From NCBI RefSeq assembly GCF_000403355.2, contig NZ_KE159646.1:328424-392423 (forward strand): a stretch of DNA of 64,000 nucleotides, read 5' to 3'. The notes under the pieces are model-generated. The model did not search any database and was not told the DNA's origin. It worked only from the letters and a program-made list of their open reading frames with translations. A program made the position numbers and the translations under genes. The DNA comes from Adlercreutzia caecimuris B7 (GTDB taxonomy: Bacteria; Actinomycetota; Coriobacteriia; Coriobacteriales; Eggerthellaceae). Shown here piece by piece: positions 1-64,000 of this stretch. Within the stretch, counting starts at the first letter, position 1. Each line of letters starts with the position of its first letter.

Positions 1-1
1 T

Positions 2-847
2 CTCCTGTTCCAGAAGACCTCCACGCGCACCCGCTGCGCCTTCGAGGTGGGCGCCATGGACCTCGGCATGGGCGTGACCTACCTGGATCCCGGCTCCTCC
101 CAGATGGGCAAGAAGGAGTCCATCGAGGACACCGCCCGCGTGCTCGGCCGCTTCTACGACGGCATCGAGTTCCGCGGCTTCGATCAGGCCGACGTGGAAG
201 AGCTGGCCGCCAAGGCCGGCGTGCCCGTGTGGAACGGGCTTACCGACATGTGGCATCCCACCCAGATGCTCGCCGACGCGCTGACCGTCCAGGAGAACTT
301 CAACTACGACATCAAGGGTCTGAAGTTCGTGTTCTTCGGCGATCTGAAGAACAACATGGGCCGCTCGCTCATGGTGATGTGCGCCAAGCTCGGCATGAAC
401 TTCGTCGGCTGCGGCCCGAAGGACTGCTGGATGGACGACGAGCTCATCAAGACCTGCGAGCAGATCGCCGCTGAGAACGGCTGCACCGTGAAGTGCACCG
501 AGGACGTGAAGGAAGCCGCCACCGACGCCGACGTCATCTACACCGATGTGTGGGTGTCCATGGGCGAGCCCGACGAGGTGTGGGAGCAGCGCATCAAGCA
601 GCTGTCGCCCTACCGCGTGACCACCGAGATCATGGCCATGGCCAAGCCGACCGCCATCTTCCTGCACTGCCTGCCGGCCTTCCACGACACCAACACCACC
701 ACCGGCGCCGACATCGCGAAGCGCTTCGGTGTGACCGAGATGGAAGTGGAGGACGCGGTGTTCGAGTCGAAGCAGTCGAAGGTCTTCGACGAGGCCGAGA
801 ACCGCATGCACACCATCAAGGCCGTCATGTACGCCACCCTGCAGTAA
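2..847 (+). CDS. arcB: Ornithine carbamoyltransferase, C-terminal 281 residues (5' end outside window)
   Basis: The reading frame is open from the first bases of the window, so the start codon lies upstream. The visible part begins with the carbamoyl-phosphate-binding STRTR motif and later has the ornithine-binding HCLP motif ([10 protein letters not shown]), both diagnostic of ornithine carbamoyltransferase. The enzyme interconverts ornithine plus carbamoyl phosphate and citrulline plus phosphate in the cytoplasm. The next gene is a YfcC-type carrier, which in related fermenters accompanies the arginine deiminase pathway. I therefore infer the catabolic (ArcB) role, although the anabolic ArgF role cannot be excluded without the upstream genes. 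The stop is TAA. Identification of the enzyme is firm; the direction of the reaction in vivo is inferred. Confidence 0.93.
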
Positions 848-898
848 ACCTGTAGCTCTGCTGCAGCTCTACTGCAGCTGGCACATATTCGATACCTC

Positions 899-937
899 GG
901 GGCCGTGCGGAATCGGGAGGGATAACCGCGCGGCCCC
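899..937 (+). other. Intergenic hairpin between arcB and the YfcC gene
   Basis: Twelve-base arms at 899-910 and 926-937 pair with a single mismatch or wobble, leaving a 15-base loop. No T-run follows, so this is more likely an mRNA processing or stability hairpin than a strong terminator. The preceding bases carry two direct copies of CTGCAGCT. Confidence 0.4.
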
Positions 938-975
938 TGGTATTCCCATAGGCAATCGATTAAGGAGGGATAACC

Positions 976-2580
976 ATGGCAACGGCTGAGAAAGGCAAGA
1001 AGAAGAGGGCGCCGCTGTCCTCGTTCACGATCCTGCTCATTATCTTGGTGGTGCTGGCTGTTATCACCGTCATCATGGCCGCCAGCGGCGTGGAGGGCGT
1101 CCAGGGGGCGACTCTGTCCCAGGTGCTCACCGCGCCCGTGTTCGGCTTCCAGGACGCTATCGGCGTGTGCCTGTTCGTCATGATCCTCGGCGGCTTTTTG
1201 GGCATCATCACCGAGACCGGGGCGCTCGACGCCGGCATCGCGGCGCTGGTGCACAAGCTCAAGGGCAACGAGCTCGTGCTCATTCCCATTCTGATGTTCA
1301 TCTTCTCCATCGGCGGCACCACCTACGGCATGTGCGAGGAAACGGTGCCCTTCTACCTGCTCTTAGCCGCCACCATGGTGGCCGCGGGCTTCGACAGCCT
1401 CACCGGCGCGGCCGTCGTCTTGCTCGGCGCCGGCTGCGGCGTGCTGGGCTCCACGGTGAACCCGTTCGCCGTGGGCGTGGCCGTCGACGCGCTCTCCGGC
1501 ATCGGCATCGCCGTGAACCAGGCCATCATCATCGTGCTCGGCCTCATCCTCTGGCTCGTGACCCTGGCCATCTCCATCGTCTTCGTCATGCGCTACGCCA
1601 AGAAGGTGAAGGAGGACAAGGGCTCCACGTTCCTGTCGCTGCAGGAGCAGGAGGCCATGATGAACGAGTGGGGTATGAAGGAGTCCGATGAAGAGGCTGT
1701 CGACGGCCAGGCCGCCGCGACCCCGAAGATGACCGGCCGCCAGAAGTGGTCGCTCATCGTGTTCGCGCTCACCTTCGTCATCATGATCGTGTCGTTCATT
1801 CCCTGGGCTGACCTCGGCGTCACTATCTTCGACGCCGGCGCCACCACCGAGGAGGTCACCACCACGATGACCGGCGACGAGATTACCGCCTTCATCGACG
1901 ACGCCAACGACGGCGCCACGGTGACCACGCTCTCCGAGCCTGTTGAGGCCACCTCCGTCTCCGAGGAAGAGGTCACCCCGGCCTGGTCGAGCTTCCTCAC
2001 GGGCGTGCCGCTGGGCGGCTGGTACTTCGACGAGGCGTCCACCTGGTTCCTCTTGATGGCCCTCGTCATCGGCGTCATCGGCGGCGTGTCCGAGAGCCGC
2101 TTCGTGAAGGCCTTCATCAACGGCGCCGCCGACATGATGTCGGTCGTGCTCATCATCGCCCTGGCCCGCTCCATCACTGTGCTCATGGCCAAGACGGGCC
2201 TGGACATGTGGATCCTCAACAACGCTGCCACCGCGCTCACGGGCATGTCGGCCGTGGTGTTCGCGCCCCTGTCGTTTTTGCTCTACATCGTGCTGTCGTT
2301 CCTCATCCCGTCCTCCTCGGGCATGGCCACCGTGTCCATCCCCATTCTCGGCGGCCTGGCCCACCAGCTGAACTTCTCGGTCGAGACCATGGTCATGATC
2401 TACTCCGCCGGCAACGGCCTCGTGAACCTGTTCACGCCCACCTCCGGCGCCATCATGGGCGGCCTGGCGTTGGCCAAGGTGGAGTACTCCACCTGGCTCA
2501 AGTTCGGCGCGAAGCTGTTCGTGGTCTTGGGCATCGTCTGCATGGTTATCCTGACCGTGGCCATGGTGATTCTGTCCTAG
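976..2580 (+). CDS. YfcC-family integral membrane carrier
   Basis: A 534-residue polytopic membrane protein of the YfcC/C4-dicarboxylate-carrier-like family. The family signature GGTTYGMCEETVPFY lies near residue 113. A second conserved hairpin-like region with PSSSGMATVSIPILGGL lies near residue 440. The start ATG is preceded by a perfect AAGGAGG at 962-968. Compared with usual family members the protein carries an extra acidic, Thr-rich segment at about residues 285-345, between two membrane segments, presumably an extended loop. Its position directly after ornithine carbamoyltransferase suggests arginine/ornithine or related amino acid exchange; the substrate is inferred, not shown. A strong terminator follows. 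Confidence 0.85.
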   Translation: MATAEKGKKKRAPLSSFTILLIILVVLAVITVIMAASGVEGVQGATLSQVLTAPVFGFQDAIGVCLFVMILGGFLGIITETGALDAGIAALVHKLKGNELVLIPILMFIFSIGGTTYGMCEETVPFYLLLAATMVAAGFDSLTGAAVVLLGAGCGVLGSTVNPFAVGVAVDALSGIGIAVNQAIIIVLGLILWLVTLAISIVFVMRYAKKVKEDKGSTFLSLQEQEAMMNEWGMKESDEEAVDGQAAATPKMTGRQKWSLIVFALTFVIMIVSFIPWADLGVTIFDAGATTEEVTTTMTGDEITAFIDDANDGATVTTLSEPVEATSVSEEEVTPAWSSFLTGVPLGGWYFDEASTWFLLMALVIGVIGGVSESRFVKAFINGAADMMSVVLIIALARSITVLMAKTGLDMWILNNAATALTGMSAVVFAPLSFLLYIVLSFLIPSSSGMATVSIPILGGLAHQLNFSVETMVMIYSAGNGLVNLFTPTSGAIMGGLALAKVEYSTWLKFGAKLFVVLGIVCMVILTVAMVILS

Positions 2581-2636
2581 GGCTCGCCAACCAACATTTT
2601 TGTGCGGACGCGCAGTTTTGACGACGCTTCCGCTCG

Positions 2637-2677
2637 CAGAAGCACCCGGGCATCGCGCCCGGGTGCTTCTGTGTTTT
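2637..2677 (+). terminator. Rho-independent terminator of the arcB-yfcC unit
   Basis: Perfect 15-bp GC-rich stem (2637-2651 with 2657-2671), five-base loop, then TGTTTT. Confidence 0.85.
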
Positions 2678-2692
2678 CCTGCGCTTTCGTGG

Positions 2693-2698
2693 TATTAT
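2693..2698 (+). promoter_or_regulatory. Possible -10 box for argS
   Basis: TATTAT lies 80 bases before the argS start and just after the upstream terminator. No good -35 box is visible, so this is tentative. Confidence 0.3.
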
Positions 2699-2777
2699 GG
2701 CAGCTTATAGACGCGGGCAGGTACGGCACAGCCTGTCGGCGAGAAGAAGGCTGACTCACAGAAGAGGAAGAAGATCA

Positions 2778-4505
2778 ATGGAAATTCGCGAATCTCTCGA
2801 AGCGATCATCGACGCCGCCATCGAGGCGGCCCGTGCCGACGGCTCCCTGGAGCTGACGGAAGCCCCCGAAGCCGCCTTGGAGCGACCCCGCGACGAGGCC
2901 AACGGCGACTGGGCCTCTACCGTCGCCTTGCGCTGCGCCAAGCTCGCTCGCAAGAATCCCCGCGAGGTGGCGCAGGTCATCGCGGACCACATTCCCGCTA
3001 ACGACATGATCGCCGCTGTGGAGATCGCCGGCCCCGGCTTCATCAACATCCGCCTGTCGGATGCGGTGCTGCAGGGCGTGGTGCGCGAGGTGCGCGATAA
3101 GGCCGAGAACTTCGGCCGCGGCACCATCCCCGAGGGCGAGCGCTATGTGAACTTGGAATACGTGTCGGCCAATCCCACGGGCCCCTTCCACGTGGGTCAT
3201 GGCCGCTGGGCCTCGCTCGGCGACGCCATGGCGCGCGTCATGCGCCACGGCGGCTACGATGTGTACGAGGAGTACTACATCAACGACCACGGCAACCAGA
3301 TGGACGTGTTCGGCAACTCCGTGAGCGTGCGCTACCAGCAGCTGCTCGGCCGCGATGTCGAGATGCCCGAGGCCTGCTACGGCGGCGCCTATGTGAAGGA
3401 CATCGCCCAGGAGATCATCGACCGCGACGGCGACAAGTGGTTGAACGTATCCGACGAGGAGCGCGTGGAGGCCTTCCGCGAGATGGCCTATGAGCAGACT
3501 CTCGCCAACCAGAAGGCCGTGCTCGCCGGCTTCGGCACCACCTTCGACAAGTGGTTCTCCGAGCGTTCGCTCTACGTCGAGGACGAGAACGGCCAAAGCG
3601 CCGTGTCCCGCTCGCTGAACGCCATGCGCGAGAAGGGCTACCTGTACGAGAAGGACGGCGCCCTGTGGTTCCGCTCCACCGATTTGGGCGACGACAAGGA
3701 CCGCGTGCTCATCAAGGGCGACGGCGAGGCCACCTACTTCATGAGTGACGTGGCCTACCACTACGACAAGATGATGCGCGGCTTCGATCACCTCATCGAT
3801 TTGTGGGGCGCCGATCACCACGGCTATATCAAGCGCTGCGAGTGCATGCTGGAGGCCTGGGGCTGGCCCGGGGCGCTGGAGGTGCAGCTTGGGCAGCTCG
3901 TGAACTTGTTCCGCGACGGCAAGGCCGTGCGCATGTCAAAGCGCACCGGCGAGATGGTCACCTTCGAGGAGCTCATCGACGAGGTGGGCGTGGACGCCAC
4001 GCGCTATCTCATGCTGTCCCGCTCGGCCGACCAGCCCATCGACTTCGATATCGAGGTGGCCAAGAAGAAGGACGCCTCCAACCCGGTGTACTACGTGCAG
4101 TACGCCCACGCCCGCATCTGCTCCATTCTGCGCAAGGCGGCCGATGAGGCCGACGTGGCGGCGGTGGAAGCCGGGCAGCTGACCATGGCCGAGCTGGCCG
4201 CGAAGGTGGCCCCCGAGGGCTGCGACCTCTCGTCGCTCACCCATCCCTCCGAGCTGGCCCTCATGCGCAAGATGGCCGACTTCGGCAACCTCATCGCCCT
4301 GGCGGCCCGCGACCGCGCCCCCTTCCGCCTGACCCATTACGCCCAGGATCTGGCGGCCCTGTTCCATCAGTTCTACACCAACTGCCACGTGCTCACCGAG
4401 GACGCGGCCGTGCAGACCGCGCGCTTGGCCCTGTGCGACGCCACCCGCATCGTGCTGGCCCTCACGCTCACGCTGCTGGGCGTTTCCGCTCCCCAGAAGA
4501 TGTAG
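2778..4505 (+). CDS. argS: Arginyl-tRNA synthetase
   Basis: A 575-residue class I aminoacyl-tRNA synthetase that charges tRNA-Arg. The HIGH-type motif is in NPTGPFHVGHGRW (near residue 130) and the KMSKS-type motif in VRMSKRTGEM (near residue 385). The N-terminal Arg-tRNA-synthetase domain and the C-terminal DALR anticodon-binding domain are both present. The frame is open upstream to 2697, but I chose the ATG at 2778: it begins with the family-typical MEIRESLEAI and has a purine-rich ribosome site (AGAGGAAGAAG) just upstream. It stands as its own transcription unit between a terminator and a tRNA gene. Its nearness to arginine catabolism genes may be coincidental. Confidence 0.95.
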   Translation: MEIRESLEAIIDAAIEAARADGSLELTEAPEAALERPRDEANGDWASTVALRCAKLARKNPREVAQVIADHIPANDMIAAVEIAGPGFINIRLSDAVLQGVVREVRDKAENFGRGTIPEGERYVNLEYVSANPTGPFHVGHGRWASLGDAMARVMRHGGYDVYEEYYINDHGNQMDVFGNSVSVRYQQLLGRDVEMPEACYGGAYVKDIAQEIIDRDGDKWLNVSDEERVEAFREMAYEQTLANQKAVLAGFGTTFDKWFSERSLYVEDENGQSAVSRSLNAMREKGYLYEKDGALWFRSTDLGDDKDRVLIKGDGEATYFMSDVAYHYDKMMRGFDHLIDLWGADHHGYIKRCECMLEAWGWPGALEVQLGQLVNLFRDGKAVRMSKRTGEMVTFEELIDEVGVDATRYLMLSRSADQPIDFDIEVAKKKDASNPVYYVQYAHARICSILRKAADEADVAAVEAGQLTMAELAAKVAPEGCDLSSLTHPSELALMRKMADFGNLIALAARDRAPFRLTHYAQDLAALFHQFYTNCHVLTEDAAVQTARLALCDATRIVLALTLTLLGVSAPQKM

Positions 4506-4507
4506 GT

Positions 4508-4537
4508 TTGGCGAGCGCGGGAGAGTTGCGTTAGAAT
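4508..4537 (+). promoter_or_regulatory. Promoter of the CAT-anticodon tRNA
   Basis: TTGGCG (4508-4513), 18-base spacer, TAGAAT (4532-4537). The predicted start is a few bases before the tRNA at 4551. Confidence 0.65.
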
Positions 4538-4550
4538 AGCCAGCGCACAT

Positions 4551-4625
4551 GGGCCTGTAGCTCAACGGTGGAGCAGGGGACTCATAATCCCTTGGTTCTC
4601 GGTTCGAATCCGGGCGGGCCTACCA
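4551..4625 (+). tRNA. tRNA with CAT anticodon (Met, or Ile2)
   Basis: A complete cloverleaf can be drawn: seven-pair acceptor stem starting GGGCCTG, D stem GCTC/GAGC, anticodon loop CTCATAA, T loop TTCGAAT, and an encoded CCA end at 4623-4625. The anticodon CAT fits elongator or initiator Met, or Ile2 if the C is modified to lysidine. The sequence around the loop (ACTCATAATCC, then TTGGT) resembles Ile2 in some bacteria, so the amino acid is left open. Confidence 0.9.
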
Positions 4626-4634
4626 GCCTATGAG

Positions 4635-4666
4635 AAGGCCCCCGTCAGCAATGGCGGGGGCCTTTT
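4635..4666 (+). terminator. Terminator after the CAT tRNA
   Basis: Ten-pair stem AAGGCCCCCG/CGGGGGCCTT followed by TTTT. Confidence 0.8.
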
Positions 4667-4843
4667 AGTGCTCGGGGGCGGGGGCGACGGTGCCGGTTGC
4701 CGGGCGCAGCCGGCGGCGGCCGAGTGGCGGTGCCGCGGCTGGCTGGGGCCGGCCCAGTCGGCTTAGTCGCACTGCGGCGGAAGCGGGACCCTGATGGTGT
4801 TGCCGGCGGCATTGCGCCCAGCGGCCGGGCCCGCGCCGTGCCT

Positions 4844-5998
4844 CTAGGGGTTGCAGCGCTTGCAGGGGTCGAAGCCGCGGCCGATGATGTTCTCGCGAGT
4901 GTCGGTCACATCCTGGCGGTTCTTGACGCTCATCTGATCCACCGAAGAGCAGCTGGGAACATGGAACTTCTTCGAGTTGGTGTTCAGCACGTACTCGGTC
5001 GCGCCCTTTTCGGTGGCAGTGCCGCTATCGGAGAGGGCTGTGCCACCGTCGGCGGAGCCCTTGGTTGCCCCGTCGCCAGAGACGTCGGGCAGGGGCGTGG
5101 CGTCCTCGGCGGCCATGTTCTCTCCGGTGCGGTAGTCGATGACCACGCCGGGCTGCACATTGTAGACAAAGACGTTGAAGGCCACGCCGTCGCCGCCATC
5201 CTCTACGGATTCGGCCATCATGTGCACGCCGCGGGCCACCAAGTCGTCGCCGTCGAAGACGGGGGTCGCGCGCATGAGCACATGGTTGCCCGTGGCGTGC
5301 ACATAGTCGGCCACGGCGTTCTCGAAGGGCAGCATGCCCTCTACGTTCATATACCGGGTACCGGTGATGAGGTTGCTCACGTTGGCGTTTTCGCCGGTCA
5401 GCTGGAAGCCGAGCAGATGACAGCGGTTGTAGAGGTACTTTCCGTCCACGAAGTCGTACTTGCCCATCTTCCAGCCCGTGGGCCTCACCTCGCCGATGGA
5501 GCCCCGCTCCTCGGTGGGCATGGTCTCGGCGCCCACCACGGCGAAGGTGGCGGTGCAGCGCCCGAGGGCGTCCAGCTCGCCGTAGAGCTCGGTGCCCGCG
5601 GCCGCTGCGCGCTCCTCGTCGGTGAAGGCGGGCTCCCCGCCGTTCACGTAGACGTAGGGGTTGCCGTCGTAGGCGGGCAGGTCGCGGTAGGCGGGGGTGC
5701 CGGTCGGAACCGTGCCGCTCGCGACCTGGGAGGCGGCCGCGGCTTCGGGCTCGCCGGCCTCATCGGGTGCCGGTGCTTCCGTCTCGGTCGTCGCCTCCTC
5801 GGCTGGCTCTTCCTCCCCATCAACAGCGGCGGGGCCCTCTTCTCCAGCTTCGGGAAGCTTGTCCGCGGCAGCTGCCTTTGCAGCCGGGGTCTCCTCGGCG
5901 GCCGATGTGGCGGCCGCGCAACCGCCAAGGAGGCCGGCGAGGGCGATCGCGATTGCCAGGGAGCAGAGCCGGCGGCCCAGATGATTCGAATTAAGCAC
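4844..5998 (-). CDS. Secreted DNA/RNA non-specific endonuclease, lipoprotein
   Basis: A 384-residue protein with a lipoprotein signal: hydrophobic segment at residues 12-26 and lipobox LLGGC with Cys27. An acidic, Ala/Glu-rich linker (about 30-100) is followed by an EndA/NucA-type nuclease domain (about 110-300). Its active-site region reads YNRCHLLGFQL, with His194 in the place of the DRGH histidine, and downstream Asn-rich NVSNLITGTRYMN. The last 55 residues hold a small Cys/His cluster (FHVPSC ... DPCKRC) like the metal-binding module found at the ends of some surface nucleases. It probably degrades extracellular DNA or RNA for nutrition or uptake. The start has TTTCCTC on the + strand, that is GAGGAAA, as ribosome site. 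It is divergent from tcdA. Confidence 0.82.
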   Translation of the reverse strand: MLNSNHLGRRLCSLAIAIALAGLLGGCAAATSAAEETPAAKAAAADKLPEAGEEGPAAVDGEEEPAEEATTETEAPAPDEAGEPEAAAASQVASGTVPTGTPAYRDLPAYDGNPYVYVNGGEPAFTDEERAAAAGTELYGELDALGRCTATFAVVGAETMPTEERGSIGEVRPTGWKMGKYDFVDGKYLYNRCHLLGFQLTGENANVSNLITGTRYMNVEGMLPFENAVADYVHATGNHVLMRATPVFDGDDLVARGVHMMAESVEDGGDGVAFNVFVYNVQPGVVIDYRTGENMAAEDATPLPDVSGDGATKGSADGGTALSDSGTATEKGATEYVLNTNSKKFHVPSCSSVDQMSVKNRQDVTDTRENIIGRGFDPCKRCNP

Positions 5999-6035
5999 GG
6001 TGTTTCCTCTTTGCTCTCAAAATGCTGCGCTAAAA

Positions 6036-6176
6036 TGGCCAAAAGCCCGAGTTCTGCACAATTTCAGAGGCCTAATATAAGGCTCTTCTGGCATCTCTGG
6101 CCCCGATAAGCGTCTTTTTCGCGTAAAAATGCGCAATGTTCTCAATTCGCTTGTGCGCAACGCGGGCTTTTGGCCA
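6036..6176. repeat. Long inverted repeat in the divergent nuclease/tcdA intergenic region
   Basis: Arms 6036-6061 and 6151-6176 pair over about 26 bases. The 14-base end (TGGCCAAAAGCCCG and its complement) is perfect, and two mismatches and one wobble lie further in. The 89-base spacer is AT-rich for this genome. It occupies most of the 262-base region between the two gene starts, so it may hold control sites; no convincing promoter pair was found. Confidence 0.7.
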
Positions 6177-6260
6177 AAATGAAGACGATCTTTTGCAAAG
6201 GGCCCTGCGGGAGCGCCTCCTAAGCGCTGCGTTGCAGGTGCGGAACGGGGGAGGCCTCAC

Positions 6261-7007
6261 GTGGACGATAAATTTGCACGCACGCGGTTGCTGCTCGGCG
6301 ATGCGGGGCTGGCGCGGTTGGGGGCGGCCCGGGTGGCGGTGTTCGGTGTTGGCGGCGTCGGCGGCTATGCCGTGGAGGCCTTGGCCCGCAGCGGCGTGGG
6401 GGCGCTCGATCTGATCGACAGCGATGCGGTGGACGTCACGAACCTCAACCGCCAGATCATCGCCACTGAGGCCACGGTCGGCCTCCCGAAGGTCGAGGTG
6501 GCCGCCGAGCGCGTTGCTTCCATCAACCCCGCGTGCGAAGTGCGGGCGCACCGATGCTTCTTCCTGCCTGAGACGGCCGCCGACTTCGACTTCGCGACCT
6601 ACGACTATATCATCGATGCCGTGGACACGGTCAGCGCGAAGCTGGCGCTCGTGGAAGCTGCGCGCGCGGCCGGCACTCCCATCGTGTCCAGCATGGGCGC
6701 GGGCAACAAGTTGGACCCGACGGCCTTCCGCGTGGCCGACATCTACGATACCTCGGTCGATCCGCTCGCACGGGTCATGCGTCGCGAGTTGCGCCGTCGC
6801 GGCATTCTCGCGCTTAAGGTGGTCTATTCCACCGAGCCGCCCCGCAAGTCGGTGTCGCATGGAGAGACGGTGAAGGAGGGCAGCCGCCCGGCTCCCGGAT
6901 CAGTTGCCTTCGTGCCCGCTGTGGCGGGGCTCATTCTCGGGGGAGAGGTGGTACGAGATCTGGCGGGAGCGGTTGCTGGGGGAGCGGGAGCGGTTGTTGG
7001 AAAATAG
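6261..7007 (+). CDS. tcdA: tRNA threonylcarbamoyladenosine dehydratase (ThiF/E1-like)
   Basis: A 248-residue E1-like adenylating enzyme. The nucleotide-binding motif GVGGVGGYAVEALARSGVG lies at about residues 30-48, followed by IDSDAVDVTNLNRQ. TcdA cyclises the t6A37 modification of ANN-decoding tRNAs using ATP. The PPRKSVSHGE-type segment near residue 195 and the C-terminal FVPAVAGLILGGEVVRDL helix are typical of the TcdA/CsdL branch rather than ThiF or MoeB. The start is GTG, with GGGGGAGG six to seven bases upstream. It is followed by two tRNA genes. Confidence 0.88.
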   Translation: MDDKFARTRLLLGDAGLARLGAARVAVFGVGGVGGYAVEALARSGVGALDLIDSDAVDVTNLNRQIIATEATVGLPKVEVAAERVASINPACEVRAHRCFFLPETAADFDFATYDYIIDAVDTVSAKLALVEAARAAGTPIVSSMGAGNKLDPTAFRVADIYDTSVDPLARVMRRELRRRGILALKVVYSTEPPRKSVSHGETVKEGSRPAPGSVAFVPAVAGLILGGEVVRDLAGAVAGGAGAVVGK

Positions 7008-7010
7008 TTC

Positions 7011-7039
7011 TTGCGCAGACGCCCAACGAGTCCTATAAT
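7011..7039 (+). promoter_or_regulatory. Promoter of tRNA-His
   Basis: TTGCGC (7011-7016), 17-base spacer, perfect TATAAT (7034-7039). Confidence 0.85.
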
Positions 7040-7056
7040 TCATCCTTGCGCGAAAT

Positions 7057-7134
7057 GGTGGGTGTGGCCTAGTTGGCTAAGGCGCCAGATTGTGGCTCTG
7101 GAGATCGTGGGTTCGAGTCCCATCATCCACCCCA
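7057..7134 (+). tRNA. tRNA-His (GTG)
   Basis: Cloverleaf with acceptor stem GTGGGTG/CATCCAC, anticodon loop TTGTGGC (anticodon GTG), T loop TTCGAGT and encoded CCA. The extra G at 7057 faces the discriminator C at 7131, the G-1:C73 pair that marks histidine tRNA. Confidence 0.95.
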
Positions 7135-7155
7135 GCGCGCTTGAAAAATTAGGGC

Positions 7156-7184
7156 TTGCGCAACGATGCGCGATGGTCTAGAAT
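7156..7184 (+). promoter_or_regulatory. Promoter of tRNA-Lys
   Basis: TTGCGC (7156-7161), 17-base spacer, TAGAAT (7179-7184). Confidence 0.8.
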
Positions 7185-7213
7185 GTTCAAGCGCTTTTGC
7201 GCAGCACCGATGT

Positions 7214-7289
7214 GCTCCGTTAGCTTAGTTGGTAGAGCAGGGGACTCTTAATCCCAAGGTCGAAGGTTCGAGTCCTTCACGGAGCACCA
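7214..7289 (+). tRNA. tRNA-Lys (CTT)
   Basis: Cloverleaf with acceptor GCTCCGT/ACGGAGC, anticodon loop CTCTTAA (anticodon CTT), T loop TTCGAGT and encoded CCA at 7287-7289. Confidence 0.95.
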
Positions 7290-7298
7290 CGAAACATC

Positions 7299-7330
7299 AG
7301 GCCAGCGGCTTATCGTCGCTGGCCTTTTTG
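7299..7330 (+). terminator. Terminator after tRNA-Lys
   Basis: Nine-pair stem AGGCCAGCG/CGCTGGCCT followed by TTTTT. It also lies just beyond the end of the small minus-strand ORF. Confidence 0.8.
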
Positions 7331-7345
7331 CATGCCAGGGAGTTC

Positions 7346-7531
7346 CTAGCGCATCCGGGCCGCCTTCTTTGCGAGCCGGTCGGCCTCATGACTCAGGGCG
7401 CGGGCCAAAAGCCCGCAGAGCTCTTCCTCGGCGGCGGTGCCCTCCATGAGCGTCAAGGCCTGCGATGCGGCGCGCATAGTGTCGGTCGCCTCGTCGACGG
7501 CTTCCTGCAGTTGCATGGTCCGATGATTCAT
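7346..7531 (-). CDS. Small hypothetical protein, 61 residues
   Basis: I do not recognise a family. The frame is open further upstream, but the ATG at 7531 has GAGAAAGG about seven bases before it and sits 13 bases after a predicted transcription start, so I chose it. The product is short, mostly helical by composition, and acidic in the middle, with a basic end (LAKKAARMR); there is no Cys, signal peptide or membrane segment. It is divergent from the NYN/LOTUS gene, and both have the same extended -10 box. It could be a small regulator or partner, but this is not shown. Confidence 0.5.
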   Translation of the reverse strand: MNHRTMQLQEAVDEATDTMRAASQALTLMEGTAAEEELCGLLARALSHEADRLAKKAARMR

Positions 7532-7551
7532 GTTCCAGCCTTTCTCTTGGG

Positions 7552-7559
7552 ATATACCA
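7552..7559 (-). promoter_or_regulatory. Extended -10 box, small minus-strand ORF
   Basis: On the minus strand this reads TGGTATAT, a TG-N-TATAT extended -10, about 20 bases before the ATG. No -35 match is obvious, as expected of extended -10 promoters. Confidence 0.45.
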
Positions 7560-7620
7560 GCGAAAAGAAAATACTCTTTGCTCACAGCCGAGGCGGCCTC
7601 GAGGGGCGTTGCGTGGGATA

Positions 7621-7628
7621 TGGTATAT
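7621..7628 (+). promoter_or_regulatory. Extended -10 box, NYN/LOTUS gene
   Basis: TGGTATAT, identical to the divergent box on the other strand, giving a 5' leader of about 120 bases before the ATG at 7756. No second gene fits the leader. Confidence 0.45.
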
Positions 7629-7755
7629 ACTGGAGTCGCCGATGCGCCCGACCGCGGGGGCATATCGGCGCAATCGACAACGCGGGGCCTTCGGGCCGAC
7701 AGCATCCCCTCAGCCCGCGCTCGTGCAACGGCGCGCGGTACCCAAGGAAACGTAC

Positions 7756-9297
7756 ATGGATCTGAAACCCCTTAGCGAAACCTCGGACAAGCGTTTCGCG
7801 CTGCTCATCGACGCCGACAACGTGTCGGCTCGCTATCTCAAGCCCATTTTGAACGAGCTGTCGAAGTACGGCACGGTCACCATCAAGCGCATCTACGGCG
7901 ACTGGACGCTCACCCTGCACGCCAAGTGGAAGGACGCCCTGCTGGAGAACTCCATCACGCCCATCCAGCAGTTCGGCTACACCCAGGGCAAGAACGCCAC
8001 CGACTCTGCCATGATCATCGATGCCATGGACATCCTCTACACCGACAACGTGGACGGCTTCTGCCTGGTGTCGAGCGACTCGGACTTCACGCGCCTGGCA
8101 AGCCGCCTGCGCGAGAGCGGGCGCACGGTCGTCGGCATGGGGGAGAAGAAGACCCCCGTGCCCTTCCGACGTGCATGCGACGTGTTCACCACCTTGGAGC
8201 TGCTCGTGCAGAACAAGCGCGAGCGCTCCGGTTCCAGCTCTGGCGGCACGAACAGCAGCGCCGTGCCGAAAGATGCGGTGGAGCAGGCTGTGGTGGACAT
8301 TATCACCGACAACCAGAACAACGGGAAGGCCACCGGCCTCGGCGAGATCGGCAGCCGTCTGCAGAAGCGCTATCCGGATTTCGACGTGCGCAGCTACGGC
8401 ACCAATTTGCTCTCGAAGCTGCTGGAGGAGTTCACCCGCGTGACCATCACCAAGGACCACAGTTCGGTGACGGTGGAGCTGGCCGATGGCGCCGAGGAGC
8501 GGACCGACAAGGCCGACAAGCCCGAGAAGAAGGTGCGTGGCGAGAGGGGGGTCAAGGCCGACAAGGCTGACCAGGCCGCCGGGAAGGCCGAGAAGGCCGC
8601 TTCCACCGAGCAGGGCGAGGAGCCGTCTTCGGCTGAGGATTCCGAAGCGGCTGGGAAGGCATCGCGTCGTGGCCGCAGCCACCGGGGGACCCGTCGGGTT
8701 ACGCCGAAGGTGGCGGGGCATTTGCCCGAGGGCGACGGGCAGGCCCCGGCGGCCCTGCCCGAGTCGGCTCCCGAGCCGGCAGATGCTGTCGGAGCCGAGC
8801 CCGCCCCTGCGGCGTTGGAGGAGCCGTCGACCGATGCCGCTCACGATGTGAGGCCCGGCCGCAAGGCGCGGGCGGCTCGCAAGGCGCGGGTTGTCGAGAC
8901 GGCTGCGGGGCAGCAGGAGGCTCCCGCGGCGATCGCCTCCGAGGAGGGCGGCTCCCCGGAGGCAGCCGAGCCTGCCAAGCCCAAGCGCACCCGCAAGAAG
9001 GCTGCCCCGGCCGAAGCCGCGGTTCCCGCGCCCGACAAGCCCCGCCGCACGCGCAAGAAGGCCGCTCCCGCCGCATCTGCTGCGGCCGACACGCCGCAGG
9101 CCTATATTCGCCAGATGGTGCAGGAGGCCGGTGCCGACGGCATCATGCTCTCCACCATCACCGATCGACTGCGGGCGCGCTTCAAGGATTTCAAGGTGCG
9201 TGATCTTGGCTACGCGCAGATGCGTCAGTACATGGCCTCCACGGGCACGTACGACTTGGAGAAGAGCGGGCGCAACTTCCGGGTGTACTTGGCGTAA
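7756..9297 (+). CDS. NYN-domain ribonuclease with two OST-HTH/LOTUS domains
   Basis: A 513-residue protein. Residues about 10-150 form a NYN (PIN-like) nuclease domain with the acidic sites typical of the family: LLIDADN, YTQGKNATDSAMIIDAMD and LVSSDSDF. Residues about 175-235 form a LOTUS/OST-HTH RNA-binding domain. A long Ala/Lys/Glu-rich linker (about 240-435) includes two KRTRKKAAPA-type direct repeats. A second LOTUS domain ends the protein (about 440-513). The family is thought to bind and possibly cleave RNA; the substrate is unknown. I chose the ATG at 7756 over upstream in-frame codons because AAGGAAA lies just before it and homology begins there. It is a single-gene unit. Confidence 0.85.
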   Translation: MDLKPLSETSDKRFALLIDADNVSARYLKPILNELSKYGTVTIKRIYGDWTLTLHAKWKDALLENSITPIQQFGYTQGKNATDSAMIIDAMDILYTDNVDGFCLVSSDSDFTRLASRLRESGRTVVGMGEKKTPVPFRRACDVFTTLELLVQNKRERSGSSSGGTNSSAVPKDAVEQAVVDIITDNQNNGKATGLGEIGSRLQKRYPDFDVRSYGTNLLSKLLEEFTRVTITKDHSSVTVELADGAEERTDKADKPEKKVRGERGVKADKADQAAGKAEKAASTEQGEEPSSAEDSEAAGKASRRGRSHRGTRRVTPKVAGHLPEGDGQAPAALPESAPEPADAVGAEPAPAALEEPSTDAAHDVRPGRKARAARKARVVETAAGQQEAPAAIASEEGGSPEAAEPAKPKRTRKKAAPAEAAVPAPDKPRRTRKKAAPAASAAADTPQAYIRQMVQEAGADGIMLSTITDRLRARFKDFKVRDLGYAQMRQYMASTGTYDLEKSGRNFRVYLA

Positions 9298-9328
9298 AGT
9301 GCCCGTGTCCCGTTGATTTTCTGAAGAC

Positions 9329-9355
9329 GGGCGACCGCGAAGGCGGCGGTCGCCC
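9329..9355 (+). other. Hairpin after the NYN gene
   Basis: Perfect ten-pair stem GGGCGACCGC/GCGGTCGCCC with a seven-base loop, but no T-run after it, so termination is uncertain. Confidence 0.45.
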
Positions 9356-9413
9356 GCACTCCCGTACAATAAACCTCTTGCTCAATGGAATATCAGCCGG
9401 AGGTGCCGTATAG

Positions 9414-11459
9414 ATGGAAGCTTTGACCCTCAGTTTGCTCTTGCTCGCTGCGGTGCTCGTGTCTTCCCTCATCGACCAGATCATTCCGCGGGTGTCGCTT
9501 CCCCTCATCCAGATCGCACTCGGGCTCGTTATCGCCGTCGTCGCGGGCGGCGAGGTTCGCGTGACGCTGGATCCGGAGCTGTTCCTCGTGCTGTTCATCG
9601 CGCCGCTGCTCTACGACGAGGCGAAGCGGGCCGACAAGGTGGCGCTGTGGCGAGAGCGCAAGCCGGTGCTGTCGCTGGCTATCGGGCTGGTGGTGGCCAC
9701 GGCTCTGGTGATCGGGTTCGCGGTCAATGCCATCGTGCCGTCCATTCCGCTAGCCGCAGCCTTCGCTTTGGGCGCGGCGCTCGGGCCCACCGACGCCGTG
9801 GCCGTCTCGTCGCTGTCGAAGCAGGTGGATATCCCCTCGCGTCAGGCGTCGCTGCTGAAAGGCGAGCTTCTGCTGAACGACGCGTCCGGCATCGTGTCGT
9901 TCCAGTTCGCCTTGGGGGCTGTGGTGACCGGCACGTTCTCCCTTATGGGCGCCGGCACCGATTTCCTCATCGAGTTCATCGGCGGCCTTCTGTTCGGCGC
10001 TGTGCTCGGGCTGCTCGGCAACTGGGTCGTGAAGACGGCGCGCTCCATCGGCGTGGAGAACACGAACTTCCACGTGCTGTTCGAGGTGCTCATCCCCTTC
10101 CTCATCTACCTGGTGTCCGATGCCTGCCATGTGAGCGGGGTCATCGCCGTGGTGGTGGCCGGCCTTATCAACGTCACGTCGCCGCGCGGAGTCATCGGGC
10201 CTTCGGTGTCGCGCATGAACATCGTGTCCGGAAGCGTATGGCACGTGCTCACCTACGCCCTCAACGGCATCGTCTTCGTGCTGCTGGGCACCCAGCTTCC
10301 TCAGGCCATGCGCGAGACGTGGGACGATACCACCATCACGAACACCACGCTCATCGCGCTCGTGTTCGGGGTTACCTTCCTGCTTCTGGCTACGCGCTTT
10401 CTCTGGGTGCTCGTCATGGACTGGGCGCATGTGCGCCGCGCCGAGAAGCGGCGGTTCTCCGGCCGCGACGTGCGCAGCGCGCTTATCACCACGTTCGCGG
10501 GGGCAAAGGGCGCCATCACGCTGTCCATCATGTTCACCATCCCCGTGCACCTGGTGTATCCCGATCTGGCCTACAAGGTGCTGTTTCCCCAGCGCGACCT
10601 GTTGATCTTCCTCGCCTGCGGTGTGATCGTGTGCACGCTGCTTCTCGCCACGTTCGTGGTGCCGCTGCTCGCGCCCGCGCGCAATGAGGCGGAAGAGGAG
10701 CTGCGGCGCATCGACCGCGACACCGCGACGACGCTCGACATCATGCGCGATGTCATCGAGATGCTCGCGGCCCGGCAAACGCCGGACAACCGCGTGGAGA
10801 CCCAGGCGGTCATCAGCTCGTACAACGATCGCCTCGCGCGCATCAAGGAGTCGAACGGCATCGAGGACGAGCCCAACGTCTCGCTGCGCCTGCGGGCCCT
10901 GCGGTGGGAATACGACCGGGCGGTGGAGCTGCTGGAGAACGAGGAGGTGTCCAGCGTGGTGGGCTACCAGTACCTCACGCGCCTCGAGCGCACCATGGAC
11001 CTCCTCGAGCACGGCCGGGTCGCGGGCCGTGCCCGGCGCTTCGGCATCCGCGCCCGCGCGCTTCTGCACCGCGGCGTGAACGCCATCCTGCGCGAGCTGC
11101 CGGGAGACACGATGGCCAGCCGCACCGAGGAGATGCGCCAGCTCCAGGTGGCGACGCGCGCCTATGCCGTGGAGCACTTGGAAGAGGCCGTCGCCTCCAG
11201 CCAGGTGCCCACCGAGGACGCAGCCGAGCTGCTCATGGAATACCAGCGCGCCGCAGCCGCCCTGCGCAGCGGCCGGCCTACGGTGACGGCGGTCATCAGA
11301 GTGGGGGATCGTGCCGAGGAAGTGAAGCGGGCCGCCTATTACTACGAGCTGGAGCAGATTCAGGAAGCCTACGAGGCCGATCTGCTCTCACGTAGTGCTG
11401 CCAAGCGCCTGCGCGAAAACGTGCAGCTCATGCAGATGGATCTGGACGACACGGTGTAG
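9414..11459 (+). CDS. CPA1-family Na+/H+ antiporter, copy 1
   Basis: A 681-residue protein with an N-terminal membrane domain of about 11-12 segments (residues 1-420). It carries the CPA1 signatures GPTDAVAVSSLS and LLLNDASGIVSFQ, the latter containing the Asn-Asp pair at the ion site, and AGAKGAITLS near residue 360. The last 260 residues are a charged cytoplasmic helical region. It would exchange sodium or potassium for protons across the inner membrane. The start ATG follows GGAGG. It is clearly paralogous to the antiporter at 16211 (LLLAAVLVSSLIDQIIPRVS compared with FLLAAVIASSILDKFLPRVS at the N-terminus). The two share topology but diverge in the tail. Confidence 0.88.
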   Translation: MEALTLSLLLLAAVLVSSLIDQIIPRVSLPLIQIALGLVIAVVAGGEVRVTLDPELFLVLFIAPLLYDEAKRADKVALWRERKPVLSLAIGLVVATALVIGFAVNAIVPSIPLAAAFALGAALGPTDAVAVSSLSKQVDIPSRQASLLKGELLLNDASGIVSFQFALGAVVTGTFSLMGAGTDFLIEFIGGLLFGAVLGLLGNWVVKTARSIGVENTNFHVLFEVLIPFLIYLVSDACHVSGVIAVVVAGLINVTSPRGVIGPSVSRMNIVSGSVWHVLTYALNGIVFVLLGTQLPQAMRETWDDTTITNTTLIALVFGVTFLLLATRFLWVLVMDWAHVRRAEKRRFSGRDVRSALITTFAGAKGAITLSIMFTIPVHLVYPDLAYKVLFPQRDLLIFLACGVIVCTLLLATFVVPLLAPARNEAEEELRRIDRDTATTLDIMRDVIEMLAARQTPDNRVETQAVISSYNDRLARIKESNGIEDEPNVSLRLRALRWEYDRAVELLENEEVSSVVGYQYLTRLERTMDLLEHGRVAGRARRFGIRARALLHRGVNAILRELPGDTMASRTEEMRQLQVATRAYAVEHLEEAVASSQVPTEDAAELLMEYQRAAAALRSGRPTVTAVIRVGDRAEEVKRAAYYYELEQIQEAYEADLLSRSAAKRLRENVQLMQMDLDDTV

Positions 11460-11483
11460 GGCGCCCGGCTTCTCTCTTTCACG

Positions 11484-11516
11484 CAAAAAAGCCCGCGAGG
11501 CATCTCGCGGGCTTTC
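11484..11516. terminator. Bidirectional terminator between antiporter 1 and trpS
   Basis: Ten-pair stem AGCCCGCGAG/CTCGCGGGCT. On the minus strand it ends in six T residues, which makes a strong terminator for trpS; on the + strand it is followed only by TTCG. Confidence 0.8.
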
Positions 11517-11558
11517 GTCGTGCAAGGGGCGGTGCGGCGGACTTTCGCGTCTTTGCGG

Positions 11559-12617
11559 CTAGTACACCATGCCCATGGCCTCGCGCACCTCGTCCAGGGT
11601 GGCATTCGCCATCTCGTTGGCGCGGCGGTTGCCCTCGTGCAGGATCTCGCGCACCAGCTCCGGCTTGCCCTCCAGCTCACGGCGGCGCTCGCGGATGGGG
11701 GCCAGGTAGCTGTTCACCGACTCGGTCACGTAGCGCTTGAGCGCCCCTGCGCCGTCGCCCGCGATCTCAGCGGCGATATCCTCCTCGGTACGGCCCGTGG
11801 TGAGCGCGGCAGTGGTAAGCAGGGCCGACACGCCGGGGCGGTTCTCCTTGTCGAAGGTGATCATGCGCTCGGAGTCGGTCTGGCTCTTCTTGATGAGCTT
11901 GGCCGTCTCCTCCTCGGTGGCCGACAGGGCGATGGCATTGCCGTAGCTCTTCGACATCTTGCGGCCGTCAAGGCCGGGAATCTCCACGGCCTCGGTCAGA
12001 AGACCGTGGGGCTCGGGGAAGATGCGGCCGTAGCGCTCGTTGAAGCGGCGGGCGATGAGGCGCGTCTGCTCGATGTGGGGCAGCTGGTCTTTGCCCACGG
12101 GCACGATGTTGCCCTTGCAGAACAGGATGTCGCAGGCCTGGTGCACCGGATAGCTGAGCAGAAGGCCGGTGAGCGCGTGGCCCGAGGCCTCCTGCTCGGC
12201 TTTCACCGTGGGGTTGCGCATCAGCTCGGCCTCGGTCACCAGCGACAGGAAGGGGAGCATGAGCTGGTTGAGGGCCGGCACGGCGGAATGGGTGAAGATG
12301 ACGGTCTTCTCCGGATCCACTCCGCAGGCCAAATAGTCGATGACCATGTTGTGCACGTTGTCGGCGATGTTGGCCGTGGTATCGCGGTCGGTGATGACCT
12401 GGTAGTCGGCGATGATGATGTTCGTGCGAATGCCCATGTTCTGGTGGGCCACGCGCTCCTTGATAGTGCCGAAGTAGTGGCCCATGTGCAAGCGGCCCGT
12501 GGGACGGTCGCCCGACAGCATGGTGTACTTCTCGGGATGCAGGGGCAAATCGGCGTTGATCTCGTCGCTGATCTTCTTGGAAGCGAGGAAGGTCTCGCTG
12601 GTCATATCGCTCGCCAT
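11559..12617 (-). CDS. trpS: Tryptophanyl-tRNA synthetase
   Basis: A 352-residue class I synthetase that charges tRNA-Trp. The HIGH-type motif is in GRLHMGHYFGT (about residue 40) and the KMSKS motif in GRKMSKSYGNA (about residue 217). SGDRPTGRLHMGH is the usual TrpRS start of the Rossmann fold. The ribosome site AAAGGAG lies about ten bases upstream of the ATG. It is transcribed against its neighbours, with its own terminator shared with the convergent antiporter gene. No T-box leader was seen in the 130 bases upstream. Confidence 0.95.
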   Translation of the reverse strand: MASDMTSETFLASKKISDEINADLPLHPEKYTMLSGDRPTGRLHMGHYFGTIKERVAHQNMGIRTNIIIADYQVITDRDTTANIADNVHNMVIDYLACGVDPEKTVIFTHSAVPALNQLMLPFLSLVTEAELMRNPTVKAEQEASGHALTGLLLSYPVHQACDILFCKGNIVPVGKDQLPHIEQTRLIARRFNERYGRIFPEPHGLLTEAVEIPGLDGRKMSKSYGNAIALSATEEETAKLIKKSQTDSERMITFDKENRPGVSALLTTAALTTGRTEEDIAAEIAGDGAGALKRYVTESVNSYLAPIRERRRELEGKPELVREILHEGNRRANEMANATLDEVREAMGMVY

Positions 12618-12681
12618 CGGTGCTTTCTTCTCCTTTGCGATGGAATTGTGAATATGTTGAGACAGTATACAAGATTACCTC

Positions 12682-12710
12682 TTGCGCATTGGCTGAAACC
12701 TGTGTATTAT
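12682..12710 (+). promoter_or_regulatory. Promoter of tRNA-Val
   Basis: TTGCGC (12682-12687), 17-base spacer, TATTAT (12705-12710). Confidence 0.8.
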
Positions 12711-12751
12711 ATTTAGCCGTCGCAAGTCACTCAGTGAGTTGCACATGATCC

Positions 12752-12826
12752 GGTCGCTTGGCTCAGCGGGAGAGCATCGCCTTCACACGGCGGGGGTCAC
12801 AGGTTCAAATCCTGTAGCGACCACCA
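12752..12826 (+). tRNA. tRNA-Val (CAC)
   Basis: Cloverleaf with acceptor GGTCGCT/AGCGACC, anticodon loop TTCACAC (anticodon CAC), T loop TTCAAAT and encoded CCA. Confidence 0.95.
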
Positions 12827-12834
12827 TAACTGAC

Positions 12835-12861
12835 AGGCCCCTCTGCGGAGGGGCCTTTTTC
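12835..12861 (+). terminator. Terminator after tRNA-Val
   Basis: Nine-pair stem AGGCCCCTC/GAGGGGCCT with a four-base loop, then TTTTT. Confidence 0.85.
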
Positions 12862-12893
12862 ATGTCCGCGCGTCGAAGGAAGGGGCCGCCGCT

Positions 12894-13272
12894 ATGACCG
12901 ACCTTGCGCCCTGGGCCTTCGAGCTGGAGGCCTACATCCGCGAAGGCGAGCCCAACGCCTCATCGGCGGCGGTCCCAAAGTGCAATACTTGGGGGGCTGG
13001 TTGCACTTTAGATTGCACTTTGGACGAGCTGGCTGTATTGAGGCTGCTTGCGGCCGACGGCTCGCTCACGCAGAAAGCTCTGGCGTCCCAACTCGGCATT
13101 TCGGAGCGCACCGTGAAGACGCGCACCGTCCGGCTTCAAGAGAAGGGCCTGCTGAGGCGCGACGGCGGTAAGCGCAGCGGTTGTTGGATAGTGTCGGACG
13201 AGGTAGAGGCGGCCCTGCAAATCAAAGAAAAGGTATCGGTATCCAACGATATTTCCAAGAAAGATTCCCATC

Positions 13273-13289
<17 letters not shown>
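12894..13289 (+). CDS. Small winged-helix DNA-binding protein
   Basis: 131 residues. A winged helix-turn-helix occupies about residues 45-105: [20 protein letters not shown] is the HTH and [10 protein letters not shown] the wing. That wing motif resembles the C-terminal module of large ATP-dependent AlbA/Schlafen-type or Fic-associated DNA-binding proteins, so this may be a stand-alone relic of such a protein. The N-terminal 40 residues have three Cys and no clear domain. GGAAGGGG precedes the ATG. Its last 17 bases overlap the start of the ABC-F gene in another frame, implying translational coupling. Function as a regulator is inferred. Confidence 0.65.
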
Positions 13290-15477
<2,188 letters not shown>

Positions 15478-15500
15478 TTTGCAGCTCCTCGAGGTCGGGC

Positions 15501-15602
15501 TACGGGGTAATGCTCAGTCGCTCAGACAGTCCTCGCTCGGCGAAACAGTCCACTGGACTGTTTCGTTCGCTGCGGAACTCGCTTGGTGAGCACCACCCCG
15601 TA
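15501..15602 (-). repeat. Foldback element, copy 1
   Basis: Outer arms 15501-15516 and 15587-15602 pair over 14 of 16 positions. Between them, read on the minus strand, come the shared left strand AGCGAGTTCCGCAGCGA, an inner hairpin with the loop region CCAGTGG, and the shared right strand AGCGAGGACTGTCTGAGCG. It fills the ABC-F/trmL gap. The flanks (GTCGGGCT and CCCTCT) also match other copies. Confidence 0.9.
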
Positions 15603-15636
15603 TCCCTCTGCACGTTGACTAGGTTGAGGTAGAGAG

Positions 15637-16098
15637 ATGCTGAACATCGTGTTGGTTGAGCCGGAGATTCCCCAGAATGCGGGGAATATCGCTCGCACGT
15701 GCGCGTGCACGGGGAGCCGGCTGCACCTCATCGAGCCCATGGGGTTTCGCCCTACCGAGAAGAACCTGAAGCGGGCCGGGTGCAACTACTGGAACGATGT
15801 GGACATCGTGCGGTGGCCCTATCTCGGGGCGTTTCTGGAGGCCCACGGGGAAGACGAGCTGCACCTGTTCACCGGCGCCGCATCGCGCACCTATGCGGAG
15901 GTGGCCTATGGGCCCGATGCGTTTCTGCTGTTCGGACGCGAGAGCCGCGGGCTGGATGCCGACCTCATCGAGCGCTTCGCCGATGAGTGCGTGCGCATTC
16001 CCATGGGCGCCGGGCTCGACTCGCTCAACGTTTCGAACGCGGTGGCCATCGCCGCCTACGAGGCCCTGCGTCAGCAGGATTTCCCCGGCCTTTCCTGA
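15637..16098 (+). CDS. trmL: tRNA (cytidine/uridine-34)-2'-O-methyltransferase
   Basis: 153 residues, the normal length for this SPOUT methyltransferase. The N-terminus EPEIPQNAGNIARTCACTG and the C-terminal trefoil-knot motifs LLFGRESRGLD and IPMGAGLDSLNVSNAVAIA are diagnostic. TrmL methylates the wobble base of certain tRNA-Leu species using S-adenosylmethionine. GAGGTAGAGAG precedes the ATG. It lies between a foldback element and the second antiporter. Confidence 0.93.
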   Translation: MLNIVLVEPEIPQNAGNIARTCACTGSRLHLIEPMGFRPTEKNLKRAGCNYWNDVDIVRWPYLGAFLEAHGEDELHLFTGAASRTYAEVAYGPDAFLLFGRESRGLDADLIERFADECVRIPMGAGLDSLNVSNAVAIAAYEALRQQDFPGLS

Positions 16099-16210
16099 GA
16101 TGCCCCGCTCCCGAGCGACGAGGTGCGCTCGCAGAAGCGCCCCGGCGGCTTCCGGGCTTATTCGCTAAGGTATTCCGAAACTTTTCCGTCGCATAAGGAG
16201 CTGGTACGCG

Positions 16211-18037
16211 TTGCAGACCTTCGAGCTGATTTTGTTTCTGTTGGCGGCGGTCATCGCCTCCAGCATCCTGGACAAGTTCCTGCCGCGGGTGTCGCTGCCG
16301 CTCGTTCAAGTGGCCCTGGGCGCCGTTATCGCGGCGGCTGTGGCCACGCCGCTGGAGTGGGGGATCGATCCGGAGCTTCTGCTCATCCTGTTCATCGCAC
16401 CGCTGCACTTCAACGAGACGCGCCATGTGGATTCCGGGGCGCTGTGGAAGAACCGCTGGGGTATCGCGTCGCTGTCGGTGGGGCTCGTCTTCGCCATCGT
16501 CGTCGCCTGCGGGGCGACGCTGCACGCCCTGGTGCCGGCGATTCCGCTTGCGGCAGCCTGCGCGCTCGGCGCGGCCATGGGCTCCACCGATGCCGTGGCG
16601 GTGACGGCGCTCACCCACGACCGCCGCTTCGGGAGCCGCCACGAGGCGTTGCTCAAGGGCGAGGCCCTGTTCAACGATGTGACCGGCACGGTGATCTTCC
16701 AGTGCTGCGTGACGCTTCTGGCCACCGGCGCGTTCTCGCTTGTGCATGCGGGCGAGGAATTCGCGCTTGATCTGTTCGGCGGGTTCGCCGGCGGCCTGGT
16801 CATGGGCGTGCTCGCCTGGGGGCTTCTGGAGCTCATCCGCCGCACCGGGCTCGATACCCCCACGCTTCACGTGATGCTGGAGCTGCTCCTGCCCTTCGTC
16901 ATCTATCTGACGGCGAAATCGCTGCATATCGGAGCGGTCATCGCCGTGGTGGCCGCGGGGCTCGTCATGTCGCTTTTGCCGCAGCGCCACACCGTGGCCA
17001 CCGCGCGCACGAAGCTTCAGGCCGCTGGCGTGTGGCAGACCTTGGAGTTCGTGCTCAACGGCATCATCTTCGTCATCCTCGGCATGCAGCTGCCGCGCCT
17101 GCTCGCGCCGGCGGCCGAGGGGAGCCTGGGCGATCCGGCGGCGCTGCTCGGTGCGGTGGCAGTGCTCACGGTAGTGCTGGAGGGCGTGCGCTTTCTGTGG
17201 CTGCTCGCCATGGACGCCCTGGCCGCGGCGAGGGCCGGGCGCGCTGCGGCGTCCTGCTTGACGCCGCAAGCCCTGCGCGGCACACTCGCTGTGGCCTTTG
17301 CGGGCGCCAAGGGCGGCATTACCCTCTCGCTCATGCTGACGCTTACGGCGGCCGGGGCGCTTTCCGCCGCCGACCGCTCGATGCTCGTCTCCGTGGCCTC
17401 GGGCATGATCGTGCTCACCCTCGTCCTGGCCGACTTCGCCGTACCCGCCCTCGTTCCCTCGAAGCGCTCGGCGGCTCGCTCGCGCGATCGGGTGGATGCC
17501 GAGGTCTCCCTGATCTTGGAAGTGATCGCCTCCATTCGGGCCGACGCTCCTTTCACGGGTGCCGTGCGCACGGGCGAAGAGGCTTCCGCGGGTGCGCCTG
17601 CGACCATCGACGAGCCGGCCACGGTCATCGTCATGCACCGCTACGCCGAGATATTGGAGGACCTCGTTCCCGCGGCATCGGCCGCCGCAGCCGCCCGCGC
17701 CCGCGCCGAGATCGCCCGGGTGGGGGATTTGTACGACCGTATGGACGCCCTCAGCCGGGCTGCCGCCCAGTGGGATGGCGAGACCGAGGACGACGAGGCA
17801 GGGGAGGGTCCGGTTGGAGCGGGGCCGTCCGACGCGGATGCCGATGCCGTTGGCGGCCTTACGGGCTACTTCCAGGCCCTGCGCGCTACCTACGAGGCCG
17901 TGGAGGACGTGCAGTCCCAGGCTCTTGCCCGCGAGCTGCAGCTCATCAAGCAGATGCGCGAGGCGGGTGTGATCGACGCGGCCCACGCCAAGGAGCTCCG
18001 CAACGACGTGTACATCCAGCAGCTGACGCTCGACTAG
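16211..18037 (+). CDS. CPA1-family Na+/H+ antiporter, copy 2
   Basis: 608 residues. The N-terminal membrane domain (about 1-420) has the CPA1 signatures GSTDAVAVTALTHD and ALFNDVTGTVIFQ with the Asn-Asp pair, and AGAKGGITLS. A cytoplasmic helical tail with an acidic stretch follows (about 430-608), ending like copy 1 (LRNDVYIQQLTLD compared with LRENVQLMQMDLDDTV). The start is TTG with AAGGAG ten bases before it. It is paralogous to the gene at 9414, and the differing tails suggest different control. Ion specificity is unknown. Confidence 0.87.
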   Translation: MQTFELILFLLAAVIASSILDKFLPRVSLPLVQVALGAVIAAAVATPLEWGIDPELLLILFIAPLHFNETRHVDSGALWKNRWGIASLSVGLVFAIVVACGATLHALVPAIPLAAACALGAAMGSTDAVAVTALTHDRRFGSRHEALLKGEALFNDVTGTVIFQCCVTLLATGAFSLVHAGEEFALDLFGGFAGGLVMGVLAWGLLELIRRTGLDTPTLHVMLELLLPFVIYLTAKSLHIGAVIAVVAAGLVMSLLPQRHTVATARTKLQAAGVWQTLEFVLNGIIFVILGMQLPRLLAPAAEGSLGDPAALLGAVAVLTVVLEGVRFLWLLAMDALAAARAGRAAASCLTPQALRGTLAVAFAGAKGGITLSLMLTLTAAGALSAADRSMLVSVASGMIVLTLVLADFAVPALVPSKRSAARSRDRVDAEVSLILEVIASIRADAPFTGAVRTGEEASAGAPATIDEPATVIVMHRYAEILEDLVPAASAAAAARARAEIARVGDLYDRMDALSRAAAQWDGETEDDEAGEGPVGAGPSDADADAVGGLTGYFQALRATYEAVEDVQSQALARELQLIKQMREAGVIDAAHAKELRNDVYIQQLTLD

Positions 18038-18144
18038 CGCTCCGCGAGGTTGCCCGCCCGGTATCGGGCTGTCCAGCTACGCTCGCTCGTCGGCGGTTTC
18101 TGTGGGTTCGCCATGGCAGCGGGGCGGCAGCGGACGCGGTGCGC

Positions 18145-18150
18145 TACACT
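18145..18150 (+). promoter_or_regulatory. Possible -10 box giving a leaderless mRNA for the M50 protease
   Basis: TACACT ends eight bases before the ATG at 18159, and there is no clear ribosome site. The mRNA could therefore be leaderless. The -35 region is not convincing. Confidence 0.3.
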
Positions 18151-18158
18151 GTCGGGCT

Positions 18159-18839
18159 ATGGTTAACATCGCATACATCATCTGCTCGGTTCTGAGCTTC
18201 GTGCCCGCCCTCGTGCTGCACGAGGTGGCTCACGGTTTCGCCGCCTATAAGTTGGGCGACCCCACGGCCAAGGCTTCGGGCCGCCTGTCGCTGAACCCGC
18301 TCAAGCACATCGACCCCTTCGGCACGGTCATCCTGCCGGCCATGCTCATGTTCATGGGCTGGCCGGTGTTCGGTTACGCCAAGCCCGTGCCCTACAACCC
18401 GCGCTACTTCAAGGATCCGCGTCGCGACGACGTCATCGTGGGCCTTGCCGGGCCGGCGGCCAATCTGGCTATGGCGGCCATCGCGGCGGCGGTGGCCTGG
18501 GGCTGCTCGGGTCTTGTGGCCAACCCCGCCTTCGCCAACAGCGAGCTGTTCGCCTATTTCTACGTGATGTTCTTGCCCACGTTCGCGCTTATCAACCTGT
18601 ACCTCATGTTCTTCAACCTGCTGCCCATCCCGCCGCTGGACGGCTCCTCCATCTTCGCCATCCTCCTGCCGGCGAAGTACCTGCCGAAGTACTACCAGAT
18701 CCAGCAGTACGCCTTCCCGATCTTCATGATCGCGGTTGTGGTGCTTCCCTACGTGTTCCATTTCAACCCGTTCTCGTGGTATCTGGGCGTGACAGCCGGC
18801 AACCTGTTCGACCTCATGTTCCCGCCGTTCTTCTCCTGA
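18159..18839 (+). CDS. Site-2-protease-type (M50B) membrane metalloprotease
   Basis: 226 residues, five to six membrane segments. The zinc motif HEVAH is at about residues 20-24 and the second metal/loop motif NLLPIPPLDGSS at about 155. This matches compact M50B proteases of the YwhC/YdjA-like group, which cleave within membranes; the substrate is unknown. An upstream in-frame ATG exists, but homology starts at MVNIAYIICS. It immediately precedes scpA with a nine-base gap, a neighbour order common in Gram-positive and actinobacterial genomes. Confidence 0.87.
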   Translation: MVNIAYIICSVLSFVPALVLHEVAHGFAAYKLGDPTAKASGRLSLNPLKHIDPFGTVILPAMLMFMGWPVFGYAKPVPYNPRYFKDPRRDDVIVGLAGPAANLAMAAIAAAVAWGCSGLVANPAFANSELFAYFYVMFLPTFALINLYLMFFNLLPIPPLDGSSIFAILLPAKYLPKYYQIQQYAFPIFMIAVVVLPYVFHFNPFSWYLGVTAGNLFDLMFPPFFS

Positions 18840-18848
18840 GGGCTTCCC

Positions 18849-19643
18849 GTGTCCTACAAGGTTCGCATCGACAGTTTCGAGGGCCCCTTCGACCTGCTTT
18901 TGTACCTGGTCAGCCGCCAGAAGGTGGATATCGGGGCTATTTCCATCACCGAGATCGCCGACCAGTACCTCGAAGAGGTGTCCCGCATGGACAGCCTCGA
19001 TCTGGACGTGGCGAGCGACTTTCTCCTGGTGGCCTCCACGCTGCTGGAGATCAAGGCCCAAAGCCTCATCCCCCGCGAGCGCACCGAGCTGGACGAGGAG
19101 TTCGCCGAGCTGGCTCCTTCCGAGGCTCGAGACATCCTGGTCGAGCGGCTCATGGAGTACAAGAAGTACAAGAACGCCGCCGCCGTGCTGCACAACCGCT
19201 TCATCGCCGAGGGCCGCATGCACACGCGCCCCTTCGGGCCCGACGCGTGCTTCCTGGGCCTCATGCCCGACTTTCTGGCCGGTGTCACCGTGGACGCGCT
19301 GGCCTACCAGGCGGCCGCGGCGCTGGCCCGGCGCGAGGTGTTCCTGCTGGAAAGCGAGCATATCGCCGCCAAGCCCATCCCCGTGGAGGTGCACGTGCGG
19401 GCCATTCACCAGCGCATCCGCAACCGCAAGAAGATGCGGTTCTCGGAGCTGGTGGGGCCCGAGACGCCCAAGGAGGTGCTGGTCGTCACGTTTCTGGCCA
19501 TTCTCGAGTTGTACAAGCGGGTGATGGTGAACCTCGTGCAGGACGAGGCCTTCGGCGACATTGCCATCGACTACATCGAGGGCTCCGGCGAGCTGAACCT
19601 GGAGGGCGACGACGCGCTGACGTCGGTGGGAGAGCAAGAGTAG
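18849..19643 (+). CDS. scpA: Condensin kleisin subunit ScpA
   Basis: 264 residues. The N-terminus FEGPFDLLLYLVSRQKVDIG is the kleisin signature that contacts the Smc neck. A central acidic helix region and a C-terminal winged-helix region (VTFLAILELYKR near 220) complete the family plan. With ScpB and Smc it forms the complex that organises and segregates the chromosome. The start is GTG, with GAGGG overlapping the end of the protease gene. scpB follows after 84 bases. Confidence 0.94.
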   Translation: MSYKVRIDSFEGPFDLLLYLVSRQKVDIGAISITEIADQYLEEVSRMDSLDLDVASDFLLVASTLLEIKAQSLIPRERTELDEEFAELAPSEARDILVERLMEYKKYKNAAAVLHNRFIAEGRMHTRPFGPDACFLGLMPDFLAGVTVDALAYQAAAALARREVFLLESEHIAAKPIPVEVHVRAIHQRIRNRKKMRFSELVGPETPKEVLVVTFLAILELYKRVMVNLVQDEAFGDIAIDYIEGSGELNLEGDDALTSVGEQE

Positions 19644-19727
19644 CCGCGCCTGCGTGCAGCGGCGCGAGCGCCCTGGCGGGGCCATGTGAGCTGTGGCGCG
19701 GGGTGCGATACGACGAAGGGATAGACG

Positions 19728-20801
19728 ATGTTTCAGGGATTGCAGGAGCACCAGCTGGCGGGGGCTCTGGAGGCCATGCTGTTCGTGACCGACGAGCCGG
19801 TGGGCACCATCGCCCTGGCCGAGATGCTGGAATGCGAGCCGGGCCAGGTGGAGGCGGCCCTCGTGGCTCTGCGTGAGAAGCTGGAGCGAGACGGGTCGGG
19901 CATCCAGCTGCGGGAGGTGGCTGGCGGCTGGCGGCTGTTCACGCACCCGGCCTACCATGAGCTCATCGAGAAGTACGTGCTGTCGTGGGACACCCGCAAG
20001 CTGTCGGCGGCGGCCATGGAGACCTTGGCCATCGTGGCCTACACCCAGCCAGTGACCCGCGCCGGGGTGGCCAGCGTGCGCGGCGTGAACTCCGACAGCC
20101 CCATCAACTCCCTGGTGGAGAAGGGGCTCGTGCGCGAGGTGGGCACGGCCGACACCCCGGGCAACCCCACCCTGTACGGCACCACCTGCGGCTTCCTGGA
20201 GAAGTTCGGCCTGCGCAGCCCGGCCGATTTGCCCGATCTGGCTGATTTCGCCCCCGACGAGGAGACGCGCCGGCTCATCACCGAGCGTCTGAGCGCCACC
20301 CGCGAGGATGTGGCCGTAAGCGATGAGCAGGCCCGCGGCATGGCCCGGGCCCTCATGGGGGAGGACGCGGCCGAGGGCGACGGCGAGGCGCTGCTCTTCG
20401 ATGAGGAGATGTACGCCGGCCTGGATGCCGCCGCCGCGTCGCTGACCGAGGCGCTGGATGTCGAGCGCGCCGGGACGGCCGAGCGCGCGGGGGCTGGCGA
20501 GGAGGGGCCTGAAGGCGAGAGCGCGTTCGGGGCGGCTGCGGATGTCGCGGGCGGCGAAGGCCTTGGGACGGTGGCCGCGACCATCGGAGGGGCCGCCGGC
20601 GAATTGCGAGCTGTCAGCGCCGGGGAAGCCGCTGGCGAATTGCGGGCTGTTCGCGCCGGGGAAGCCGCTGGCGAATTGCGGGCCGCCCGTCCCGGTGAGA
20701 AGTCCGCCGAGGCGATGTTCGCCGAAGCCATCGCCTCGACCCTCGGGGTGGTGGATAAGATCGATTTCGATTCCCTCACCTTCGAGACCGACGATGAGTA
20801 G
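19728..20801 (+). CDS. scpB: Condensin subunit ScpB with long C-terminal extension
   Basis: 357 residues; the usual length is near 200. Residues 1-180 hold the paired winged-helix domains, with typical RKLSAAAMETLAIVAYTQPVTR and YGTTCGFLEKFGL. The remaining 175 residues are acidic and Ala-rich, and include three tandem 12-residue units of the form AAGELRAVxAGE encoded by 36-base repeats. ScpB dimers bind ScpA and stimulate Smc. The extension has no known role. The gene is separated from rluB by a 297-base gap that contains a long inverted repeat. Confidence 0.92.
   Translation: MFQGLQEHQLAGALEAMLFVTDEPVGTIALAEMLECEPGQVEAALVALREKLERDGSGIQLREVAGGWRLFTHPAYHELIEKYVLSWDTRKLSAAAMETLAIVAYTQPVTRAGVASVRGVNSDSPINSLVEKGLVREVGTADTPGNPTLYGTTCGFLEKFGLRSPADLPDLADFAPDEETRRLITERLSATREDVAVSDEQARGMARALMGEDAAEGDGEALLFDEEMYAGLDAAAASLTEALDVERAGTAERAGAGEEGPEGESAFGAAADVAGGEGLGTVAATIGGAAGELRAVSAGEAAGELRAVRAGEAAGELRAARPGEKSAEAMFAEAIASTLGVVDKIDFDSLTFETDDE
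20592..20699 (+). repeat. Three 36-base tandem repeats inside scpB
   Basis: Units 20592-20627, 20628-20663 and 20664-20699 share GGCGAATTGCG and similar ends. They are in frame and encode a 12-residue repeat in the disordered ScpB tail. Confidence 0.85.
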
Positions 20802-20830
20802 CGAGTTTTGTTCCTCTTGCCCGCGAAATT

Positions 20831-20993
20831 GTGCAGCAAACTCCGCGAAGTAGATAGGGTGCAACGGTGTTGTCTCTGACAAGTAGCAAACGGCTAACCG
20901 CTATCTGGGGAAATGATCTTCCTCGGAGCTCTTTTTTGGGCTTCGTGGCGCGAGAAGATTGCGGCGGTGTCTATCTCGCGGAGTTTGCTGCGC
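20831..20993. repeat. Long inverted repeat between scpB and rluB
   Basis: Arms 20831-20848 and 20976-20993 pair at 17 of 18 positions (the exception is a wobble), and AGATAG/CTATCT continues the stem after a small shift. The spacer is 127 bases. Nothing else is recognisable in the 297-base gap except the rluB ribosome site. Confidence 0.75.
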
Positions 20994-21098
20994 AAAAAGG
21001 GCCGTTTCAGATACAGGAGCGGGGTGCTTCCCGCAAAAGGCGAATACTCCAGCAGATTTTGAATACGACCGGAAAACGAGAATCGGGGAGGCGTCAGA

Positions 21099-21926
21099 AT
21101 GGCTGAGATGCGCCTGCAGAAGTTTCTGGCACGGGCTGGGGTGGCCTCGCGTCGTCATGCCGAGGCTCTGATCGCCGCGGGGCATGTGACGGTCAACGGT
21201 GCGGTGGTAACCGAGATGGGCACCACGGTGGATCCCTCCGCCGATGCGGTGGCCGTGGATGGCGTGCCGGTGGCGCTTCCCGAGGAAGGGGCCACCTTCA
21301 TGCTGCACAAACCGGCCGGCTTCGTGACCACTATGAGCGATCCCCAGGGTCGGCCCACGGTGGCCGCGCTCATGGCCGACCCGCTGGCCGCGTACCCGGC
21401 GCTCTTTCCGGTGGGAAGGCTCGACGCCGACACCACGGGGCTGCTCCTGTTCACCACCGACGGCGAGCTGGGCCATGGGCTTCTGCATCCGCGCCGCCAT
21501 GTGGACAAGACCTATCTGGCGCTTGTGGAGGGCCGTCTGACCGACTACGATTTGCGTCGTCTGCGCGAGGGCCTCATGCTGGACGACGGGCCCACGCTGC
21601 CGGCTGGGGCCCGTTCGCTCGTCGGCGACGAGGCGCGGCGGGCCGAGCGGCTCATCGGGTCGGATGCGGCCGCGAGCGGTCGGCGCCAACGCCATGGCGG
21701 CAAGCGCAGCCGCGCCGCTCTGGCGGGGAAGAGCTCTTATGTGGAGGTGCGCCTGCGCGAGGGCCGCAAACGCCAGGTGCGCCGTATGCTGGAGGCGGTG
21801 GGGCATCCGGTCATCGCGCTGCACCGCGAGGCGTTCGGCCCGCTCGAGTTGGGAGACGTGCCCCGAGGAGAGGCGCGCCAGCTGACCGATGCCGAGGTGG
21901 CGGCCTTGAAGGAGCTTGCTTCCTAG
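21099..21926 (+). CDS. rluB: 23S rRNA pseudouridine synthase, RluB/RsuA family
   Basis: 275 residues. An N-terminal S4 RNA-binding domain (MRLQKFLARAGVASRRHAE) is followed by the catalytic core, with the active-site Asp in VGRLDADTTGLLLF and the C-terminal EGRKRQVRRMLEAVGHPV. The usual target of RluB is U2605 of 23S rRNA; RsuA/RluE specificity is possible. A basic insertion (about residues 190-210, GRRQRHGGKRS) precedes the last motif. GGGAGG precedes the ATG. scpA-scpB-rluB is a common operon order. Confidence 0.9.
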   Translation: MAEMRLQKFLARAGVASRRHAEALIAAGHVTVNGAVVTEMGTTVDPSADAVAVDGVPVALPEEGATFMLHKPAGFVTTMSDPQGRPTVAALMADPLAAYPALFPVGRLDADTTGLLLFTTDGELGHGLLHPRRHVDKTYLALVEGRLTDYDLRRLREGLMLDDGPTLPAGARSLVGDEARRAERLIGSDAAASGRRQRHGGKRSRAALAGKSSYVEVRLREGRKRQVRRMLEAVGHPVIALHREAFGPLELGDVPRGEARQLTDAEVAALKELAS

Positions 21927-22226
21927 CAGACGTGCTTTCGCCGGATTGGCCCTCGATGCCGATTCAACTGGTCGTTTCCTGTTCGGGGCGCTCCGGGCCC
22001 GGCTGTCCGCGGCCGTCCGCCCGTGCCGCGGCGCTCGCCCACGCGCATCCATGCTGAGGAGGCCTCACTCCATAGGCGGCGTCCATGGCGGCATCGGCAA
22101 ATCTGATCGAAACGCTCGTTATTTCCCCTTGTGCCGCCCTCTGCGGCGGCTATAATACGCGCCAGAGAAGGATACCGCTGCACTTGGGATAGGGCCCAAG
22201 GCGGCAGGATCGCAAAGGAGGCGCTC
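21927..22226 (+). other. 300-base gap: GC-rich palindromes and the panB leader
   Basis: Holds a CCGCGGC...GCCGCGG dyad near 22010-22035, the panB promoter, and a leader of about 60 bases. No ORF with coding character and no terminator with a T-run was seen after rluB. Confidence 0.5.
22129..22156 (+). promoter_or_regulatory. Promoter of the pan cluster
   Basis: TTGTGC (22129-22134), 16-base spacer, perfect TATAAT (22151-22156). The spacer contains a GCCGC-CCTCT-GCGGC dyad (about 22133-22147) that could be an operator. Confidence 0.7.
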
Positions 22227-23051
22227 ATGAGCGTTACAGTTTCCACATTCCAAACCATGAAGCAAAAAGGCGAGAAGATCTCGATGATCACCGCCTACGA
22301 CTACACCACGGCGCGCCTGGTGGACGAGGCCGGCATCGACTCCATCCTCGTCGGCGATTCCCTCGGCAACGTGATGCTGGGCCTGGGCGACACGGTGTCG
22401 GTGACCATGGAGGACATGATCCACCACGGCGCGGCGGTGGCCCGCGGCACGAAGAGGGCGCTCGTCGTCGTGGACATGCCGTTCATGTCCTACCAGGCAA
22501 GCGTATACGACGCGGTGGTGAACGCCGGCCGCCTTATGAAGGAGGCCCGTGCCAACGCTGTGAAGCTGGAGGGCGGCGTGGAGGTGGCCGACCGCATCCG
22601 CGCCATCGTGGCCGCCCAGATTCCCGTCTGCGCCCACATCGGGCTCACGCCCCAGGGCGTGAACGCCTTCGGCGGCTTCAAGGTACAGGGCAAAACGGCC
22701 GATTCCGCCCGCAAGCTGCTCGAAGACGCCCATGCCGTGGAAGAGGCCGGCGCCTTCGCCGTGGTGCTGGAGGCCATTCCCGCCGAGCTGGCCGCGCGCG
22801 TGTCGGCCGAGCTGACCATCCCCACCATCGGCATCGGGGCCGGGGCCGGCTGCGACGGCCAGGTGCTCGTGAACCAGGACATGCTCGGCATGTTCCACGA
22901 TTTCACGCCGAAGTTCGTGCGGCGCTTCGCCGAGGTGGGCGAGGTCATGAGGGGCGCCTACGCCGAGTACGACCGCTGCGTGAAGGACGGCTCCTTCCCG
23001 GCAGCCGAGCACTGCTACCAGGCGCCCGATGGCGTGCTCGAGAACCTGTAG
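22227..23051 (+). CDS. panB: 3-methyl-2-oxobutanoate hydroxymethyltransferase
   Basis: 274 residues. It makes ketopantoate from 2-oxoisovalerate and methylene-tetrahydrofolate. Family motifs are [32 protein letters not shown] (metal-binding Asp), and [21 protein letters not shown] longer in-frame extension exists upstream, but the ATG at 22227 has a perfect AAAGGAGG and the family N-terminus. First gene of panB-panC-panD, which are spaced by 9 and 3 bases. Confidence 0.95.
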
Positions 23052-23060
23052 GAGGCCGTC

Positions 23061-23912
23061 ATGGAGATCATCGAAACCGTTGGGTCCATGAAGGCCCGAA
23101 TCGCCGCTTGGAAGGCCGAGGGGCTCACCGTGGGGCTCGTTCCCACCATGGGGTCGCTCCACGCCGGCCACGAGAGCCTGATGGATGCGGCCCGCGCTGC
23201 CTGCGACCGCGTGGTGGTGTCGGTGTTCGTGAACCCGCTGCAGTTCGGGCCCGACGAGGACTTCGACGCCTATCCCCGCGACATCGATCGCGACGGCGCC
23301 ATCTGCGATGCCCATGGGGTGGATGCGGTGTTCCATCCCACGGCCGAGGAGATGTATCTGCCGGCCCATAACACCTACGTGGTCATGGAAACGCTGACCG
23401 ACGCCCTGTGCGGCGCCTCGCGCCCGGGGCACTTCCGGGGCGTGTGCACCGTGGTGACGAAGCTGTTCAACATCGTCCAGCCCGACCGGGCCTTCTTCGG
23501 TCAGAAGGACGCCCAGCAGCTGGCCATCATCAAGCGCATGGTGGCCGACCTGAACATGAACGTGGCCGTGGTGGGTTGCCCCATCGTGCGCGAAGAGGAC
23601 GGTCTGGCCAAAAGCTCGCGCAACGCCTACCTGTCGCCCGAGGAGCGCCAGGCGGCCCTCGTGCTGTCCCGGGCCATCCGCGCCGGCGAGGCAGCCGTGG
23701 CCGCCGGCGAGCGCGACGGGGCGGCTCTGCGCGCCCTTATGGCGGCCATTGTGGAAGCCGAACCGCTCGCCCGCATCGACTACATCGAGGTGGTGGACGG
23801 CGCCACCATGCAGCCGACCGACCGCATCGGTGCCTCGGCCCTGATCGCCATGGCCGTCTATATCGGCTCCACGCGCCTCATCGATAATTTCCTGTACGAG
23901 GAAGAGGAGTAA
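23061..23912 (+). CDS. panC: Pantoate--beta-alanine ligase (pantothenate synthetase)
   Basis: 283 residues. It joins pantoate and beta-alanine with ATP. The class I nucleotidyl-transferase motifs are PTMGSLHAGHESL (HxGH) and LAKSSRNAYLSPEER (KMSKS equivalent); FVNPLQFGPDEDFDAYPR is also typical. GGAGG precedes the ATG. Its stop is three bases from the panD start. Confidence 0.95.
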   Translation: MEIIETVGSMKARIAAWKAEGLTVGLVPTMGSLHAGHESLMDAARAACDRVVVSVFVNPLQFGPDEDFDAYPRDIDRDGAICDAHGVDAVFHPTAEEMYLPAHNTYVVMETLTDALCGASRPGHFRGVCTVVTKLFNIVQPDRAFFGQKDAQQLAIIKRMVADLNMNVAVVGCPIVREEDGLAKSSRNAYLSPEERQAALVLSRAIRAGEAAVAAGERDGAALRALMAAIVEAEPLARIDYIEVVDGATMQPTDRIGASALIAMAVYIGSTRLIDNFLYEEEE

Positions 23913-23915
23913 CCC

Positions 23916-24311
23916 GTGCTGCTGAATGTGCTGAAGGGCAAGATCCACCGCGCCACCGTCGTGCAGGCCGAGCTGGATTACGTGGGCTCCATCACCATCG
24001 ATACGGCGCTCGCCGAGGCGGCCGGCATCATGGAGTACGAGCGTGTGCAGGTGGTGGACATCGACAACGGCAACCGCTTCGAGACCTATGTGATCGCCGG
24101 CGAGCCCGGCAGCGGCATGATCTGCGTGAACGGCGCCGCAGCCCACTGCGTGGAACCGGGCCATAAGGTGATCATCATGGCCTACGCGAGCATGACCCCC
24201 GAGGAGTTCGCCGACCCCGCCAACGCTCCGCGCGTGGTGTTCGTGGACGACGAGAACCGCGTCGCCCGCATCACCCGCTACGAGAGGCACGGGCGTTTGG
24301 AAGATATGTAG
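23916..24311 (+). CDS. panD: Aspartate 1-decarboxylase proenzyme
   Basis: 131 residues. It makes beta-alanine from aspartate. The self-cleavage site is Gly24-Ser25 (YVGS), which generates the pyruvoyl group. IHRATVV, the Tyr/Arg-rich core and [21 protein letters not shown] are family-typical. The start is GTG, with GAAGAGGAG at the end of panC as ribosome site. The three genes are surely co-transcribed. A large inverted repeat begins 12 bases after the stop. Confidence 0.94.
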
Positions 24312-24323
24312 AAGACGGACGAT

Positions 24324-24522
24324 CGGGCTTCCGGCCACCCGCGCTCGTCGTCCGCTTCGCGCTGATCCTGCTGCGAACGCAGCTCAAGGAAGCAGAGGAG
24401 ATGACGCACGCTCATCGGCACCTTCCCGGTATCGCTGCTGCTGAAGTGGAATCTGCTTCTTTCGCCGCTGCGTTCTTCGCAGGGCGCTCAGAGGCCGACG
24501 AGCGCGGGCAACCGGAAGCCCG
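24324..24522. repeat. Long inverted repeat between panD and panE
   Basis: Arms 24324-24350 and 24496-24522 pair at 24 of 27 bases; the only mismatches are a central triplet (CCA opposite CAA). Inside, a second imperfect pairing (CTGCGAACGCAG, AAGGAAGCAGA and their near-complements) continues the fold, so the whole 199 bases can form one giant hairpin. No ORF or T-run is visible. Confidence 0.8.
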
Positions 24523-24566
24523 GCGCTTTGGTGAAGTTGCCATTCTTAAATAACGAGGAGGCTCTT

Positions 24567-25508
24567 ATGAAGCCTATTGAAACAGTTGCCATTGTGGGGT
24601 TCGGGTCGCTCGGGGCGATGTATGCCGGGTGCTTCGGACGCGCCATGGGGGCCGACGGCGTGTTCGTCGTGGCCGATGAGGCGCGCACCGAGCGCTACCG
24701 GGCCGAGCCCACCGTGTTCAACGGCGAGCCCATCGCCGCCACCTACCTCACCTATGCCGAGGCGGCAGCGCGGGCGGCGACAACGCCCTTCGACGTGGTG
24801 CTCTACGCGGTGAAGTACGGCGCCCTGGCCGAGGCCATGGAACAGTCGGCGCCGCTCGTGGGGCCCGACACCGCCATCATCTCGGTTCTCAACGGGGTGA
24901 CGAGCGAGGAGGTGCTCGCCGAGCGGTTCGGGTGGGACCGGGTGCTTCTGTGCGTGGCCCAGCAGATGGACTCCCGCAAGGTGGGACCGGTGGTCACCGC
25001 CGGCTGCGTGGGGGTGCTCGCCCTGGGCGTGCGCGACGGCGAAAGCCCGGTGCAGCAGGCGAACCTCGCGCGGGTCACCGCCTGGCTCTCCGCCATTGAC
25101 CAGCCGTTCATCTGCCCTAAGGATATCCGCCACCAGCTGTGGGGCAAGCTCATCTGCAACGTGGGGGTGAACCAGGCCTGTGCGGTGTACGACTGCTGCT
25201 TTGACGGCATCCACGCCCCCGGCGAGGCCCGCGAGGCCATGATCGGGGCCATGGGGGAGGTGGCCGCGGTGGGCCGGGCCGAGGGCGTGGACCTCACCGA
25301 TGCGGACGTGGCCTATTGGCTCGGCATCATCGACCACCTGAACCCTGCGGGCATGCCCTCCCTGCGCCAGGATGTGCTGGCCCGCCGACCCACTGAGGTG
25401 GAGCTGTTCAGCGGCACCATCAACCGCCTCGGCGCCGCCCACGGCATCCCCACGCCGGTGAACGAGCGCTTCTACGCTGCCATCAAGGCGCTGGAAGCGA
25501 GCTGGTAG
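24567..25508 (+). CDS. panE: 2-dehydropantoate 2-reductase (ketopantoate reductase)
   Basis: 313 residues. It reduces ketopantoate to pantoate with NADPH. The Rossmann motif IVGFGSLGAMYAG is at the N-terminus. The C-terminal domain has the catalytic-Lys region WGKLICNVGVNQACAVY and PSLRQDVLARRPTEVE, ending GIPTPVNERFYAAIKAL. The ATG at 24567 is chosen over an upstream GTG because GAGGAG lies seven bases before it. It completes the pantoate branch with panB and panC, though the inverted repeat may separate its expression. Confidence 0.88.
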   Translation: MKPIETVAIVGFGSLGAMYAGCFGRAMGADGVFVVADEARTERYRAEPTVFNGEPIAATYLTYAEAAARAATTPFDVVLYAVKYGALAEAMEQSAPLVGPDTAIISVLNGVTSEEVLAERFGWDRVLLCVAQQMDSRKVGPVVTAGCVGVLALGVRDGESPVQQANLARVTAWLSAIDQPFICPKDIRHQLWGKLICNVGVNQACAVYDCCFDGIHAPGEAREAMIGAMGEVAAVGRAEGVDLTDADVAYWLGIIDHLNPAGMPSLRQDVLARRPTEVELFSGTINRLGAAHGIPTPVNERFYAAIKALEASW

Positions 25509-25528
25509 AGAAGCGCCCGCATCTTCTC

Positions 25529-25566
25529 AACGGGGCCGCTCCGCCGAGGGACGGCCCCGTTGCCTT
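25529..25566 (+). terminator. Terminator after panE
   Basis: Perfect ten-pair stem AACGGGGCCG/CGGCCCCGTT with a 13-base loop and a weak pyrimidine-rich tail. Confidence 0.6.
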
Positions 25567-25587
25567 CCTCTCTCACCTGGCCGTCCT

Positions 25588-25616
25588 TTGAGCCCGCGGC
25601 CGTTCAGTGTTACACT
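25588..25616 (+). promoter_or_regulatory. Promoter of kinase-binding protein pair 1
   Basis: TTGAGC (25588-25593), 17-base spacer, TACACT (25611-25616), about 35 bases before the start. Confidence 0.55.
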
Positions 25617-25656
25617 GTCGTTGGGAAAACGTCATCAGCCGGACAAGAGGATGCCC

Positions 25657-27954
25657 GTGAACCGAGGAAAGTACATCGCCATCGTGGCCGTAACGGTGCT
25701 GCTGATCACGGGGGCCGCCTGCGTGTATCTGGCGCAGCTGTCGGCCACGGTGAGCAACAACCTCATGACCTCGGTGGACGAGATTTCCCGCCATGACGTG
25801 GAGACCATCGAGGGTGCCTTGGATGACGCCTACGGGCGGTTGGACGCGGTGGTCAAGCGCATGGGGGTCTACGAGGTGCGCGACGTGCACGAGGCCCAGG
25901 AGCAGCTGAATTTGGAAGCCGCCTCGTCCAATTTGTTCAACGCCCTGTACCTCATCGACGACCAGGGCGTTCTCTACAGCAGCTCCTATCTCGTGCTGGA
26001 TGCCGACGAGCACAGCTACGACGAGCTGTTCAGGGGAGAGCGCGGTCATTTCGCCACGCTGTACGACGACGAGATGGGGCGCTTGGAAACCACCAAGGAG
26101 TCGCTCATCTTCGGCGTCGATCTGGACAACCTGCGCATCGGCGAGCATACCTTCGTGGGACTGCTCGGCCGCAGCGACCTGTCGGCCATTTCCAACCAGC
26201 TCGTCATCGAGAGCTTCGGCGACCAGGGCGTTTCCAGCGTGGTGGACGCCGAGGGGTACTACATCGTCAGCGCCAGCCCCGCCACCGACCTGGCCGGCCG
26301 TGACAACTTCTATGCCATGCTGGAATCCGGCTCCATCGAGGGCGGCGTCACCATCGAGGACGTGCGCCGCAACATCGCCGAGGGGGCCAGCTTCGTCATC
26401 AACTGCACGACCGGGGAAGGGGAGCGGCTCGTCATGTCCTTCGCGCCGGTGGAGGGCACTGCCTGGTCGTTCATCATGGCCGTGCCCACCGAGGTGTTCG
26501 CCCAGCGCTTCGCCCCGTTCATGGCCCTTACGGTGGGCATGATCACGGCCACCCTCGTGGTGGTGGGCATCATGATGGCCCTCATCCTGCGCTTCGTGCG
26601 CCAATCGGCGCGCGCCCGGGCCGAAGTGGCCGCCCGCACCGAGTTCCTCTCCAACATGAGCCACGAGATCCGCACGCCCTTAAACGGCATCATCGGCCTG
26701 AACCACCTGATGGAACGCCATATCGACGACAGGGAGGCCATGGCCGGCTACGTGAGCCGGCTCGGCAAGGCGGCCCAGTACCTGCTCTCGCTCGTGAACG
26801 ACATCTTGGACGTGTCGAAGCTGCAGGCGGGGAAGGTGACGCTCGTCCACGAGCCCTTCGACGCGATCGGGATGATCGAGAACGTGTGCGCCATGCAGCG
26901 CGAGCCCGTGGAGGTGCGAGGCATTCGCTTCGAGCGGAATTGCGACGGGGTGAGCCGCCCTCATCTGGTGGGCGACGAGGTGCGCATCAGCCAGGTGCTC
27001 ATGAACATCCTGTCCAACGCCGTGAAGTTCACCCCCGAGGGCGGCACCATCACGCTGACGGCGAGCGAGTTCGTGGCCGCGTCGGGGCGCGAGGCCCAGC
27101 TGACCATTGCCGTTGCCGATACCGGCTGTGGCATGACGCCGGAATTCCAGCGGCAGATCTTCGACGTGTTCACCCAGGAGCGCAACAGTAACAGCGAGTC
27201 CCAGAAGGGCACCGGGCTCGGCATGTCCATCAGCTACCTGCTGGTGCAGCAGATGGGCGGCACCCTGACGGTGGAGAGCACGCTGGGCGAGGGATCCTGT
27301 TTCACGGTGAAGCTGCCCCTGCCCCTGGATCCGGCCCGCTGCGACGACACAGCGGCTGAGGGGGCTGCGGGGCAGGCGGCCGAGGAGCCTTCTGCGGAGG
27401 AAGCGGCCCGCGCGGAGGCGACGGGCGCGGCGGTCGCGGTTAGGAAAGCTACCGCTGGGGGAGCGGATGCCGATTCTGCGAACGTGGAGGCTGTCGCAGC
27501 CGAGGGTGCGGATGCAACGACAGGCGAGCTGGCGGCCGCCGAGGCGCCTGAGCCGGTCGCGAGCGCGCCGGTGGAGATTCTCGTGGCCGAGGACAACGAG
27601 CTGAACGCCGACATCATCGCGAGCATCCTCACCGAAGAGGGCTTCTCGGTCACGGTGGCCTGCAACGGCGCCGAGGCTGTGGCCGTCTTCGAGGCGTCGG
27701 CGGCGGGACACTTCGCCGCCATCTTCATGGATGCCCAGATGCCGGTTATGGACGGCTACGCGGCGGCCCGGGCCATCCGCGATCTGCCCCGCGACGATGC
27801 GGGCACGGTGCTCATCTTCGCCTGTACCGCCTCCACGTTCGAGGAGGACCGCCGCCGGGCCTTAGATGCGGGCATGGACGATTTCCTGCCCAAGCCCCTG
27901 AACGTGGGGCTCATGCTGCAGAAGTTGGAAGCCGTGCGAAAGGGGCTGTCATGA
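25657..27954 (+). CDS. Hybrid sensor histidine kinase/response regulator, pair 1
   Basis: 765 residues. TM1 is at about 8-28 and an extracellular sensor region at about 30-290. TM2 is at about 295-320. HisKA with SHEIRTPLNG (phosphorylated His near residue 335) is at about 325-395, and HATPase with NILSNAVKFTPEGG, DTGCGMTPEFQ and GTGLGMSISYL at about 430-560. A linker rich in Ala and Glu follows (about 570-635), then a receiver domain with AEDN, the acceptor Asp in FMDAQMPVMDG and the Lys in LPKPLN. An ATG at 25651 abuts the AAGAGG ribosome site, whereas the GTG at 25657 has a six-base gap, so I prefer GTG. Its stop overlaps the next gene (ATGA). No output DNA-binding domain is nearby. Confidence 0.88.
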   Translation: MNRGKYIAIVAVTVLLITGAACVYLAQLSATVSNNLMTSVDEISRHDVETIEGALDDAYGRLDAVVKRMGVYEVRDVHEAQEQLNLEAASSNLFNALYLIDDQGVLYSSSYLVLDADEHSYDELFRGERGHFATLYDDEMGRLETTKESLIFGVDLDNLRIGEHTFVGLLGRSDLSAISNQLVIESFGDQGVSSVVDAEGYYIVSASPATDLAGRDNFYAMLESGSIEGGVTIEDVRRNIAEGASFVINCTTGEGERLVMSFAPVEGTAWSFIMAVPTEVFAQRFAPFMALTVGMITATLVVVGIMMALILRFVRQSARARAEVAARTEFLSNMSHEIRTPLNGIIGLNHLMERHIDDREAMAGYVSRLGKAAQYLLSLVNDILDVSKLQAGKVTLVHEPFDAIGMIENVCAMQREPVEVRGIRFERNCDGVSRPHLVGDEVRISQVLMNILSNAVKFTPEGGTITLTASEFVAASGREAQLTIAVADTGCGMTPEFQRQIFDVFTQERNSNSESQKGTGLGMSISYLLVQQMGGTLTVESTLGEGSCFTVKLPLPLDPARCDDTAAEGAAGQAAEEPSAEEAARAEATGAAVAVRKATAGGADADSANVEAVAAEGADATTGELAAAEAPEPVASAPVEILVAEDNELNADIIASILTEEGFSVTVACNGAEAVAVFEASAAGHFAAIFMDAQMPVMDGYAAARAIRDLPRDDAGTVLIFACTASTFEEDRRRALDAGMDDFLPKPLNVGLMLQKLEAVRKGLS

Positions 27955-29309
27955 GCGAGACGGGCCGCCGAGTCTACTGGACGGATCGTCTCCTGACCCG
28001 GCGCGGTTTCGTGGCCGCAACGGCGCTGGGGGCCTGCGCCGCGGCGGGGCTGCATGCCTGCGCACCATCGAGGGAAGAGCCCGTGCACCTCGTGGTGAAG
28101 GTGCCGCGCACTGGTCACAGCGTGGTGTTCGACGAGAGCATCACCCAGGTTGAGACCGTCATCGAGGCCATGGCCGACGACTTCGCCGCCACCTACGAGG
28201 CCCGGCCCGTGGAGGTGGAAGTCATCGTATTCGAGCAGAACCAGTACGACGAGGCTGTGACCGACTCCTTCGATACCGACAAGGCGCCCGACGTGCTCTA
28301 CGGCGACTACTTCAACACGTCCACCTATGTTCACACCGGGCGCGTGGTGCCGCTGGACGACATCATCGCGCCCGACCTGCGTGCCGATGTGTCCGATTAC
28401 CTGTGGGACGCCAGCACCGTGGAGGGCCGCGTGTACCTGATGCCCTACCTGGCGCGGCAGAACGTGCTCGGCTACAGCAAGGAGCTGTTTCGCCGGGCGG
28501 GGCTGGACCGCTTCATCGCCGAGGGGAGCATTACCTCGTGGTCGCTGGACGAGTGGACCTCCATTCTGGACACGCTGGCCGCCGAGCTGCCCCGGGGCAC
28601 CTTCCCGCTCATGATGTACGCGGCCTCGTCCCAGGGCGACACCCACATCATGACGCTGCTGCGCTCGGCCGGCTCGCCCTTCTACGACGAGACGGGGCAC
28701 TTCGCCCTCTCGCGACCCGAGGGCGTGGCGGCGCTGCGCTGGATTCAGGAGGGGGTGGGCCGCGGGTGGTTCCCGCCCCACGCCGAGAACCTGGAGATAG
28801 AGGACTGCTCCAGCTTGTTCCGCGCCGGCCAGCTGGCCATCTACATGGTGAACAACGCCTCTATCACCCGCTACGGCGACACGGTGGGGCTCGTGAACTT
28901 TCCCGGCCCCGACGAGGACGGCTGCGCCACCACCTTCGTCTCGGGCTTCCAGGTGTTCGACAACGGCGACGAGGCGTCCGTGCAGGTGGCGAAGGACTTC
29001 ATCTCCTTCGTCTACGGCAGCGATCACTGGCTCGACTTCGCCGCCGGTGCCATGCCGGCGTCGAGCCGCGTGGCCGAGCGCTACGGTGATGCCATTCCCG
29101 CCTACGACCTGTTCGTCGACAACATCGGCAACGTGGTGGACTTCACCGGCGAAACCCCCGACACCCTGGCGGTGCGCGAGGCCTTCCACCCCTGCATCCG
29201 CGACCTGCTCATGGGCAAGGTAACGCCCGAGGAGTGCGCCGCGACCCTGGACGAGCACTGCAACGCCGCCATCGACGAGGGCTGGGCCCAAAGCCGGTTG
29301 CACGAGTAG
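27951..29309 (+). CDS. Extracellular solute-binding lipoprotein (family 1), pair 1
   Basis: 452 residues. The N-terminus has a twin-arginine signal (LLTRRGFVAAT) ending in the lipobox LHAC with Cys37, so a Tat-exported lipoprotein is likely. The rest is a family 1 solute-binding fold (DVLYGDYFN, YLMPYLARQNVLGYSKELF, GFQVFDNGDEASVQVAKDFI). Start and kinase stop overlap by four bases. No ABC permease or ATPase is adjacent, so it probably presents a ligand to the kinase rather than to a transporter; that role is inferred. The ligand is unknown, most likely a sugar or small oligomer given the family. Confidence 0.8.
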   Translation: MSETGRRVYWTDRLLTRRGFVAATALGACAAAGLHACAPSREEPVHLVVKVPRTGHSVVFDESITQVETVIEAMADDFAATYEARPVEVEVIVFEQNQYDEAVTDSFDTDKAPDVLYGDYFNTSTYVHTGRVVPLDDIIAPDLRADVSDYLWDASTVEGRVYLMPYLARQNVLGYSKELFRRAGLDRFIAEGSITSWSLDEWTSILDTLAAELPRGTFPLMMYAASSQGDTHIMTLLRSAGSPFYDETGHFALSRPEGVAALRWIQEGVGRGWFPPHAENLEIEDCSSLFRAGQLAIYMVNNASITRYGDTVGLVNFPGPDEDGCATTFVSGFQVFDNGDEASVQVAKDFISFVYGSDHWLDFAAGAMPASSRVAERYGDAIPAYDLFVDNIGNVVDFTGETPDTLAVREAFHPCIRDLLMGKVTPEECAATLDEHCNAAIDEGWAQSRLHE

Positions 29310-29402
29310 GGGAGCGGGGCGCGGCCCGGGCGCGGGCCCCGCTCGTCCTCCGTCGTTCGCGGGGATTGGGCGAATCGCGGGGTGGGGGTGGCCTCGTTCG
29401 TA

Positions 29403-29408
29403 TACAAT
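29403..29408 (+). promoter_or_regulatory. -10 box before tyrA
   Basis: TACAAT within TATACAAT, 41 bases before the ATG; no clear -35. A GC-rich dyad (GAGCGGGG/CCCCGCTC, 29312-29344) after the preceding stop may separate the units. Confidence 0.45.
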
Positions 29409-29449
29409 GGGAGGCGACTGGTACCTGATCGAGTAGGACTCTCATTTTC

Positions 29450-30667
29450 ATGACTGATTCTGATGCATTGAACGACGCCGCACCCGAGGCGGCGTGCGCG
29501 GCCGATGCCCCTGCGGCCGCCGCGGCCCCCTTCGCCTCCGTGGCCGTTATCGGCCTGGGACTCATCGGGGCCTCGCTGGCGGCCACGTTGGCGGCCAAGA
29601 TGCCGGGCGTGCGCGTCTTCGGCGTGGACACCGACGCGGCCACCTGCGCCACGGCGGTGGAGCGCGGCTGGTGCGCCGAGGCGGCCGGCCCCGATGACGC
29701 GGCCTTCCGCGCCTTCGTCGAAGGCCCCTGCGAGCTTGTGGTCATCGCCACGCCCGTGGCGGCGGTGGACGACTACCTCACCCGCCTGCGCGACTGGGGC
29801 TATACGGGGCTTGTCACCGACACCATCTCCACCAAGGGCCACATCCTGGCCGCTGCCGAAGAGCTTCTGCCCGCGCCTGCGCGCTACGTACCGGGACATC
29901 CCATGGCCGGCTCCGAGCAGAGCGGCATCGCCGGGGCCCGCGCCGATCTGTTCGAGGGCGCGAACTGGATCCTCTGCCCCGACGAGCGCACCGCCCCCGA
30001 GGACTTCCAGCACCTCCACGAGTTCGTGTGCGGTCTGGAGGCCCGCGTGGTGTCGCTGCGCCGCGAGGAGCACGACGCCGCCGTGGCCATCGTGAGCCAC
30101 GTGCCCCACATGGTGGCCTCCTCGCTCATGCAGCTGGCCAGCGCGCATGCCGACGACACCGGTTCCATCATGCGCCTGGCCGCCGGCGGCTTCAAGGACA
30201 CCACGCGCATCGCCGCCGGATCCCCGAAGCTGTGGTGCGGCATCGCCTTCGACAACGCCGAGGCGCTGCGCGACGGCCTGGCCGAGATGGCCGCCATCAT
30301 CGGCTCGTTCGCCGACGCCCTGGCCGCGGGCGACCGCGACACCTTCACGCGCCTGCTCGCCGAGGCCGCCGACGCCCGCCGGGCGCTGCCGGCCGCCTGG
30401 GTGCCCTCCACCGAGAAGCTTCTGGAGGTGCGCATCCCCATGGTGAACCGCACCGGCGTGGTGGCCGAGGTGTGCACCATCGCCTCGTCGGTGGGCTGCA
30501 ATATACAATCCATCGACATCGACCACATCAGCGAGGGCAACGCCGTGCTCTCCCTCATCCTTACCGACGAGGGCGACGTGGGCGCGCTGTCGCTGCAGCT
30601 GATCAACGCCGGTTTCTCCGTATCGTTCAGTCCGATTATGCCGAAGGAGTACGCCCATGTCGACTGA
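29450..30667 (+). CDS. tyrA: Prephenate dehydrogenase with ACT domain
   Basis: 405 residues. After an Ala-rich lead of about 28 residues comes the NAD-binding motif VIGLGLIGASLA, then GHPMAGSEQSGIAGA (substrate site) and SHVPHMVAS. The C-terminal 75 residues form an ACT domain (IPMVNRTGVVAEVCTIASS), which usually gives feedback control by tyrosine. It makes 4-hydroxyphenylpyruvate for tyrosine. It overlaps aroA by 11 bases, and both belong to aromatic amino acid synthesis. Confidence 0.93.
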   Translation: MTDSDALNDAAPEAACAADAPAAAAAPFASVAVIGLGLIGASLAATLAAKMPGVRVFGVDTDAATCATAVERGWCAEAAGPDDAAFRAFVEGPCELVVIATPVAAVDDYLTRLRDWGYTGLVTDTISTKGHILAAAEELLPAPARYVPGHPMAGSEQSGIAGARADLFEGANWILCPDERTAPEDFQHLHEFVCGLEARVVSLRREEHDAAVAIVSHVPHMVASSLMQLASAHADDTGSIMRLAAGGFKDTTRIAAGSPKLWCGIAFDNAEALRDGLAEMAAIIGSFADALAAGDRDTFTRLLAEAADARRALPAAWVPSTEKLLEVRIPMVNRTGVVAEVCTIASSVGCNIQSIDIDHISEGNAVLSLILTDEGDVGALSLQLINAGFSVSFSPIMPKEYAHVD

Positions 30668-31991
30668 GAACCTGCCTCCCTACACCACCATCGAGCCTCT
30701 GGGCGGCGCGCTCTCGGGCGCCTGCCGAGTGCCCGGCGACAAGTCCATCTCGCACCGCGCGGTGCTCTTCGCCGCCATGGCCGAGGGCACCTCGCATCTT
30801 GAGGGCGTGCTCGATTCCGAGGACGTGCGCGCCTCCATCCGCGCCGTGGAGGCCTTGGGCGCCACGGTGGATCTGCGCGCCCAAGCCGACGGCACGCTGG
30901 CCGGCACGGTGACCGGCTGGGGCGCGGAAGGCCCGAGCCAGCCTGCGGCCCCCATCGACTGCGGCAACTCCGGTACCACCGCCCGCCTGCTCATGGGCAT
31001 CGTGGCGCCGTGGGACATCGCCGTCACCATCACCGGCGACGCCAGCCTGCAGAAGCGCCCCATGCGCCGCATCGTGGCCCCGCTCGCGAAGATGGGCGCC
31101 ACCTTCGAGCCGGAATCCCCCGAGCACCTGCCCATCACGGTGCACGGCACCCGCCGCCTGCGGGCCATCGAGTACGCGAGCCCCATGGCCTCGGCCCAGC
31201 TGAAGACCGCCGTGCTTCTGGCCGGCACCTTCGCCGAGGGCATCACCACGGTGACCGAGCCCGCGCCCTCGCGCAACCACACCGAGCTCATGCTGCCCGA
31301 GTTCAACGTGCCCACCACGGCCAGCACCCGCGTGGCCGGCGTGGAGGGCCCCGCCGAGATGCTCGCCTCCGACGTGGTGGTGCCGGGCGACCCCTCTTCG
31401 GCCGCCTTCATCGCCGCGGCGGCCCTGCTCACGCCCGGCAGCTCCGTCGCCATCGAGAACGTGTCGTTGAACCCGGCCCGCATCGGGTTCGTGCGCACGT
31501 TGGAGCGCATGGGCGCCTCCATCGAGGAGTCCTACCGCGGCGCCGAGGGCAAGGAGCCCCGCGGCACCCTGAGCGTGCAGTTCACGCCGGTTCTGCGCGG
31601 CTGCGAGGTACCCTCCCAGCACATCGCGTCGGTCATCGACGAGATTCCGGTGCTGGCGCTCGTGGCGGCCCATGCCCGCGGCATCACGGTGTTCCACGAG
31701 GTGGGCGAGCTGCGCGTGAAGGAGTCCGACCGCCTGGTCGCCATCATCGAGGGCCTGGCCCAGCTGGGGGTGGACGCCTGGGAGGAGGGCGACGACCTGT
31801 TCATCGAGGGCAACCCCGACCTTGCCGTACCCGAGGGCCTCGTGTTCAACTCCCATGGCGATCACCGCCTGGCCATGACCTGGGCGCTCGTGGGCGCCTG
31901 CGGGCGCGTGCCGGTGTCGGTGACCGACTTTACCTGCGTGGCCGTGAGCTACCCCGATTTCCTCGCCGACCTGAAGGAGCTGGTGCGTTAA
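30657..31991 (+). CDS. aroA: 3-phosphoshikimate 1-carboxyvinyltransferase (EPSP synthase)
   Basis: 444 residues. Typical motifs are PGDKSISHRAVLFAAMAEG (Lys and Ser at the shikimate-phosphate site), DCGNSGTTARLLMG, and VKESDRLVAIIEGL plus HGDHRLAMTWAL near the C-terminus. It makes the chorismate precursor from shikimate-3-phosphate and PEP. The start overlaps tyrA by 11 bases and the stop overlaps the cmk start by one base (TAATG), so the three are translationally linked. Confidence 0.95.
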   Translation: MSTENLPPYTTIEPLGGALSGACRVPGDKSISHRAVLFAAMAEGTSHLEGVLDSEDVRASIRAVEALGATVDLRAQADGTLAGTVTGWGAEGPSQPAAPIDCGNSGTTARLLMGIVAPWDIAVTITGDASLQKRPMRRIVAPLAKMGATFEPESPEHLPITVHGTRRLRAIEYASPMASAQLKTAVLLAGTFAEGITTVTEPAPSRNHTELMLPEFNVPTTASTRVAGVEGPAEMLASDVVVPGDPSSAAFIAAAALLTPGSSVAIENVSLNPARIGFVRTLERMGASIEESYRGAEGKEPRGTLSVQFTPVLRGCEVPSQHIASVIDEIPVLALVAAHARGITVFHEVGELRVKESDRLVAIIEGLAQLGVDAWEEGDDLFIEGNPDLAVPEGLVFNSHGDHRLAMTWALVGACGRVPVSVTDFTCVAVSYPDFLADLKELVR

Positions 31992-32662
31992 TGATCGTCG
32001 CCATCGATGGGCCCTCCGGGGCCGGCAAGTCCACCGTGGCCAAGGCCGTGGCCAAAGAGCTCGGCTTCTCCTGTCTGGACACGGGCGCGATGTACCGCGC
32101 CATCGCCTGGCAGGCGCTGCATAACGGCGTCTCCCTCGACGATGAGGCGGCTCTGGGCGAGATCGCCCGCACCTACGATATCGCTTTCGGCCACGTGGAG
32201 GGCGACCCGGTGCCCAAGCGCGTGTTCATTGGGGATGCGGAGGTGACCGATGCCATCCGCACGGCCGAGATCGATCGCGCCGTGAGCCCCACCTCGGCTG
32301 CCCCCTCGGTGCGCGCCGCCCTGCTCGAACAGCAGCGCAGAATCGGCAATGCCGGCAACTACGTGGTGGAGGGCCGCGACATCGGCACCGTGGTGTTCCC
32401 CGATGCGGCCGTGAAGGTGTTCCTCACCGCATCGGACGAGGAGCGGGCCCATCGCCGCGTGCGCCAGAACGTGGACCGCGGCATCGGCTCCATCGACTAC
32501 GAGGAGGTGCTGGCCGACCTGCGCCGCCGTGATGCGGCCGACTCCTCCCGGGCTACCGCGCCCCTGCGCGCTGCTGAAGACGCTGTGCAGATCGACTCCA
32601 CGAGCCACTACATCGAGGAGGTCATCGACCAGATCTGCGCCCTGGCACGGGAGAAGATGTAG
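31991..32662 (+). CDS. cmk: Cytidylate kinase
   Basis: 223 residues. P-loop GPSGAGKSTVAKAVA, then LDTGAMYRAIAWQA and VEGRDIGTVVFPDA, all specific to CMP kinase. It phosphorylates CMP and dCMP with ATP. The frame is open far upstream, but the family start is the ATG that shares an A with the aroA stop. A foldback element begins 32 bases after the stop. Confidence 0.95.
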   Translation: MIVAIDGPSGAGKSTVAKAVAKELGFSCLDTGAMYRAIAWQALHNGVSLDDEAALGEIARTYDIAFGHVEGDPVPKRVFIGDAEVTDAIRTAEIDRAVSPTSAAPSVRAALLEQQRRIGNAGNYVVEGRDIGTVVFPDAAVKVFLTASDEERAHRRVRQNVDRGIGSIDYEEVLADLRRRDAADSSRATAPLRAAEDAVQIDSTSHYIEEVIDQICALAREKM

Positions 32663-32694
32663 GAGCGGCTCGACGAAGGAAGTGCGTAGAGGGA

Positions 32695-32798
32695 TGCGGG
32701 GCTGTGCTCACCAAGCGAGTTCCGCAGCGACGAGAACAGGACTTAACGTCCTGTTCTCCAAAGCGAGGACTGTCTGAGCGACTGAGCATTGCCCCGCA
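32695..32798 (+). repeat. Foldback element, copy 2
   Basis: Outer arms 32695-32710 and 32783-32798 pair at 14 of 16 bases plus a wobble. Compared with copy 1 the outer stem differs at two positions on both sides (TGCGGGGC instead of TACGGGGT), so pairing is kept. The inner hairpin is different (ACAGGAC stem, TTAAC loop). The left and right core strands match the family. Confidence 0.9.
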
Positions 32799-32848
32799 GC
32801 CCGACTTTGGGGGAGTCGCTCTTTTGGAAACCGACGGAATGGAATCCT

Positions 32849-33751
32849 ATGAGTCTCTTTCTGAAATACTCCGACATGTGGGACATGGACCTGGGCGGCC
32901 GCGACCGTTCCCGCGAGATTCCCCATTGGTTCGGCAACCTGGCCTGGATCGTCATCGGTGGGCTGTGCAAGCTGCTGTTCCGCTACCGCGTGGACAACCG
33001 CCAAAAGCTGCGGGCGTTCCAAGGGGCCGAAGGCGCGCTTGTCATCTGCAACCACACCTCGTTCTTCGATGTGGTGTTCATGTACCTGGCCGCCCGCCCG
33101 AAGCAGTGGGTGCGCCTCATGGGCCGCGATACGCTGTTCGGCAACGCCGGCGGTCTGCTCGGCCAGATTCTCTCGCGGGTGGGCGCCTTCCCCGTGAAGC
33201 GCGACACGGCTGACATGACTTCCATCAAGCGGGCCGTGCGCATGCTGAAGAACGACGAACTCGTGGGCATTCTGCCCGAGGGCACCCGTCGCGGCAAGAC
33301 CGACCGGGTGGCCTCCATCCACGCCGGCGTCTCGGTCATCGCCCGCATGGCGAAGGTGCCCATCCTGCCCATGACCGTGCGCGGCGTGGAGAAGATCAAG
33401 AACAAGGGCGAGCGCGTGCGCTTCCCGAAGGTGACCGTGGACTACGGCGACCCCATCCTGGTGTCGGACTTCGACTTCCTGCCCAAGGAGGAGCGCGTGG
33501 AGGCCTGCACCTGGTACGCCATGCGCGAGAGCTTCGCCCTGTTCTACCGCGTGCCTGCCGAAGACGTGGACATGGTGGCCCTGTTCCCCGAGACCCGCGA
33601 CTACGCGCCGGTGTTCGCCGAGCACCCCATCCCGCGCCACACAAGCGACGAGCTGGCCTGCGCCGCCCGCACCGTGCGGGCCGAGAAAGAGGCCAAGGCC
33701 GTGGGGGCCGCCGCTAAGGCCGAGGGTGCCGAGAAAGGCGAGGGGGAGTAG
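32849..33751 (+). CDS. plsC: 1-acyl-sn-glycerol-3-phosphate acyltransferase
   Basis: 300 residues. The acyltransferase motifs are NHTSFFD (HX4D, about residue 72), LPEGTRRGKTD (about 145) and VPILPMTVRG. It makes phosphatidic acid from lysophosphatidic acid at the membrane. Members of this family are often 200-250 residues; here the C-terminus adds a charged Ala/Lys/Glu tail. I chose the ATG at 32849; the in-frame ATG at 32789 lies inside the foldback element. The next gene follows after two bases. Confidence 0.87.
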   Translation: MSLFLKYSDMWDMDLGGRDRSREIPHWFGNLAWIVIGGLCKLLFRYRVDNRQKLRAFQGAEGALVICNHTSFFDVVFMYLAARPKQWVRLMGRDTLFGNAGGLLGQILSRVGAFPVKRDTADMTSIKRAVRMLKNDELVGILPEGTRRGKTDRVASIHAGVSVIARMAKVPILPMTVRGVEKIKNKGERVRFPKVTVDYGDPILVSDFDFLPKEERVEACTWYAMRESFALFYRVPAEDVDMVALFPETRDYAPVFAEHPIPRHTSDELACAARTVRAEKEAKAVGAAAKAEGAEKGEGE

Positions 33752-33753
33752 CC

Positions 33754-34626
33754 ATGGAAGTGATTCGCGCGAAACGGGCTGGGGCCTGCTACGGCGTGCA
33801 GCGGGCCCTGGACATGGCCGCCGAGGTGATCGAGGCGGGCGGTCGCGCCTACACCTTGGGGCCGCTCATCCACAATCCTCAGGTGGTGGACGAGCTGGCG
33901 GCCCGGGGCGCTGCGGCCGTGGCGTCGGTGGAGGACATTCCCGCCGCGGCCAGAACCGACGCAGCGGCCGCTGACGGGGCACCGGCCGTGGTCATTCGCT
34001 CCCACGGGGTGACGCCCGAGGTGCTTGCGGCGGTGGAAGAGCGCGGCTTTTCCGTGGTGGACGCCACCTGCCCCCATGTGTCCCGCGCCCAGGCCGCCGC
34101 GGCCGAGCTGGCCCGGGAGGGCTGCCGCGTGGTGGTGCTCGGCGAGGCGGGGCACCCCGAGGTGGAGGGGCTCACCGCCTGGGCCCGTCAGGCCGGCGGC
34201 AAGGTGGATGTGGTGGCCGGCCCCGGCGAGATTCCCGCGGGGCTCTACGATCCGGTGGGCGTGGTGGCCCAGACCACCCAGCGCAAGGAGAACCTGGAAG
34301 CGGTGGTGGCCGCCCTGCGCGAGCAGGGGCTCGATCCCATCGTGAAGAACACCATCTGCTCGGCCACGCGCCAGCGCCAGGAGGCCGCCGCCGATCTGGC
34401 TGCGGCCGTGGACGCCATGGTGGTCATCGGCGGCCGCAACTCGTCGAATACCACGCGCCTGGCCGAGGTCTGCGCCCTTACCTGTCCGCGCACCTTCCAT
34501 ATCGAGTCGGTCGACGAGCTGAACGCGACGGCCTTCGCCGGCTGCCGCCGCATCGGCGTCACGGCCGGCGCCTCCACGCCCGAGAACCAGATCGCCTCCG
34601 TGGAGGCCTTCTTGAAGACTCTGTAG
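33754..34626 (+). CDS. ispH: 4-hydroxy-3-methylbut-2-enyl diphosphate reductase
   Basis: 290 residues. The three cluster-ligand Cys are in GACYGVQRAL, DATCPHVSRAQ and NTICSATRQRQ; LIHNPQVV and GHPEVEG carry the substrate His and the catalytic Glu. It is the last step of the MEP isoprenoid pathway, an iron-sulfur enzyme producing IPP and DMAPP. It follows plsC after two bases and is seven bases before the DUF512 gene, so all are one operon. Confidence 0.94.
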   Translation: MEVIRAKRAGACYGVQRALDMAAEVIEAGGRAYTLGPLIHNPQVVDELAARGAAAVASVEDIPAAARTDAAAADGAPAVVIRSHGVTPEVLAAVEERGFSVVDATCPHVSRAQAAAAELAREGCRVVVLGEAGHPEVEGLTAWARQAGGKVDVVAGPGEIPAGLYDPVGVVAQTTQRKENLEAVVAALREQGLDPIVKNTICSATRQRQEAAADLAAAVDAMVVIGGRNSSNTTRLAEVCALTCPRTFHIESVDELNATAFAGCRRIGVTAGASTPENQIASVEAFLKTL

Positions 34627-34633
34627 GCAGCCA

Positions 34634-36319
34634 ATGGCCACCTATCCCGGCAAGGACATCGAGCGGGCGGCGCAGGCTGCTTGCGGCTCTGCCTCCGACG
34701 CAGGTGCCGGCGCCTCCGGTCCCAGCGCGCCCTGCGCCGGTTGCGGCGCTGCCGCCTTGACCCCTGCCCAGGCGGCGGCCGCAGCCTGGGACGGTCCCGT
34801 GGCGCCCATCGCCGCCGTGGAGCCGGAGAGCCCCGCCGACGACGCGGGCTTCACGGCCGGCTGCTACCTCACGACCGTGGACGGCCAGCCTGTGCGCGAC
34901 ATCATCGATTGGCGGTGGCTCGCGGCCGAGGATGCCATAGCGGTTGGCTACATCGACCAAGATGGCGAAGCGGGCGAAGTGGAACTGGAGCGCGAGCCGG
35001 GGGAGCGCTGGGGCTTCGAGTTCGACGGCGTGCTCTTCGATAAGGTGAAGCTCTGCCGCAACGCCTGCGTGTTCTGCTTCATGCGCCAGCTGCCCGAGGG
35101 CGTGCGCTCCTCGCTCGTGCTGCGCGACGACGACTTCCGCCTGAGCTTTTTGTCGGGCACCTTCGTCACGCTCACGAACCTGAGGCCCGAAGACGAGGCC
35201 CGCATCATCGAGCAGCACATCAGCCCCTTGCGGGTGAGCCTGCACGCGAGCAATCCCGACCTGCGCCGCTCCATGATCGGCCGGCACGCCCAGCATGGCC
35301 TGAATGCCCTCGATCGCCTGCTCGCCGCTGGCATCCAGACCCACGCGCAGATCGTGCTCATGCCGGGGGTGAACGATGGCGATGCCCTGCGCGAGACTTT
35401 GGAATGGGCCTGGGCGCGGCCGAACATCCAGAACGTGGGCATCGTGCCTTTGGGCTTCACCAAGCACCAGACCGCGCTGCACGAGAGCTTCACGACCCCC
35501 GAGGCGGCCCGCGGCGTTATCGAGGTGATCGCCCCCTTTCAGGAGCGCGCCCGCGCCGAGCGGGGAGGGCCGTGGGTATTCGCCGCCGACGAGTTCTACG
35601 TGAACGCCTACGGCGCGGACACTCCCGCCCATATCCCGCCGGCGAGCGATTACGGCGACTACGACATGTTCGAGGACGGCATCGGCATCGTGCGCTCCTA
35701 TGTGGACGAGTTCGACGAGGCCGTAGCATCGGGCTTGGCCGCCCGCGCCGCCGACGCCTTGGCGAGTCGCAACCTCCAGGCCCGCTACATTATCGGCGAG
35801 GCCATGCAGCCCTTCCTCGACGCGATGATCGAGCGCAGCCCCCTCGCCGACCGTCTCGTTCCCCTCACCGTGGGAAACGACTATTTCGGCGGCAACGTGA
35901 ACGTAACCGGCCTCCTCTGCGGCTGCGACATAGCCGCCGCAATCAAGACCGAGATAGGGATGGAAAAAGCCCCCAGCGAGGAAGAGGGCAGCTTACCCAA
36001 GGTTGAGCAGGGAGGCGACGGCGGGTGTTCCAACCGAGCGAGTTCCGCAGCGAACGGAAATGCCCAGTGGGCATTTCCGCAGAGCGAGGACTGTCTGAGC
36101 GAATTGGAATACCCGCCGTCGCCTTCCGGACAAGCCCCCGCAGGCGAGCTGTTCCTCATTCCGAGCGTCATCTTCAACGACGACGGCATCACGCTCGATG
36201 ACATGACCGTGCAGGATATCGAAAACGCGGCCGGAGCGCCCGTGTCCGTGGTATCCTGTAACCCGCTCGACTACCTGCCCGAGATCATCGCGCTTATCGA
36301 GCCCGAGAACGTCGCATAG
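34634..36319 (+). CDS. DUF512 radical-SAM-like protein, interrupted in frame by a foldback element
   Basis: 561 residues; relatives are near 430-450. After an Ala/Gly-rich start with a CAGCG motif comes a PDZ-like region (PESPADDAGFTAGCYLTTVDG, about 57-100). Then comes the iron-sulfur motif CRNACVFCFMRQLP (about 140) of the radical SAM type and the DUF512 domain. Residues of about 460-500 are encoded by foldback copy 3 (36014-36123). After it the conserved domain resumes with LFLIPSVIF and LDDMTVQDIE. The family sits next to der in many bacteria, as here, and its function is unknown. If the insert is tolerated, it falls in a surface loop. Confidence 0.82.
   Translation: MATYPGKDIERAAQAACGSASDAGAGASGPSAPCAGCGAAALTPAQAAAAAWDGPVAPIAAVEPESPADDAGFTAGCYLTTVDGQPVRDIIDWRWLAAEDAIAVGYIDQDGEAGEVELEREPGERWGFEFDGVLFDKVKLCRNACVFCFMRQLPEGVRSSLVLRDDDFRLSFLSGTFVTLTNLRPEDEARIIEQHISPLRVSLHASNPDLRRSMIGRHAQHGLNALDRLLAAGIQTHAQIVLMPGVNDGDALRETLEWAWARPNIQNVGIVPLGFTKHQTALHESFTTPEAARGVIEVIAPFQERARAERGGPWVFAADEFYVNAYGADTPAHIPPASDYGDYDMFEDGIGIVRSYVDEFDEAVASGLAARAADALASRNLQARYIIGEAMQPFLDAMIERSPLADRLVPLTVGNDYFGGNVNVTGLLCGCDIAAAIKTEIGMEKAPSEEEGSLPKVEQGGDGGCSNRASSAANGNAQWAFPQSEDCLSELEYPPSPSGQAPAGELFLIPSVIFNDDGITLDDMTVQDIENAAGAPVSVVSCNPLDYLPEIIALIEPENVA
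36014..36123 (+). repeat. Foldback element, copy 3, inside the DUF512 gene
   Basis: Outer arms 36014-36033 and 36104-36123 pair at 19 of 20 bases; the single exception is a wobble. The core strands and inner palindrome (GGAAATGCC/GGCATTTCC) match the family. It is translated without a stop. It is the only copy in coding sequence. Confidence 0.9.
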
Positions 36320-36377
36320 GCTCTCGCGAGCCCCGTACCGCGGCCGCCCCGCCGCGCGAATAGAAGAGGAACCTGCC

Positions 36378-37691
36378 ATGGCATTGCCAATCGTCGCCAT
36401 CGTCGGCCGCCCGAACGTGGGCAAGTCGACGCTGGTCAACCGCATCGCCCAAACGAGCGAGGCCATCGTCCACGAGATGCGCGGCGTCACGCGCGACCGC
36501 AGCTACCACAAGGCCGACTGGAACGGCGTGGAGTTCATGCTCATCGACACCGGCGGCATCGAGATGGGCGGCGACGACGCCTTCCAAGGCTCCATCCGCT
36601 CCCAGGCCTTCGAGGGCGCCCGCGAGGCCGATGTCATCATCTTCCTCGTGGACGGCAAGACCGGTATCAACACCGACGACGAGGAGGTGGCCCGCATCCT
36701 GCAGAAGGCCAAAAAGTCCGTGTTCCTCGCCGTGAACAAGATGGACAACCCCGCCCGCATGGACGAGGTGTGGGAGTTCTACGCGCTCGGCCTGGGCGAC
36801 CCGTGGCCCGTGAGCGCCCAGCACGGCAACGGCACCGGCGACTTGCTCGACGAGGTGGTGGCCGAGCTGCGCAAATGCGACCTCACCCCCGAGGAAGAGG
36901 TGGAGGCCATCAACGTGGCCATCATCGGGCGCCCGAACGCGGGGAAGAGCTCGCTGACCAACAAGCTCACCAACAACGATCGCTCTATCGTGAGCGACGT
37001 GGCCGGCACCACCCGCGATGCCATCGACACGCTGGTGGAGCACGACGGCCAGATGTACCGCATCGTGGACACGGCGGGCCTGCGCCGCAAGAGCCAGATC
37101 GACGAGGACGTGGAGTACTACGGCTTCGTGCGGGCCATGCGCGCCATCGACCGGGCCGACGTGGCCCTGCTCGTCATCGACGGCACCCTGGGGCTTACCA
37201 ACGAGGACCAACGCGTGGCGGGCTATGCCGCCGAGCGCGGCTGCGCCATGGTGATCGTGCTGAACAAGTGGGACATCGTAGAGGGCCCCGAGGCCAAGGA
37301 GAAGATTCGCGAGCGCATCGAGGACCGCATGACGTTCGTCGGCTACGCGCCCGTGGTGGCCATCTCGGCGCTCACGGGCAAGCGCGTCGACCGCATCTGG
37401 AGCGCCATCGACACCGTGTACGCGAACTTCAGCCGCATCATTCCGACAGCGCGCCTGAACACATGGCTTGCCGGCATCCGCGAGACGGGCCACACCGTGT
37501 CGAAGGGCAAGGCCGTGCTGCGCATGAAGTACCTCACCCAGACCGGCACCTGCCCGCCCTACTTCACGTTCTTCGTGAACCGCCCCGATGTGGTGGACGA
37601 CAACTACGAGCGGTACCTGGAGAACCGCATGCGCGAGGCCTTCGACCTCACCGGCACCCCCATCCGCTTCAAGTTCAAGAAGAAGGACTAG
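36378..37691 (+). CDS. der: Ribosome assembly GTPase Der (EngA)
   Basis: 437 residues with the double GTPase plan unique to Der. G1 is GRPNVGKSTLVN (about residue 10) with DTGG and NKMD; the second is GRPNAGKSSLTN (about 182) with DTAG and NKWD. A C-terminal KH-like domain follows (about 350-437). It is needed for 50S subunit maturation. It lies between DUF512 and plsY, and plsY begins four bases after its stop. Confidence 0.96.
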   Translation: MALPIVAIVGRPNVGKSTLVNRIAQTSEAIVHEMRGVTRDRSYHKADWNGVEFMLIDTGGIEMGGDDAFQGSIRSQAFEGAREADVIIFLVDGKTGINTDDEEVARILQKAKKSVFLAVNKMDNPARMDEVWEFYALGLGDPWPVSAQHGNGTGDLLDEVVAELRKCDLTPEEEVEAINVAIIGRPNAGKSSLTNKLTNNDRSIVSDVAGTTRDAIDTLVEHDGQMYRIVDTAGLRRKSQIDEDVEYYGFVRAMRAIDRADVALLVIDGTLGLTNEDQRVAGYAAERGCAMVIVLNKWDIVEGPEAKEKIRERIEDRMTFVGYAPVVAISALTGKRVDRIWSAIDTVYANFSRIIPTARLNTWLAGIRETGHTVSKGKAVLRMKYLTQTGTCPPYFTFFVNRPDVVDDNYERYLENRMREAFDLTGTPIRFKFKKKD

Positions 37692-37694
37692 GCC

Positions 37695-38405
37695 GTGGAC
37701 ACCGTTGTCACCTACTTGATTCTGTCGTTCATCGTCTCGTTCCTGCTGGGGTCTATCCCCTGGGGCGTCATCGTCTCGAAGCTGGCCTTCAAGAAGGACC
37801 TGCGCGACGAGGGAAGCGGCAACATCGGCACCACCAACGCCATGCGCACGCTGGGGAAAGCCGGGGGCGCTGCGGTGTTCGCGCTCGACTTCGGGAAGGG
37901 GCTCTTGTCGGGATGGCTGGCGGCTTACGTGTTCGCGCCGGCGGTGGCCGGGGTGCCCATGGATATTGCCGCCGCCGATGGGGAGCTGCTCCTGGGCATC
38001 TCCTCCAATCCGACTTTGAACCCCGTAGCTCTCTGCATGGCCCTCGCCTTTGCCGGCTGCGCGTTGGGCCACATCTTCAGCCCCTGGTTGAAGTTCCACG
38101 GCGGCAAGGGCATTGCCGTGGCCGCCGCGTGCCTGCTGTTCGTCTACGGGCCCGTGGGCTTCCTCATCGAGGTGGCCGTGTTCGCTGCGGGCGTGCTGGC
38201 CACGCGCTACGTGTCTGTCGGCTCCATCGCCGCCGCGGTGGTATGCCCGCTTCTGGGCCTCTACTTCTACTGGGGCAATTGGGTGGCGTGGGTCATTATC
38301 TTGGCCACGGCGTTGGTGGTCATCTGGGCTCACCGCGCTAACATCGGCCGCCTGCGCGCCGGCACCGAGAACCGCATCGGCAGCAAGAAGAAGGTCGCAC
38401 AATAA
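37695..38405 (+). CDS. plsY: Acyl-phosphate:glycerol-3-phosphate acyltransferase
   Basis: 236 residues, somewhat longer than the usual 200, with five or six membrane segments. The conserved loops are GSGNIGTTNAMRTLG and LGHIFSPWLKFHGGKGIA. It transfers the acyl group from acyl-phosphate (made by PlsX, also in this window) to glycerol-3-phosphate. The start is GTG. gpsA, which makes the glycerol-3-phosphate, follows after a foldback element. Confidence 0.94.
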   Translation: MDTVVTYLILSFIVSFLLGSIPWGVIVSKLAFKKDLRDEGSGNIGTTNAMRTLGKAGGAAVFALDFGKGLLSGWLAAYVFAPAVAGVPMDIAAADGELLLGISSNPTLNPVALCMALAFAGCALGHIFSPWLKFHGGKGIAVAAACLLFVYGPVGFLIEVAVFAAGVLATRYVSVGSIAAAVVCPLLGLYFYWGNWVAWVIILATALVVIWAHRANIGRLRAGTENRIGSKKKVAQ

Positions 38406-38430
38406 AATTTTCAACCATGGTCGGCGTAGA

Positions 38431-38542
38431 GGGAACACAGGGTGTTCTGACCGAGCGAGTTCCGCAGCGACTGAAACAGGACTAAACGTCCTGTTTCACA
38501 AAGCGAGGACTGTTTGAGCGAATCAGAATACCGCGTGGTCCC
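38431..38542 (+). repeat. Foldback element, copy 4
   Basis: Outer arms 38431-38450 and 38523-38542 pair at about 16 of 20 bases, the least perfect of the family. The core strands are conserved, and the inner stem TGAAACAGGAC/GTCCTGTTTCA is perfect. It begins 25 bases after plsY. Confidence 0.88.
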
Positions 38543-38575
38543 GACGGGCGGGGATTTACGAGGAAGGAACTGATC

Positions 38576-39574
38576 ATGAAAGTAGCCGTTATCGGAGCCG
38601 GCAGTTGGGGGACGGCACTGGCGTTGGTGCTGGCCGAGGCCGGGCACGACGTGATGCTCTGGGCCCGCACGGCCGAGGTGGCCCGGGCGATCAACGCCGA
38701 GCATCGCAACCCGCGCTATCTGTCCGACTACCGCCTGCCCGACGCCATCCGCGCCACCTCAGACTACGCCGAGGCGTGCGAGGGCGCCGAGGCCGTGGTC
38801 GTCGTGACCCCGTCGGCGGCCCTGCGCTCTGTGGCCCGCGATCTGGCTGCGCTGATCGCACCCGATACGCCTATCGTCATCTGCTCCAAGGGCGTGGAAG
38901 AGGCAACGGGTCTTCTGCCCATCGACACCTTCGCCGCCGAGCTGGGAGCGCCCGAGCGCCTGGCGGTGCTGTCGGGCCCCACCCATGCCGAGGAGGTCAT
39001 CTGCCGCAAGCCCTCGGCCGCCGTGGTGGCCAGCGTTTCGGAGGCGACGGCGCTGTTCTTCCGCGATCTGTTCGCCACCCGTTTCTTCCGCACCTACACC
39101 TCCGACGATCCCGTGGGCGTGGAGCTGTGCGCCGCCTTCAAGAACGTCATCGCCATCGCCGTGGGCATCAGCTACGGCATGGGATTTGGCGACAACACGG
39201 CGGCCCTGCTCATCACCCGCGGTCTGGCCGAGATGAGCCGCATGGTAGTGGCTGCCGGCGGCGAGGCCCTCACCTGCATGGGTTTGGGGGGTGCCGGCGA
39301 CATGGTGGTCACCTGCATGTCCCAGCACTCGCGCAACCGCCGCTTCGGCGAGCAGTACGTGGCCCGGGGCCTTACCCTGGACGACTTCACGGCCCAGACC
39401 CACATGGTGGTGGAAGGGGCCATCGCCTGCAAGACCCTGCGCACCTTGGAGGAGCGCTACGGGGTGGAGCTGCCCCTGACCGACACGGTACGCAGCGTGG
39501 TGTGGGAGGCCGTGAGCCCCCGCGAGGCCGCCGCCGCCCTCATCGACCGGCCCCTCAAGTCCGAGTTCTACTAG
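38576..39574 (+). CDS. gpsA: Glycerol-3-phosphate dehydrogenase (NAD(P)+)
   Basis: 332 residues. Rossmann motif VIGAGSWGTALALVLA, then SGPTHAEEV, and the catalytic-Lys region AAFKNVIAIAVGISYGMGFGDNT, all typical. It makes sn-glycerol-3-phosphate for phospholipids. GAGGAAGGAA precedes the ATG. It is the last gene of the operon before a 580-base gap. Confidence 0.95.
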   Translation: MKVAVIGAGSWGTALALVLAEAGHDVMLWARTAEVARAINAEHRNPRYLSDYRLPDAIRATSDYAEACEGAEAVVVVTPSAALRSVARDLAALIAPDTPIVICSKGVEEATGLLPIDTFAAELGAPERLAVLSGPTHAEEVICRKPSAAVVASVSEATALFFRDLFATRFFRTYTSDDPVGVELCAAFKNVIAIAVGISYGMGFGDNTAALLITRGLAEMSRMVVAAGGEALTCMGLGGAGDMVVTCMSQHSRNRRFGEQYVARGLTLDDFTAQTHMVVEGAIACKTLRTLEERYGVELPLTDTVRSVVWEAVSPREAAAALIDRPLKSEFY

Positions 39575-39592
39575 GCTGATTGCGGGTCGTCC

Positions 39593-39711
39593 GGCGCGAG
39601 ATGCGGGGTGGGGGCGCCGTGCTCAAACAGTCCTCGCTCGGCGGAAATGCCCACTGGGCATTTCCGTTCGCTGCGGAACTGCGCGCGGACCCCCGCCCCG
39701 CATCTCGCGCC
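39593..39711 (-). repeat. Foldback element, copy 5
   Basis: The longest copy. Outer arms 39593-39619 and 39686-39711 start with a perfect 16-base pairing and stay mostly paired for about 25. The inner palindrome GGAAATGCC/GGCATTTCC is the same as in copy 3. Core strands are read on the minus strand; the AGCGAG at the left end is altered to GCGCGC. Confidence 0.88.
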
Positions 39712-39792
39712 TGCTTCTCCAATACTGAATTGTTCACCTGCATTATCAGGTTTCGCCTGGTAAACGATGCGCATACGTCGGCGCAACCGACG

Positions 39793-39828
39793 GGCCTTCT
39801 CGCTATTGGGGAAGCGAGAAGGCCTTAT
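39793..39828 (+). terminator. Terminator downstream of gpsA
   Basis: Perfect 12-pair stem GGCCTTCTCGCT/AGCGAGAAGGCC, loop of eight, then TTATTGTT. Confidence 0.65.
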
Positions 39829-40014
39829 TGTTGTCATCAGCCGAGCGGGGAGGGCGCGAAAGCGAATCCGATCCGCGCGGATCTTGACAACATACCCAGA
39901 GCTTCCGTCGCACCGTCTCCTGCGTGAACCCTCCTCTCTCCTCTCTCTCAAAACCCTCGCGGCGGAAACCAAGTCCATGCGCACGTTTCCCCTTCTCCTC
40001 CGTGCGTACTGCGT

Positions 40015-40053
40015 TGCGGCCCTCCGGTTCCCCTGCCGGAGGGTCGCTTTTTT
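40015..40053 (+). terminator. Strong terminator with no gene before it
   Basis: Twelve-pair stem GCGGCCCTCCGG/CCGGAGGGTCGC (one wobble) and seven T residues. Confidence 0.85.
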
Positions 40054-40157
40054 TATGGGAGAAATTGCCTGTCACCAGGGGAGCGGCGGTTTTGCTCTTG
40101 CAGTTTTCCCTCTGATACCGTACCGTTATCAAATGCTCGAATGAGGAGGAGGCTGTG

Positions 40158-42743
40158 GTGGAAAGCGAAGCGAAGAACGGCCATAAGAGGGCCTTTGGCC
40201 GTTGGGTCATCGTCGTCCTTGCGATCTTCGTCGCCATGGGCGCCTCCATTTACGGGGTGGCGCGGCAGACTTACGACGATATGTCCGAAGCCGCTATTCA
40301 GAACCTCAACGAGAATCTGAACCTCATCGAGAACACCGTCGAGGCCATTATGCGCAGCGAGGCGGAGTTCCAGGAGCTCATCGCCGAGGAGATCGCCGCG
40401 GCACCCGATCCCGAGGCCTACATCCTCAACCTGCGCAACAACGATACCACGGCCAAGCTGTCGGTGGTGCCCGCAGGCGCGAGCGAGGGGATCTCCAACG
40501 ACGGCGAGCCGTTCAGTCCCGCCGATCTCGATTTCTCCGCCGGCGGCACGGTTATGGGGCTGCCTATCTCCCAGTCCTATGTCAACCATCTGGGCACCTG
40601 GGCCTACACCATCGCCTGCCCCATCGAGCGCGATGGCGAGACGGTGGGCACTCTGTACGCCGAGTACGTCTACGACGCCATCGAGCGATCCTTGCCCGAG
40701 GGCTTCTACGACAAGCAGGCGGTTCTGTACCTGATGGATGCCACGAGCGAGCGTTTCGTGCTGAAGCCTGCGGGCATGGGGGAGCGCGATGCGGGGCATT
40801 TGAACTTGGAGGACTTCTACCGGGCCAACAACGTGCTGGACGAGGAGACGCTGGCCCTCGTGGAGGGCGGCATCGCCGACAAGTCCTCCGTCATGTTCGC
40901 CCACCAGGTGAAGGACCGCGATTCGCTGTGCTACCTGTGGTCCATCAACGGGGGCACCACCTATCTGGTAGGCTACGTGCCCATGACTGCCATTCAGAAG
41001 GAAGCCGACGCGGTCAACACCGCCATCGCCCTCGTCATCGCCATTGCAGTGGCGGCCTTCGTGCTGTGCGTCGTCATCTACGCCTACAATCGCCGCCGGC
41101 AGCTCCAGCTGCAGAAGGCCCAGGAGGCGGAGCGGGCCCTTCACAACGAGCAGCTGACTCGGGCCCTCCAGGCGGCCGAGGTGGCCAACGAGTCGAAGTC
41201 GGCCTTCCTCGCCAATATGTCCCACGACATCCGCACGCCTATGAACGCGGTGCTCGGCTTCACCACCATCATCGCCAAGGAGGCCGATGACCCGGCTAAG
41301 GTACGGGACTGCGCCAGCAAGATCATGGCCTCGGGGCGCCACCTGCTCGACCTCATCAACGATGTGCTCGACATCTCCAAGATCGAGAGCGGCAAGGCCA
41401 CCATGACCCTGACCGAGTTCAACTTGGGCGACTCCCTCGTGGCCGTGGAGTCCATCATCGGTCCCATGGCCCGCGACAAGCACCAGACCTTCCGCACCGA
41501 GATCGCGGGCGTGAACCACGAGCGCGTGATCGGGGATGAGACCCACCTGAACCAGATCCTCATCAACCTCTTGTCCAATGCCGTGAAGTACACCCCGGAA
41601 GGGGGGCATATCTGCCTGCGCTTCATCGGCCTGGCGCAGCACTCCAGCCAGTTCGAGCGCATCCGCATCGAGGTGGAGGACGACGGCTACGGCATGACCC
41701 CGGAGTTTCTGGCCACTATCTTCGATTCCTTCACGCGGGCCGAGAACAGCACCACCAACAAGGTGCAGGGCACGGGTCTGGGCATGTCCATCACCAAGAG
41801 TCTCGTGGAGCTCATGGGCGGCACCATCGAGGCCGAGAGCACCGAAGGGGTCGGCTCGCTGTTCCGAGTCGATCTGGAGCTGCGCATTCCCGACGAGCAG
41901 GCCCAGGGCTTCTTCTGGCGTTCGCAGGACATCGACGCCATGCTCGTGGTGGATCCCACGGCCGCCGGCCGCGAGACCGCGCAGCGCCAGATGGAGGGCA
42001 CCGGCGTGCGGGTGGATGCGGTGCCGTCGGTGGAGGAGGCCCTCGCCCGAGCCGAGGCGGCCGCGCCGACGGGCGGCTACCAGATCGTCCTCATCTGCTG
42101 CGACGTGCTCGGCTCCGCTTGCCTGGAGGCGGCCGGTGCCCTGCGCTCGGCGGCAGGGGCGGCCGACGATCGGTCGGTGCCCCTCGTGTTCGTGCTGGAT
42201 CACAACTTCGATGTGGAGGAGGGCCTGACCCTGCCGCCGTGGGCCGGCGTGCTCACGCGCCCCTTCTTCCTCTCCACCTTAAGGCGCAAGGTGGAGGACA
42301 TCATCGGAGCGGGGCAAGCCGACGCGGCCGCGGCCTACGACGCAGTCCTTCAGGGTAAGCACTTCCTGGCCGCCGAGGACAACTTCCTGAATGCCGGCAT
42401 CCTGAGCGAGCTGCTGGAGCTGGAGGGCGCCACGGTGGAAATCGTGGAGAACGGCCGGCTCGCCGTGGAGCGCTTCGAGACCTGCGAGCCCGGGGAGTTC
42501 GACGCCATCCTCATGGACGTGCAGATGCCCGTGATGAACGGCCACGCCGCGACCCGCGCCATACGCGCTCTGGAGCGCCCCGATGCCCGCACCATCCCCA
42601 TCATTGCCATGACGGCCGATGCCTTCGTCGAGGACGAGAAGGCGGCCCTTGCCGCCGGCATGAGCGCCCATGTGGCGAAGCCTTTGGAGATCGGCGACTT
42701 GAAGCGGGTCGTCGATCTCCTTGTCGAGAAAGGACGGTCATGA
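40158..42743 (+). CDS. Hybrid sensor histidine kinase with pseudo-receiver and receiver, pair 2
   Basis: 861 residues. TM1 is at about 15-35, an extracellular sensor at about 36-290, TM2 at about 293-315, and a short coiled coil before HisKA with SHDIRTPMNAV (His near 356). The HATPase domain has NLLSNAVKYTPEGG, DDGYGMTPEF and GTGLGMSITKS. A first receiver-like domain (about 590-715) has Cys where the acceptor Asp should be (IVLICCDVLG), so it is a pseudo-receiver. A second, complete receiver (about 735-855) has AEDN, MDVQMPVMNG and AKPLE. Two GTG codons are possible at 40155 and 40158; the second has better spacing from AGGAGGAGG. The stop overlaps the next gene (ATGA). Confidence 0.88.
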   Translation: MESEAKNGHKRAFGRWVIVVLAIFVAMGASIYGVARQTYDDMSEAAIQNLNENLNLIENTVEAIMRSEAEFQELIAEEIAAAPDPEAYILNLRNNDTTAKLSVVPAGASEGISNDGEPFSPADLDFSAGGTVMGLPISQSYVNHLGTWAYTIACPIERDGETVGTLYAEYVYDAIERSLPEGFYDKQAVLYLMDATSERFVLKPAGMGERDAGHLNLEDFYRANNVLDEETLALVEGGIADKSSVMFAHQVKDRDSLCYLWSINGGTTYLVGYVPMTAIQKEADAVNTAIALVIAIAVAAFVLCVVIYAYNRRRQLQLQKAQEAERALHNEQLTRALQAAEVANESKSAFLANMSHDIRTPMNAVLGFTTIIAKEADDPAKVRDCASKIMASGRHLLDLINDVLDISKIESGKATMTLTEFNLGDSLVAVESIIGPMARDKHQTFRTEIAGVNHERVIGDETHLNQILINLLSNAVKYTPEGGHICLRFIGLAQHSSQFERIRIEVEDDGYGMTPEFLATIFDSFTRAENSTTNKVQGTGLGMSITKSLVELMGGTIEAESTEGVGSLFRVDLELRIPDEQAQGFFWRSQDIDAMLVVDPTAAGRETAQRQMEGTGVRVDAVPSVEEALARAEAAAPTGGYQIVLICCDVLGSACLEAAGALRSAAGAADDRSVPLVFVLDHNFDVEEGLTLPPWAGVLTRPFFLSTLRRKVEDIIGAGQADAAAAYDAVLQGKHFLAAEDNFLNAGILSELLELEGATVEIVENGRLAVERFETCEPGEFDAILMDVQMPVMNGHAATRAIRALERPDARTIPIIAMTADAFVEDEKAALAAGMSAHVAKPLEIGDLKRVVDLLVEKGRS

Positions 42744-44065
42744 TCCAGCAGCGTGGGAGCCTGCGCCGCCGCATCGTCAGCGGTGCCGTGGCGGTCTTCG
42801 CGGCCCTGACCCTGGTTGCCTGTGGGAGCGGCGAGGGGACGCGGAATCTGGCCGTGCACGATGAGGGCGACGACGGCCCGGTGGTGAACTTCTTCAGCCC
42901 TATGGAGAAGGTCAGCCCCGATGCCGAGAACACAGCCCGCACCGCCAGCGACCAGACCATCGCCATGGCCGAGCAGGCCCTGGGCCTGACCGTGGCCTAC
43001 CGCACCTACACCGCCGAGGACTACCAGGATAAGACCTATGATGAAGTGTGCCTCGATCGGGTGCGCAGCGCCAGGGACGATCTGTACCTGCTGAACTCCG
43101 ACGTCATTGTGGCCCTGGGCTCCGAGGGCAAGCTTGCCGACTTGTCGGGGCTCTCCTCTGCCCAGAACCTGCGCGAGGAGGTGCGCGTGTCCAACACCGT
43201 GGACGGCAAGCTGGTGGCCATACCCCAGGAGGTGGTGGCCTACGGCCTGTTCGTGAACAAGGACATCTTCAAGGAATGCGGGCTTGCCCTGCCGAGCACC
43301 CCGGATGAGTTTCTCGCGGCCTGCCGCGTTCTGAAGGAGAAGGGCTATGACGTGCCCTTAGGGGCCAACCGCTGGTGGCTTGAGACCTTCGTCTTCGCCC
43401 AGGCCTACGCCGATTTGTACAACGGCGGCGACATCGAGGCCGAGGTGGCCGCCTTGAACGCTGGCGAGGCCCGCTACAGCGACTACATGCGCCCGGGCTT
43501 CGAGTTTCTGAAGAAGCTGGTGGATGCCGGCTACATCGATGCGGGCAACGCACTTAGGAGCGAGGCCTTCGAGGGGGCCGGCGAGGGAGCTGACTTCATG
43601 GCGGGGAAGAGCCCCATGGTGGTGGCCTACTGGGGCGCGGCGAATACCGATACCGCCTACGGCAACCCCTCTTTCGCTATGGAGGTGATCGGCTTCCCGA
43701 GCGAGCGCGGTCCCATGCCCGTGCTGTCCATGACCGGCTACGGGGTGGCCTCCGATGCCGAGCACGGCGAGGAGGCCCTGGCGGCTATGGATGTGATGCT
43801 CTCCGACGAGGCCCTGCGGCTGTACGCCGAGACGAACCGCGTTATCTCGCCCTCCAAGAACGTGGTCGTGGATTGCGCAGAGCCGCTACGGCCCCTGAAC
43901 GATCTGGTGCAGGCCGATACCTACGTGCTGGCTTCCAACGCCGCCATGGACGTGGAGCAATGGGGCAACGTGTGCCTTATCGTGCGCGACCTTTTGGCCG
44001 GCGCATCGGTGGACGAGTGTATGGCGAAGCTGGACGCGCTGCAGGACGCGGCGCTCGCGGCATAG
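42740..44065 (+). CDS. Extracellular solute-binding lipoprotein (family 1), pair 2
   Basis: 441 residues. Signal peptide with lipobox LVAC (Cys28), then a family 1 solute-binding domain (VIVALGSEGKLADLSGL, VAIPQEVVAYGLFVNKDIF, KSPMVVAYWGAANTDTAYG). It overlaps the kinase by four bases, exactly as in pair 1, and again no permease or ATPase gene is nearby. I infer that it gives ligand information to the upstream kinase. Unlike the pair 1 protein it has a Sec-type rather than a Tat-type signal. The ligand is unknown. Confidence 0.8.
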   Translation: MIQQRGSLRRRIVSGAVAVFAALTLVACGSGEGTRNLAVHDEGDDGPVVNFFSPMEKVSPDAENTARTASDQTIAMAEQALGLTVAYRTYTAEDYQDKTYDEVCLDRVRSARDDLYLLNSDVIVALGSEGKLADLSGLSSAQNLREEVRVSNTVDGKLVAIPQEVVAYGLFVNKDIFKECGLALPSTPDEFLAACRVLKEKGYDVPLGANRWWLETFVFAQAYADLYNGGDIEAEVAALNAGEARYSDYMRPGFEFLKKLVDAGYIDAGNALRSEAFEGAGEGADFMAGKSPMVVAYWGAANTDTAYGNPSFAMEVIGFPSERGPMPVLSMTGYGVASDAEHGEEALAAMDVMLSDEALRLYAETNRVISPSKNVVVDCAEPLRPLNDLVQADTYVLASNAAMDVEQWGNVCLIVRDLLAGASVDECMAKLDALQDAALAA

Positions 44066-44087
44066 GCTGTAGGTCGGCACCGTCGAT

Positions 44088-44231
44088 TCTGGTGCAAAAG
44101 TTCGGTTCTGGTGCAGAACGCCGTGCCAGCAGCCCGCTTCTCGCCGTTTATGATGCGAAAATGATGCATATCGACGGAAAAAAATCGGATAGGTGCTGCT
44201 TCGTGCACCGAAAACGAACTTTCGTGCCAAA
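44088..44231. repeat. Long inverted repeat between the pair 2 lipoprotein and the MGMT-like gene
   Basis: The region 44088-44118 is the imperfect complement of 44202-44231. AAAGTTCG/CGAACTTT and GGTGCA/TGCACC pair exactly. The spacer is AT-rich. It lies between convergent gene ends and may serve as a shared transcription barrier, though no T-run is placed for that. Confidence 0.6.
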
Positions 44232-44249
44232 AAAGAGAGGCGCTATCCG

Positions 44250-44711
44250 CTACCGAGCGTTTTGCCGTTCGAGGTTCAGAAGGGCGGTTGCTACGGGGCT
44301 GACGGGTTTGCCGGCTGCCGTGACGATGCGGTGCGTGGGGATGATCAGCGCCAGGGGGCTCTTCCTCACGGCCGCGCCCACGGTGCGGAAGGACTCGGGC
44401 GCGCCGAGGGCACCGGCCAGCTCGCGGGTGGTGCGCACCTGACCGTAGGGGATGCGCGCCACGGCTTCCCACGCCTCTTTCTGGAAGGGGGTGCCCGCGG
44501 CTGCCCACGGCACGGTGAAGGCCGTCCGCTTGCCGGAAAGGTATTCCATGATCTCGGTGGCGCATCGATTGGACACCGCGCTCGGGCGGCGCTTGCCGGG
44601 AAGGGCCGCCTCGCCGAGGACGATGGCGGTGACCGACGTCCCGTCGGCGCCGATGGTCACCGGGCCGAAGGCGGTGGGGTAGGTGAAGAAGGTGCGTGCG
44701 TCGCAGGCCAC
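44250..44711 (-). CDS. MGMT/Ogt-like protein lacking the acceptor cysteine (alkyltransferase-like)
   Basis: 153 residues. It has the O6-alkylguanine-DNA alkyltransferase C-terminal domain: GTPFQKEAWEAVARIPYGQV (helix-turn-helix region), FRTVGAAVRKSPLALIIP, then THRIV. The active-site PCHRV is here PTHRI: the codon is ACG, Thr instead of the alkyl-accepting Cys. Such proteins (ATL type, usually Trp at this site) bind alkylated DNA and flag it for excision repair; they cannot repair directly. I start at GTG 44711, which has GAGGAG before it; the upstream ATG at 44756 lies inside the -10 box. Confidence 0.8.
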   Translation of the reverse strand: MACDARTFFTYPTAFGPVTIGADGTSVTAIVLGEAALPGKRRPSAVSNRCATEIMEYLSGKRTAFTVPWAAAGTPFQKEAWEAVARIPYGQVRTTRELAGALGAPESFRTVGAAVRKSPLALIIPTHRIVTAAGKPVSPVATALLNLERQNAR

Positions 44712-44754
44712 GGGCGCTCCTCGCTCTTGGGATGCAGGTTTGCCGCTGTCGCCC

Positions 44755-44760
44755 ATTATA
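44755..44760 (-). promoter_or_regulatory. -10 box of the MGMT-like gene
   Basis: Perfect TATAAT on the minus strand, about 44 bases before the chosen GTG start. The -35 match is weak. Confidence 0.5.
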
Positions 44761-44825
44761 CGCCGCCGCTTGCGACTGGTGCGCTAGAATAGCGTCACTG
44801 GAACTTCGCGAGATGAGGATGCGCC

Positions 44826-45533
44826 ATGTACCAACCAGTGAGAATCGCCCCCTCTATTCTGTCCGCCGACTTCATGAACCTCGGGGCCGACATTGCCATG
44901 ATCGAGGCCGCGGGGGCCGGCTTCGTGCACATCGACGTGATGGATGGCCACTTCGTGCCGAACCTCACCATGGGCGTGCCGCTTTTGAAGCAGCTGAAAG
45001 CCGCCACCTCGCTCGTCTGCGATGTGCACCTCATGATCGACAACCCCCTCACCGAGATCCCCTGGTTCATCGACGCCGGGGCCGATTTGGTGAACGTGCA
45101 TGCGGAGGCGCTCACCGCCGACGAGCTCGTCTGCGCCGTGGCGATGATCCACGAGGCGGGGTGCAAGGCCGCCGCGGCCCTGAAGCCCAAGACCCCCGTA
45201 TCTGCCTTGGATCCGGTCATCGACCGGCTGGACATGGCGCTCGTCATGTCGGTGGAGCCGGGCTTCTCGGGTCAAAGCTACATCGCCGGCAGCGATCGGA
45301 GGGTGGCCGAGGTGGCGGCCCGTGCCCGGGCGGCGGGCAACGAGTCCATGCTCATCCAGGTGGACGGCGGTATCGGCGAGGTTACCGCCCCGCTTGTGGC
45401 CGCGGCCGGCGCCGACGTGCTCGTGTGCGGCAACGCCGTGTTCAAGGCCGCCGACCCGGCGCTCGCCTTGCAGACGGTGCAGGCGGTAGCCGACGTGGCG
45501 CGCCTGACCGCCCTGGCCGGCGGGGAGGCGTAG
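44826..45533 (+). CDS. rpe: Ribulose-phosphate 3-epimerase
   Basis: 235 residues, a TIM barrel. Motifs are IAPSILSADFMNLG, HIDVMDGHFVPNLTMG (metal ligands) and VMSVEPGFSGQSYI. It interconverts ribulose-5-phosphate and xylulose-5-phosphate. GATGAGGATG precedes the ATG. It is followed within six bases by the cysteine desulfurase gene, so they probably share a transcript. Confidence 0.94.
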   Translation: MYQPVRIAPSILSADFMNLGADIAMIEAAGAGFVHIDVMDGHFVPNLTMGVPLLKQLKAATSLVCDVHLMIDNPLTEIPWFIDAGADLVNVHAEALTADELVCAVAMIHEAGCKAAAALKPKTPVSALDPVIDRLDMALVMSVEPGFSGQSYIAGSDRRVAEVAARARAAGNESMLIQVDGGIGEVTAPLVAAAGADVLVCGNAVFKAADPALALQTVQAVADVARLTALAGGEA

Positions 45534-45538
45534 GCCCT

Positions 45539-46735
45539 ATGGATGCGCAGCTTCCCGTCTACCTGGATTACGCCGCCACCGCTCCTTTGTGCGAGGAGGC
45601 GGCCCGAGCCATGGAGCCCTTCCAGGTGCCCGGCCCGGAGAACTTGGCCGTGAACGCCAACGCCAACGGGCTTTACGGTCTGGGCCGGGCGGCCTTCGAC
45701 CTGCTCGAGGATGCCCGACGCCGCGTGGCCCGCGCCCTGGGGGCCCGCCGTCCCGACGAGATCGTGTTCACCTCCGGGGCCACCGAGGCCGACGACGCGG
45801 CCATCGCGGGGCTCGTGGCTGCCGCCCGCGACCAGCGGCGCCTGGCCGGTCGGGGCAATCGTCCCGTTCATGTGATCACCTCGGCCATCGAGCACGACGC
45901 GGTGCTCGCCCCCTGCCGCCGCCTGGAGGCCGAGGGCGTGCGCGTCACCTACCTGCGCCCCGACCGCCAGGGCTTCATCGAGGCCCGCGTCCTGGAAGAG
46001 GCCCTCACCCCCGACACGGTGCTCGTGTCGGTGCAGGCCGCCAACTCGGAGGTGGGCTCCATCCAGCCCATCGCCGAGCTGGCGGCTCTGGCCCACAGGA
46101 CCGGGGCGCTCTTCCACACCGATGCCGTGCAGGCCCTGGGGAAGATGCCCCTGAACATGGAGGCGCTCGGTGTGGACGCCGCCTCCTTCTCGGCCCACAA
46201 GATCGGCGGCCCGAAGGGGGTGGGCGCCCTGTACCTCAAGGCCCGCACTCCCTTTGCCCCGTTCCTGCTCGGCGGGGGCCAGGAGGGCGGTCGGCGCAGC
46301 GGCACCCAGAACGTGGTCGGCATCGTCGGTTTCGCCGCGGCCTGCGAGGCGGCTGCGGCCCGCGAGGAGGACGAATCGGCGCGCCTGCGGGCTCTGCGCG
46401 ACAAGCTGTACGGGGCCCTCGGGGGCTTGGACGGCTTCCAGGCCACGGTGGAGGTGGATCCGGGCAGCCGCGACTTCCTCCCCAACATCGTGCACGTGCT
46501 GGCCGACGAGTGGGAGAGCGAGACTATGGTGCTGCGCTTCGATCAGCTCGGCTTCTGCGTGGCCGGGGGCAGTGCCTGCTCGTCCCATTCCCTGGAACCG
46601 AGCCATGTGCTCAAGGCCATGGGCATCAGCGGGGATATCGCCTTCAACGCCCTGCGCATCTCCATGGGCCGCTATACCACCGAGGCGGACATCGACGCCT
46701 TGGCGAGGGCCGCCCGAAAAGTTCTGAACTGGTAA
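45539..46735 (+). CDS. Cysteine desulfurase, NifS/IscS-like
   Basis: 398 residues. A PLP enzyme of aminotransferase class V: YLDYAATAPL at the start, ITSAIEHDAVL, VSVQAANSEVGSIQP, FHTDAVQALGKMP, the PLP Lys in SFSAHKIGGPKGVGALY, and the active-site Cys in AGGSACSSHS. It takes sulfur from cysteine for iron-sulfur clusters or tRNA thiolation. No scaffold gene (iscU) or mnmA follows, so the partner is unclear. The ATG at 45539 is the family start, though the frame is open upstream. Confidence 0.9.
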   Translation: MDAQLPVYLDYAATAPLCEEAARAMEPFQVPGPENLAVNANANGLYGLGRAAFDLLEDARRRVARALGARRPDEIVFTSGATEADDAAIAGLVAAARDQRRLAGRGNRPVHVITSAIEHDAVLAPCRRLEAEGVRVTYLRPDRQGFIEARVLEEALTPDTVLVSVQAANSEVGSIQPIAELAALAHRTGALFHTDAVQALGKMPLNMEALGVDAASFSAHKIGGPKGVGALYLKARTPFAPFLLGGGQEGGRRSGTQNVVGIVGFAAACEAAAAREEDESARLRALRDKLYGALGGLDGFQATVEVDPGSRDFLPNIVHVLADEWESETMVLRFDQLGFCVAGGSACSSHSLEPSHVLKAMGISGDIAFNALRISMGRYTTEADIDALARAARKVLNW

Positions 46736-46743
46736 GGAGAGCT

Positions 46744-47559
46744 ATGGAACTCGTCAACACCCACTGCCACTGCGTGTACTCCGGCCACGGCGTCGGCTCT
46801 GTGGCGGAATATGCCGACGCCGCAGCTGCCGCCGGCCTGACCACGCTTGCCTTCACCGAGCACTTCCCGCTGTCGGCAGCCTTCGACCCGGATCGCTATC
46901 TCTCCATGACCGAGGAGAACCTGCCGCGCTACTTGGCCGAGATCGAGCAGGCTCGCGCCGCCCATCCCTCGGTGGAGTTCATCGTGGGCACCGAGATGGA
47001 CTATCTGGGCGACTTGGAGGACCGCGCCTTGGACGAGGCTGCTCTGGCCCCCTTCGCCTTCAAGCTCGGCAGCGTGCACTTCATCGACGGCTGGGCCTTC
47101 GACGACCCGGCCCAGCGCGGCCGCTGGGAGGAACCCGGCGCCCCCGATGCCATCTGGCGGCGCTACGGCGAGCTGTGGTGCGAGGCCGCAGCGAATCGAA
47201 CGAACCCCTATGACGCCATGAGCCATCCCGATCTGGCGAAGAAGTTCGGCTTCTACCCGACCTTCGATCTGGGGCCCTTTTACGAGGCCATGGCCGAGGC
47301 GGCTCGGGCCGGCGAGCGCATGGTGGAGGTGAACACGTCGGGGGCCTACTACGCCTGCGCCGAGATGTTCCCGGCCCCGGCCCTGCTGGCGGCGTTTCGC
47401 CGAGCCGGCGTGCCCTGCACCGTGGGCTGTGACTCCCACGATCCGGCCAACGTGGCCCGCGACATCCGCCGTGCCTACGACCTCATGTACGAGGCGGGCT
47501 ATAGAAGCGTTACCGTCCCGACAGCCACGGGGGACCGCCGAAGTATTACCATCGAGTGA
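46744..47559 (+). CDS. PHP-domain phosphoesterase, histidinol-phosphatase HisJ-like
   Basis: 271 residues. PHP metal motifs are NTHCHCVYSGHG near the N-terminus, AFTEHFPL, GTEMDYLG, GSVHFIDGW, SHPDLAKKFGF and GCDSHDP near the C-terminus. This plan is that of HisK/HisJ-type histidinol-phosphate phosphatases, though no other his gene is in the window, so the substrate is not certain. AAGGAGAG precedes the ATG, eight bases after the desulfurase stop. Confidence 0.82.
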   Translation: MELVNTHCHCVYSGHGVGSVAEYADAAAAAGLTTLAFTEHFPLSAAFDPDRYLSMTEENLPRYLAEIEQARAAHPSVEFIVGTEMDYLGDLEDRALDEAALAPFAFKLGSVHFIDGWAFDDPAQRGRWEEPGAPDAIWRRYGELWCEAAANRTNPYDAMSHPDLAKKFGFYPTFDLGPFYEAMAEAARAGERMVEVNTSGAYYACAEMFPAPALLAAFRRAGVPCTVGCDSHDPANVARDIRRAYDLMYEAGYRSVTVPTATGDRRSITIE

Positions 47560-47669
47560 GGTGCGCGTCGCCCGCTCTGCCTCCGAGCAGTTCGGCAATG
47601 CGCCTGTGAAACGAAAGTCGAGGGCCGGTGCATGCGCATGGGCCTGAGCGTCGAAGGAAGCTGATCGCT

Positions 47670-48590
47670 ATGGGTCTGTTCAGTAAAGGGGGGCGCGGCG
47701 GCGCTCCGACGAAGAAGGATGCGCTTTCGAAGCGCGGCACGAGCGAGCTGGCGAGAAAGTCGTTTTCCATGACCGTGGGCGCGCTCGAGGCTGCCTTGCT
47801 CAAGGAGTTTCCCGCCGAGGATGCAGAAGGCTGGGATCGCACGGGGCTTCTGGTGGGGGAGCGGTCGCTGCCGGTGACCCGCGTGGCCGTGGCCCTCGAT
47901 CCCACGGTAGCCGCTATCGCCGAGGCCGCCGCTGCCGGCGCCAACGTGCTGCTCACCCACCATCCCGCCTACTTGGCCGCACCCGACGCCTTCGCCCCTG
48001 AGGCGAGTACGGCGGTCTGCGCTGGAGCCGGGGTGTGGGCGGCTATCCGCCATCAGGTGGCCCTCATGGATTTCCATACGGCACTTGATGTGAGTCCTGC
48101 GGCCGCCCGGGTGTTGCCCGGCATGCTCGGTCTGAAGTTCACGGGCAAGCTCGCCGAGCCGCTCTCCTCGTCGCGTCGCAAGGGCTACGGCCAGGTGTGC
48201 GAGGTGCCCGCCAACGGCGATGCGCCCGAGACCCTCGGACGTTTGGCCGCACGCTGCACGGCGGTGTTCGGCCGTGCCCCGCGGGTGTGGGGAGATCCGG
48301 AGGCGGCGGTGCGCCGAGCGGTCACCTGCACCGGTTCGGCGGGCGATACCGGCGCGGCGGCCCTGGCGGCCGGCGCCGACGTCATCGTGTGCGGCGAGAT
48401 GAAGTACCACAGCGCGCTTGAGCTCTCCCAGGCAGGGCTGGCGGTCATCGAGCTCGGTCACGATGCGAGCGAGCTGCCGCTGACCGCCGTGCTGGCCGAG
48501 GCGCTCGACCGCGTCGGTGTGCCGCCCGAGGCCATCGTGCTCGTCGACCAGAGCGACAACTGGTGGTATCCCGAGGCCGTTCGCGTGTAG
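47670..48590 (+). CDS. Nif3-like dinuclear metal-centre protein
   Basis: 306 residues. A basic lead of about 30 residues is followed by the NIF3 domain: WDRTGLLVGE, the metal His pair in VLLTHHPAYL, VALMDFHTALDV, and the C-terminal GEMKYHSALELSQAGLAVIELGHDASE. Family members bind two metals and some have been annotated as GTP cyclohydrolase type 2; the real activity is unsettled. AAGGAAG precedes the ATG at 47670. The partner gene downstream encodes a zinc-ribbon coiled-coil protein, a frequent pairing. Confidence 0.87.
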   Translation: MGLFSKGGRGGAPTKKDALSKRGTSELARKSFSMTVGALEAALLKEFPAEDAEGWDRTGLLVGERSLPVTRVAVALDPTVAAIAEAAAAGANVLLTHHPAYLAAPDAFAPEASTAVCAGAGVWAAIRHQVALMDFHTALDVSPAAARVLPGMLGLKFTGKLAEPLSSSRRKGYGQVCEVPANGDAPETLGRLAARCTAVFGRAPRVWGDPEAAVRRAVTCTGSAGDTGAAALAAGADVIVCGEMKYHSALELSQAGLAVIELGHDASELPLTAVLAEALDRVGVPPEAIVLVDQSDNWWYPEAVRV

Positions 48591-48681
48591 CGCGAAATAG
48601 ATTTTTTCGGTCTCGTCCCTCAACGACGGTGTTTTCGCCTATCATTGTCGGGTATTCATCCGATCTGAAGGAGAGACGCCC

Positions 48682-49401
48682 ATGGAAGCGACGCGCGAGG
48701 ACATCGAAGGCCTGTTTGAGCTGCAGCGCATCGATCTGGAGGTCAAGCGCCTGACCAAGGAGCTCGACGACTTGCCCCAGCGTTCCATTATCGTGGCGGC
48801 CCGCGAGAAGACGACGGAGATCGAGGCGAAGGCCGAGAAGGTGGCCGAGCTGAAGCGCGTCACGGCGAGGAAGATCACGCGCATTGACGACGAGGATGCC
48901 TCCCTGGCCAAGAAGGAGGCCGGCGTGCAGGCGGCCATCGACGCCGCCCATGGCGATTTCCGCAACGTGGAGGCCCGTACCAAAGAGCTCGCCGGCATCG
49001 TGCGCCGCCGCGGCACCATCGCCGAGGAGCGCATCGGCGTGCAGGCCGAGCTTGATAAGATCACAGCCATGGAGGCTCAGATCGTGCTCGCGCTGGAGGA
49101 GCTGGCGGCCAAGGAGCAGCAGGCCATCGACTCCTTTCAGAAGCAGGGCGGCGATTTGAAGCTGGCCATCGCCAAGCTGGAGGCCGGCCGCGGCCAGGTG
49201 GAGGCGAAGGTTGATGCCGAGCTTGTGCGCAGCTACGACCGCATCGCGGCCCGCTCGGGCGGCGTGTCCGTCGGCGTGCTCGACGGCTCCCGCTGCGGCG
49301 TGTGCCGCATGCCCATCGAAGGCGGCCGGCTCATCGACCTGCGCGGCCAGGCCCCCCTGGGCATTTGTCCGTCCTGCAAACGTCTCTTAGTGATCGCGTA
49401 A
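48682..49401 (+). CDS. Coiled-coil protein with C-terminal zinc ribbon
   Basis: 239 residues. Residues 1-180 are a long coiled coil of Lys, Glu and Ala heptads. The end has a zinc ribbon with two Cys pairs (CGVCRMPIEGG and CPSCKRLL). This is the family often found beside Nif3 homologues in actinobacteria and others. Its proposed roles are structural or nucleic-acid binding and none is established. GAAGGAGAG precedes the ATG. Confidence 0.82.
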   Translation: MEATREDIEGLFELQRIDLEVKRLTKELDDLPQRSIIVAAREKTTEIEAKAEKVAELKRVTARKITRIDDEDASLAKKEAGVQAAIDAAHGDFRNVEARTKELAGIVRRRGTIAEERIGVQAELDKITAMEAQIVLALEELAAKEQQAIDSFQKQGGDLKLAIAKLEAGRGQVEAKVDAELVRSYDRIAARSGGVSVGVLDGSRCGVCRMPIEGGRLIDLRGQAPLGICPSCKRLLVIA

Positions 49402-49409
49402 AATTTTTC

Positions 49410-49439
49410 TTGTAACAGCCTGTGGGGCTGTGGTATATT
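49410..49439 (+). promoter_or_regulatory. Promoter of rpmB
   Basis: TTGTAA (49410-49415), 18-base spacer, TATATT (49434-49439). Confidence 0.65.
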
Positions 49440-49489
49440 AACAAGGCTGTGTCTTAAACAAGTAATTTGGTTTAACGGAGTTGATAGCA

Positions 49490-49681
49490 ATGTCGAAGGT
49501 TTGCGAAGTTTGCGGTAAGCACCCCGTCGCTGGTCGTAGCATCAGCCACTCCCATCGTGTGAGCAACCGCATGTTCCGTCCGAACATCCAGAAGATCACC
49601 ATTCGCGATGCGAAGGGCCATGTCCGTCGCGCGAACGTGTGCACCTCCTGCATGAAGGCCGGAAAGGTGGAGCGCGCCTAG
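49490..49681 (+). CDS. rpmB: 50S ribosomal protein L28
   Basis: 63 residues. VCEVCGKHPVAGRSISHSH is the L28 start, with the first zinc Cys pair; VCTSCMKAGKV supplies the second, so this is the zinc-binding form. CGGAG lies before the ATG. It is a single-gene unit between a good promoter and a terminator. Confidence 0.96.
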   Translation: MSKVCEVCGKHPVAGRSISHSHRVSNRMFRPNIQKITIRDAKGHVRRANVCTSCMKAGKVERA

Positions 49682-49712
49682 CAGCTCGCTTCCCTGAAGT
49701 GCTCGAACCCCG

Positions 49713-49735
49713 AAAGCCCGCCCTTGCGGGCTTTT
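49713..49735 (+). terminator. Terminator of rpmB
   Basis: Nine-pair stem AAAGCCCGC/GCGGGCTTT with a four-base loop, ending in a short T-run. Confidence 0.75.
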
Positions 49736-49948
49736 CGTGTTTGTGCAATGGTCGCCTATGGAAAGGGAAGCGTCCCGCCCGAGCGTTTTCCAGAGCGACG
49801 GGAAGCGTCCGGCGGCTGCGCCCGCCCTGCGAAGGGCGTGCAGGCGAAGTGCGGCAAGCCGCCCCTTAGGGCCTGCGGGAGTCGCGGGTGATTGTGGAAT
49901 ATGCCCGACGGTCAACCGCGGGTAACCGCGCCGCTATCTTCCTTGCGC

Positions 49949-49954
49949 TATACT
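49949..49954 (+). promoter_or_regulatory. Possible -10 box before the Asp23 gene
   Basis: TATACT, 45 bases before the ATG. The adjacent TTGCGC is too close to act as its -35. The preceding 200 bases show no gene. Confidence 0.35.
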
Positions 49955-49999
49955 CTTTGCACGAACGTATGTGAAAACTCAGAGGAAAGGATACCTCCC

Positions 50000-50347
50000 A
50001 TGAGTTCTGCGATTTCCGGCAACTTGCACGTCGCCAACGACGTGCTGGCCGATTTGGTCGGCAATGCCGCCATGGAGTGCTACGGCGTGGTGGGCGTGTG
50101 CGCGCCGAACGCCGCCGACGGCATCGCGAAGATTCTCCCCGCCAGCCGCCTGCGCCGCGGCGTGGTGGTCAACAGCCTCGACGAGGGCGTGCACGTGGAT
50201 CTCTATATTATCGTGGAGTACGGCACCAACATCGCCACGGTGTCGCGCAATCTTATCGATCAGGTCAGCTTTGCGTTGAAGGAATACGCGCGCGTGCCGC
50301 TGGCCGGTGTCGACGTGCACGTGATGGACGTCAAGGTGCGTCGCTAG
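50000..50347 (+). CDS. Asp23/Gls24 family protein
   Basis: 115 residues of the Asp23 family, a small cytoplasmic or membrane-associated envelope-stress protein. Typical are LADLVGNAAMECYGVVGVC and VHVDLYIIVEYGTNI, ending in VDVHVMDVKV. AGAGGAAAGGA precedes the ATG. In Gram-positive bacteria a member of this family directly precedes fakA, as here; the working link between them is not known. Confidence 0.88.
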   Translation: MSSAISGNLHVANDVLADLVGNAAMECYGVVGVCAPNAADGIAKILPASRLRRGVVVNSLDEGVHVDLYIIVEYGTNIATVSRNLIDQVSFALKEYARVPLAGVDVHVMDVKVRR

Positions 50348-50427
50348 CCCCCACTTGAGCCGGGTGCCGGCGGGGCCGCGAGGAGGCGGCTCGCATCGCG
50401 TCGCCCTTGAAGGAGCATCAAACGCTT

Positions 50428-52056
50428 ATGTCTACTTACACTTCCAACAATATCCTGAATGCCGTGGCCGCCGCCGCCAAGACACTCGACGAGCGCAAGG
50501 AGGAGGTCAACCGCCTGAACGTGTTCCCCGTGCCCGACGGCGACACGGGCACGAACATGTCGCTGACCATCCAGAGCGTGGTGGGCAACGTGGCCAACCT
50601 CGCCATCGGCGCCAGCGCGCACGAGGTGCGCAAAGCCATTACCACCGGCGCGCTCATGGGCGCTCGCGGCAACTCCGGCGTCATCACCTCCCAGATCCTG
50701 CGCGGCCTGTGCGAGGGCAGCCAAGGCTACGACGTCTTCGACACCGCATCGGTTTCCGCCGCCTTCGCCAAGGCCGTGGAAGTGGCCTTCCAGGCCGTGC
50801 GCAAGCCCGTGGAGGGCACTATCCTCACGGTGCTGCGCGATGCGGCCGCAGCGGCGAGGAACGCCGAGGAGGAGGGGCTTTCCACCGAGGAGGCCCTCGA
50901 TGCCATCGTGGCCGAGGCGTACGCATCGGTGCAGCGCACCCCCGATCTGCTGCCCGTGCTCAAGGAGCACGGCGTGGTGGACGCCGGCGGCTTCGGTCTC
51001 GCCATCATCTTCGATGCCTTCACCGCAGCGCTTTTGGGTCGGGCGGGCACCATGGTCGATGAGCTGTCCTTTGGCCGCGCGTCGCATCCGAAGGTGGAGA
51101 TCGAGCAGGTGAACGACTGGGAGGGCTCGCAGTACCGTTACTGCAACGAGTTCCTCGTCGATTCCGACACGCTCGACCGCGAGGAGGCGCTGAATTTCCT
51201 GTCCACCATGGGCGATTGCGAGTTGTGCGTGGGCGACGTGCCGAAGTTCAAGGTGCACGTGCACTCCGATCATCCCGATCAGGTGCTGGCCTACTTCCTC
51301 GAGCGCGGCCAGGTGTCCGAGGTGTTCATCCACAATATGCAGATGCAGTCGGTCGAGCGCACCGAGAAGCTCGCCGCCGAAGAGGAGGCGCAGCGCAAGC
51401 CCCTCGGATTCGTGGCCGTGGCCGCCGGCGAGGGCAACGCCGCCATCTTGAAGAGCCTCGGAGTCGATGTGGTCGTCTCGGGCGGCCAGACCATGAATCC
51501 CTCCACGAAGGACTTGCTCGATGCCATTGGCTCGGTGAACGCCGATGCCGTCATCGTCCTGCCGAACAACTCGAACATCATCATGGCGGCCAACTCCGCC
51601 GCCGAGCTCGCCGAGGTTTCCTGCGCTGTGGTGCCCACCAAGTCGGTGCCCCAGGCCTTCTCGGCTCTGTTCTCGGTGGATCAGGACGCTTCCTTGGAGA
51701 CCAATGTGGAGGAGATGGCCGAGGCCGCTGCCGCGGTGAAGACCGGCGAGGTCACTTGGGCCACCCGCGACTCGAAGGACGCCGAGGGCAATCCCATCGT
51801 TGAAGGCGACGTCATCGGCATTGCCGACGGCTCTATCGAGGCGGTGGACGATTCCATCGACGGCGCGGTGCTCAAGCTGCTCGCGAAGATGGATGCCGAA
51901 GGCGCCGACACGTGCACGCTTTTGGCTGGCGAGGGCTACGGCGATGAGGATCTGGAGGCGCTCGTGACCGAGATCGAGGCGGTTTACGAAGACTTGGAAG
52001 TTGACGCCCAGCGCGGCGAGCAGCCTCTGTACCCCATTGTTTTCTCAGTTGAGTAA
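50428..52056 (+). CDS. fakA: Fatty acid kinase catalytic subunit (DAK2 domain)
   Basis: 542 residues. The N-terminal DAK2 kinase domain has NVFPVPDGDTGTNMSLT and MGARGNSGVITSQILRG. The C-terminal DegV-interacting region includes the Cys/His-bearing GDCELCVGDVPKFKVHVHSDHPD. FakA phosphorylates fatty acids held by FakB (DegV) proteins; acyl-phosphate can then enter phospholipid synthesis through PlsY or PlsX, both in the window. No fakB gene is visible here. I prefer ATG 50428 to TTG 50407. A foldback element begins 23 bases after the stop. Confidence 0.91.
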   Translation: MSTYTSNNILNAVAAAAKTLDERKEEVNRLNVFPVPDGDTGTNMSLTIQSVVGNVANLAIGASAHEVRKAITTGALMGARGNSGVITSQILRGLCEGSQGYDVFDTASVSAAFAKAVEVAFQAVRKPVEGTILTVLRDAAAAARNAEEEGLSTEEALDAIVAEAYASVQRTPDLLPVLKEHGVVDAGGFGLAIIFDAFTAALLGRAGTMVDELSFGRASHPKVEIEQVNDWEGSQYRYCNEFLVDSDTLDREEALNFLSTMGDCELCVGDVPKFKVHVHSDHPDQVLAYFLERGQVSEVFIHNMQMQSVERTEKLAAEEEAQRKPLGFVAVAAGEGNAAILKSLGVDVVVSGGQTMNPSTKDLLDAIGSVNADAVIVLPNNSNIIMAANSAAELAEVSCAVVPTKSVPQAFSALFSVDQDASLETNVEEMAEAAAAVKTGEVTWATRDSKDAEGNPIVEGDVIGIADGSIEAVDDSIDGAVLKLLAKMDAEGADTCTLLAGEGYGDEDLEALVTEIEAVYEDLEVDAQRGEQPLYPIVFSVE

Positions 52057-52079
52057 CATGCTCGAAATCCCTCGGGGGC

Positions 52080-52191
52080 GCAGAACGGGCGGCATACCCA
52101 GTCGCTCGGACAGTCCTCGCTCGGCGGGACAGTCCACTGGACTGTCCCGTTCGCTGCGGAACTCGCTTGGTGGGCACACCGCCCGTTCCGC
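52080..52191 (-). repeat. Foldback element, copy 6
   Basis: Outer arms 52080-52100 and 52171-52191 pair at 17 of 21, and the remaining pairs are all G-U-type wobbles if the minus strand is transcribed except one A-U. The core and the inner stem (GGGACAGTCC/GGACTGTCCC) fit the family. It fills the fakA-recG gap. Confidence 0.9.
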
Positions 52192-52226
52192 TTTCGACAT
52201 TACCATAGCTGGGATAGGGGACATTC

Positions 52227-54401
52227 GTGCCCATTGATCGGGAAAAAGCTACGTTGGCATTGGACGGGCCCGTCAATCGGGTCCGTTTGGTCAGTCCTGC
52301 GCGAGCGAAGGCCCTAGAGAAGCTGGGCATCCGCACGCTGCGCGAACTGCTGACGCACTTCCCCCGCTCGTACGTGGATCTTTCCTCGGTGGAAACCTGC
52401 GCCTCGGCGCGCATCGGGGAGACGTGCACCGTGCGAGGCACTGTGCACGAGATCAAGCTGAAGAAGCCCCGCTACAACCTGAAGCTCGTGGAAATCGCCG
52501 TTACCGACGGCACGGGCATTCTCGTTGTGACGGCCTTCCGCCAACCCTGGCTCATGGATCAGATAAAGGCGGGGGATGCGGTGGCCGTGGCCGGGAAGGT
52601 GATCTTCGACTACGGCTACAAGCGCATGACCAACCCCTTCATCGAGGTGATCGGAGAGGGCGAGGGCATCACCGGGGCGGTCGTTCCTGTGCACCCGGCC
52701 ACCGAGAAGCTCTCGGCCGCCTGGGTGCGTCGCATTGTGGCCAACGGATTGGAAGAGGCCGAGGGCGCTTTCGATCCGCTGCCCCTGGGTCTGCGCCTGC
52801 GCTACCGGCTCATGAGCCGCGCTGCTGCGCTGCGCGCCATCCACTTCCCGCAGAGCATGGCCGAGGTGGCCGAGGCGCGACGGCGGCTCGTCTATGAGGA
52901 AGTGCTCTATTTGGAGCTCTTCCTCATGCAGGAGGGCGCCGAGCGCTCCCGCGACGCGCACCCCACCGCCCATACGGTGAATGGACCGTGCGTGGCCGCC
53001 TTCGCCGCGCAGCTGCCCTTCGCGCTCACCGGCGAGCAGGAGCGCGCCCGCGACGAGATACTGGAGGGCATGGCCGCCCCCTCGGCGATGAACCACATGC
53101 TTTTGGGCGATGTGGGCACCGGCAAGACCGTCGTGGCCGGATTCGCCCTGGCCGCAGCCGCCGACACGGGTGGCCAGGCCATGCTGCTCGCACCTACCGA
53201 GGTGCTCGCCCGCCAGCATGCGGAGGGCTTGGGCGGGCTGCTCGCCCAAGCGGGCGTCACCTGCGCGCTGCTCACCGGCTCCACGCCGGTCGCCGAGCGC
53301 GCCTCCATCACCGAGCGCTTCGCCGCGGGCGACGTGGACGTGCTCATCGGCACCCACGCCCTCCTCTCCGACGACGTGGCGCCGGCGCGCCTCACCCTCG
53401 CCGTTATCGACGAGCAGCAGCGTTTCGGCGTGGATCAGCGCACGCGCCTGCTGGCCAAGGGGGAGGCGCCCGATGCGCTCTATCTCACGGCTACGCCCAT
53501 CCCGCGCACCCTCGCCCTCGCGCTCTACGGCAACCTCACCTTGTCCTATATCAAGCACCGCCCTCACGACGCCGTCTCGCGCACCACGCGCGTGCTGCGC
53601 CGCGAGCAGGCCGGCGAGGCTTTCGACGCTGCGAGCGCGGCTCTGTCCCGCGGCGAGCAGGTGTACGTGGTGTGCCCGCTGGTGGGCAAGGGTGCCGAGG
53701 AGCGCGACGAGAAGGCGGCCGGCAAGCAGTCCGATGCCGATGCGGCGGGGGAGGAGTACCACCCGGCCGTGGCCATCGAGGACGCGGACGACTTCGACGA
53801 TGATGTGACCGCGGCTACCCGCGAGGCCGAGATGCTGCAGAGAAACACCTTCCCCGATTACGTGGTTGAGCTGCTCCACGGCGGCATGGGCACCGAGGCG
53901 AAACGCGAGGTGATGGAGCGCTTCCGTGCTGGCGAGGTGCAGGTGCTCGTGGCCACTACCGTCATCGAGGTGGGCGTGGACGTGCCCAACGCCACGGTGA
54001 TGATCGTCGAGGACGCCGACCGATTCGGCCTGGCCCAGCTCCACCAGCTGCGCGGGCGTGTGGGCCGCGGCACCAAGGCCGCCGAGGTGTACCTGCTATC
54101 CGCCTCCACCCGGGAGGAATCCCTCGCGCGCCTGGCGGCCATGGAGACCACCGATGACGGCTTCGAGCTGGCCGCCTTCGACTTGTCCCTGCGGCGGGAA
54201 GGCGATATCCTCGGCAACCGCCAGCATGGGGCCAGCGGGCTGAAGCTCGTGAACATCATGCGGGACGGGGCGGTCATCGAGGCGGCCCACGCCGACGCCG
54301 CCGCCCTTCTGGATGTGGACCCCGACCTGGAAGAGCCCGACCACCGCGCCATGGCCCGGGAAGTGCGCCTGGCCTTCGTCGGCGAGGCCGTGGGCGGGTA
54401 G
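52227..54401 (+). CDS. recG: ATP-dependent DNA helicase RecG
   Basis: 724 residues. An N-terminal wedge/OB domain (about 60-160) is followed by helicase motifs: LGDVGTGKTVVAGFA (Walker A), DEQQRFGVDQRT (motif II, usually DEQHRFG), TATPIPRTLA, and the C-terminal RADQ-like LRGRVGRGTKAAEVYLL. RecG remodels stalled replication forks and Holliday junctions. An acidic insert (about residues 490-535, with EDADDFDDDV) separates motifs IV and V. The start is GTG. A foldback element lies on each side of the gene. Confidence 0.95.
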   Translation: MPIDREKATLALDGPVNRVRLVSPARAKALEKLGIRTLRELLTHFPRSYVDLSSVETCASARIGETCTVRGTVHEIKLKKPRYNLKLVEIAVTDGTGILVVTAFRQPWLMDQIKAGDAVAVAGKVIFDYGYKRMTNPFIEVIGEGEGITGAVVPVHPATEKLSAAWVRRIVANGLEEAEGAFDPLPLGLRLRYRLMSRAAALRAIHFPQSMAEVAEARRRLVYEEVLYLELFLMQEGAERSRDAHPTAHTVNGPCVAAFAAQLPFALTGEQERARDEILEGMAAPSAMNHMLLGDVGTGKTVVAGFALAAAADTGGQAMLLAPTEVLARQHAEGLGGLLAQAGVTCALLTGSTPVAERASITERFAAGDVDVLIGTHALLSDDVAPARLTLAVIDEQQRFGVDQRTRLLAKGEAPDALYLTATPIPRTLALALYGNLTLSYIKHRPHDAVSRTTRVLRREQAGEAFDAASAALSRGEQVYVVCPLVGKGAEERDEKAAGKQSDADAAGEEYHPAVAIEDADDFDDDVTAATREAEMLQRNTFPDYVVELLHGGMGTEAKREVMERFRAGEVQVLVATTVIEVGVDVPNATVMIVEDADRFGLAQLHQLRGRVGRGTKAAEVYLLSASTREESLARLAAMETTDDGFELAAFDLSLRREGDILGNRQHGASGLKLVNIMRDGAVIEAAHADAAALLDVDPDLEEPDHRAMAREVRLAFVGEAVGG

Positions 54402-54425
54402 ACTCGAGGGGCTCATCGCCCGTCG

Positions 54426-54534
54426 GAGACGCGGGATACTCCAATTCGCTCGGACAGTCCTCGCTCGGCGGAACAGTCCACTGGACTGTTCCGAACGCTT
54501 GCGGAACTCGCTCGGCTGGAGCATCCCGCGCCTC
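54426..54534 (-). repeat. Foldback element, copy 7
   Basis: Outer arms 54426-54443 and 54517-54534 pair at 16 of 18. The inner stem GGAACAGTCC/GGACTGTTCC is perfect. One core base is added (GCTTGCGG in place of GCTGCGG). It lies 24 bases after recG and 46 before rsmD. Confidence 0.9.
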
Positions 54535-54580
54535 CTCTACGCACTGCCACGATTGAGATGAGAGTGAAAGGAGCGCGGCT

Positions 54581-55174
54581 ATGCGCATCATTGCCGGAGA
54601 GTTCCGCGGACGGAGGCTCGACGCCCCGAAGGGCGACGGCACCCGCCCCACCACCGATCGGGTGCGGGAGTCGCTCATGAGCGCCATCCATTCGGCGCGC
54701 GGAGGTTTCGCCGGCGCCCGGGTGCTCGACGCCTTCGCGGGCTCGGGGACGCTTGGCATGGAGGCGCTCTCGCGCGGGGCCGTCTCGGCGGTGTTCTGCG
54801 AGCGAGACCGCGGTGCCGCGGACGTTATCGAGCGGAATATGCGCACGTTGGGCCTCAACCGCGACACAGCCCGGCTTATGCGGGGCGACGTGCTCAAGCG
54901 GTTGCCGGCGCCGATGGCAGGGGCCCCCTTCGATCTGGTGTTCCTCGACCCGCCCTACGCCCTTGGGGCCGCCGAGGTGTTCGGCCTTCTCGGGCGGCTC
55001 GATGCAGCGGGCTCGCTTGCGGGGGACGTGCTGGCAAGCTACGAGCACGACGGCGCCCATGACGCGGCCGTGGAGGCGCTGGCCGTCGAGTGGGGCTGGG
55101 ATATCGTCTCGCACCGCCGTTTCGGCGACACGGCCGTCGACTTTCTGGAGCGCAGCGTCCAAGATGACGGCTAG
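54581..55174 (+). CDS. rsmD: 16S rRNA (guanine-966-N2)-methyltransferase
   Basis: 197 residues. IIAGEFRGRRL at the start, TRPTTDRVRESLMSAI, the SAM site VLDAFAGSGTLGMEALSRGA, and the catalytic DLVFLDPPYALG. It methylates G966 of 16S rRNA in the small subunit. AAAGGAGC precedes the ATG. coaD often follows in other genomes but is not here. Confidence 0.93.
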   Translation: MRIIAGEFRGRRLDAPKGDGTRPTTDRVRESLMSAIHSARGGFAGARVLDAFAGSGTLGMEALSRGAVSAVFCERDRGAADVIERNMRTLGLNRDTARLMRGDVLKRLPAPMAGAPFDLVFLDPPYALGAAEVFGLLGRLDAAGSLAGDVLASYEHDGAHDAAVEALAVEWGWDIVSHRRFGDTAVDFLERSVQDDG

Positions 55175-55238
55175 GTTTCACCTCATGGAGCGTTTGTGCA
55201 CGGTGTAGCCGTTGTATTACATAGCTTTTCCATCATGA

Positions 55239-55244
55239 TAGAAT
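55239..55244 (+). promoter_or_regulatory. -10 box before the coiled-coil gene
   Basis: TAGAAT about 90 bases before the ATG at 55334, in an AT-rich patch; the -35 is unclear. Confidence 0.4.
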
Positions 55245-55333
55245 AGAAAAACTCATCATGGATAGATTGCGTGCTGAGGCCCGCGGCCGGAAGGGCCCGG
55301 GCGGCGCGGTGCGATAGTCAGGAAGGAACAGCA

Positions 55334-55804
55334 ATGGACGAAACCGGAGTGTTGGGGCTGCTCGAGGAGCTCTCGATTCTTCTCGAGGACTCGAAGCCCG
55401 TCTTCGGCAAGAGTAACCTGCGCCAGGTGGACATCGCCGCTGCGTTCGACATCATGGACGAGATTCGCGACCTGTTCCCCGCCGAGTTCTCTCAGGCTCG
55501 CCAAATTGTGCGCGAGCGCCAGAGCCTTCTGGACGATGCCGAGGTGGAGGCCAATCGTATGATCGAGGACGCCCGTAGCCAGGCCATCACGATCGCCAGC
55601 GAGCAGGAGATCGTGCGCATCTCCCAGCAGCAGGCCGATACCATCCTGGCCGACGCCCGCGAGTTGGAGCGCCAGACGCGTGCCGGCGCCGAGGACTACG
55701 CCGACGAGGTGTTCGGGCACATCGAGCAGAGTCTCGACACGCTGCTGAACAACACGCGCCGCTGCCGCGACCGCCTGAACGCCACCTCGCTGAACGCGCG
55801 ATAG
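55334..55804 (+). CDS. Coiled-coil protein, SepIVA/DivIVA- or ATP-synthase-b-like
   Basis: 156 residues, almost wholly helical. A region of about residues 1-50 (LLEELSILLEDSKPVFGKSN) is followed by a long coiled coil (about 55-140) with periodic Glu, Arg and Ala residues. Proteins of this shape and size occur beside DUF177 genes in actinobacteria and have been linked to polar growth or septation factors; automatic tools often call them ATP synthase subunit b. Which is true here cannot be told. GGAAGGAA precedes the ATG. A terminator follows. Confidence 0.65.
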   Translation: MDETGVLGLLEELSILLEDSKPVFGKSNLRQVDIAAAFDIMDEIRDLFPAEFSQARQIVRERQSLLDDAEVEANRMIEDARSQAITIASEQEIVRISQQQADTILADARELERQTRAGAEDYADEVFGHIEQSLDTLLNNTRRCRDRLNATSLNAR

Positions 55805-55826
55805 GGCGAATCGGCACGAAGCTTCC

Positions 55827-55855
55827 GGGCGCGCCTTCGCAGGTGCGCCCTTTTT
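55827..55855 (+). terminator. Terminator after the coiled-coil gene
   Basis: Ten-pair stem GGGCGCGCCT/AGGTGCGCCC (one wobble), loop TCGC, then TTTTT. Confidence 0.85.
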
Positions 55856-55937
55856 GTTGGAATCGCCGGCATTCCTTAGATCCTGCGTGCCGGCGGACGA
55901 TTTCCGAGACCGCCGGAAAGAGAAAGAAGGTGCCGTC

Positions 55938-56486
55938 ATGACGAGAGAGAATATGACGACCGTAGCCGTTCCCGAGGAGCTGCTCGAGACCGCCGAGAGT
56001 CGGCATTTCGAGGGCGAGGCCGCCCTCGACGAGCTTGCGGCCGGCGCCGATGCCTACCGCTTCGCCGGGCCGGTGACCTGGTCGGTGGATGTGACGAATA
56101 CCGGAGGCGCCCTGTTGGTGATGGGCGACGCGAGGGCGGCCGCTCTTACGGCCTGCGCCCGCTGTCTGGAGGACGTGACCTACGAGCTGGAGGGCGATAT
56201 CGAGGGCTACTTCATCATCGGCGGCGAGGAGGGGACGGCTCCGGACGATCTGGAGGGCGACGAGTTCGAGTACCTGCCCGAGAACCGCGTCATCGATATG
56301 ACGCCCCTCATCGAGCAGGCGCTGCTGCTGGAGTTGCCCCTCGTGCCCCTGTGCGCCGACGACTGCAGAGGCATCTGCCCGCGCTGCGGAGCGAATCTGA
56401 ACGAGGGCCCCTGCTCCTGCGCCGAGGCGGCTCCTGCCGAGGACGGGCCCTTTGCCGCCCTGCGGAATTTGAAGCTGGAAGATTAG
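55938..56486 (+). CDS. DUF177/YceD family protein
   Basis: 182 residues. The DUF177 core includes ACARCLEDVTYELEGDIEGYF, with the Cys pair, and PLCADDCRGICPRCGANLNEGPC, with three more Cys, so metal binding is likely. The plant and E. coli relatives are tied to 23S rRNA accumulation. It usually sits directly before rpmF; here a ClC channel and a purine permease lie between them. The ATG at 55938 has AGAAGG before it and is preferred to upstream codons. Confidence 0.85.
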   Translation: MTRENMTTVAVPEELLETAESRHFEGEAALDELAAGADAYRFAGPVTWSVDVTNTGGALLVMGDARAAALTACARCLEDVTYELEGDIEGYFIIGGEEGTAPDDLEGDEFEYLPENRVIDMTPLIEQALLLELPLVPLCADDCRGICPRCGANLNEGPCSCAEAAPAEDGPFAALRNLKLED

Positions 56487-56620
56487 GCCGCGCTGCAGCT
56501 GGGGCAACGGATCGGTAACGAAGGTCGGCGGGGCGGAAACGCTTCACCGGCCTTTTTCGTGAGCGGGCCTTCCTTGCCCTACAGTGGATACGAGGAAGCG
56601 ACGCGGAGCGGAGGTGAGCG

Positions 56621-58054
56621 ATGGGCGTGTTGAACGGGCGGCAGGTGCTGCGCCACGGGATCTTCGCCGTGGCTATGGGCGCGGTGGGCGCTGCGGCGTC
56701 TATCGTGCTGTGCCTGGTCGCAGATGCTGCGTTCGGTCTGACCGAGCGCGCTCCCTGGCTGCTGTTCTGCTTGCCTTTGCTCGCTGCGGCAAGCCTCGCC
56801 CTGTACCGATGGCACGGCGTCGCCTTGAACACCACCACGCGCCTGGTGGCCCGATGCATTCGCAGCGACGAGCACCTCTCTGCTTGGCTCGCCCCCGATA
56901 TCCTCGCCGGCACTGCGCTGTCCCTGCTCGGCGGCGCCTCGGTGGGCAAGGAGGCGGGCGCGCTGCAGATGGGGGCCTCCTTGGGGCAGCTTGTGGGGCG
57001 TCCCTTCCGTCTGCGCTCGGTGTATCGTGCCGACGATGAGCGCGGGCGGGGGAGCGTCGGCATGAACGCCTACGCCGCGTCCATGGGCATGGCCTGCGCT
57101 TTCTCGGCGCTGTTCTTCGCGCCTTTGGGCTCGGCGGCCTTCGTGGTGGAGCTGACGGGGTATCGTCGAGAGGTGGTGCGGCACCTGCCGACGATCCTTT
57201 TGGGATGTGCCGTGGCCTGGGCGGTCGCGAGTGCGGTGGGCATCGGGGATGTGATTCCCCCCGTGGCGCTTCCCGGTCTTAGTTGGCCCGTCGTGGGCGA
57301 CTGCGTGCTGGTGGGGGCGGTGGCCGGCCTGGCCGGCGGTCTCTTCGGCGGCGCGATCGACCACGTGCAGCGCGTTACCGAGCACTTCCGCCGCAACTAC
57401 TATTTATGGGCTATCCTCGGTGCGGCCCTGTTTGTCGGGCTTGTGGTCCTTTGCGGCTGGCAGGCCTTCGAGGGCGCGGGGGGATCTCTACTCGCCGCCG
57501 CCCTGGATGGGAGGGCCGGTTCGTGGGACTTCGCCGTGAAGGCGCTGCTCACCGTCATCTGCCTGGGCTTCTGGCTGCGCGGTGGCGAGATCATGCCCAC
57601 GTTCACCATAGGGGCGCTTCTCGGGGCGAGCTGCACGGTCATGACAGGTGGAGATGCGGCCCTCTCGGCGGCGGCGGGGCTGGCGGCCTTCTTCTGTACT
57701 ATGAGCCGCTGCCCGCTGGCCGCCTTCCTCATGGCCTGCGAGATCTTCGGGTTCGCCGGCGCGCCCCTGTTCGCCTTGGCCGTGGGGACGGCCTACCTCG
57801 TCGGCCGCGGCGAGGGCTACTACGCCCTGGGGGCCACTTCCTTCGTGCGCGATCTGGCCCACCGGCACCGTGGCTCGCGTTCGGGGCATCCCGGCTCCGC
57901 CGCGCCCGTCGCCGTTACGTCCGACCGCGGGTCGCAGCCGACGGGGGAGGGCTGTGCCCGCGACATCGTCGACAAGATCGTGGACGCGAGCCGCTCCGAT
58001 GCGGCCGCGGTGGAGGACGAATTGGAAATGCGGAGCGATAAGGCGGCGAAGTAA
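56621..58054 (+). CDS. ClC-family chloride channel or H+/Cl- exchanger
   Basis: 477 residues with about ten membrane segments. ClC signature regions are GGASVGKEAGALQMGASLGQLVG (the GKEGP helix, here GKEAG) and GGEIMPTFTIGALLGA (the GxFxP helix, here altered). The GSGIP loop is not recognised in the usual form, so ion selectivity is uncertain. The last 60 residues are hydrophilic and cytoplasmic without CBS domains. GGAGGTGAGCG precedes the ATG. It is an insertion relative to the common DUF177-rpmF order. Confidence 0.82.
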   Translation: MGVLNGRQVLRHGIFAVAMGAVGAAASIVLCLVADAAFGLTERAPWLLFCLPLLAAASLALYRWHGVALNTTTRLVARCIRSDEHLSAWLAPDILAGTALSLLGGASVGKEAGALQMGASLGQLVGRPFRLRSVYRADDERGRGSVGMNAYAASMGMACAFSALFFAPLGSAAFVVELTGYRREVVRHLPTILLGCAVAWAVASAVGIGDVIPPVALPGLSWPVVGDCVLVGAVAGLAGGLFGGAIDHVQRVTEHFRRNYYLWAILGAALFVGLVVLCGWQAFEGAGGSLLAAALDGRAGSWDFAVKALLTVICLGFWLRGGEIMPTFTIGALLGASCTVMTGGDAALSAAAGLAAFFCTMSRCPLAAFLMACEIFGFAGAPLFALAVGTAYLVGRGEGYYALGATSFVRDLAHRHRGSRSGHPGSAAPVAVTSDRGSQPTGEGCARDIVDKIVDASRSDAAAVEDELEMRSDKAAK

Positions 58055-58096
58055 GGGTACAATGACTCCGTCATTTCTCGCTGAATAGGAGGCCCC

Positions 58097-59464
58097 ATGG
58101 AGCAGTTCTTCGAGCGCACCTTCAAGCTGAGGGAGCACGGCACCACGGTGAGAACGGAAGTGATGGCCGGCACCATCACCTTCCTGGCCATGGTGTACAT
58201 CCTCGCCGTCAACCCCTCCATTCTGGCTGCATCGGGCATGGAGCCCGGGGCAGTGTTCACGGCCACGGCCATCTCGGCGGCCTTCGGCACGCTGTTCATG
58301 GCCTTCTACGCCAACTACCCCATCGCCCTTGCCAGCGGCATGGGCCTGAATGCCTACTTTGCCTACTCGGTGTGCGTGCCCATGGCCGAGCAGGGCATCC
58401 AGGATCCCTGGACCATCGCGCTTACCGCCGTGCTCGTCGAGGGCGTCATCTTCATCCTGCTCACCCTGTGCAAGTTCCGCGAGGCGCTCGTGAACGACGT
58501 GCCGAAGAACCTGAAGACGGGCATTGCCGTGGGCATCGGCCTGTTCATTGCGCTGGTGGGCTTGGAGAACGCCGGTGTCGTGGTGGGCAATCCCTCCACG
58601 CTGATCGACCTGGGCTCGTTCGCCACCCCGCAGGTGGCGCTTTCCGTCATCGGCCTGGTGGGCGTGGCCGTCATGTACCACTACCGCGTGCCCGGCTATA
58701 TCCTGTGGGGCATCCTGGGCACCTGGGTGCTCGGCATCCTGGCGCAGCTGGCCGGATGGTACACGGTGGATGCCGCCGCCGGCGCCACCTCGCTCATTCC
58801 CGATTTCGCCAACGGCATCAATTTGCAGGCCCCCTATCTGTTCGCCTTCAACTTCGACTTCGCCTTGAGCCATCTGGTCGACTTCGCCGTCATCGTGTTC
58901 GCTTTCCTGTTCGTCGATTTGTTCGATACGGCCGGCACGCTCATCGGCGTGGCGAGCAAGGGCGGCCTGCTCGATAAGGAGGGCCGTCTGCCCCGGGCCA
59001 AGGAGGCGCTTATGGCCGACGCCGTAGGCACCGTGGTAGGCGCCTGCATGGGCACCTCCACCACCACGAGCTACGTGGAGAGCAGCGCCGGCGTGGCGGC
59101 GGGCGGCCGCACGGGCCTCACGGCCCTCGTGACCGGCATGCTGTTCATCGTGGCCCTCGTGTTCTCGCCGATCTTTTTGGCCATCCCGAGCTTTGCCACC
59201 ATGCCCGCGCTCGTGTGGGTGGGCCTGCTCATGATGTCCTCGGTCACCGAGATGGACTTCACGAAGGACGCGGCCGGCGCCGTCGGCGGCTTTTTGGCCA
59301 TCATCATGATGCCGTTCACCTACTCTATCGCCAACGGCATCATGTTCGGCATCTTGGCCTTCGTCATCGTGCGCATCGCCCAGGGTCGTGCCAAGGACGT
59401 CCACTGGGTCATGTGGGTGGCCGCCGCCCTGTTCCTGTTGCGCATCGTGACGCTGGTGATTTAG
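58097..59464 (+). CDS. NCS2-family purine permease (AzgA-like)
   Basis: 455 residues, 12-14 membrane segments. The AzgA-branch motifs are AGTITFLAMVYILAVNP near the start, ASGMGLNAYFAYSV, FLFVDLFDTAGTLIGVAS and the helix-breaking GTSTTTSYVESSAGVAAGGRTGL. It would import adenine, guanine or hypoxanthine with protons. AGGAGG lies about seven bases before the ATG. It follows the ClC gene after 42 bases. Confidence 0.9.
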   Translation: MEQFFERTFKLREHGTTVRTEVMAGTITFLAMVYILAVNPSILAASGMEPGAVFTATAISAAFGTLFMAFYANYPIALASGMGLNAYFAYSVCVPMAEQGIQDPWTIALTAVLVEGVIFILLTLCKFREALVNDVPKNLKTGIAVGIGLFIALVGLENAGVVVGNPSTLIDLGSFATPQVALSVIGLVGVAVMYHYRVPGYILWGILGTWVLGILAQLAGWYTVDAAAGATSLIPDFANGINLQAPYLFAFNFDFALSHLVDFAVIVFAFLFVDLFDTAGTLIGVASKGGLLDKEGRLPRAKEALMADAVGTVVGACMGTSTTTSYVESSAGVAAGGRTGLTALVTGMLFIVALVFSPIFLAIPSFATMPALVWVGLLMMSSVTEMDFTKDAAGAVGGFLAIIMMPFTYSIANGIMFGILAFVIVRIAQGRAKDVHWVMWVAAALFLLRIVTLVI

Positions 59465-59512
59465 GGAATTTGGAAAACCCGTGCCGTTGGCGAAATCGGG
59501 ATAGTTTCCCCC

Positions 59513-59541
59513 TTGCGACGGCGCTACGGGTTTGGTAGCAT
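59513..59541 (+). promoter_or_regulatory. Promoter of rpmF
   Basis: TTGCGA (59513-59518), 17-base spacer, TAGCAT (59536-59541). Confidence 0.65.
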
Positions 59542-59613
59542 ATCAGATCGTGCGTTTACACAAGAAGTTGTTGGCTGGCCTCTCTGTCGGCCAACTCTAG
59601 AAGGAGTAACGAG

Positions 59614-59793
59614 ATGGCAGTACCTAAGCGCAAAATGGGCCGTGCCCGCACCCATGCCCGTCGCAGCACCAACGACAAGATTTCGGCGCCCGCCCGTTCC
59701 GTGTGCCCGCAGTGCGGCGAAGTGAAGCTTCCCCACCGTGTATGCGGCAACTGCGGCTTCTATCGCGACCGCGAGGTCATCGAAGTCGATTAG
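59614..59793 (+). CDS. rpmF: 50S ribosomal protein L32
   Basis: 59 residues: MAVPKRKMGRARTHARRS start, then a CPQCGEVKLPHRVCGNCG zinc ribbon with four Cys. AAGGAG lies eight bases before the ATG. rpmF followed by plsX is a conserved pairing in bacteria. Its own promoter, and a hairpin after it, suggest partly separate control from plsX. Confidence 0.96.
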   Translation: MAVPKRKMGRARTHARRSTNDKISAPARSVCPQCGEVKLPHRVCGNCGFYRDREVIEVD

Positions 59794-59809
59794 TTCCAGC
59801 TGTTGACGG

Positions 59810-59840
59810 TCACGGAAGGCGCGCTCAACTCCTTCCGTGA
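59810..59840 (+). other. Hairpin after rpmF
   Basis: Perfect ten-pair stem TCACGGAAGG/CCTTCCGTGA with an 11-base loop and no T-run; possibly protects the rpmF mRNA end. Confidence 0.5.
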
Positions 59841-59874
59841 TGTCGGCAAAGCCTCCTCGCATGCCAAGCTTCGC

Positions 59875-59900
59875 AAGCCTGGTTTGCCAGGGGGCTTTTT
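59875..59900 (+). terminator. Weak terminator between rpmF and plsX
   Basis: AAGCCTGG pairs with CCAGG...CTT around a three-G bulge, followed by TTTTT. Confidence 0.5.
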
Positions 59901-59986
59901 GGCTATAGGCAGCGTGTCTCCGACCGTGTCCGCGTATGGCGCGGATAGGGCCGGAAACACCTTCTCACGGGCAAGGAGTAGTTTTC

Positions 59987-61039
59987 GTGGCTGAACCAGT
60001 AACTATCGCCGTCGACGCCATGGGCGGGGACTTCGGCCCCGATGTGGTGCTCGCCGGCGCGGCGCGGGCCCTTGCGGCCGATCCCGATCTGCATCTGGTG
60101 GTCGTAGGGCCGTCTGCGGTGGTGGAGCCCTTCGCCGCCGGCCATGACCGCGCGCGGGCCCAGGCGGCCAGCGAGGTCATCGAGATGGGCGAGCATCCGG
60201 CGGCGGCGGTGCGTGCTAAGAAGGACTCGTCCATCGTGGTGGGCTGCCGCCTCGTGAAGGAGGGCGCGGCCGATGGCTTCTTCTCGGCCGGTTCCACCGG
60301 CGCCTGCCTGGCCGCCGCCACGCTCGTAGTGGGTCGGGTGAAGGGCGTGAAGCGTCCGGCCTTGGGCCAGGTGCTCCCGGCCTACGCGCGCCCCTGCCTG
60401 CTCATCGATGTGGGGGCCAACGCCGACTGCAAGCCTGAGTATCTGGTGCAGTTCGCGCAGATGGGCATCGTGTACATGGAGGCCATCATGGGGGTGGAAA
60501 ACCCGCGGGTGGGACTTTTGAACATCGGCGCGGAAGACACCAAGGGCGACGAGTTCGCCCAGAAGGCCCACGGGCTTCTGGCAGCCTCGGTGCCGCAGTT
60601 TTCGGGCAACTGCGAGGGCGGCAACCTCATGGCGGGCGATTTCGACGTGGTGGTCTGCGACGGGTTCACCGGCAACGTGTGCCTGAAGACCATCGAGGGT
60701 ACCGCCAAGACCCTGTTCAAGTACGTGAAGGACGCGCTCATGTCCTCGCTGCCCTCGAAGCTGGGGGCCCTGCTCGTGAAGGGCGATCTGGCGCGCCTGA
60801 AGGGGAAGCTCTCGCCGGAGGCCTACGGCGGCACCCCGCTCCTGGGCGTGAAGGGCGCGGTTATCGTGGGCCACGGCTCCTCGAGTGAGACGGCCGTCGC
60901 CAACGGCATTGCCGTGGCGGCCACCACCGTACGGGCGAATGTGGCCGGCGTCATCGCCGATACCGTGGCACGCACGGCCAAGACGACCGGCGCCGCGCAG
61001 GCCCGGGAAGGGGAGGCCGCGGCCTCGGATGCCCGATGA
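59987..61039 (+). CDS. plsX: Phosphate acyltransferase PlsX
   Basis: 350 residues. IAVDAMGGDFGPD at the start, GFFSAGSTGACLAAATL, LLIDVGANADCKPEYL, GDFDVVVCDGFTGNVCLKTIEG and LLGVKGAVIVGHGSS, all family-typical. It converts acyl-ACP to acyl-phosphate for PlsY. The start is GTG with AAGGAG eight bases before it. Its last four bases overlap rnc (ATGA). Confidence 0.94.
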   Translation: MAEPVTIAVDAMGGDFGPDVVLAGAARALAADPDLHLVVVGPSAVVEPFAAGHDRARAQAASEVIEMGEHPAAAVRAKKDSSIVVGCRLVKEGAADGFFSAGSTGACLAAATLVVGRVKGVKRPALGQVLPAYARPCLLIDVGANADCKPEYLVQFAQMGIVYMEAIMGVENPRVGLLNIGAEDTKGDEFAQKAHGLLAASVPQFSGNCEGGNLMAGDFDVVVCDGFTGNVCLKTIEGTAKTLFKYVKDALMSSLPSKLGALLVKGDLARLKGKLSPEAYGGTPLLGVKGAVIVGHGSSSETAVANGIAVAATTVRANVAGVIADTVARTAKTTGAAQAREGEAAASDAR

Positions 61040-61905
61040 GCCTGACCGATGAACAGCGCGTGAAGCTCGACCGCGCTCAGGAGATTTTGGACTGGCGCTT
61101 CGAGAATACCCAGTACCTGCTTTCCGCCATCACGCATCCTTCGGCTACCGAGGGTCGTGCCGTGAAGTTTTCCTATGAGCGCCTCGAGTTCCTCGGAGAC
61201 TCCATTTTGGGGGCGCTTGTGGCCAACGAGGCCTTCCACCGCTTCCCCGATTTGGACGAGGGCGGTCTCACGCGCATCAAGGTGGCCCTCGTGTCGGGCG
61301 CCAGCTTGTCGGAGGTAGCCGAGAAGCTCGGGTTCGCCGACATCATCGTGTTCGGATCCTCCGAGACCGGCACCGGTCGACGTGGGCTGCATTCGGCGCT
61401 CGAGAACGTTTACGAGGCCGTGGTGGCCGCCCTGTACCTGGATGGCGGCGTGGAGGTGGCCGCCTCCTTCGTGGAGCGCACCCTCATCCCGAAGATGTCG
61501 CTGTCGCTGGCCCGCGAGCCCGAGAATCCCAAGAGCGCCTTGCAGGAGAAGCTGCAGGAGGGCGGCATCACGCCGACCTACAAGCTTGTAGAGACCCAGG
61601 GGCCGCCTCACGACCGCACCTTCGTCGCTCAGGTGTACGCCGGCGACAAGGGCCTTGCCCGCGGGGTGGGTCGCACGAAGAAGGAGGCCGAGAGCCAGGC
61701 GGCGAAGACCACCCTGGCGCGCCTGTCGGAGTTTTTCGGCATCGGCCTTTCCGACGAGCAGCAGGCCGAGAAGGCCGCAGAGAAGGCCGCTCGGGCCGAG
61801 GAGAAGGCGGCCACACGGGCCGCCAAGGCCGCCGAGCGCGAGGCTCAGGCCGCTGCCAAGGCCCAGGCTAAAGCCGAGCGTGCCGCCAAGAGGAAGCAGG
61901 ACTAG
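61036..61905 (+). CDS. rnc: Ribonuclease III with Lys/Ala-rich tail
   Basis: 289 residues; the usual length is near 225. The signature YERLEFLGDSILGALVANE holds the catalytic acidic residues, and ALENVYEAVVAALYLDGG the second set. A double-stranded-RNA-binding domain (about 155-232) follows. The last 50 residues are an Ala/Lys/Glu/Arg helix of the type EKAAEKAARAEEK, without known role. It processes rRNA and structured mRNA. The start overlaps plsX (ATGA), and smc follows after six bases. Confidence 0.94.
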   Translation: MSLTDEQRVKLDRAQEILDWRFENTQYLLSAITHPSATEGRAVKFSYERLEFLGDSILGALVANEAFHRFPDLDEGGLTRIKVALVSGASLSEVAEKLGFADIIVFGSSETGTGRRGLHSALENVYEAVVAALYLDGGVEVAASFVERTLIPKMSLSLAREPENPKSALQEKLQEGGITPTYKLVETQGPPHDRTFVAQVYAGDKGLARGVGRTKKEAESQAAKTTLARLSEFFGIGLSDEQQAEKAAEKAARAEEKAATRAAKAAEREAQAAAKAQAKAERAAKRKQD

Positions 61906-61911
61906 GCGCCC

Positions 61912-64000
61912 ATGTACCTGAAATCTCTCGTCCTGAAGGGCTTCAAGTCCTTCGCCGACCGCAGTGTGCTGTCCATGGAGCCGGGCATCACGGCCATCGT
62001 GGGCCCCAACGGCTCCGGCAAGTCGAACATCTCCGATGCCGTTCTGTGGGTGCTCGGCGAGCGCAACGCCAAGAACCTGCGCGGTCAGGCTATGGAAGAC
62101 GTTATCTTCGCCGGCTCCTCGGGTCGCGGCGGGGCGGGGCTGGCCGAGGTTGACCTCGTGCTGGACAACTCCGACGGCACGCTGCCGGTGGACTACGACG
62201 AGGTGGCCATCACTCGGCGCATGTACCGCAACGGCGAGAGCGAGTACCTCATCAACGGCACCGTGGCCCGGCGCATGGACGTGCTGGACATCCTGCACGA
62301 TTCGGGTCTGGGCACCGGCACCCACTCCATCATCTCCCAGGGGTCGCTCGATTCCATCCTCCAGAGCAAGCCGGAAGACCGCCGCGCGCTCATCGAGGAG
62401 GCCGCCGGCGTGCTCAAGCACAAGCAGCGCAAGGCCAAAAGCGAGCGCAAGCTGGCCAATATGGACCAGCACCTGCTGCGGGCCCGCGATGTGGTGGGGG
62501 AGGTGGCCCGTCAGCTGGGGCCTCTGGAGCGCAAGGCGAAGAAGGCCCGCACCTACCAGGAGCTGGCGGTGCAGCAGGCCGATCTGTCGCTGCGCATCGC
62601 CGTGGACGACCTGCGGCAGCTCCAGGGCCAGTGGGATGCCGCCCAGGCTCGCGAGGCGGAGCTGGCGGCGCAGATGGAAGAGCGCCGAGGAGCCATCGAG
62701 GCGGCTGAGGCCGAGGTGGAGGCGCTGCAGGAGCGCATGCGCCAGGAGACCTTGGACGCCGGGGATCTGTCGCGGCGCCACCGGGCGGCGGCTGCGGCTG
62801 TGGAGCGCTTCGATTCCACTACCATGATGCTGCGCGAACGGCGCCGCGCGGCGCTGGCCCGCGCCGCCGAGCTGGAGCTTTCCCAAGAGGCGAACCGCGT
62901 GAAGGCCGACGAGGCCGCCGCCGAGCTGGCCCGCGCCACGGCGCTGTTCGACGAGGCCGCCGGCGAGCGCGAGGCGGCCGAGAAGAAGGTGTCGGACCTG
63001 GACTGCGTCTACCGTGATCTGGGCAGCCGCCGCGGGACGCTCGAGCGGGAGCTGTCGGCCATCGCGAAGGACAACGAGAAGATGTCCGGGGCCATCGAGG
63101 TGGCCCGGCGTAAGCACGCCGAGAACACCGAGGCCCTCACCCACGGTTTGGCCCACGTGCAGGTGATCGAGAGCCACGCCGCCGAACTTTCCCTGGAGCT
63201 TTCCCGCGTGCAGGCCGAGGCTGAGGAGGCCGCCGCCGTCGCAACCGAGGCCGACGGGGCGCTCTCCGCGCTCGTGGCCGACGAATCGGCGGCTCGTCAG
63301 GCTGTCGGCGCCGCCGTGCAGTCGCGCGACGCGGCCCGGGCCGCCCTCGACGAGGCGCGGGACACCCACCGCGCGCTCACGGTGGAGATCTCCACGCTCG
63401 AGGAGGTGGAGCGCACGAGTGCCGCCTCGGCCGGCGAGGCTCGGGTGTGGCTTGTGGAGCACGGCCACGAGGTGGCGGGTATCGGCGAGCCGCTCTCCCA
63501 CGTCGTCCAGGCAGCACCGGGCTTCGAGGGGCTTGTGGAGACGCTGCTCGGCGCCGATGTGACCACGCTGCTCGTTGAGGACGCGGCCGTGGTGGAGGCC
63601 GTGGCGGCCCGGTTGGCCGAGGCCGGCGCCGAGGGCGAGGTGGCCTTCCTGCTGCGCGACGATGCCCAGCGTCCGGGTGCCCGGGCCGAGGGCTGGCGCG
63701 CCCCGGCTGGCACCGAGGGCACCCCGCTTGTCACCAAGCTCTCCTTTCCCGAGGCAGACCGGGCGGCGGTGGAGGCGCTTCTGGGCGATGTGGTGGTGTG
63801 CCCGAGCCTGGATACGGCGCTTGCGGCCCACACCTCCGACACGCTGGCCCTGCGCTTCGTGACCGGCGACGGATCGGTGGTCTGGCCCTCCGGCAAGGTG
63901 TCGGTGGGCGGCTCGGTGGTGGACGAGGGCACGGGCGCTTTGGCCCGGCACCGCCGCCTGGAGAGCCTGCGCGTCCAGCTTAAGACCGCCGAGGAGGCCG
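61912..64000 (+). CDS. smc: Chromosome segregation ATPase Smc, N-terminal part (runs off the window)
   Basis: 696 residues are visible with no stop. MYLKSLVLKGFKSFADRS is the family start. Walker A is GPNGSGKSNISDAV, then WVLGERNAKNLRG, and GTGTHSIISQGSLDSILQSKP (Q-loop and arginine region). A coiled coil follows (about 170-500). The hinge begins near 520 (LSHVVQAAPGFEGLVETLLGADV) and is not complete. With ScpA and ScpB, encoded about 41 kb upstream, it forms the condensin-like complex. Confidence 0.96.
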   Translation, partial: MYLKSLVLKGFKSFADRSVLSMEPGITAIVGPNGSGKSNISDAVLWVLGERNAKNLRGQAMEDVIFAGSSGRGGAGLAEVDLVLDNSDGTLPVDYDEVAITRRMYRNGESEYLINGTVARRMDVLDILHDSGLGTGTHSIISQGSLDSILQSKPEDRRALIEEAAGVLKHKQRKAKSERKLANMDQHLLRARDVVGEVARQLGPLERKAKKARTYQELAVQQADLSLRIAVDDLRQLQGQWDAAQAREAELAAQMEERRGAIEAAEAEVEALQERMRQETLDAGDLSRRHRAAAAAVERFDSTTMMLRERRRAALARAAELELSQEANRVKADEAAAELARATALFDEAAGEREAAEKKVSDLDCVYRDLGSRRGTLERELSAIAKDNEKMSGAIEVARRKHAENTEALTHGLAHVQVIESHAAELSLELSRVQAEAEEAAAVATEADGALSALVADESAARQAVGAAVQSRDAARAALDEARDTHRALTVEISTLEEVERTSAASAGEARVWLVEHGHEVAGIGEPLSHVVQAAPGFEGLVETLLGADVTTLLVEDAAVVEAVAARLAEAGAEGEVAFLLRDDAQRPGARAEGWRAPAGTEGTPLVTKLSFPEADRAAVEALLGDVVVCPSLDTALAAHTSDTLALRFVTGDGSVVWPSGKVSVGGSVVDEGTGALARHRRLESLRVQLKTAEEA

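Follow-up and report, generated by a model that had tools for sequence, protein, structure and literature searches.

Foldback elements with complementary but sequence-variable arms form a dispersed, probably mobile palindromic family in Eggerthellaceae

The window, the whole stretch of 64,000 nt that was analysed, contains seven copies of a foldback element of about 152 bp, three of them within the interval 32695–38542 (Table 1). The elements are probably copies of a non-autonomous mobile palindromic element resembling MITEs and REPINs. The genome that holds the window is denoted W below, and the genomes compared with it G001 to G008. Positions are those of the window unless a genome position is given.

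Table 1. Copies of the element in the window, with the conserved middle of the copy that lies in a coding sequence
Feature	Extent	Model match	Strand	Outer arms	Remarks
Family-1 element	~15477–15628	15494–15606	-	15587–15606 / 15497–15516	
Family-1 element, cmk–plsC intergenic	32669–32822	32691–32805	+	32691–32710 / 32783–32802	
Family-1 element, in frame within radical-SAM/DUF512 gene (34634–36319)	35992–36143	36014–36126	+	36014–36033 / 36104–36123	
Conserved middle of the coding copy	36034–36103		+		Internal loop, middle stem AGTTCCGC/GCGAGGACT with bulged A, inner hairpin
Family-1 element, plsY–gpsA intergenic	38409–38562	38431–38545	+	38431–38450 / 38523–38542	
Family-2 element (CGCGCAG...GAGCA core), 3′ of gpsA	39580–39727	39593–39708	-		
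Family-1 element	52061–52212	52078–52190	-	52171–52190 / 52081–52100	G002 site empty
Family-1 element	54405–54557	54422–54535	-	54516–54535 / 54425–54444	G002 site empty

From the outside to the inside, the fold consists of a variable outer stem of 20 pairs, a conserved middle and a variable inner hairpin. The middle is nearly invariant and asymmetric, and comprises an internal loop and the short stem AGTTCCGC/GCGAGGACT with a single bulged A. Conservation among family-1 copies extends from about 42 bases before the loop to about 39 after it and then falls to background (n = 109 copies), which sets the length of the element at about 152 bp. The core reads GAGCGAGTTCCGCAGCGA ... GCGAGGACTGTCTGAGCGA. 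Its 5′ half has 41 matches in the genome with at most two mismatches, as counted by a best-match search that may miss copies and was superseded by covariance-model searches; at least three of the 41 lie in ordinary sequence without a model match. A second sub-family carries CGCGCAG...GAGCA where family 1 has GAGCGAG...GAGCGA. In many family-2 copies of G004, the middle stem is altered on both sides (GGTTGCGC/GCGAGCC). G004 also has a sub-family (e.g. L261, L265 and L275) whose inner hairpin is longer (ATGGTATCGAAGGC...GCCTTCGATACC) and which measures about 137 nt, against 113 in the model.

A covariance model built on 28 copies from the window's own genome matched 59 places in that genome (2.96 Mb), 49 in G004, 24 in G002 and 44 in G003. 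A crude gene caller would place 67 of 97 elements outside genes and 30 within them. With model R1 at E ≤ 1e-5, 71 of 138 family genomes and 26 of 48 genera had matches; as at most 27 candidates were scored per genome, copy numbers from this survey are lower bounds. A sample of the class gave model matches at E ≤ 1e-6 in 117 of 346 genomes. Those outside the family were weaker, mostly with E-values of 1e-7 to 1e-9 and 1.4e-11 at best.

The arms differ between copies, as illustrated by TGCGGGGC (32691), TACGGGGT (15494), GGCGACGGCGGGT (36014) and GAGACGCGGGAT (54422, read on the + strand), and each pairs with its own partner. In the six family-1 copies of the window, 16–19 of the first 20 arm pairs are Watson-Crick; the family-2 copy has 10 of 20 in the ungapped register. 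The four copies that were folded had z-scores of -4.45, -9.09, -5.79 and -3.41, and none of 200 shuffled sequences folded equally well. These results confirm the preliminary description, which had reported arms unlike each other but self-paired, and all three forms of the inner stem that it named are present, with 98.7% of inner-stem cells paired. Its two compensating changes between copies fit the pair 15494 and 32691, where a third, uncompensated difference (pair 8, G.T versus T.T) had been overlooked.

Across 29 copies from the own genome aligned with MAFFT, 97.4% of cells pair, compared with 83.5% when the letters of the 3′ arm were redealt and 48.5% at most when partners were slid. Both sides changed in 23 of 40 pairs. 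The covariation score was 0.439, against 0.165 for shuffled and up to 0.112 for slid partners; as this alignment also supplied the structure, the score and the 97.4% lean towards it. A control free of fitting was anchored on the loop, leaving out six of 120 elements whose anchors were unrecognisable. Watson-Crick pairs amounted to 955 of 1134 with own partners versus 609 with swapped ones in 81 family-1 copies, and to 352 of 462 versus 243 in 33 family-2 copies. In unique arm pairs drawn from eight genomes, the mean number of Watson-Crick pairs out of 20 was 16.7 for own and 10.4 for swapped partners in family 1 (no partner surpassing the own one in 70 of 99), and 14.9 and 9.3 in family 2 (25 of 41). 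The same frame with different arms was found in 20 copies from eleven genomes in eight other genera, where 276 of 320 pairs are Watson-Crick, 25 are GT and 4 are AC.

The non-canonical pairs are not distributed evenly between the two strands. Of 81 family-1 copies, 68 have G.T at pair 7 and 39 have an A.G mismatch at pair 16. Leaving pair 7 aside, family 1 shows G.T and A.C in a ratio of 83:25 (fraction 0.77; 0.54 with swapped partners). The ratio is 82:20 in family 2 (0.80; 0.67 swapped), and in neither family did any of 500 swaps reach the observed value. The excess is present whether copies run antisense to both of their neighbouring genes (11:2 and 11:3) or sense (10:4 and 7:0), and it recurs in the 20 copies from other genera (25:4). 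It is thus irrespective of the direction of the host genes, which indicates that the fold of one strand of the element matters. Structure of the host mRNA in the sense direction only was rejected on the same grounds, and because orientation relative to genes is even, with 21 sense and 16 antisense copies in family 1, and 5 and 8 in family 2. With respect to replication, family 1 leans towards the leading orientation (21:10, p = 0.07) and family 2 towards the lagging one (3:13, p = 0.02). The two sub-families are inconsistent in this comparison, for which origin and terminus were guessed from the GC skew of 20 samples and five family-1 copies near either end were left out. An excess of G.T on one strand is expected if the fold is adopted by single-stranded DNA or by a transcript of the element, and not from a cruciform or from strand-symmetric copying.

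A transcript encoded by the element would produce this asymmetry too. The corresponding rival reading is a structured RNA, either a small transcript of its own or a cis element, whose fold would be selected in place while copies diverge by compensatory evolution. The preference for G.T over A.C on one strand fits this explanation, as do the retention of wobbles, bulge and loops and the finding that orthologues of the same copy change less than their flanks (see below). It is nevertheless unlikely. Rfam gave nothing over the elements, either in 32600–38700 at E up to 10 or in the whole window at gathering scores, and the sense of flanking genes is not preferred. Furthermore, the cmk–plsC site carries the element in either orientation or not at all, depending on the species, and turnover is high between species that are 5% apart.

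Sister species differ at the three sites within 32695–38542. Between cmk and plsC, the copies of W and G003 have the same orientation with different arms (identity 0.42), G001, G002, G005, G007 and G008 carry the element in the opposite orientation, and the site is empty in G004. In G003, a stretch resembling the 3′ end of an older inverted copy adjoins the present one. Eight positions separate the arms of the G008 and G002 copies; six fall in the one arm and two in its partner, and all are uncompensated. The copy in the DUF512 gene is present in W, G001, G002, G003, G004 and G008 and absent from G005, which is about 95% identical to G001. Its reading frame is open in all six filled genomes, yielding RASSA...SEDCLSE peptides despite the differing arms. 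The plsY–gpsA site is filled in W, G001, G004, G005 and G008, and empty in G002, G003 and G007.

The neighbouring plsC–ispH junction (window position ~33738) contains an extra insert of about 180–220 bp in G002 and G008 (L078 8322–8505 and L080 3902–4120) that W and G003 do not have. This insert holds another long inverted repeat (GGAATCGACGGTTT...AAACCGTCGATTC), which appears to be a second, unrelated-looking foldback element. Yet another insert occupies the junction in G005.

Five empty sites, of 48–53 bases each, were searched for arm sequence. The longest exact matches were 4–6 bases, where shuffled sequences gave means of 4.8–5.4. Separate loci can also have arms in common, for example window position 38431 and genome position 803388. 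Since the empty sites hold no arm and separate loci can share arms, the arms travel with the element. Both observations speak against a copying mechanism that writes palindromes specific to each locus, as had been proposed. They likewise led to the rejection of the very improbable alternative that the outer arms derive from palindromes, for example terminators, that were already at the site when the element inserted: arms that differ by locus and the many copies at gene ends would suit it, but it is contradicted at the sites tested, and conservation reaches beyond the arms. No target-site duplication is visible at the empty sites read. Their flanks differ as well, so that at any one site a copy may have been lost.

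Sister genomes were compared at the species level, none of them from within one species. Regional identity is 95.4% between G002 and G003 and about 95% between G001 and G005; W is 90.4% identical to G002 and 90.9% to G003. Parts of the genomes were covered, with 56 of 59 copies from W, 33 of 44 from G003 and all 24 from G002. Copies with an arm identity of at least 0.8 were taken as the same copy. The rates of change of such copies in arms, middle and flank were 0.036, 0.027 and 0.062 between W and G003 (16 pairs), 0.039, 0.011 and 0.076 between W and G002 (7 pairs), and 0.020, 0.009 and 0.049 between G003 and G002 (5 pairs). The slower change of the elements could mean that they have a function for the host.

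At other placements, a different or inverted element is found in the second species: five of ten compared placements between G003 and G002 (one of the five, with an arm identity of 0.75, may be a diverged same copy), four of 11 between W and G002, and six of 23 between W and G003, where G003 additionally has an inverted copy in one further row. In four of these 15 placements the element is inverted. Differences can extend into the surrounding sequence, as far as the stop codon or the ribosome site. Gradual paired change and sudden replacement had been put forward as opposite outcomes of such a comparison, and both modes occur. Change of one arm without the other, which would count against selection for structure, also occurs: 13 of the 18 arm columns changed between same copies of W and G003 are one-sided, in line with the G008 and G002 copies between cmk and plsC. 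Three of the 13 are wobble changes and, of the other ten, seven make or break a Watson-Crick pair. The five double changes comprise three clean Watson-Crick replacements (TA>CG twice, GC>AT once) and two others. That one-sided, pair-breaking changes are common also stands against the mobile reading. Selection for structure, the first explanation offered in the preliminary description, is supported by the covariation, the excess of G.T over A.C on one strand, the kept wobble at pair 7, the frequent A.G at pair 16 and the nearly invariant loops.

Pairing could be kept without selection if one arm were rewritten from the other by template switching during replication (quasipalindrome correction), a mechanism described for hairpins (PMC8794818). 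It may contribute to the pairing of the arms, and is improbable as the explanation of the elements. It was assessed on the closest arm pairs, that is, tree edges with at most four differences, leaving out 12 of 171 elements with unrecognisable anchors. On these edges, 24 columns exchanged one Watson-Crick pair for another through changes in both arms, while one-sided wobble changes numbered 16, which favours rewriting; yet 20 of the 24 doubles are transitions, as expected for passage through G.T, a further 16 one-sided changes create or destroy a pair, and four are A.C. At L018, the G002 copy departs from that of W at two neighbouring bases of a single arm, and its arms are then fully complementary except for the usual G.T, but the 3′ flank has been replaced as well. 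Copying from arm to arm should moreover be strand-symmetric, contrary to the excess of G.T over A.C, and it leaves the nearly invariant loops and the kept wobble of pair 7 unexplained.

The mobile palindromic element could operate as follows. One strand would fold into a long hairpin in which the outer stem is nearly sequence-free, the asymmetric middle nearly invariant and the inner hairpin variable. The shape, together with the letters of the loops, would be recognised in trans by a factor that probably acts on single-stranded DNA. Such recognition would leave the arms free to drift while pairing is kept; compensatory drift of this kind, with the fold under selection, can account for the diversity of the arms. 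Whole elements would spread, presumably by transposition and mostly outside genes, and newcomers would often displace old copies or land in them; replacement of whole elements can account for the sudden differences at a locus. Weighing against this account are the outcome of the search for Y1_Tnp (see below), the lack of a visible target-site duplication at the empty sites read, the inconsistent orientation relative to replication, the slower change of same copies than of their flanks, and the fact that a transcript of the element could produce an equal strand asymmetry.

The nature of the putative factor was approached through known mobilisers. PF01797 (Y1_Tnp) has no match in seven of the nine genomes of the genus Adlercreutzia, the own genome included (three of the seven are 79–90% complete). 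It is present in 71 of the 138 family genomes and is not associated with the element: 39 genomes have both, 32 the element only, 32 Y1 only and 35 neither (p = 0.50). A RAYT was consequently rejected as the mobiliser now at work in most of these genomes. IS110 was rejected as a constant partner, since PF02371 is found in four of the nine genus genomes. Carriage by plasmids or phages is unsupported, as one element (window 38390–38585) had no match in either the plasmid or the phage collection, and the 18-base motif occurs in three viral contigs, none of which is scored by the model.

It is conceivable, though doubtful in this full form, that the family is defined by its fold and not by the sequence of its arms, that one DNA strand is recognised by an enzyme outside the Y1/HUH class, and that elements home to older copies, swapping whole elements at intergenic and coding places across the family. 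A dispersed family that lacks a RAYT in most of its genus and combines a nearly invariant internal loop with rapid element-for-element turnover between close species would suggest that common gut bacteria have a mobilising enzyme not yet described. The many copies also make a natural data set for telling compensatory evolution from template copying.

Hairpins recognised by shape with varying letters are already known from attC sites and the spacers of REPINs. REPINs combine conserved stretches with a sequence-free hairpin part in which compensatory changes are common, and fold as single strands (PMC3116915). The element described here shares this principle, and both are short dispersed palindromes with a conserved and a compensating part. 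The present element differs by its length of about 152 bp, its variable outer arms and its nearly invariant internal loop, and by the missing Y1_Tnp match noted above. As the principle is REPIN-like and no RAYT was found in the own genome, it is best regarded as a variety of an already known class of small palindromic mobile DNA. REP sequences carry GTAG or GTGG 0–2 nt 5′ of the hairpin (PMC6006769). GTAG lies one base from the foot of the stem in 33 of 103 family-1 copies and is not among the eight commonest tetranucleotides in 41 family-2 copies; it is not general.

MITEs are likewise small, multi-copy and polymorphic for insertion, with defined ends, whereas here the arms are complementary without sequence conservation, and no target duplication is visible at the empty sites read. 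Rickettsia palindromic elements are palindromes of about 150 bp that may sit in frame inside genes (PMC10969869). They resemble the element in size, palindromic nature and in-frame insertion, which was studied at one coding site (DUF512, six species), but the element lies mostly outside genes. Integron attC sites are defined by core boxes and the integron integrase. They are sequence-variable hairpins whose strand is chosen through extrahelical bases and an unpaired central spacer (PMC2727003). The likeness lies in the variable hairpin, and the difference in the dispersed copies found here. Among the papers listed on palindromic or inverted repeats and MITEs in Eggerthella and Adlercreutzia, titles and abstract openings describe no such element, and none of six taxon names sought occurs in PMC3733652.

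Close pairs of elements occur at L017, L025, L028, L029, L039 and L040 in the own genome, at L268 in G004 and at L098 in an uncultured Enterorhabdus. The members are mostly in opposite orientation, and several pairs combine different sub-families. At genome position ~1067163 of W (L021) and at the same site in G003 (L344), a 5′ half element, broken just after GAGCGAGTTTTGCAG, precedes a full one, and the order of the two arm types is swapped between the two genomes. This arrangement suggests insertion into a neighbouring copy or recombination between neighbouring copies.
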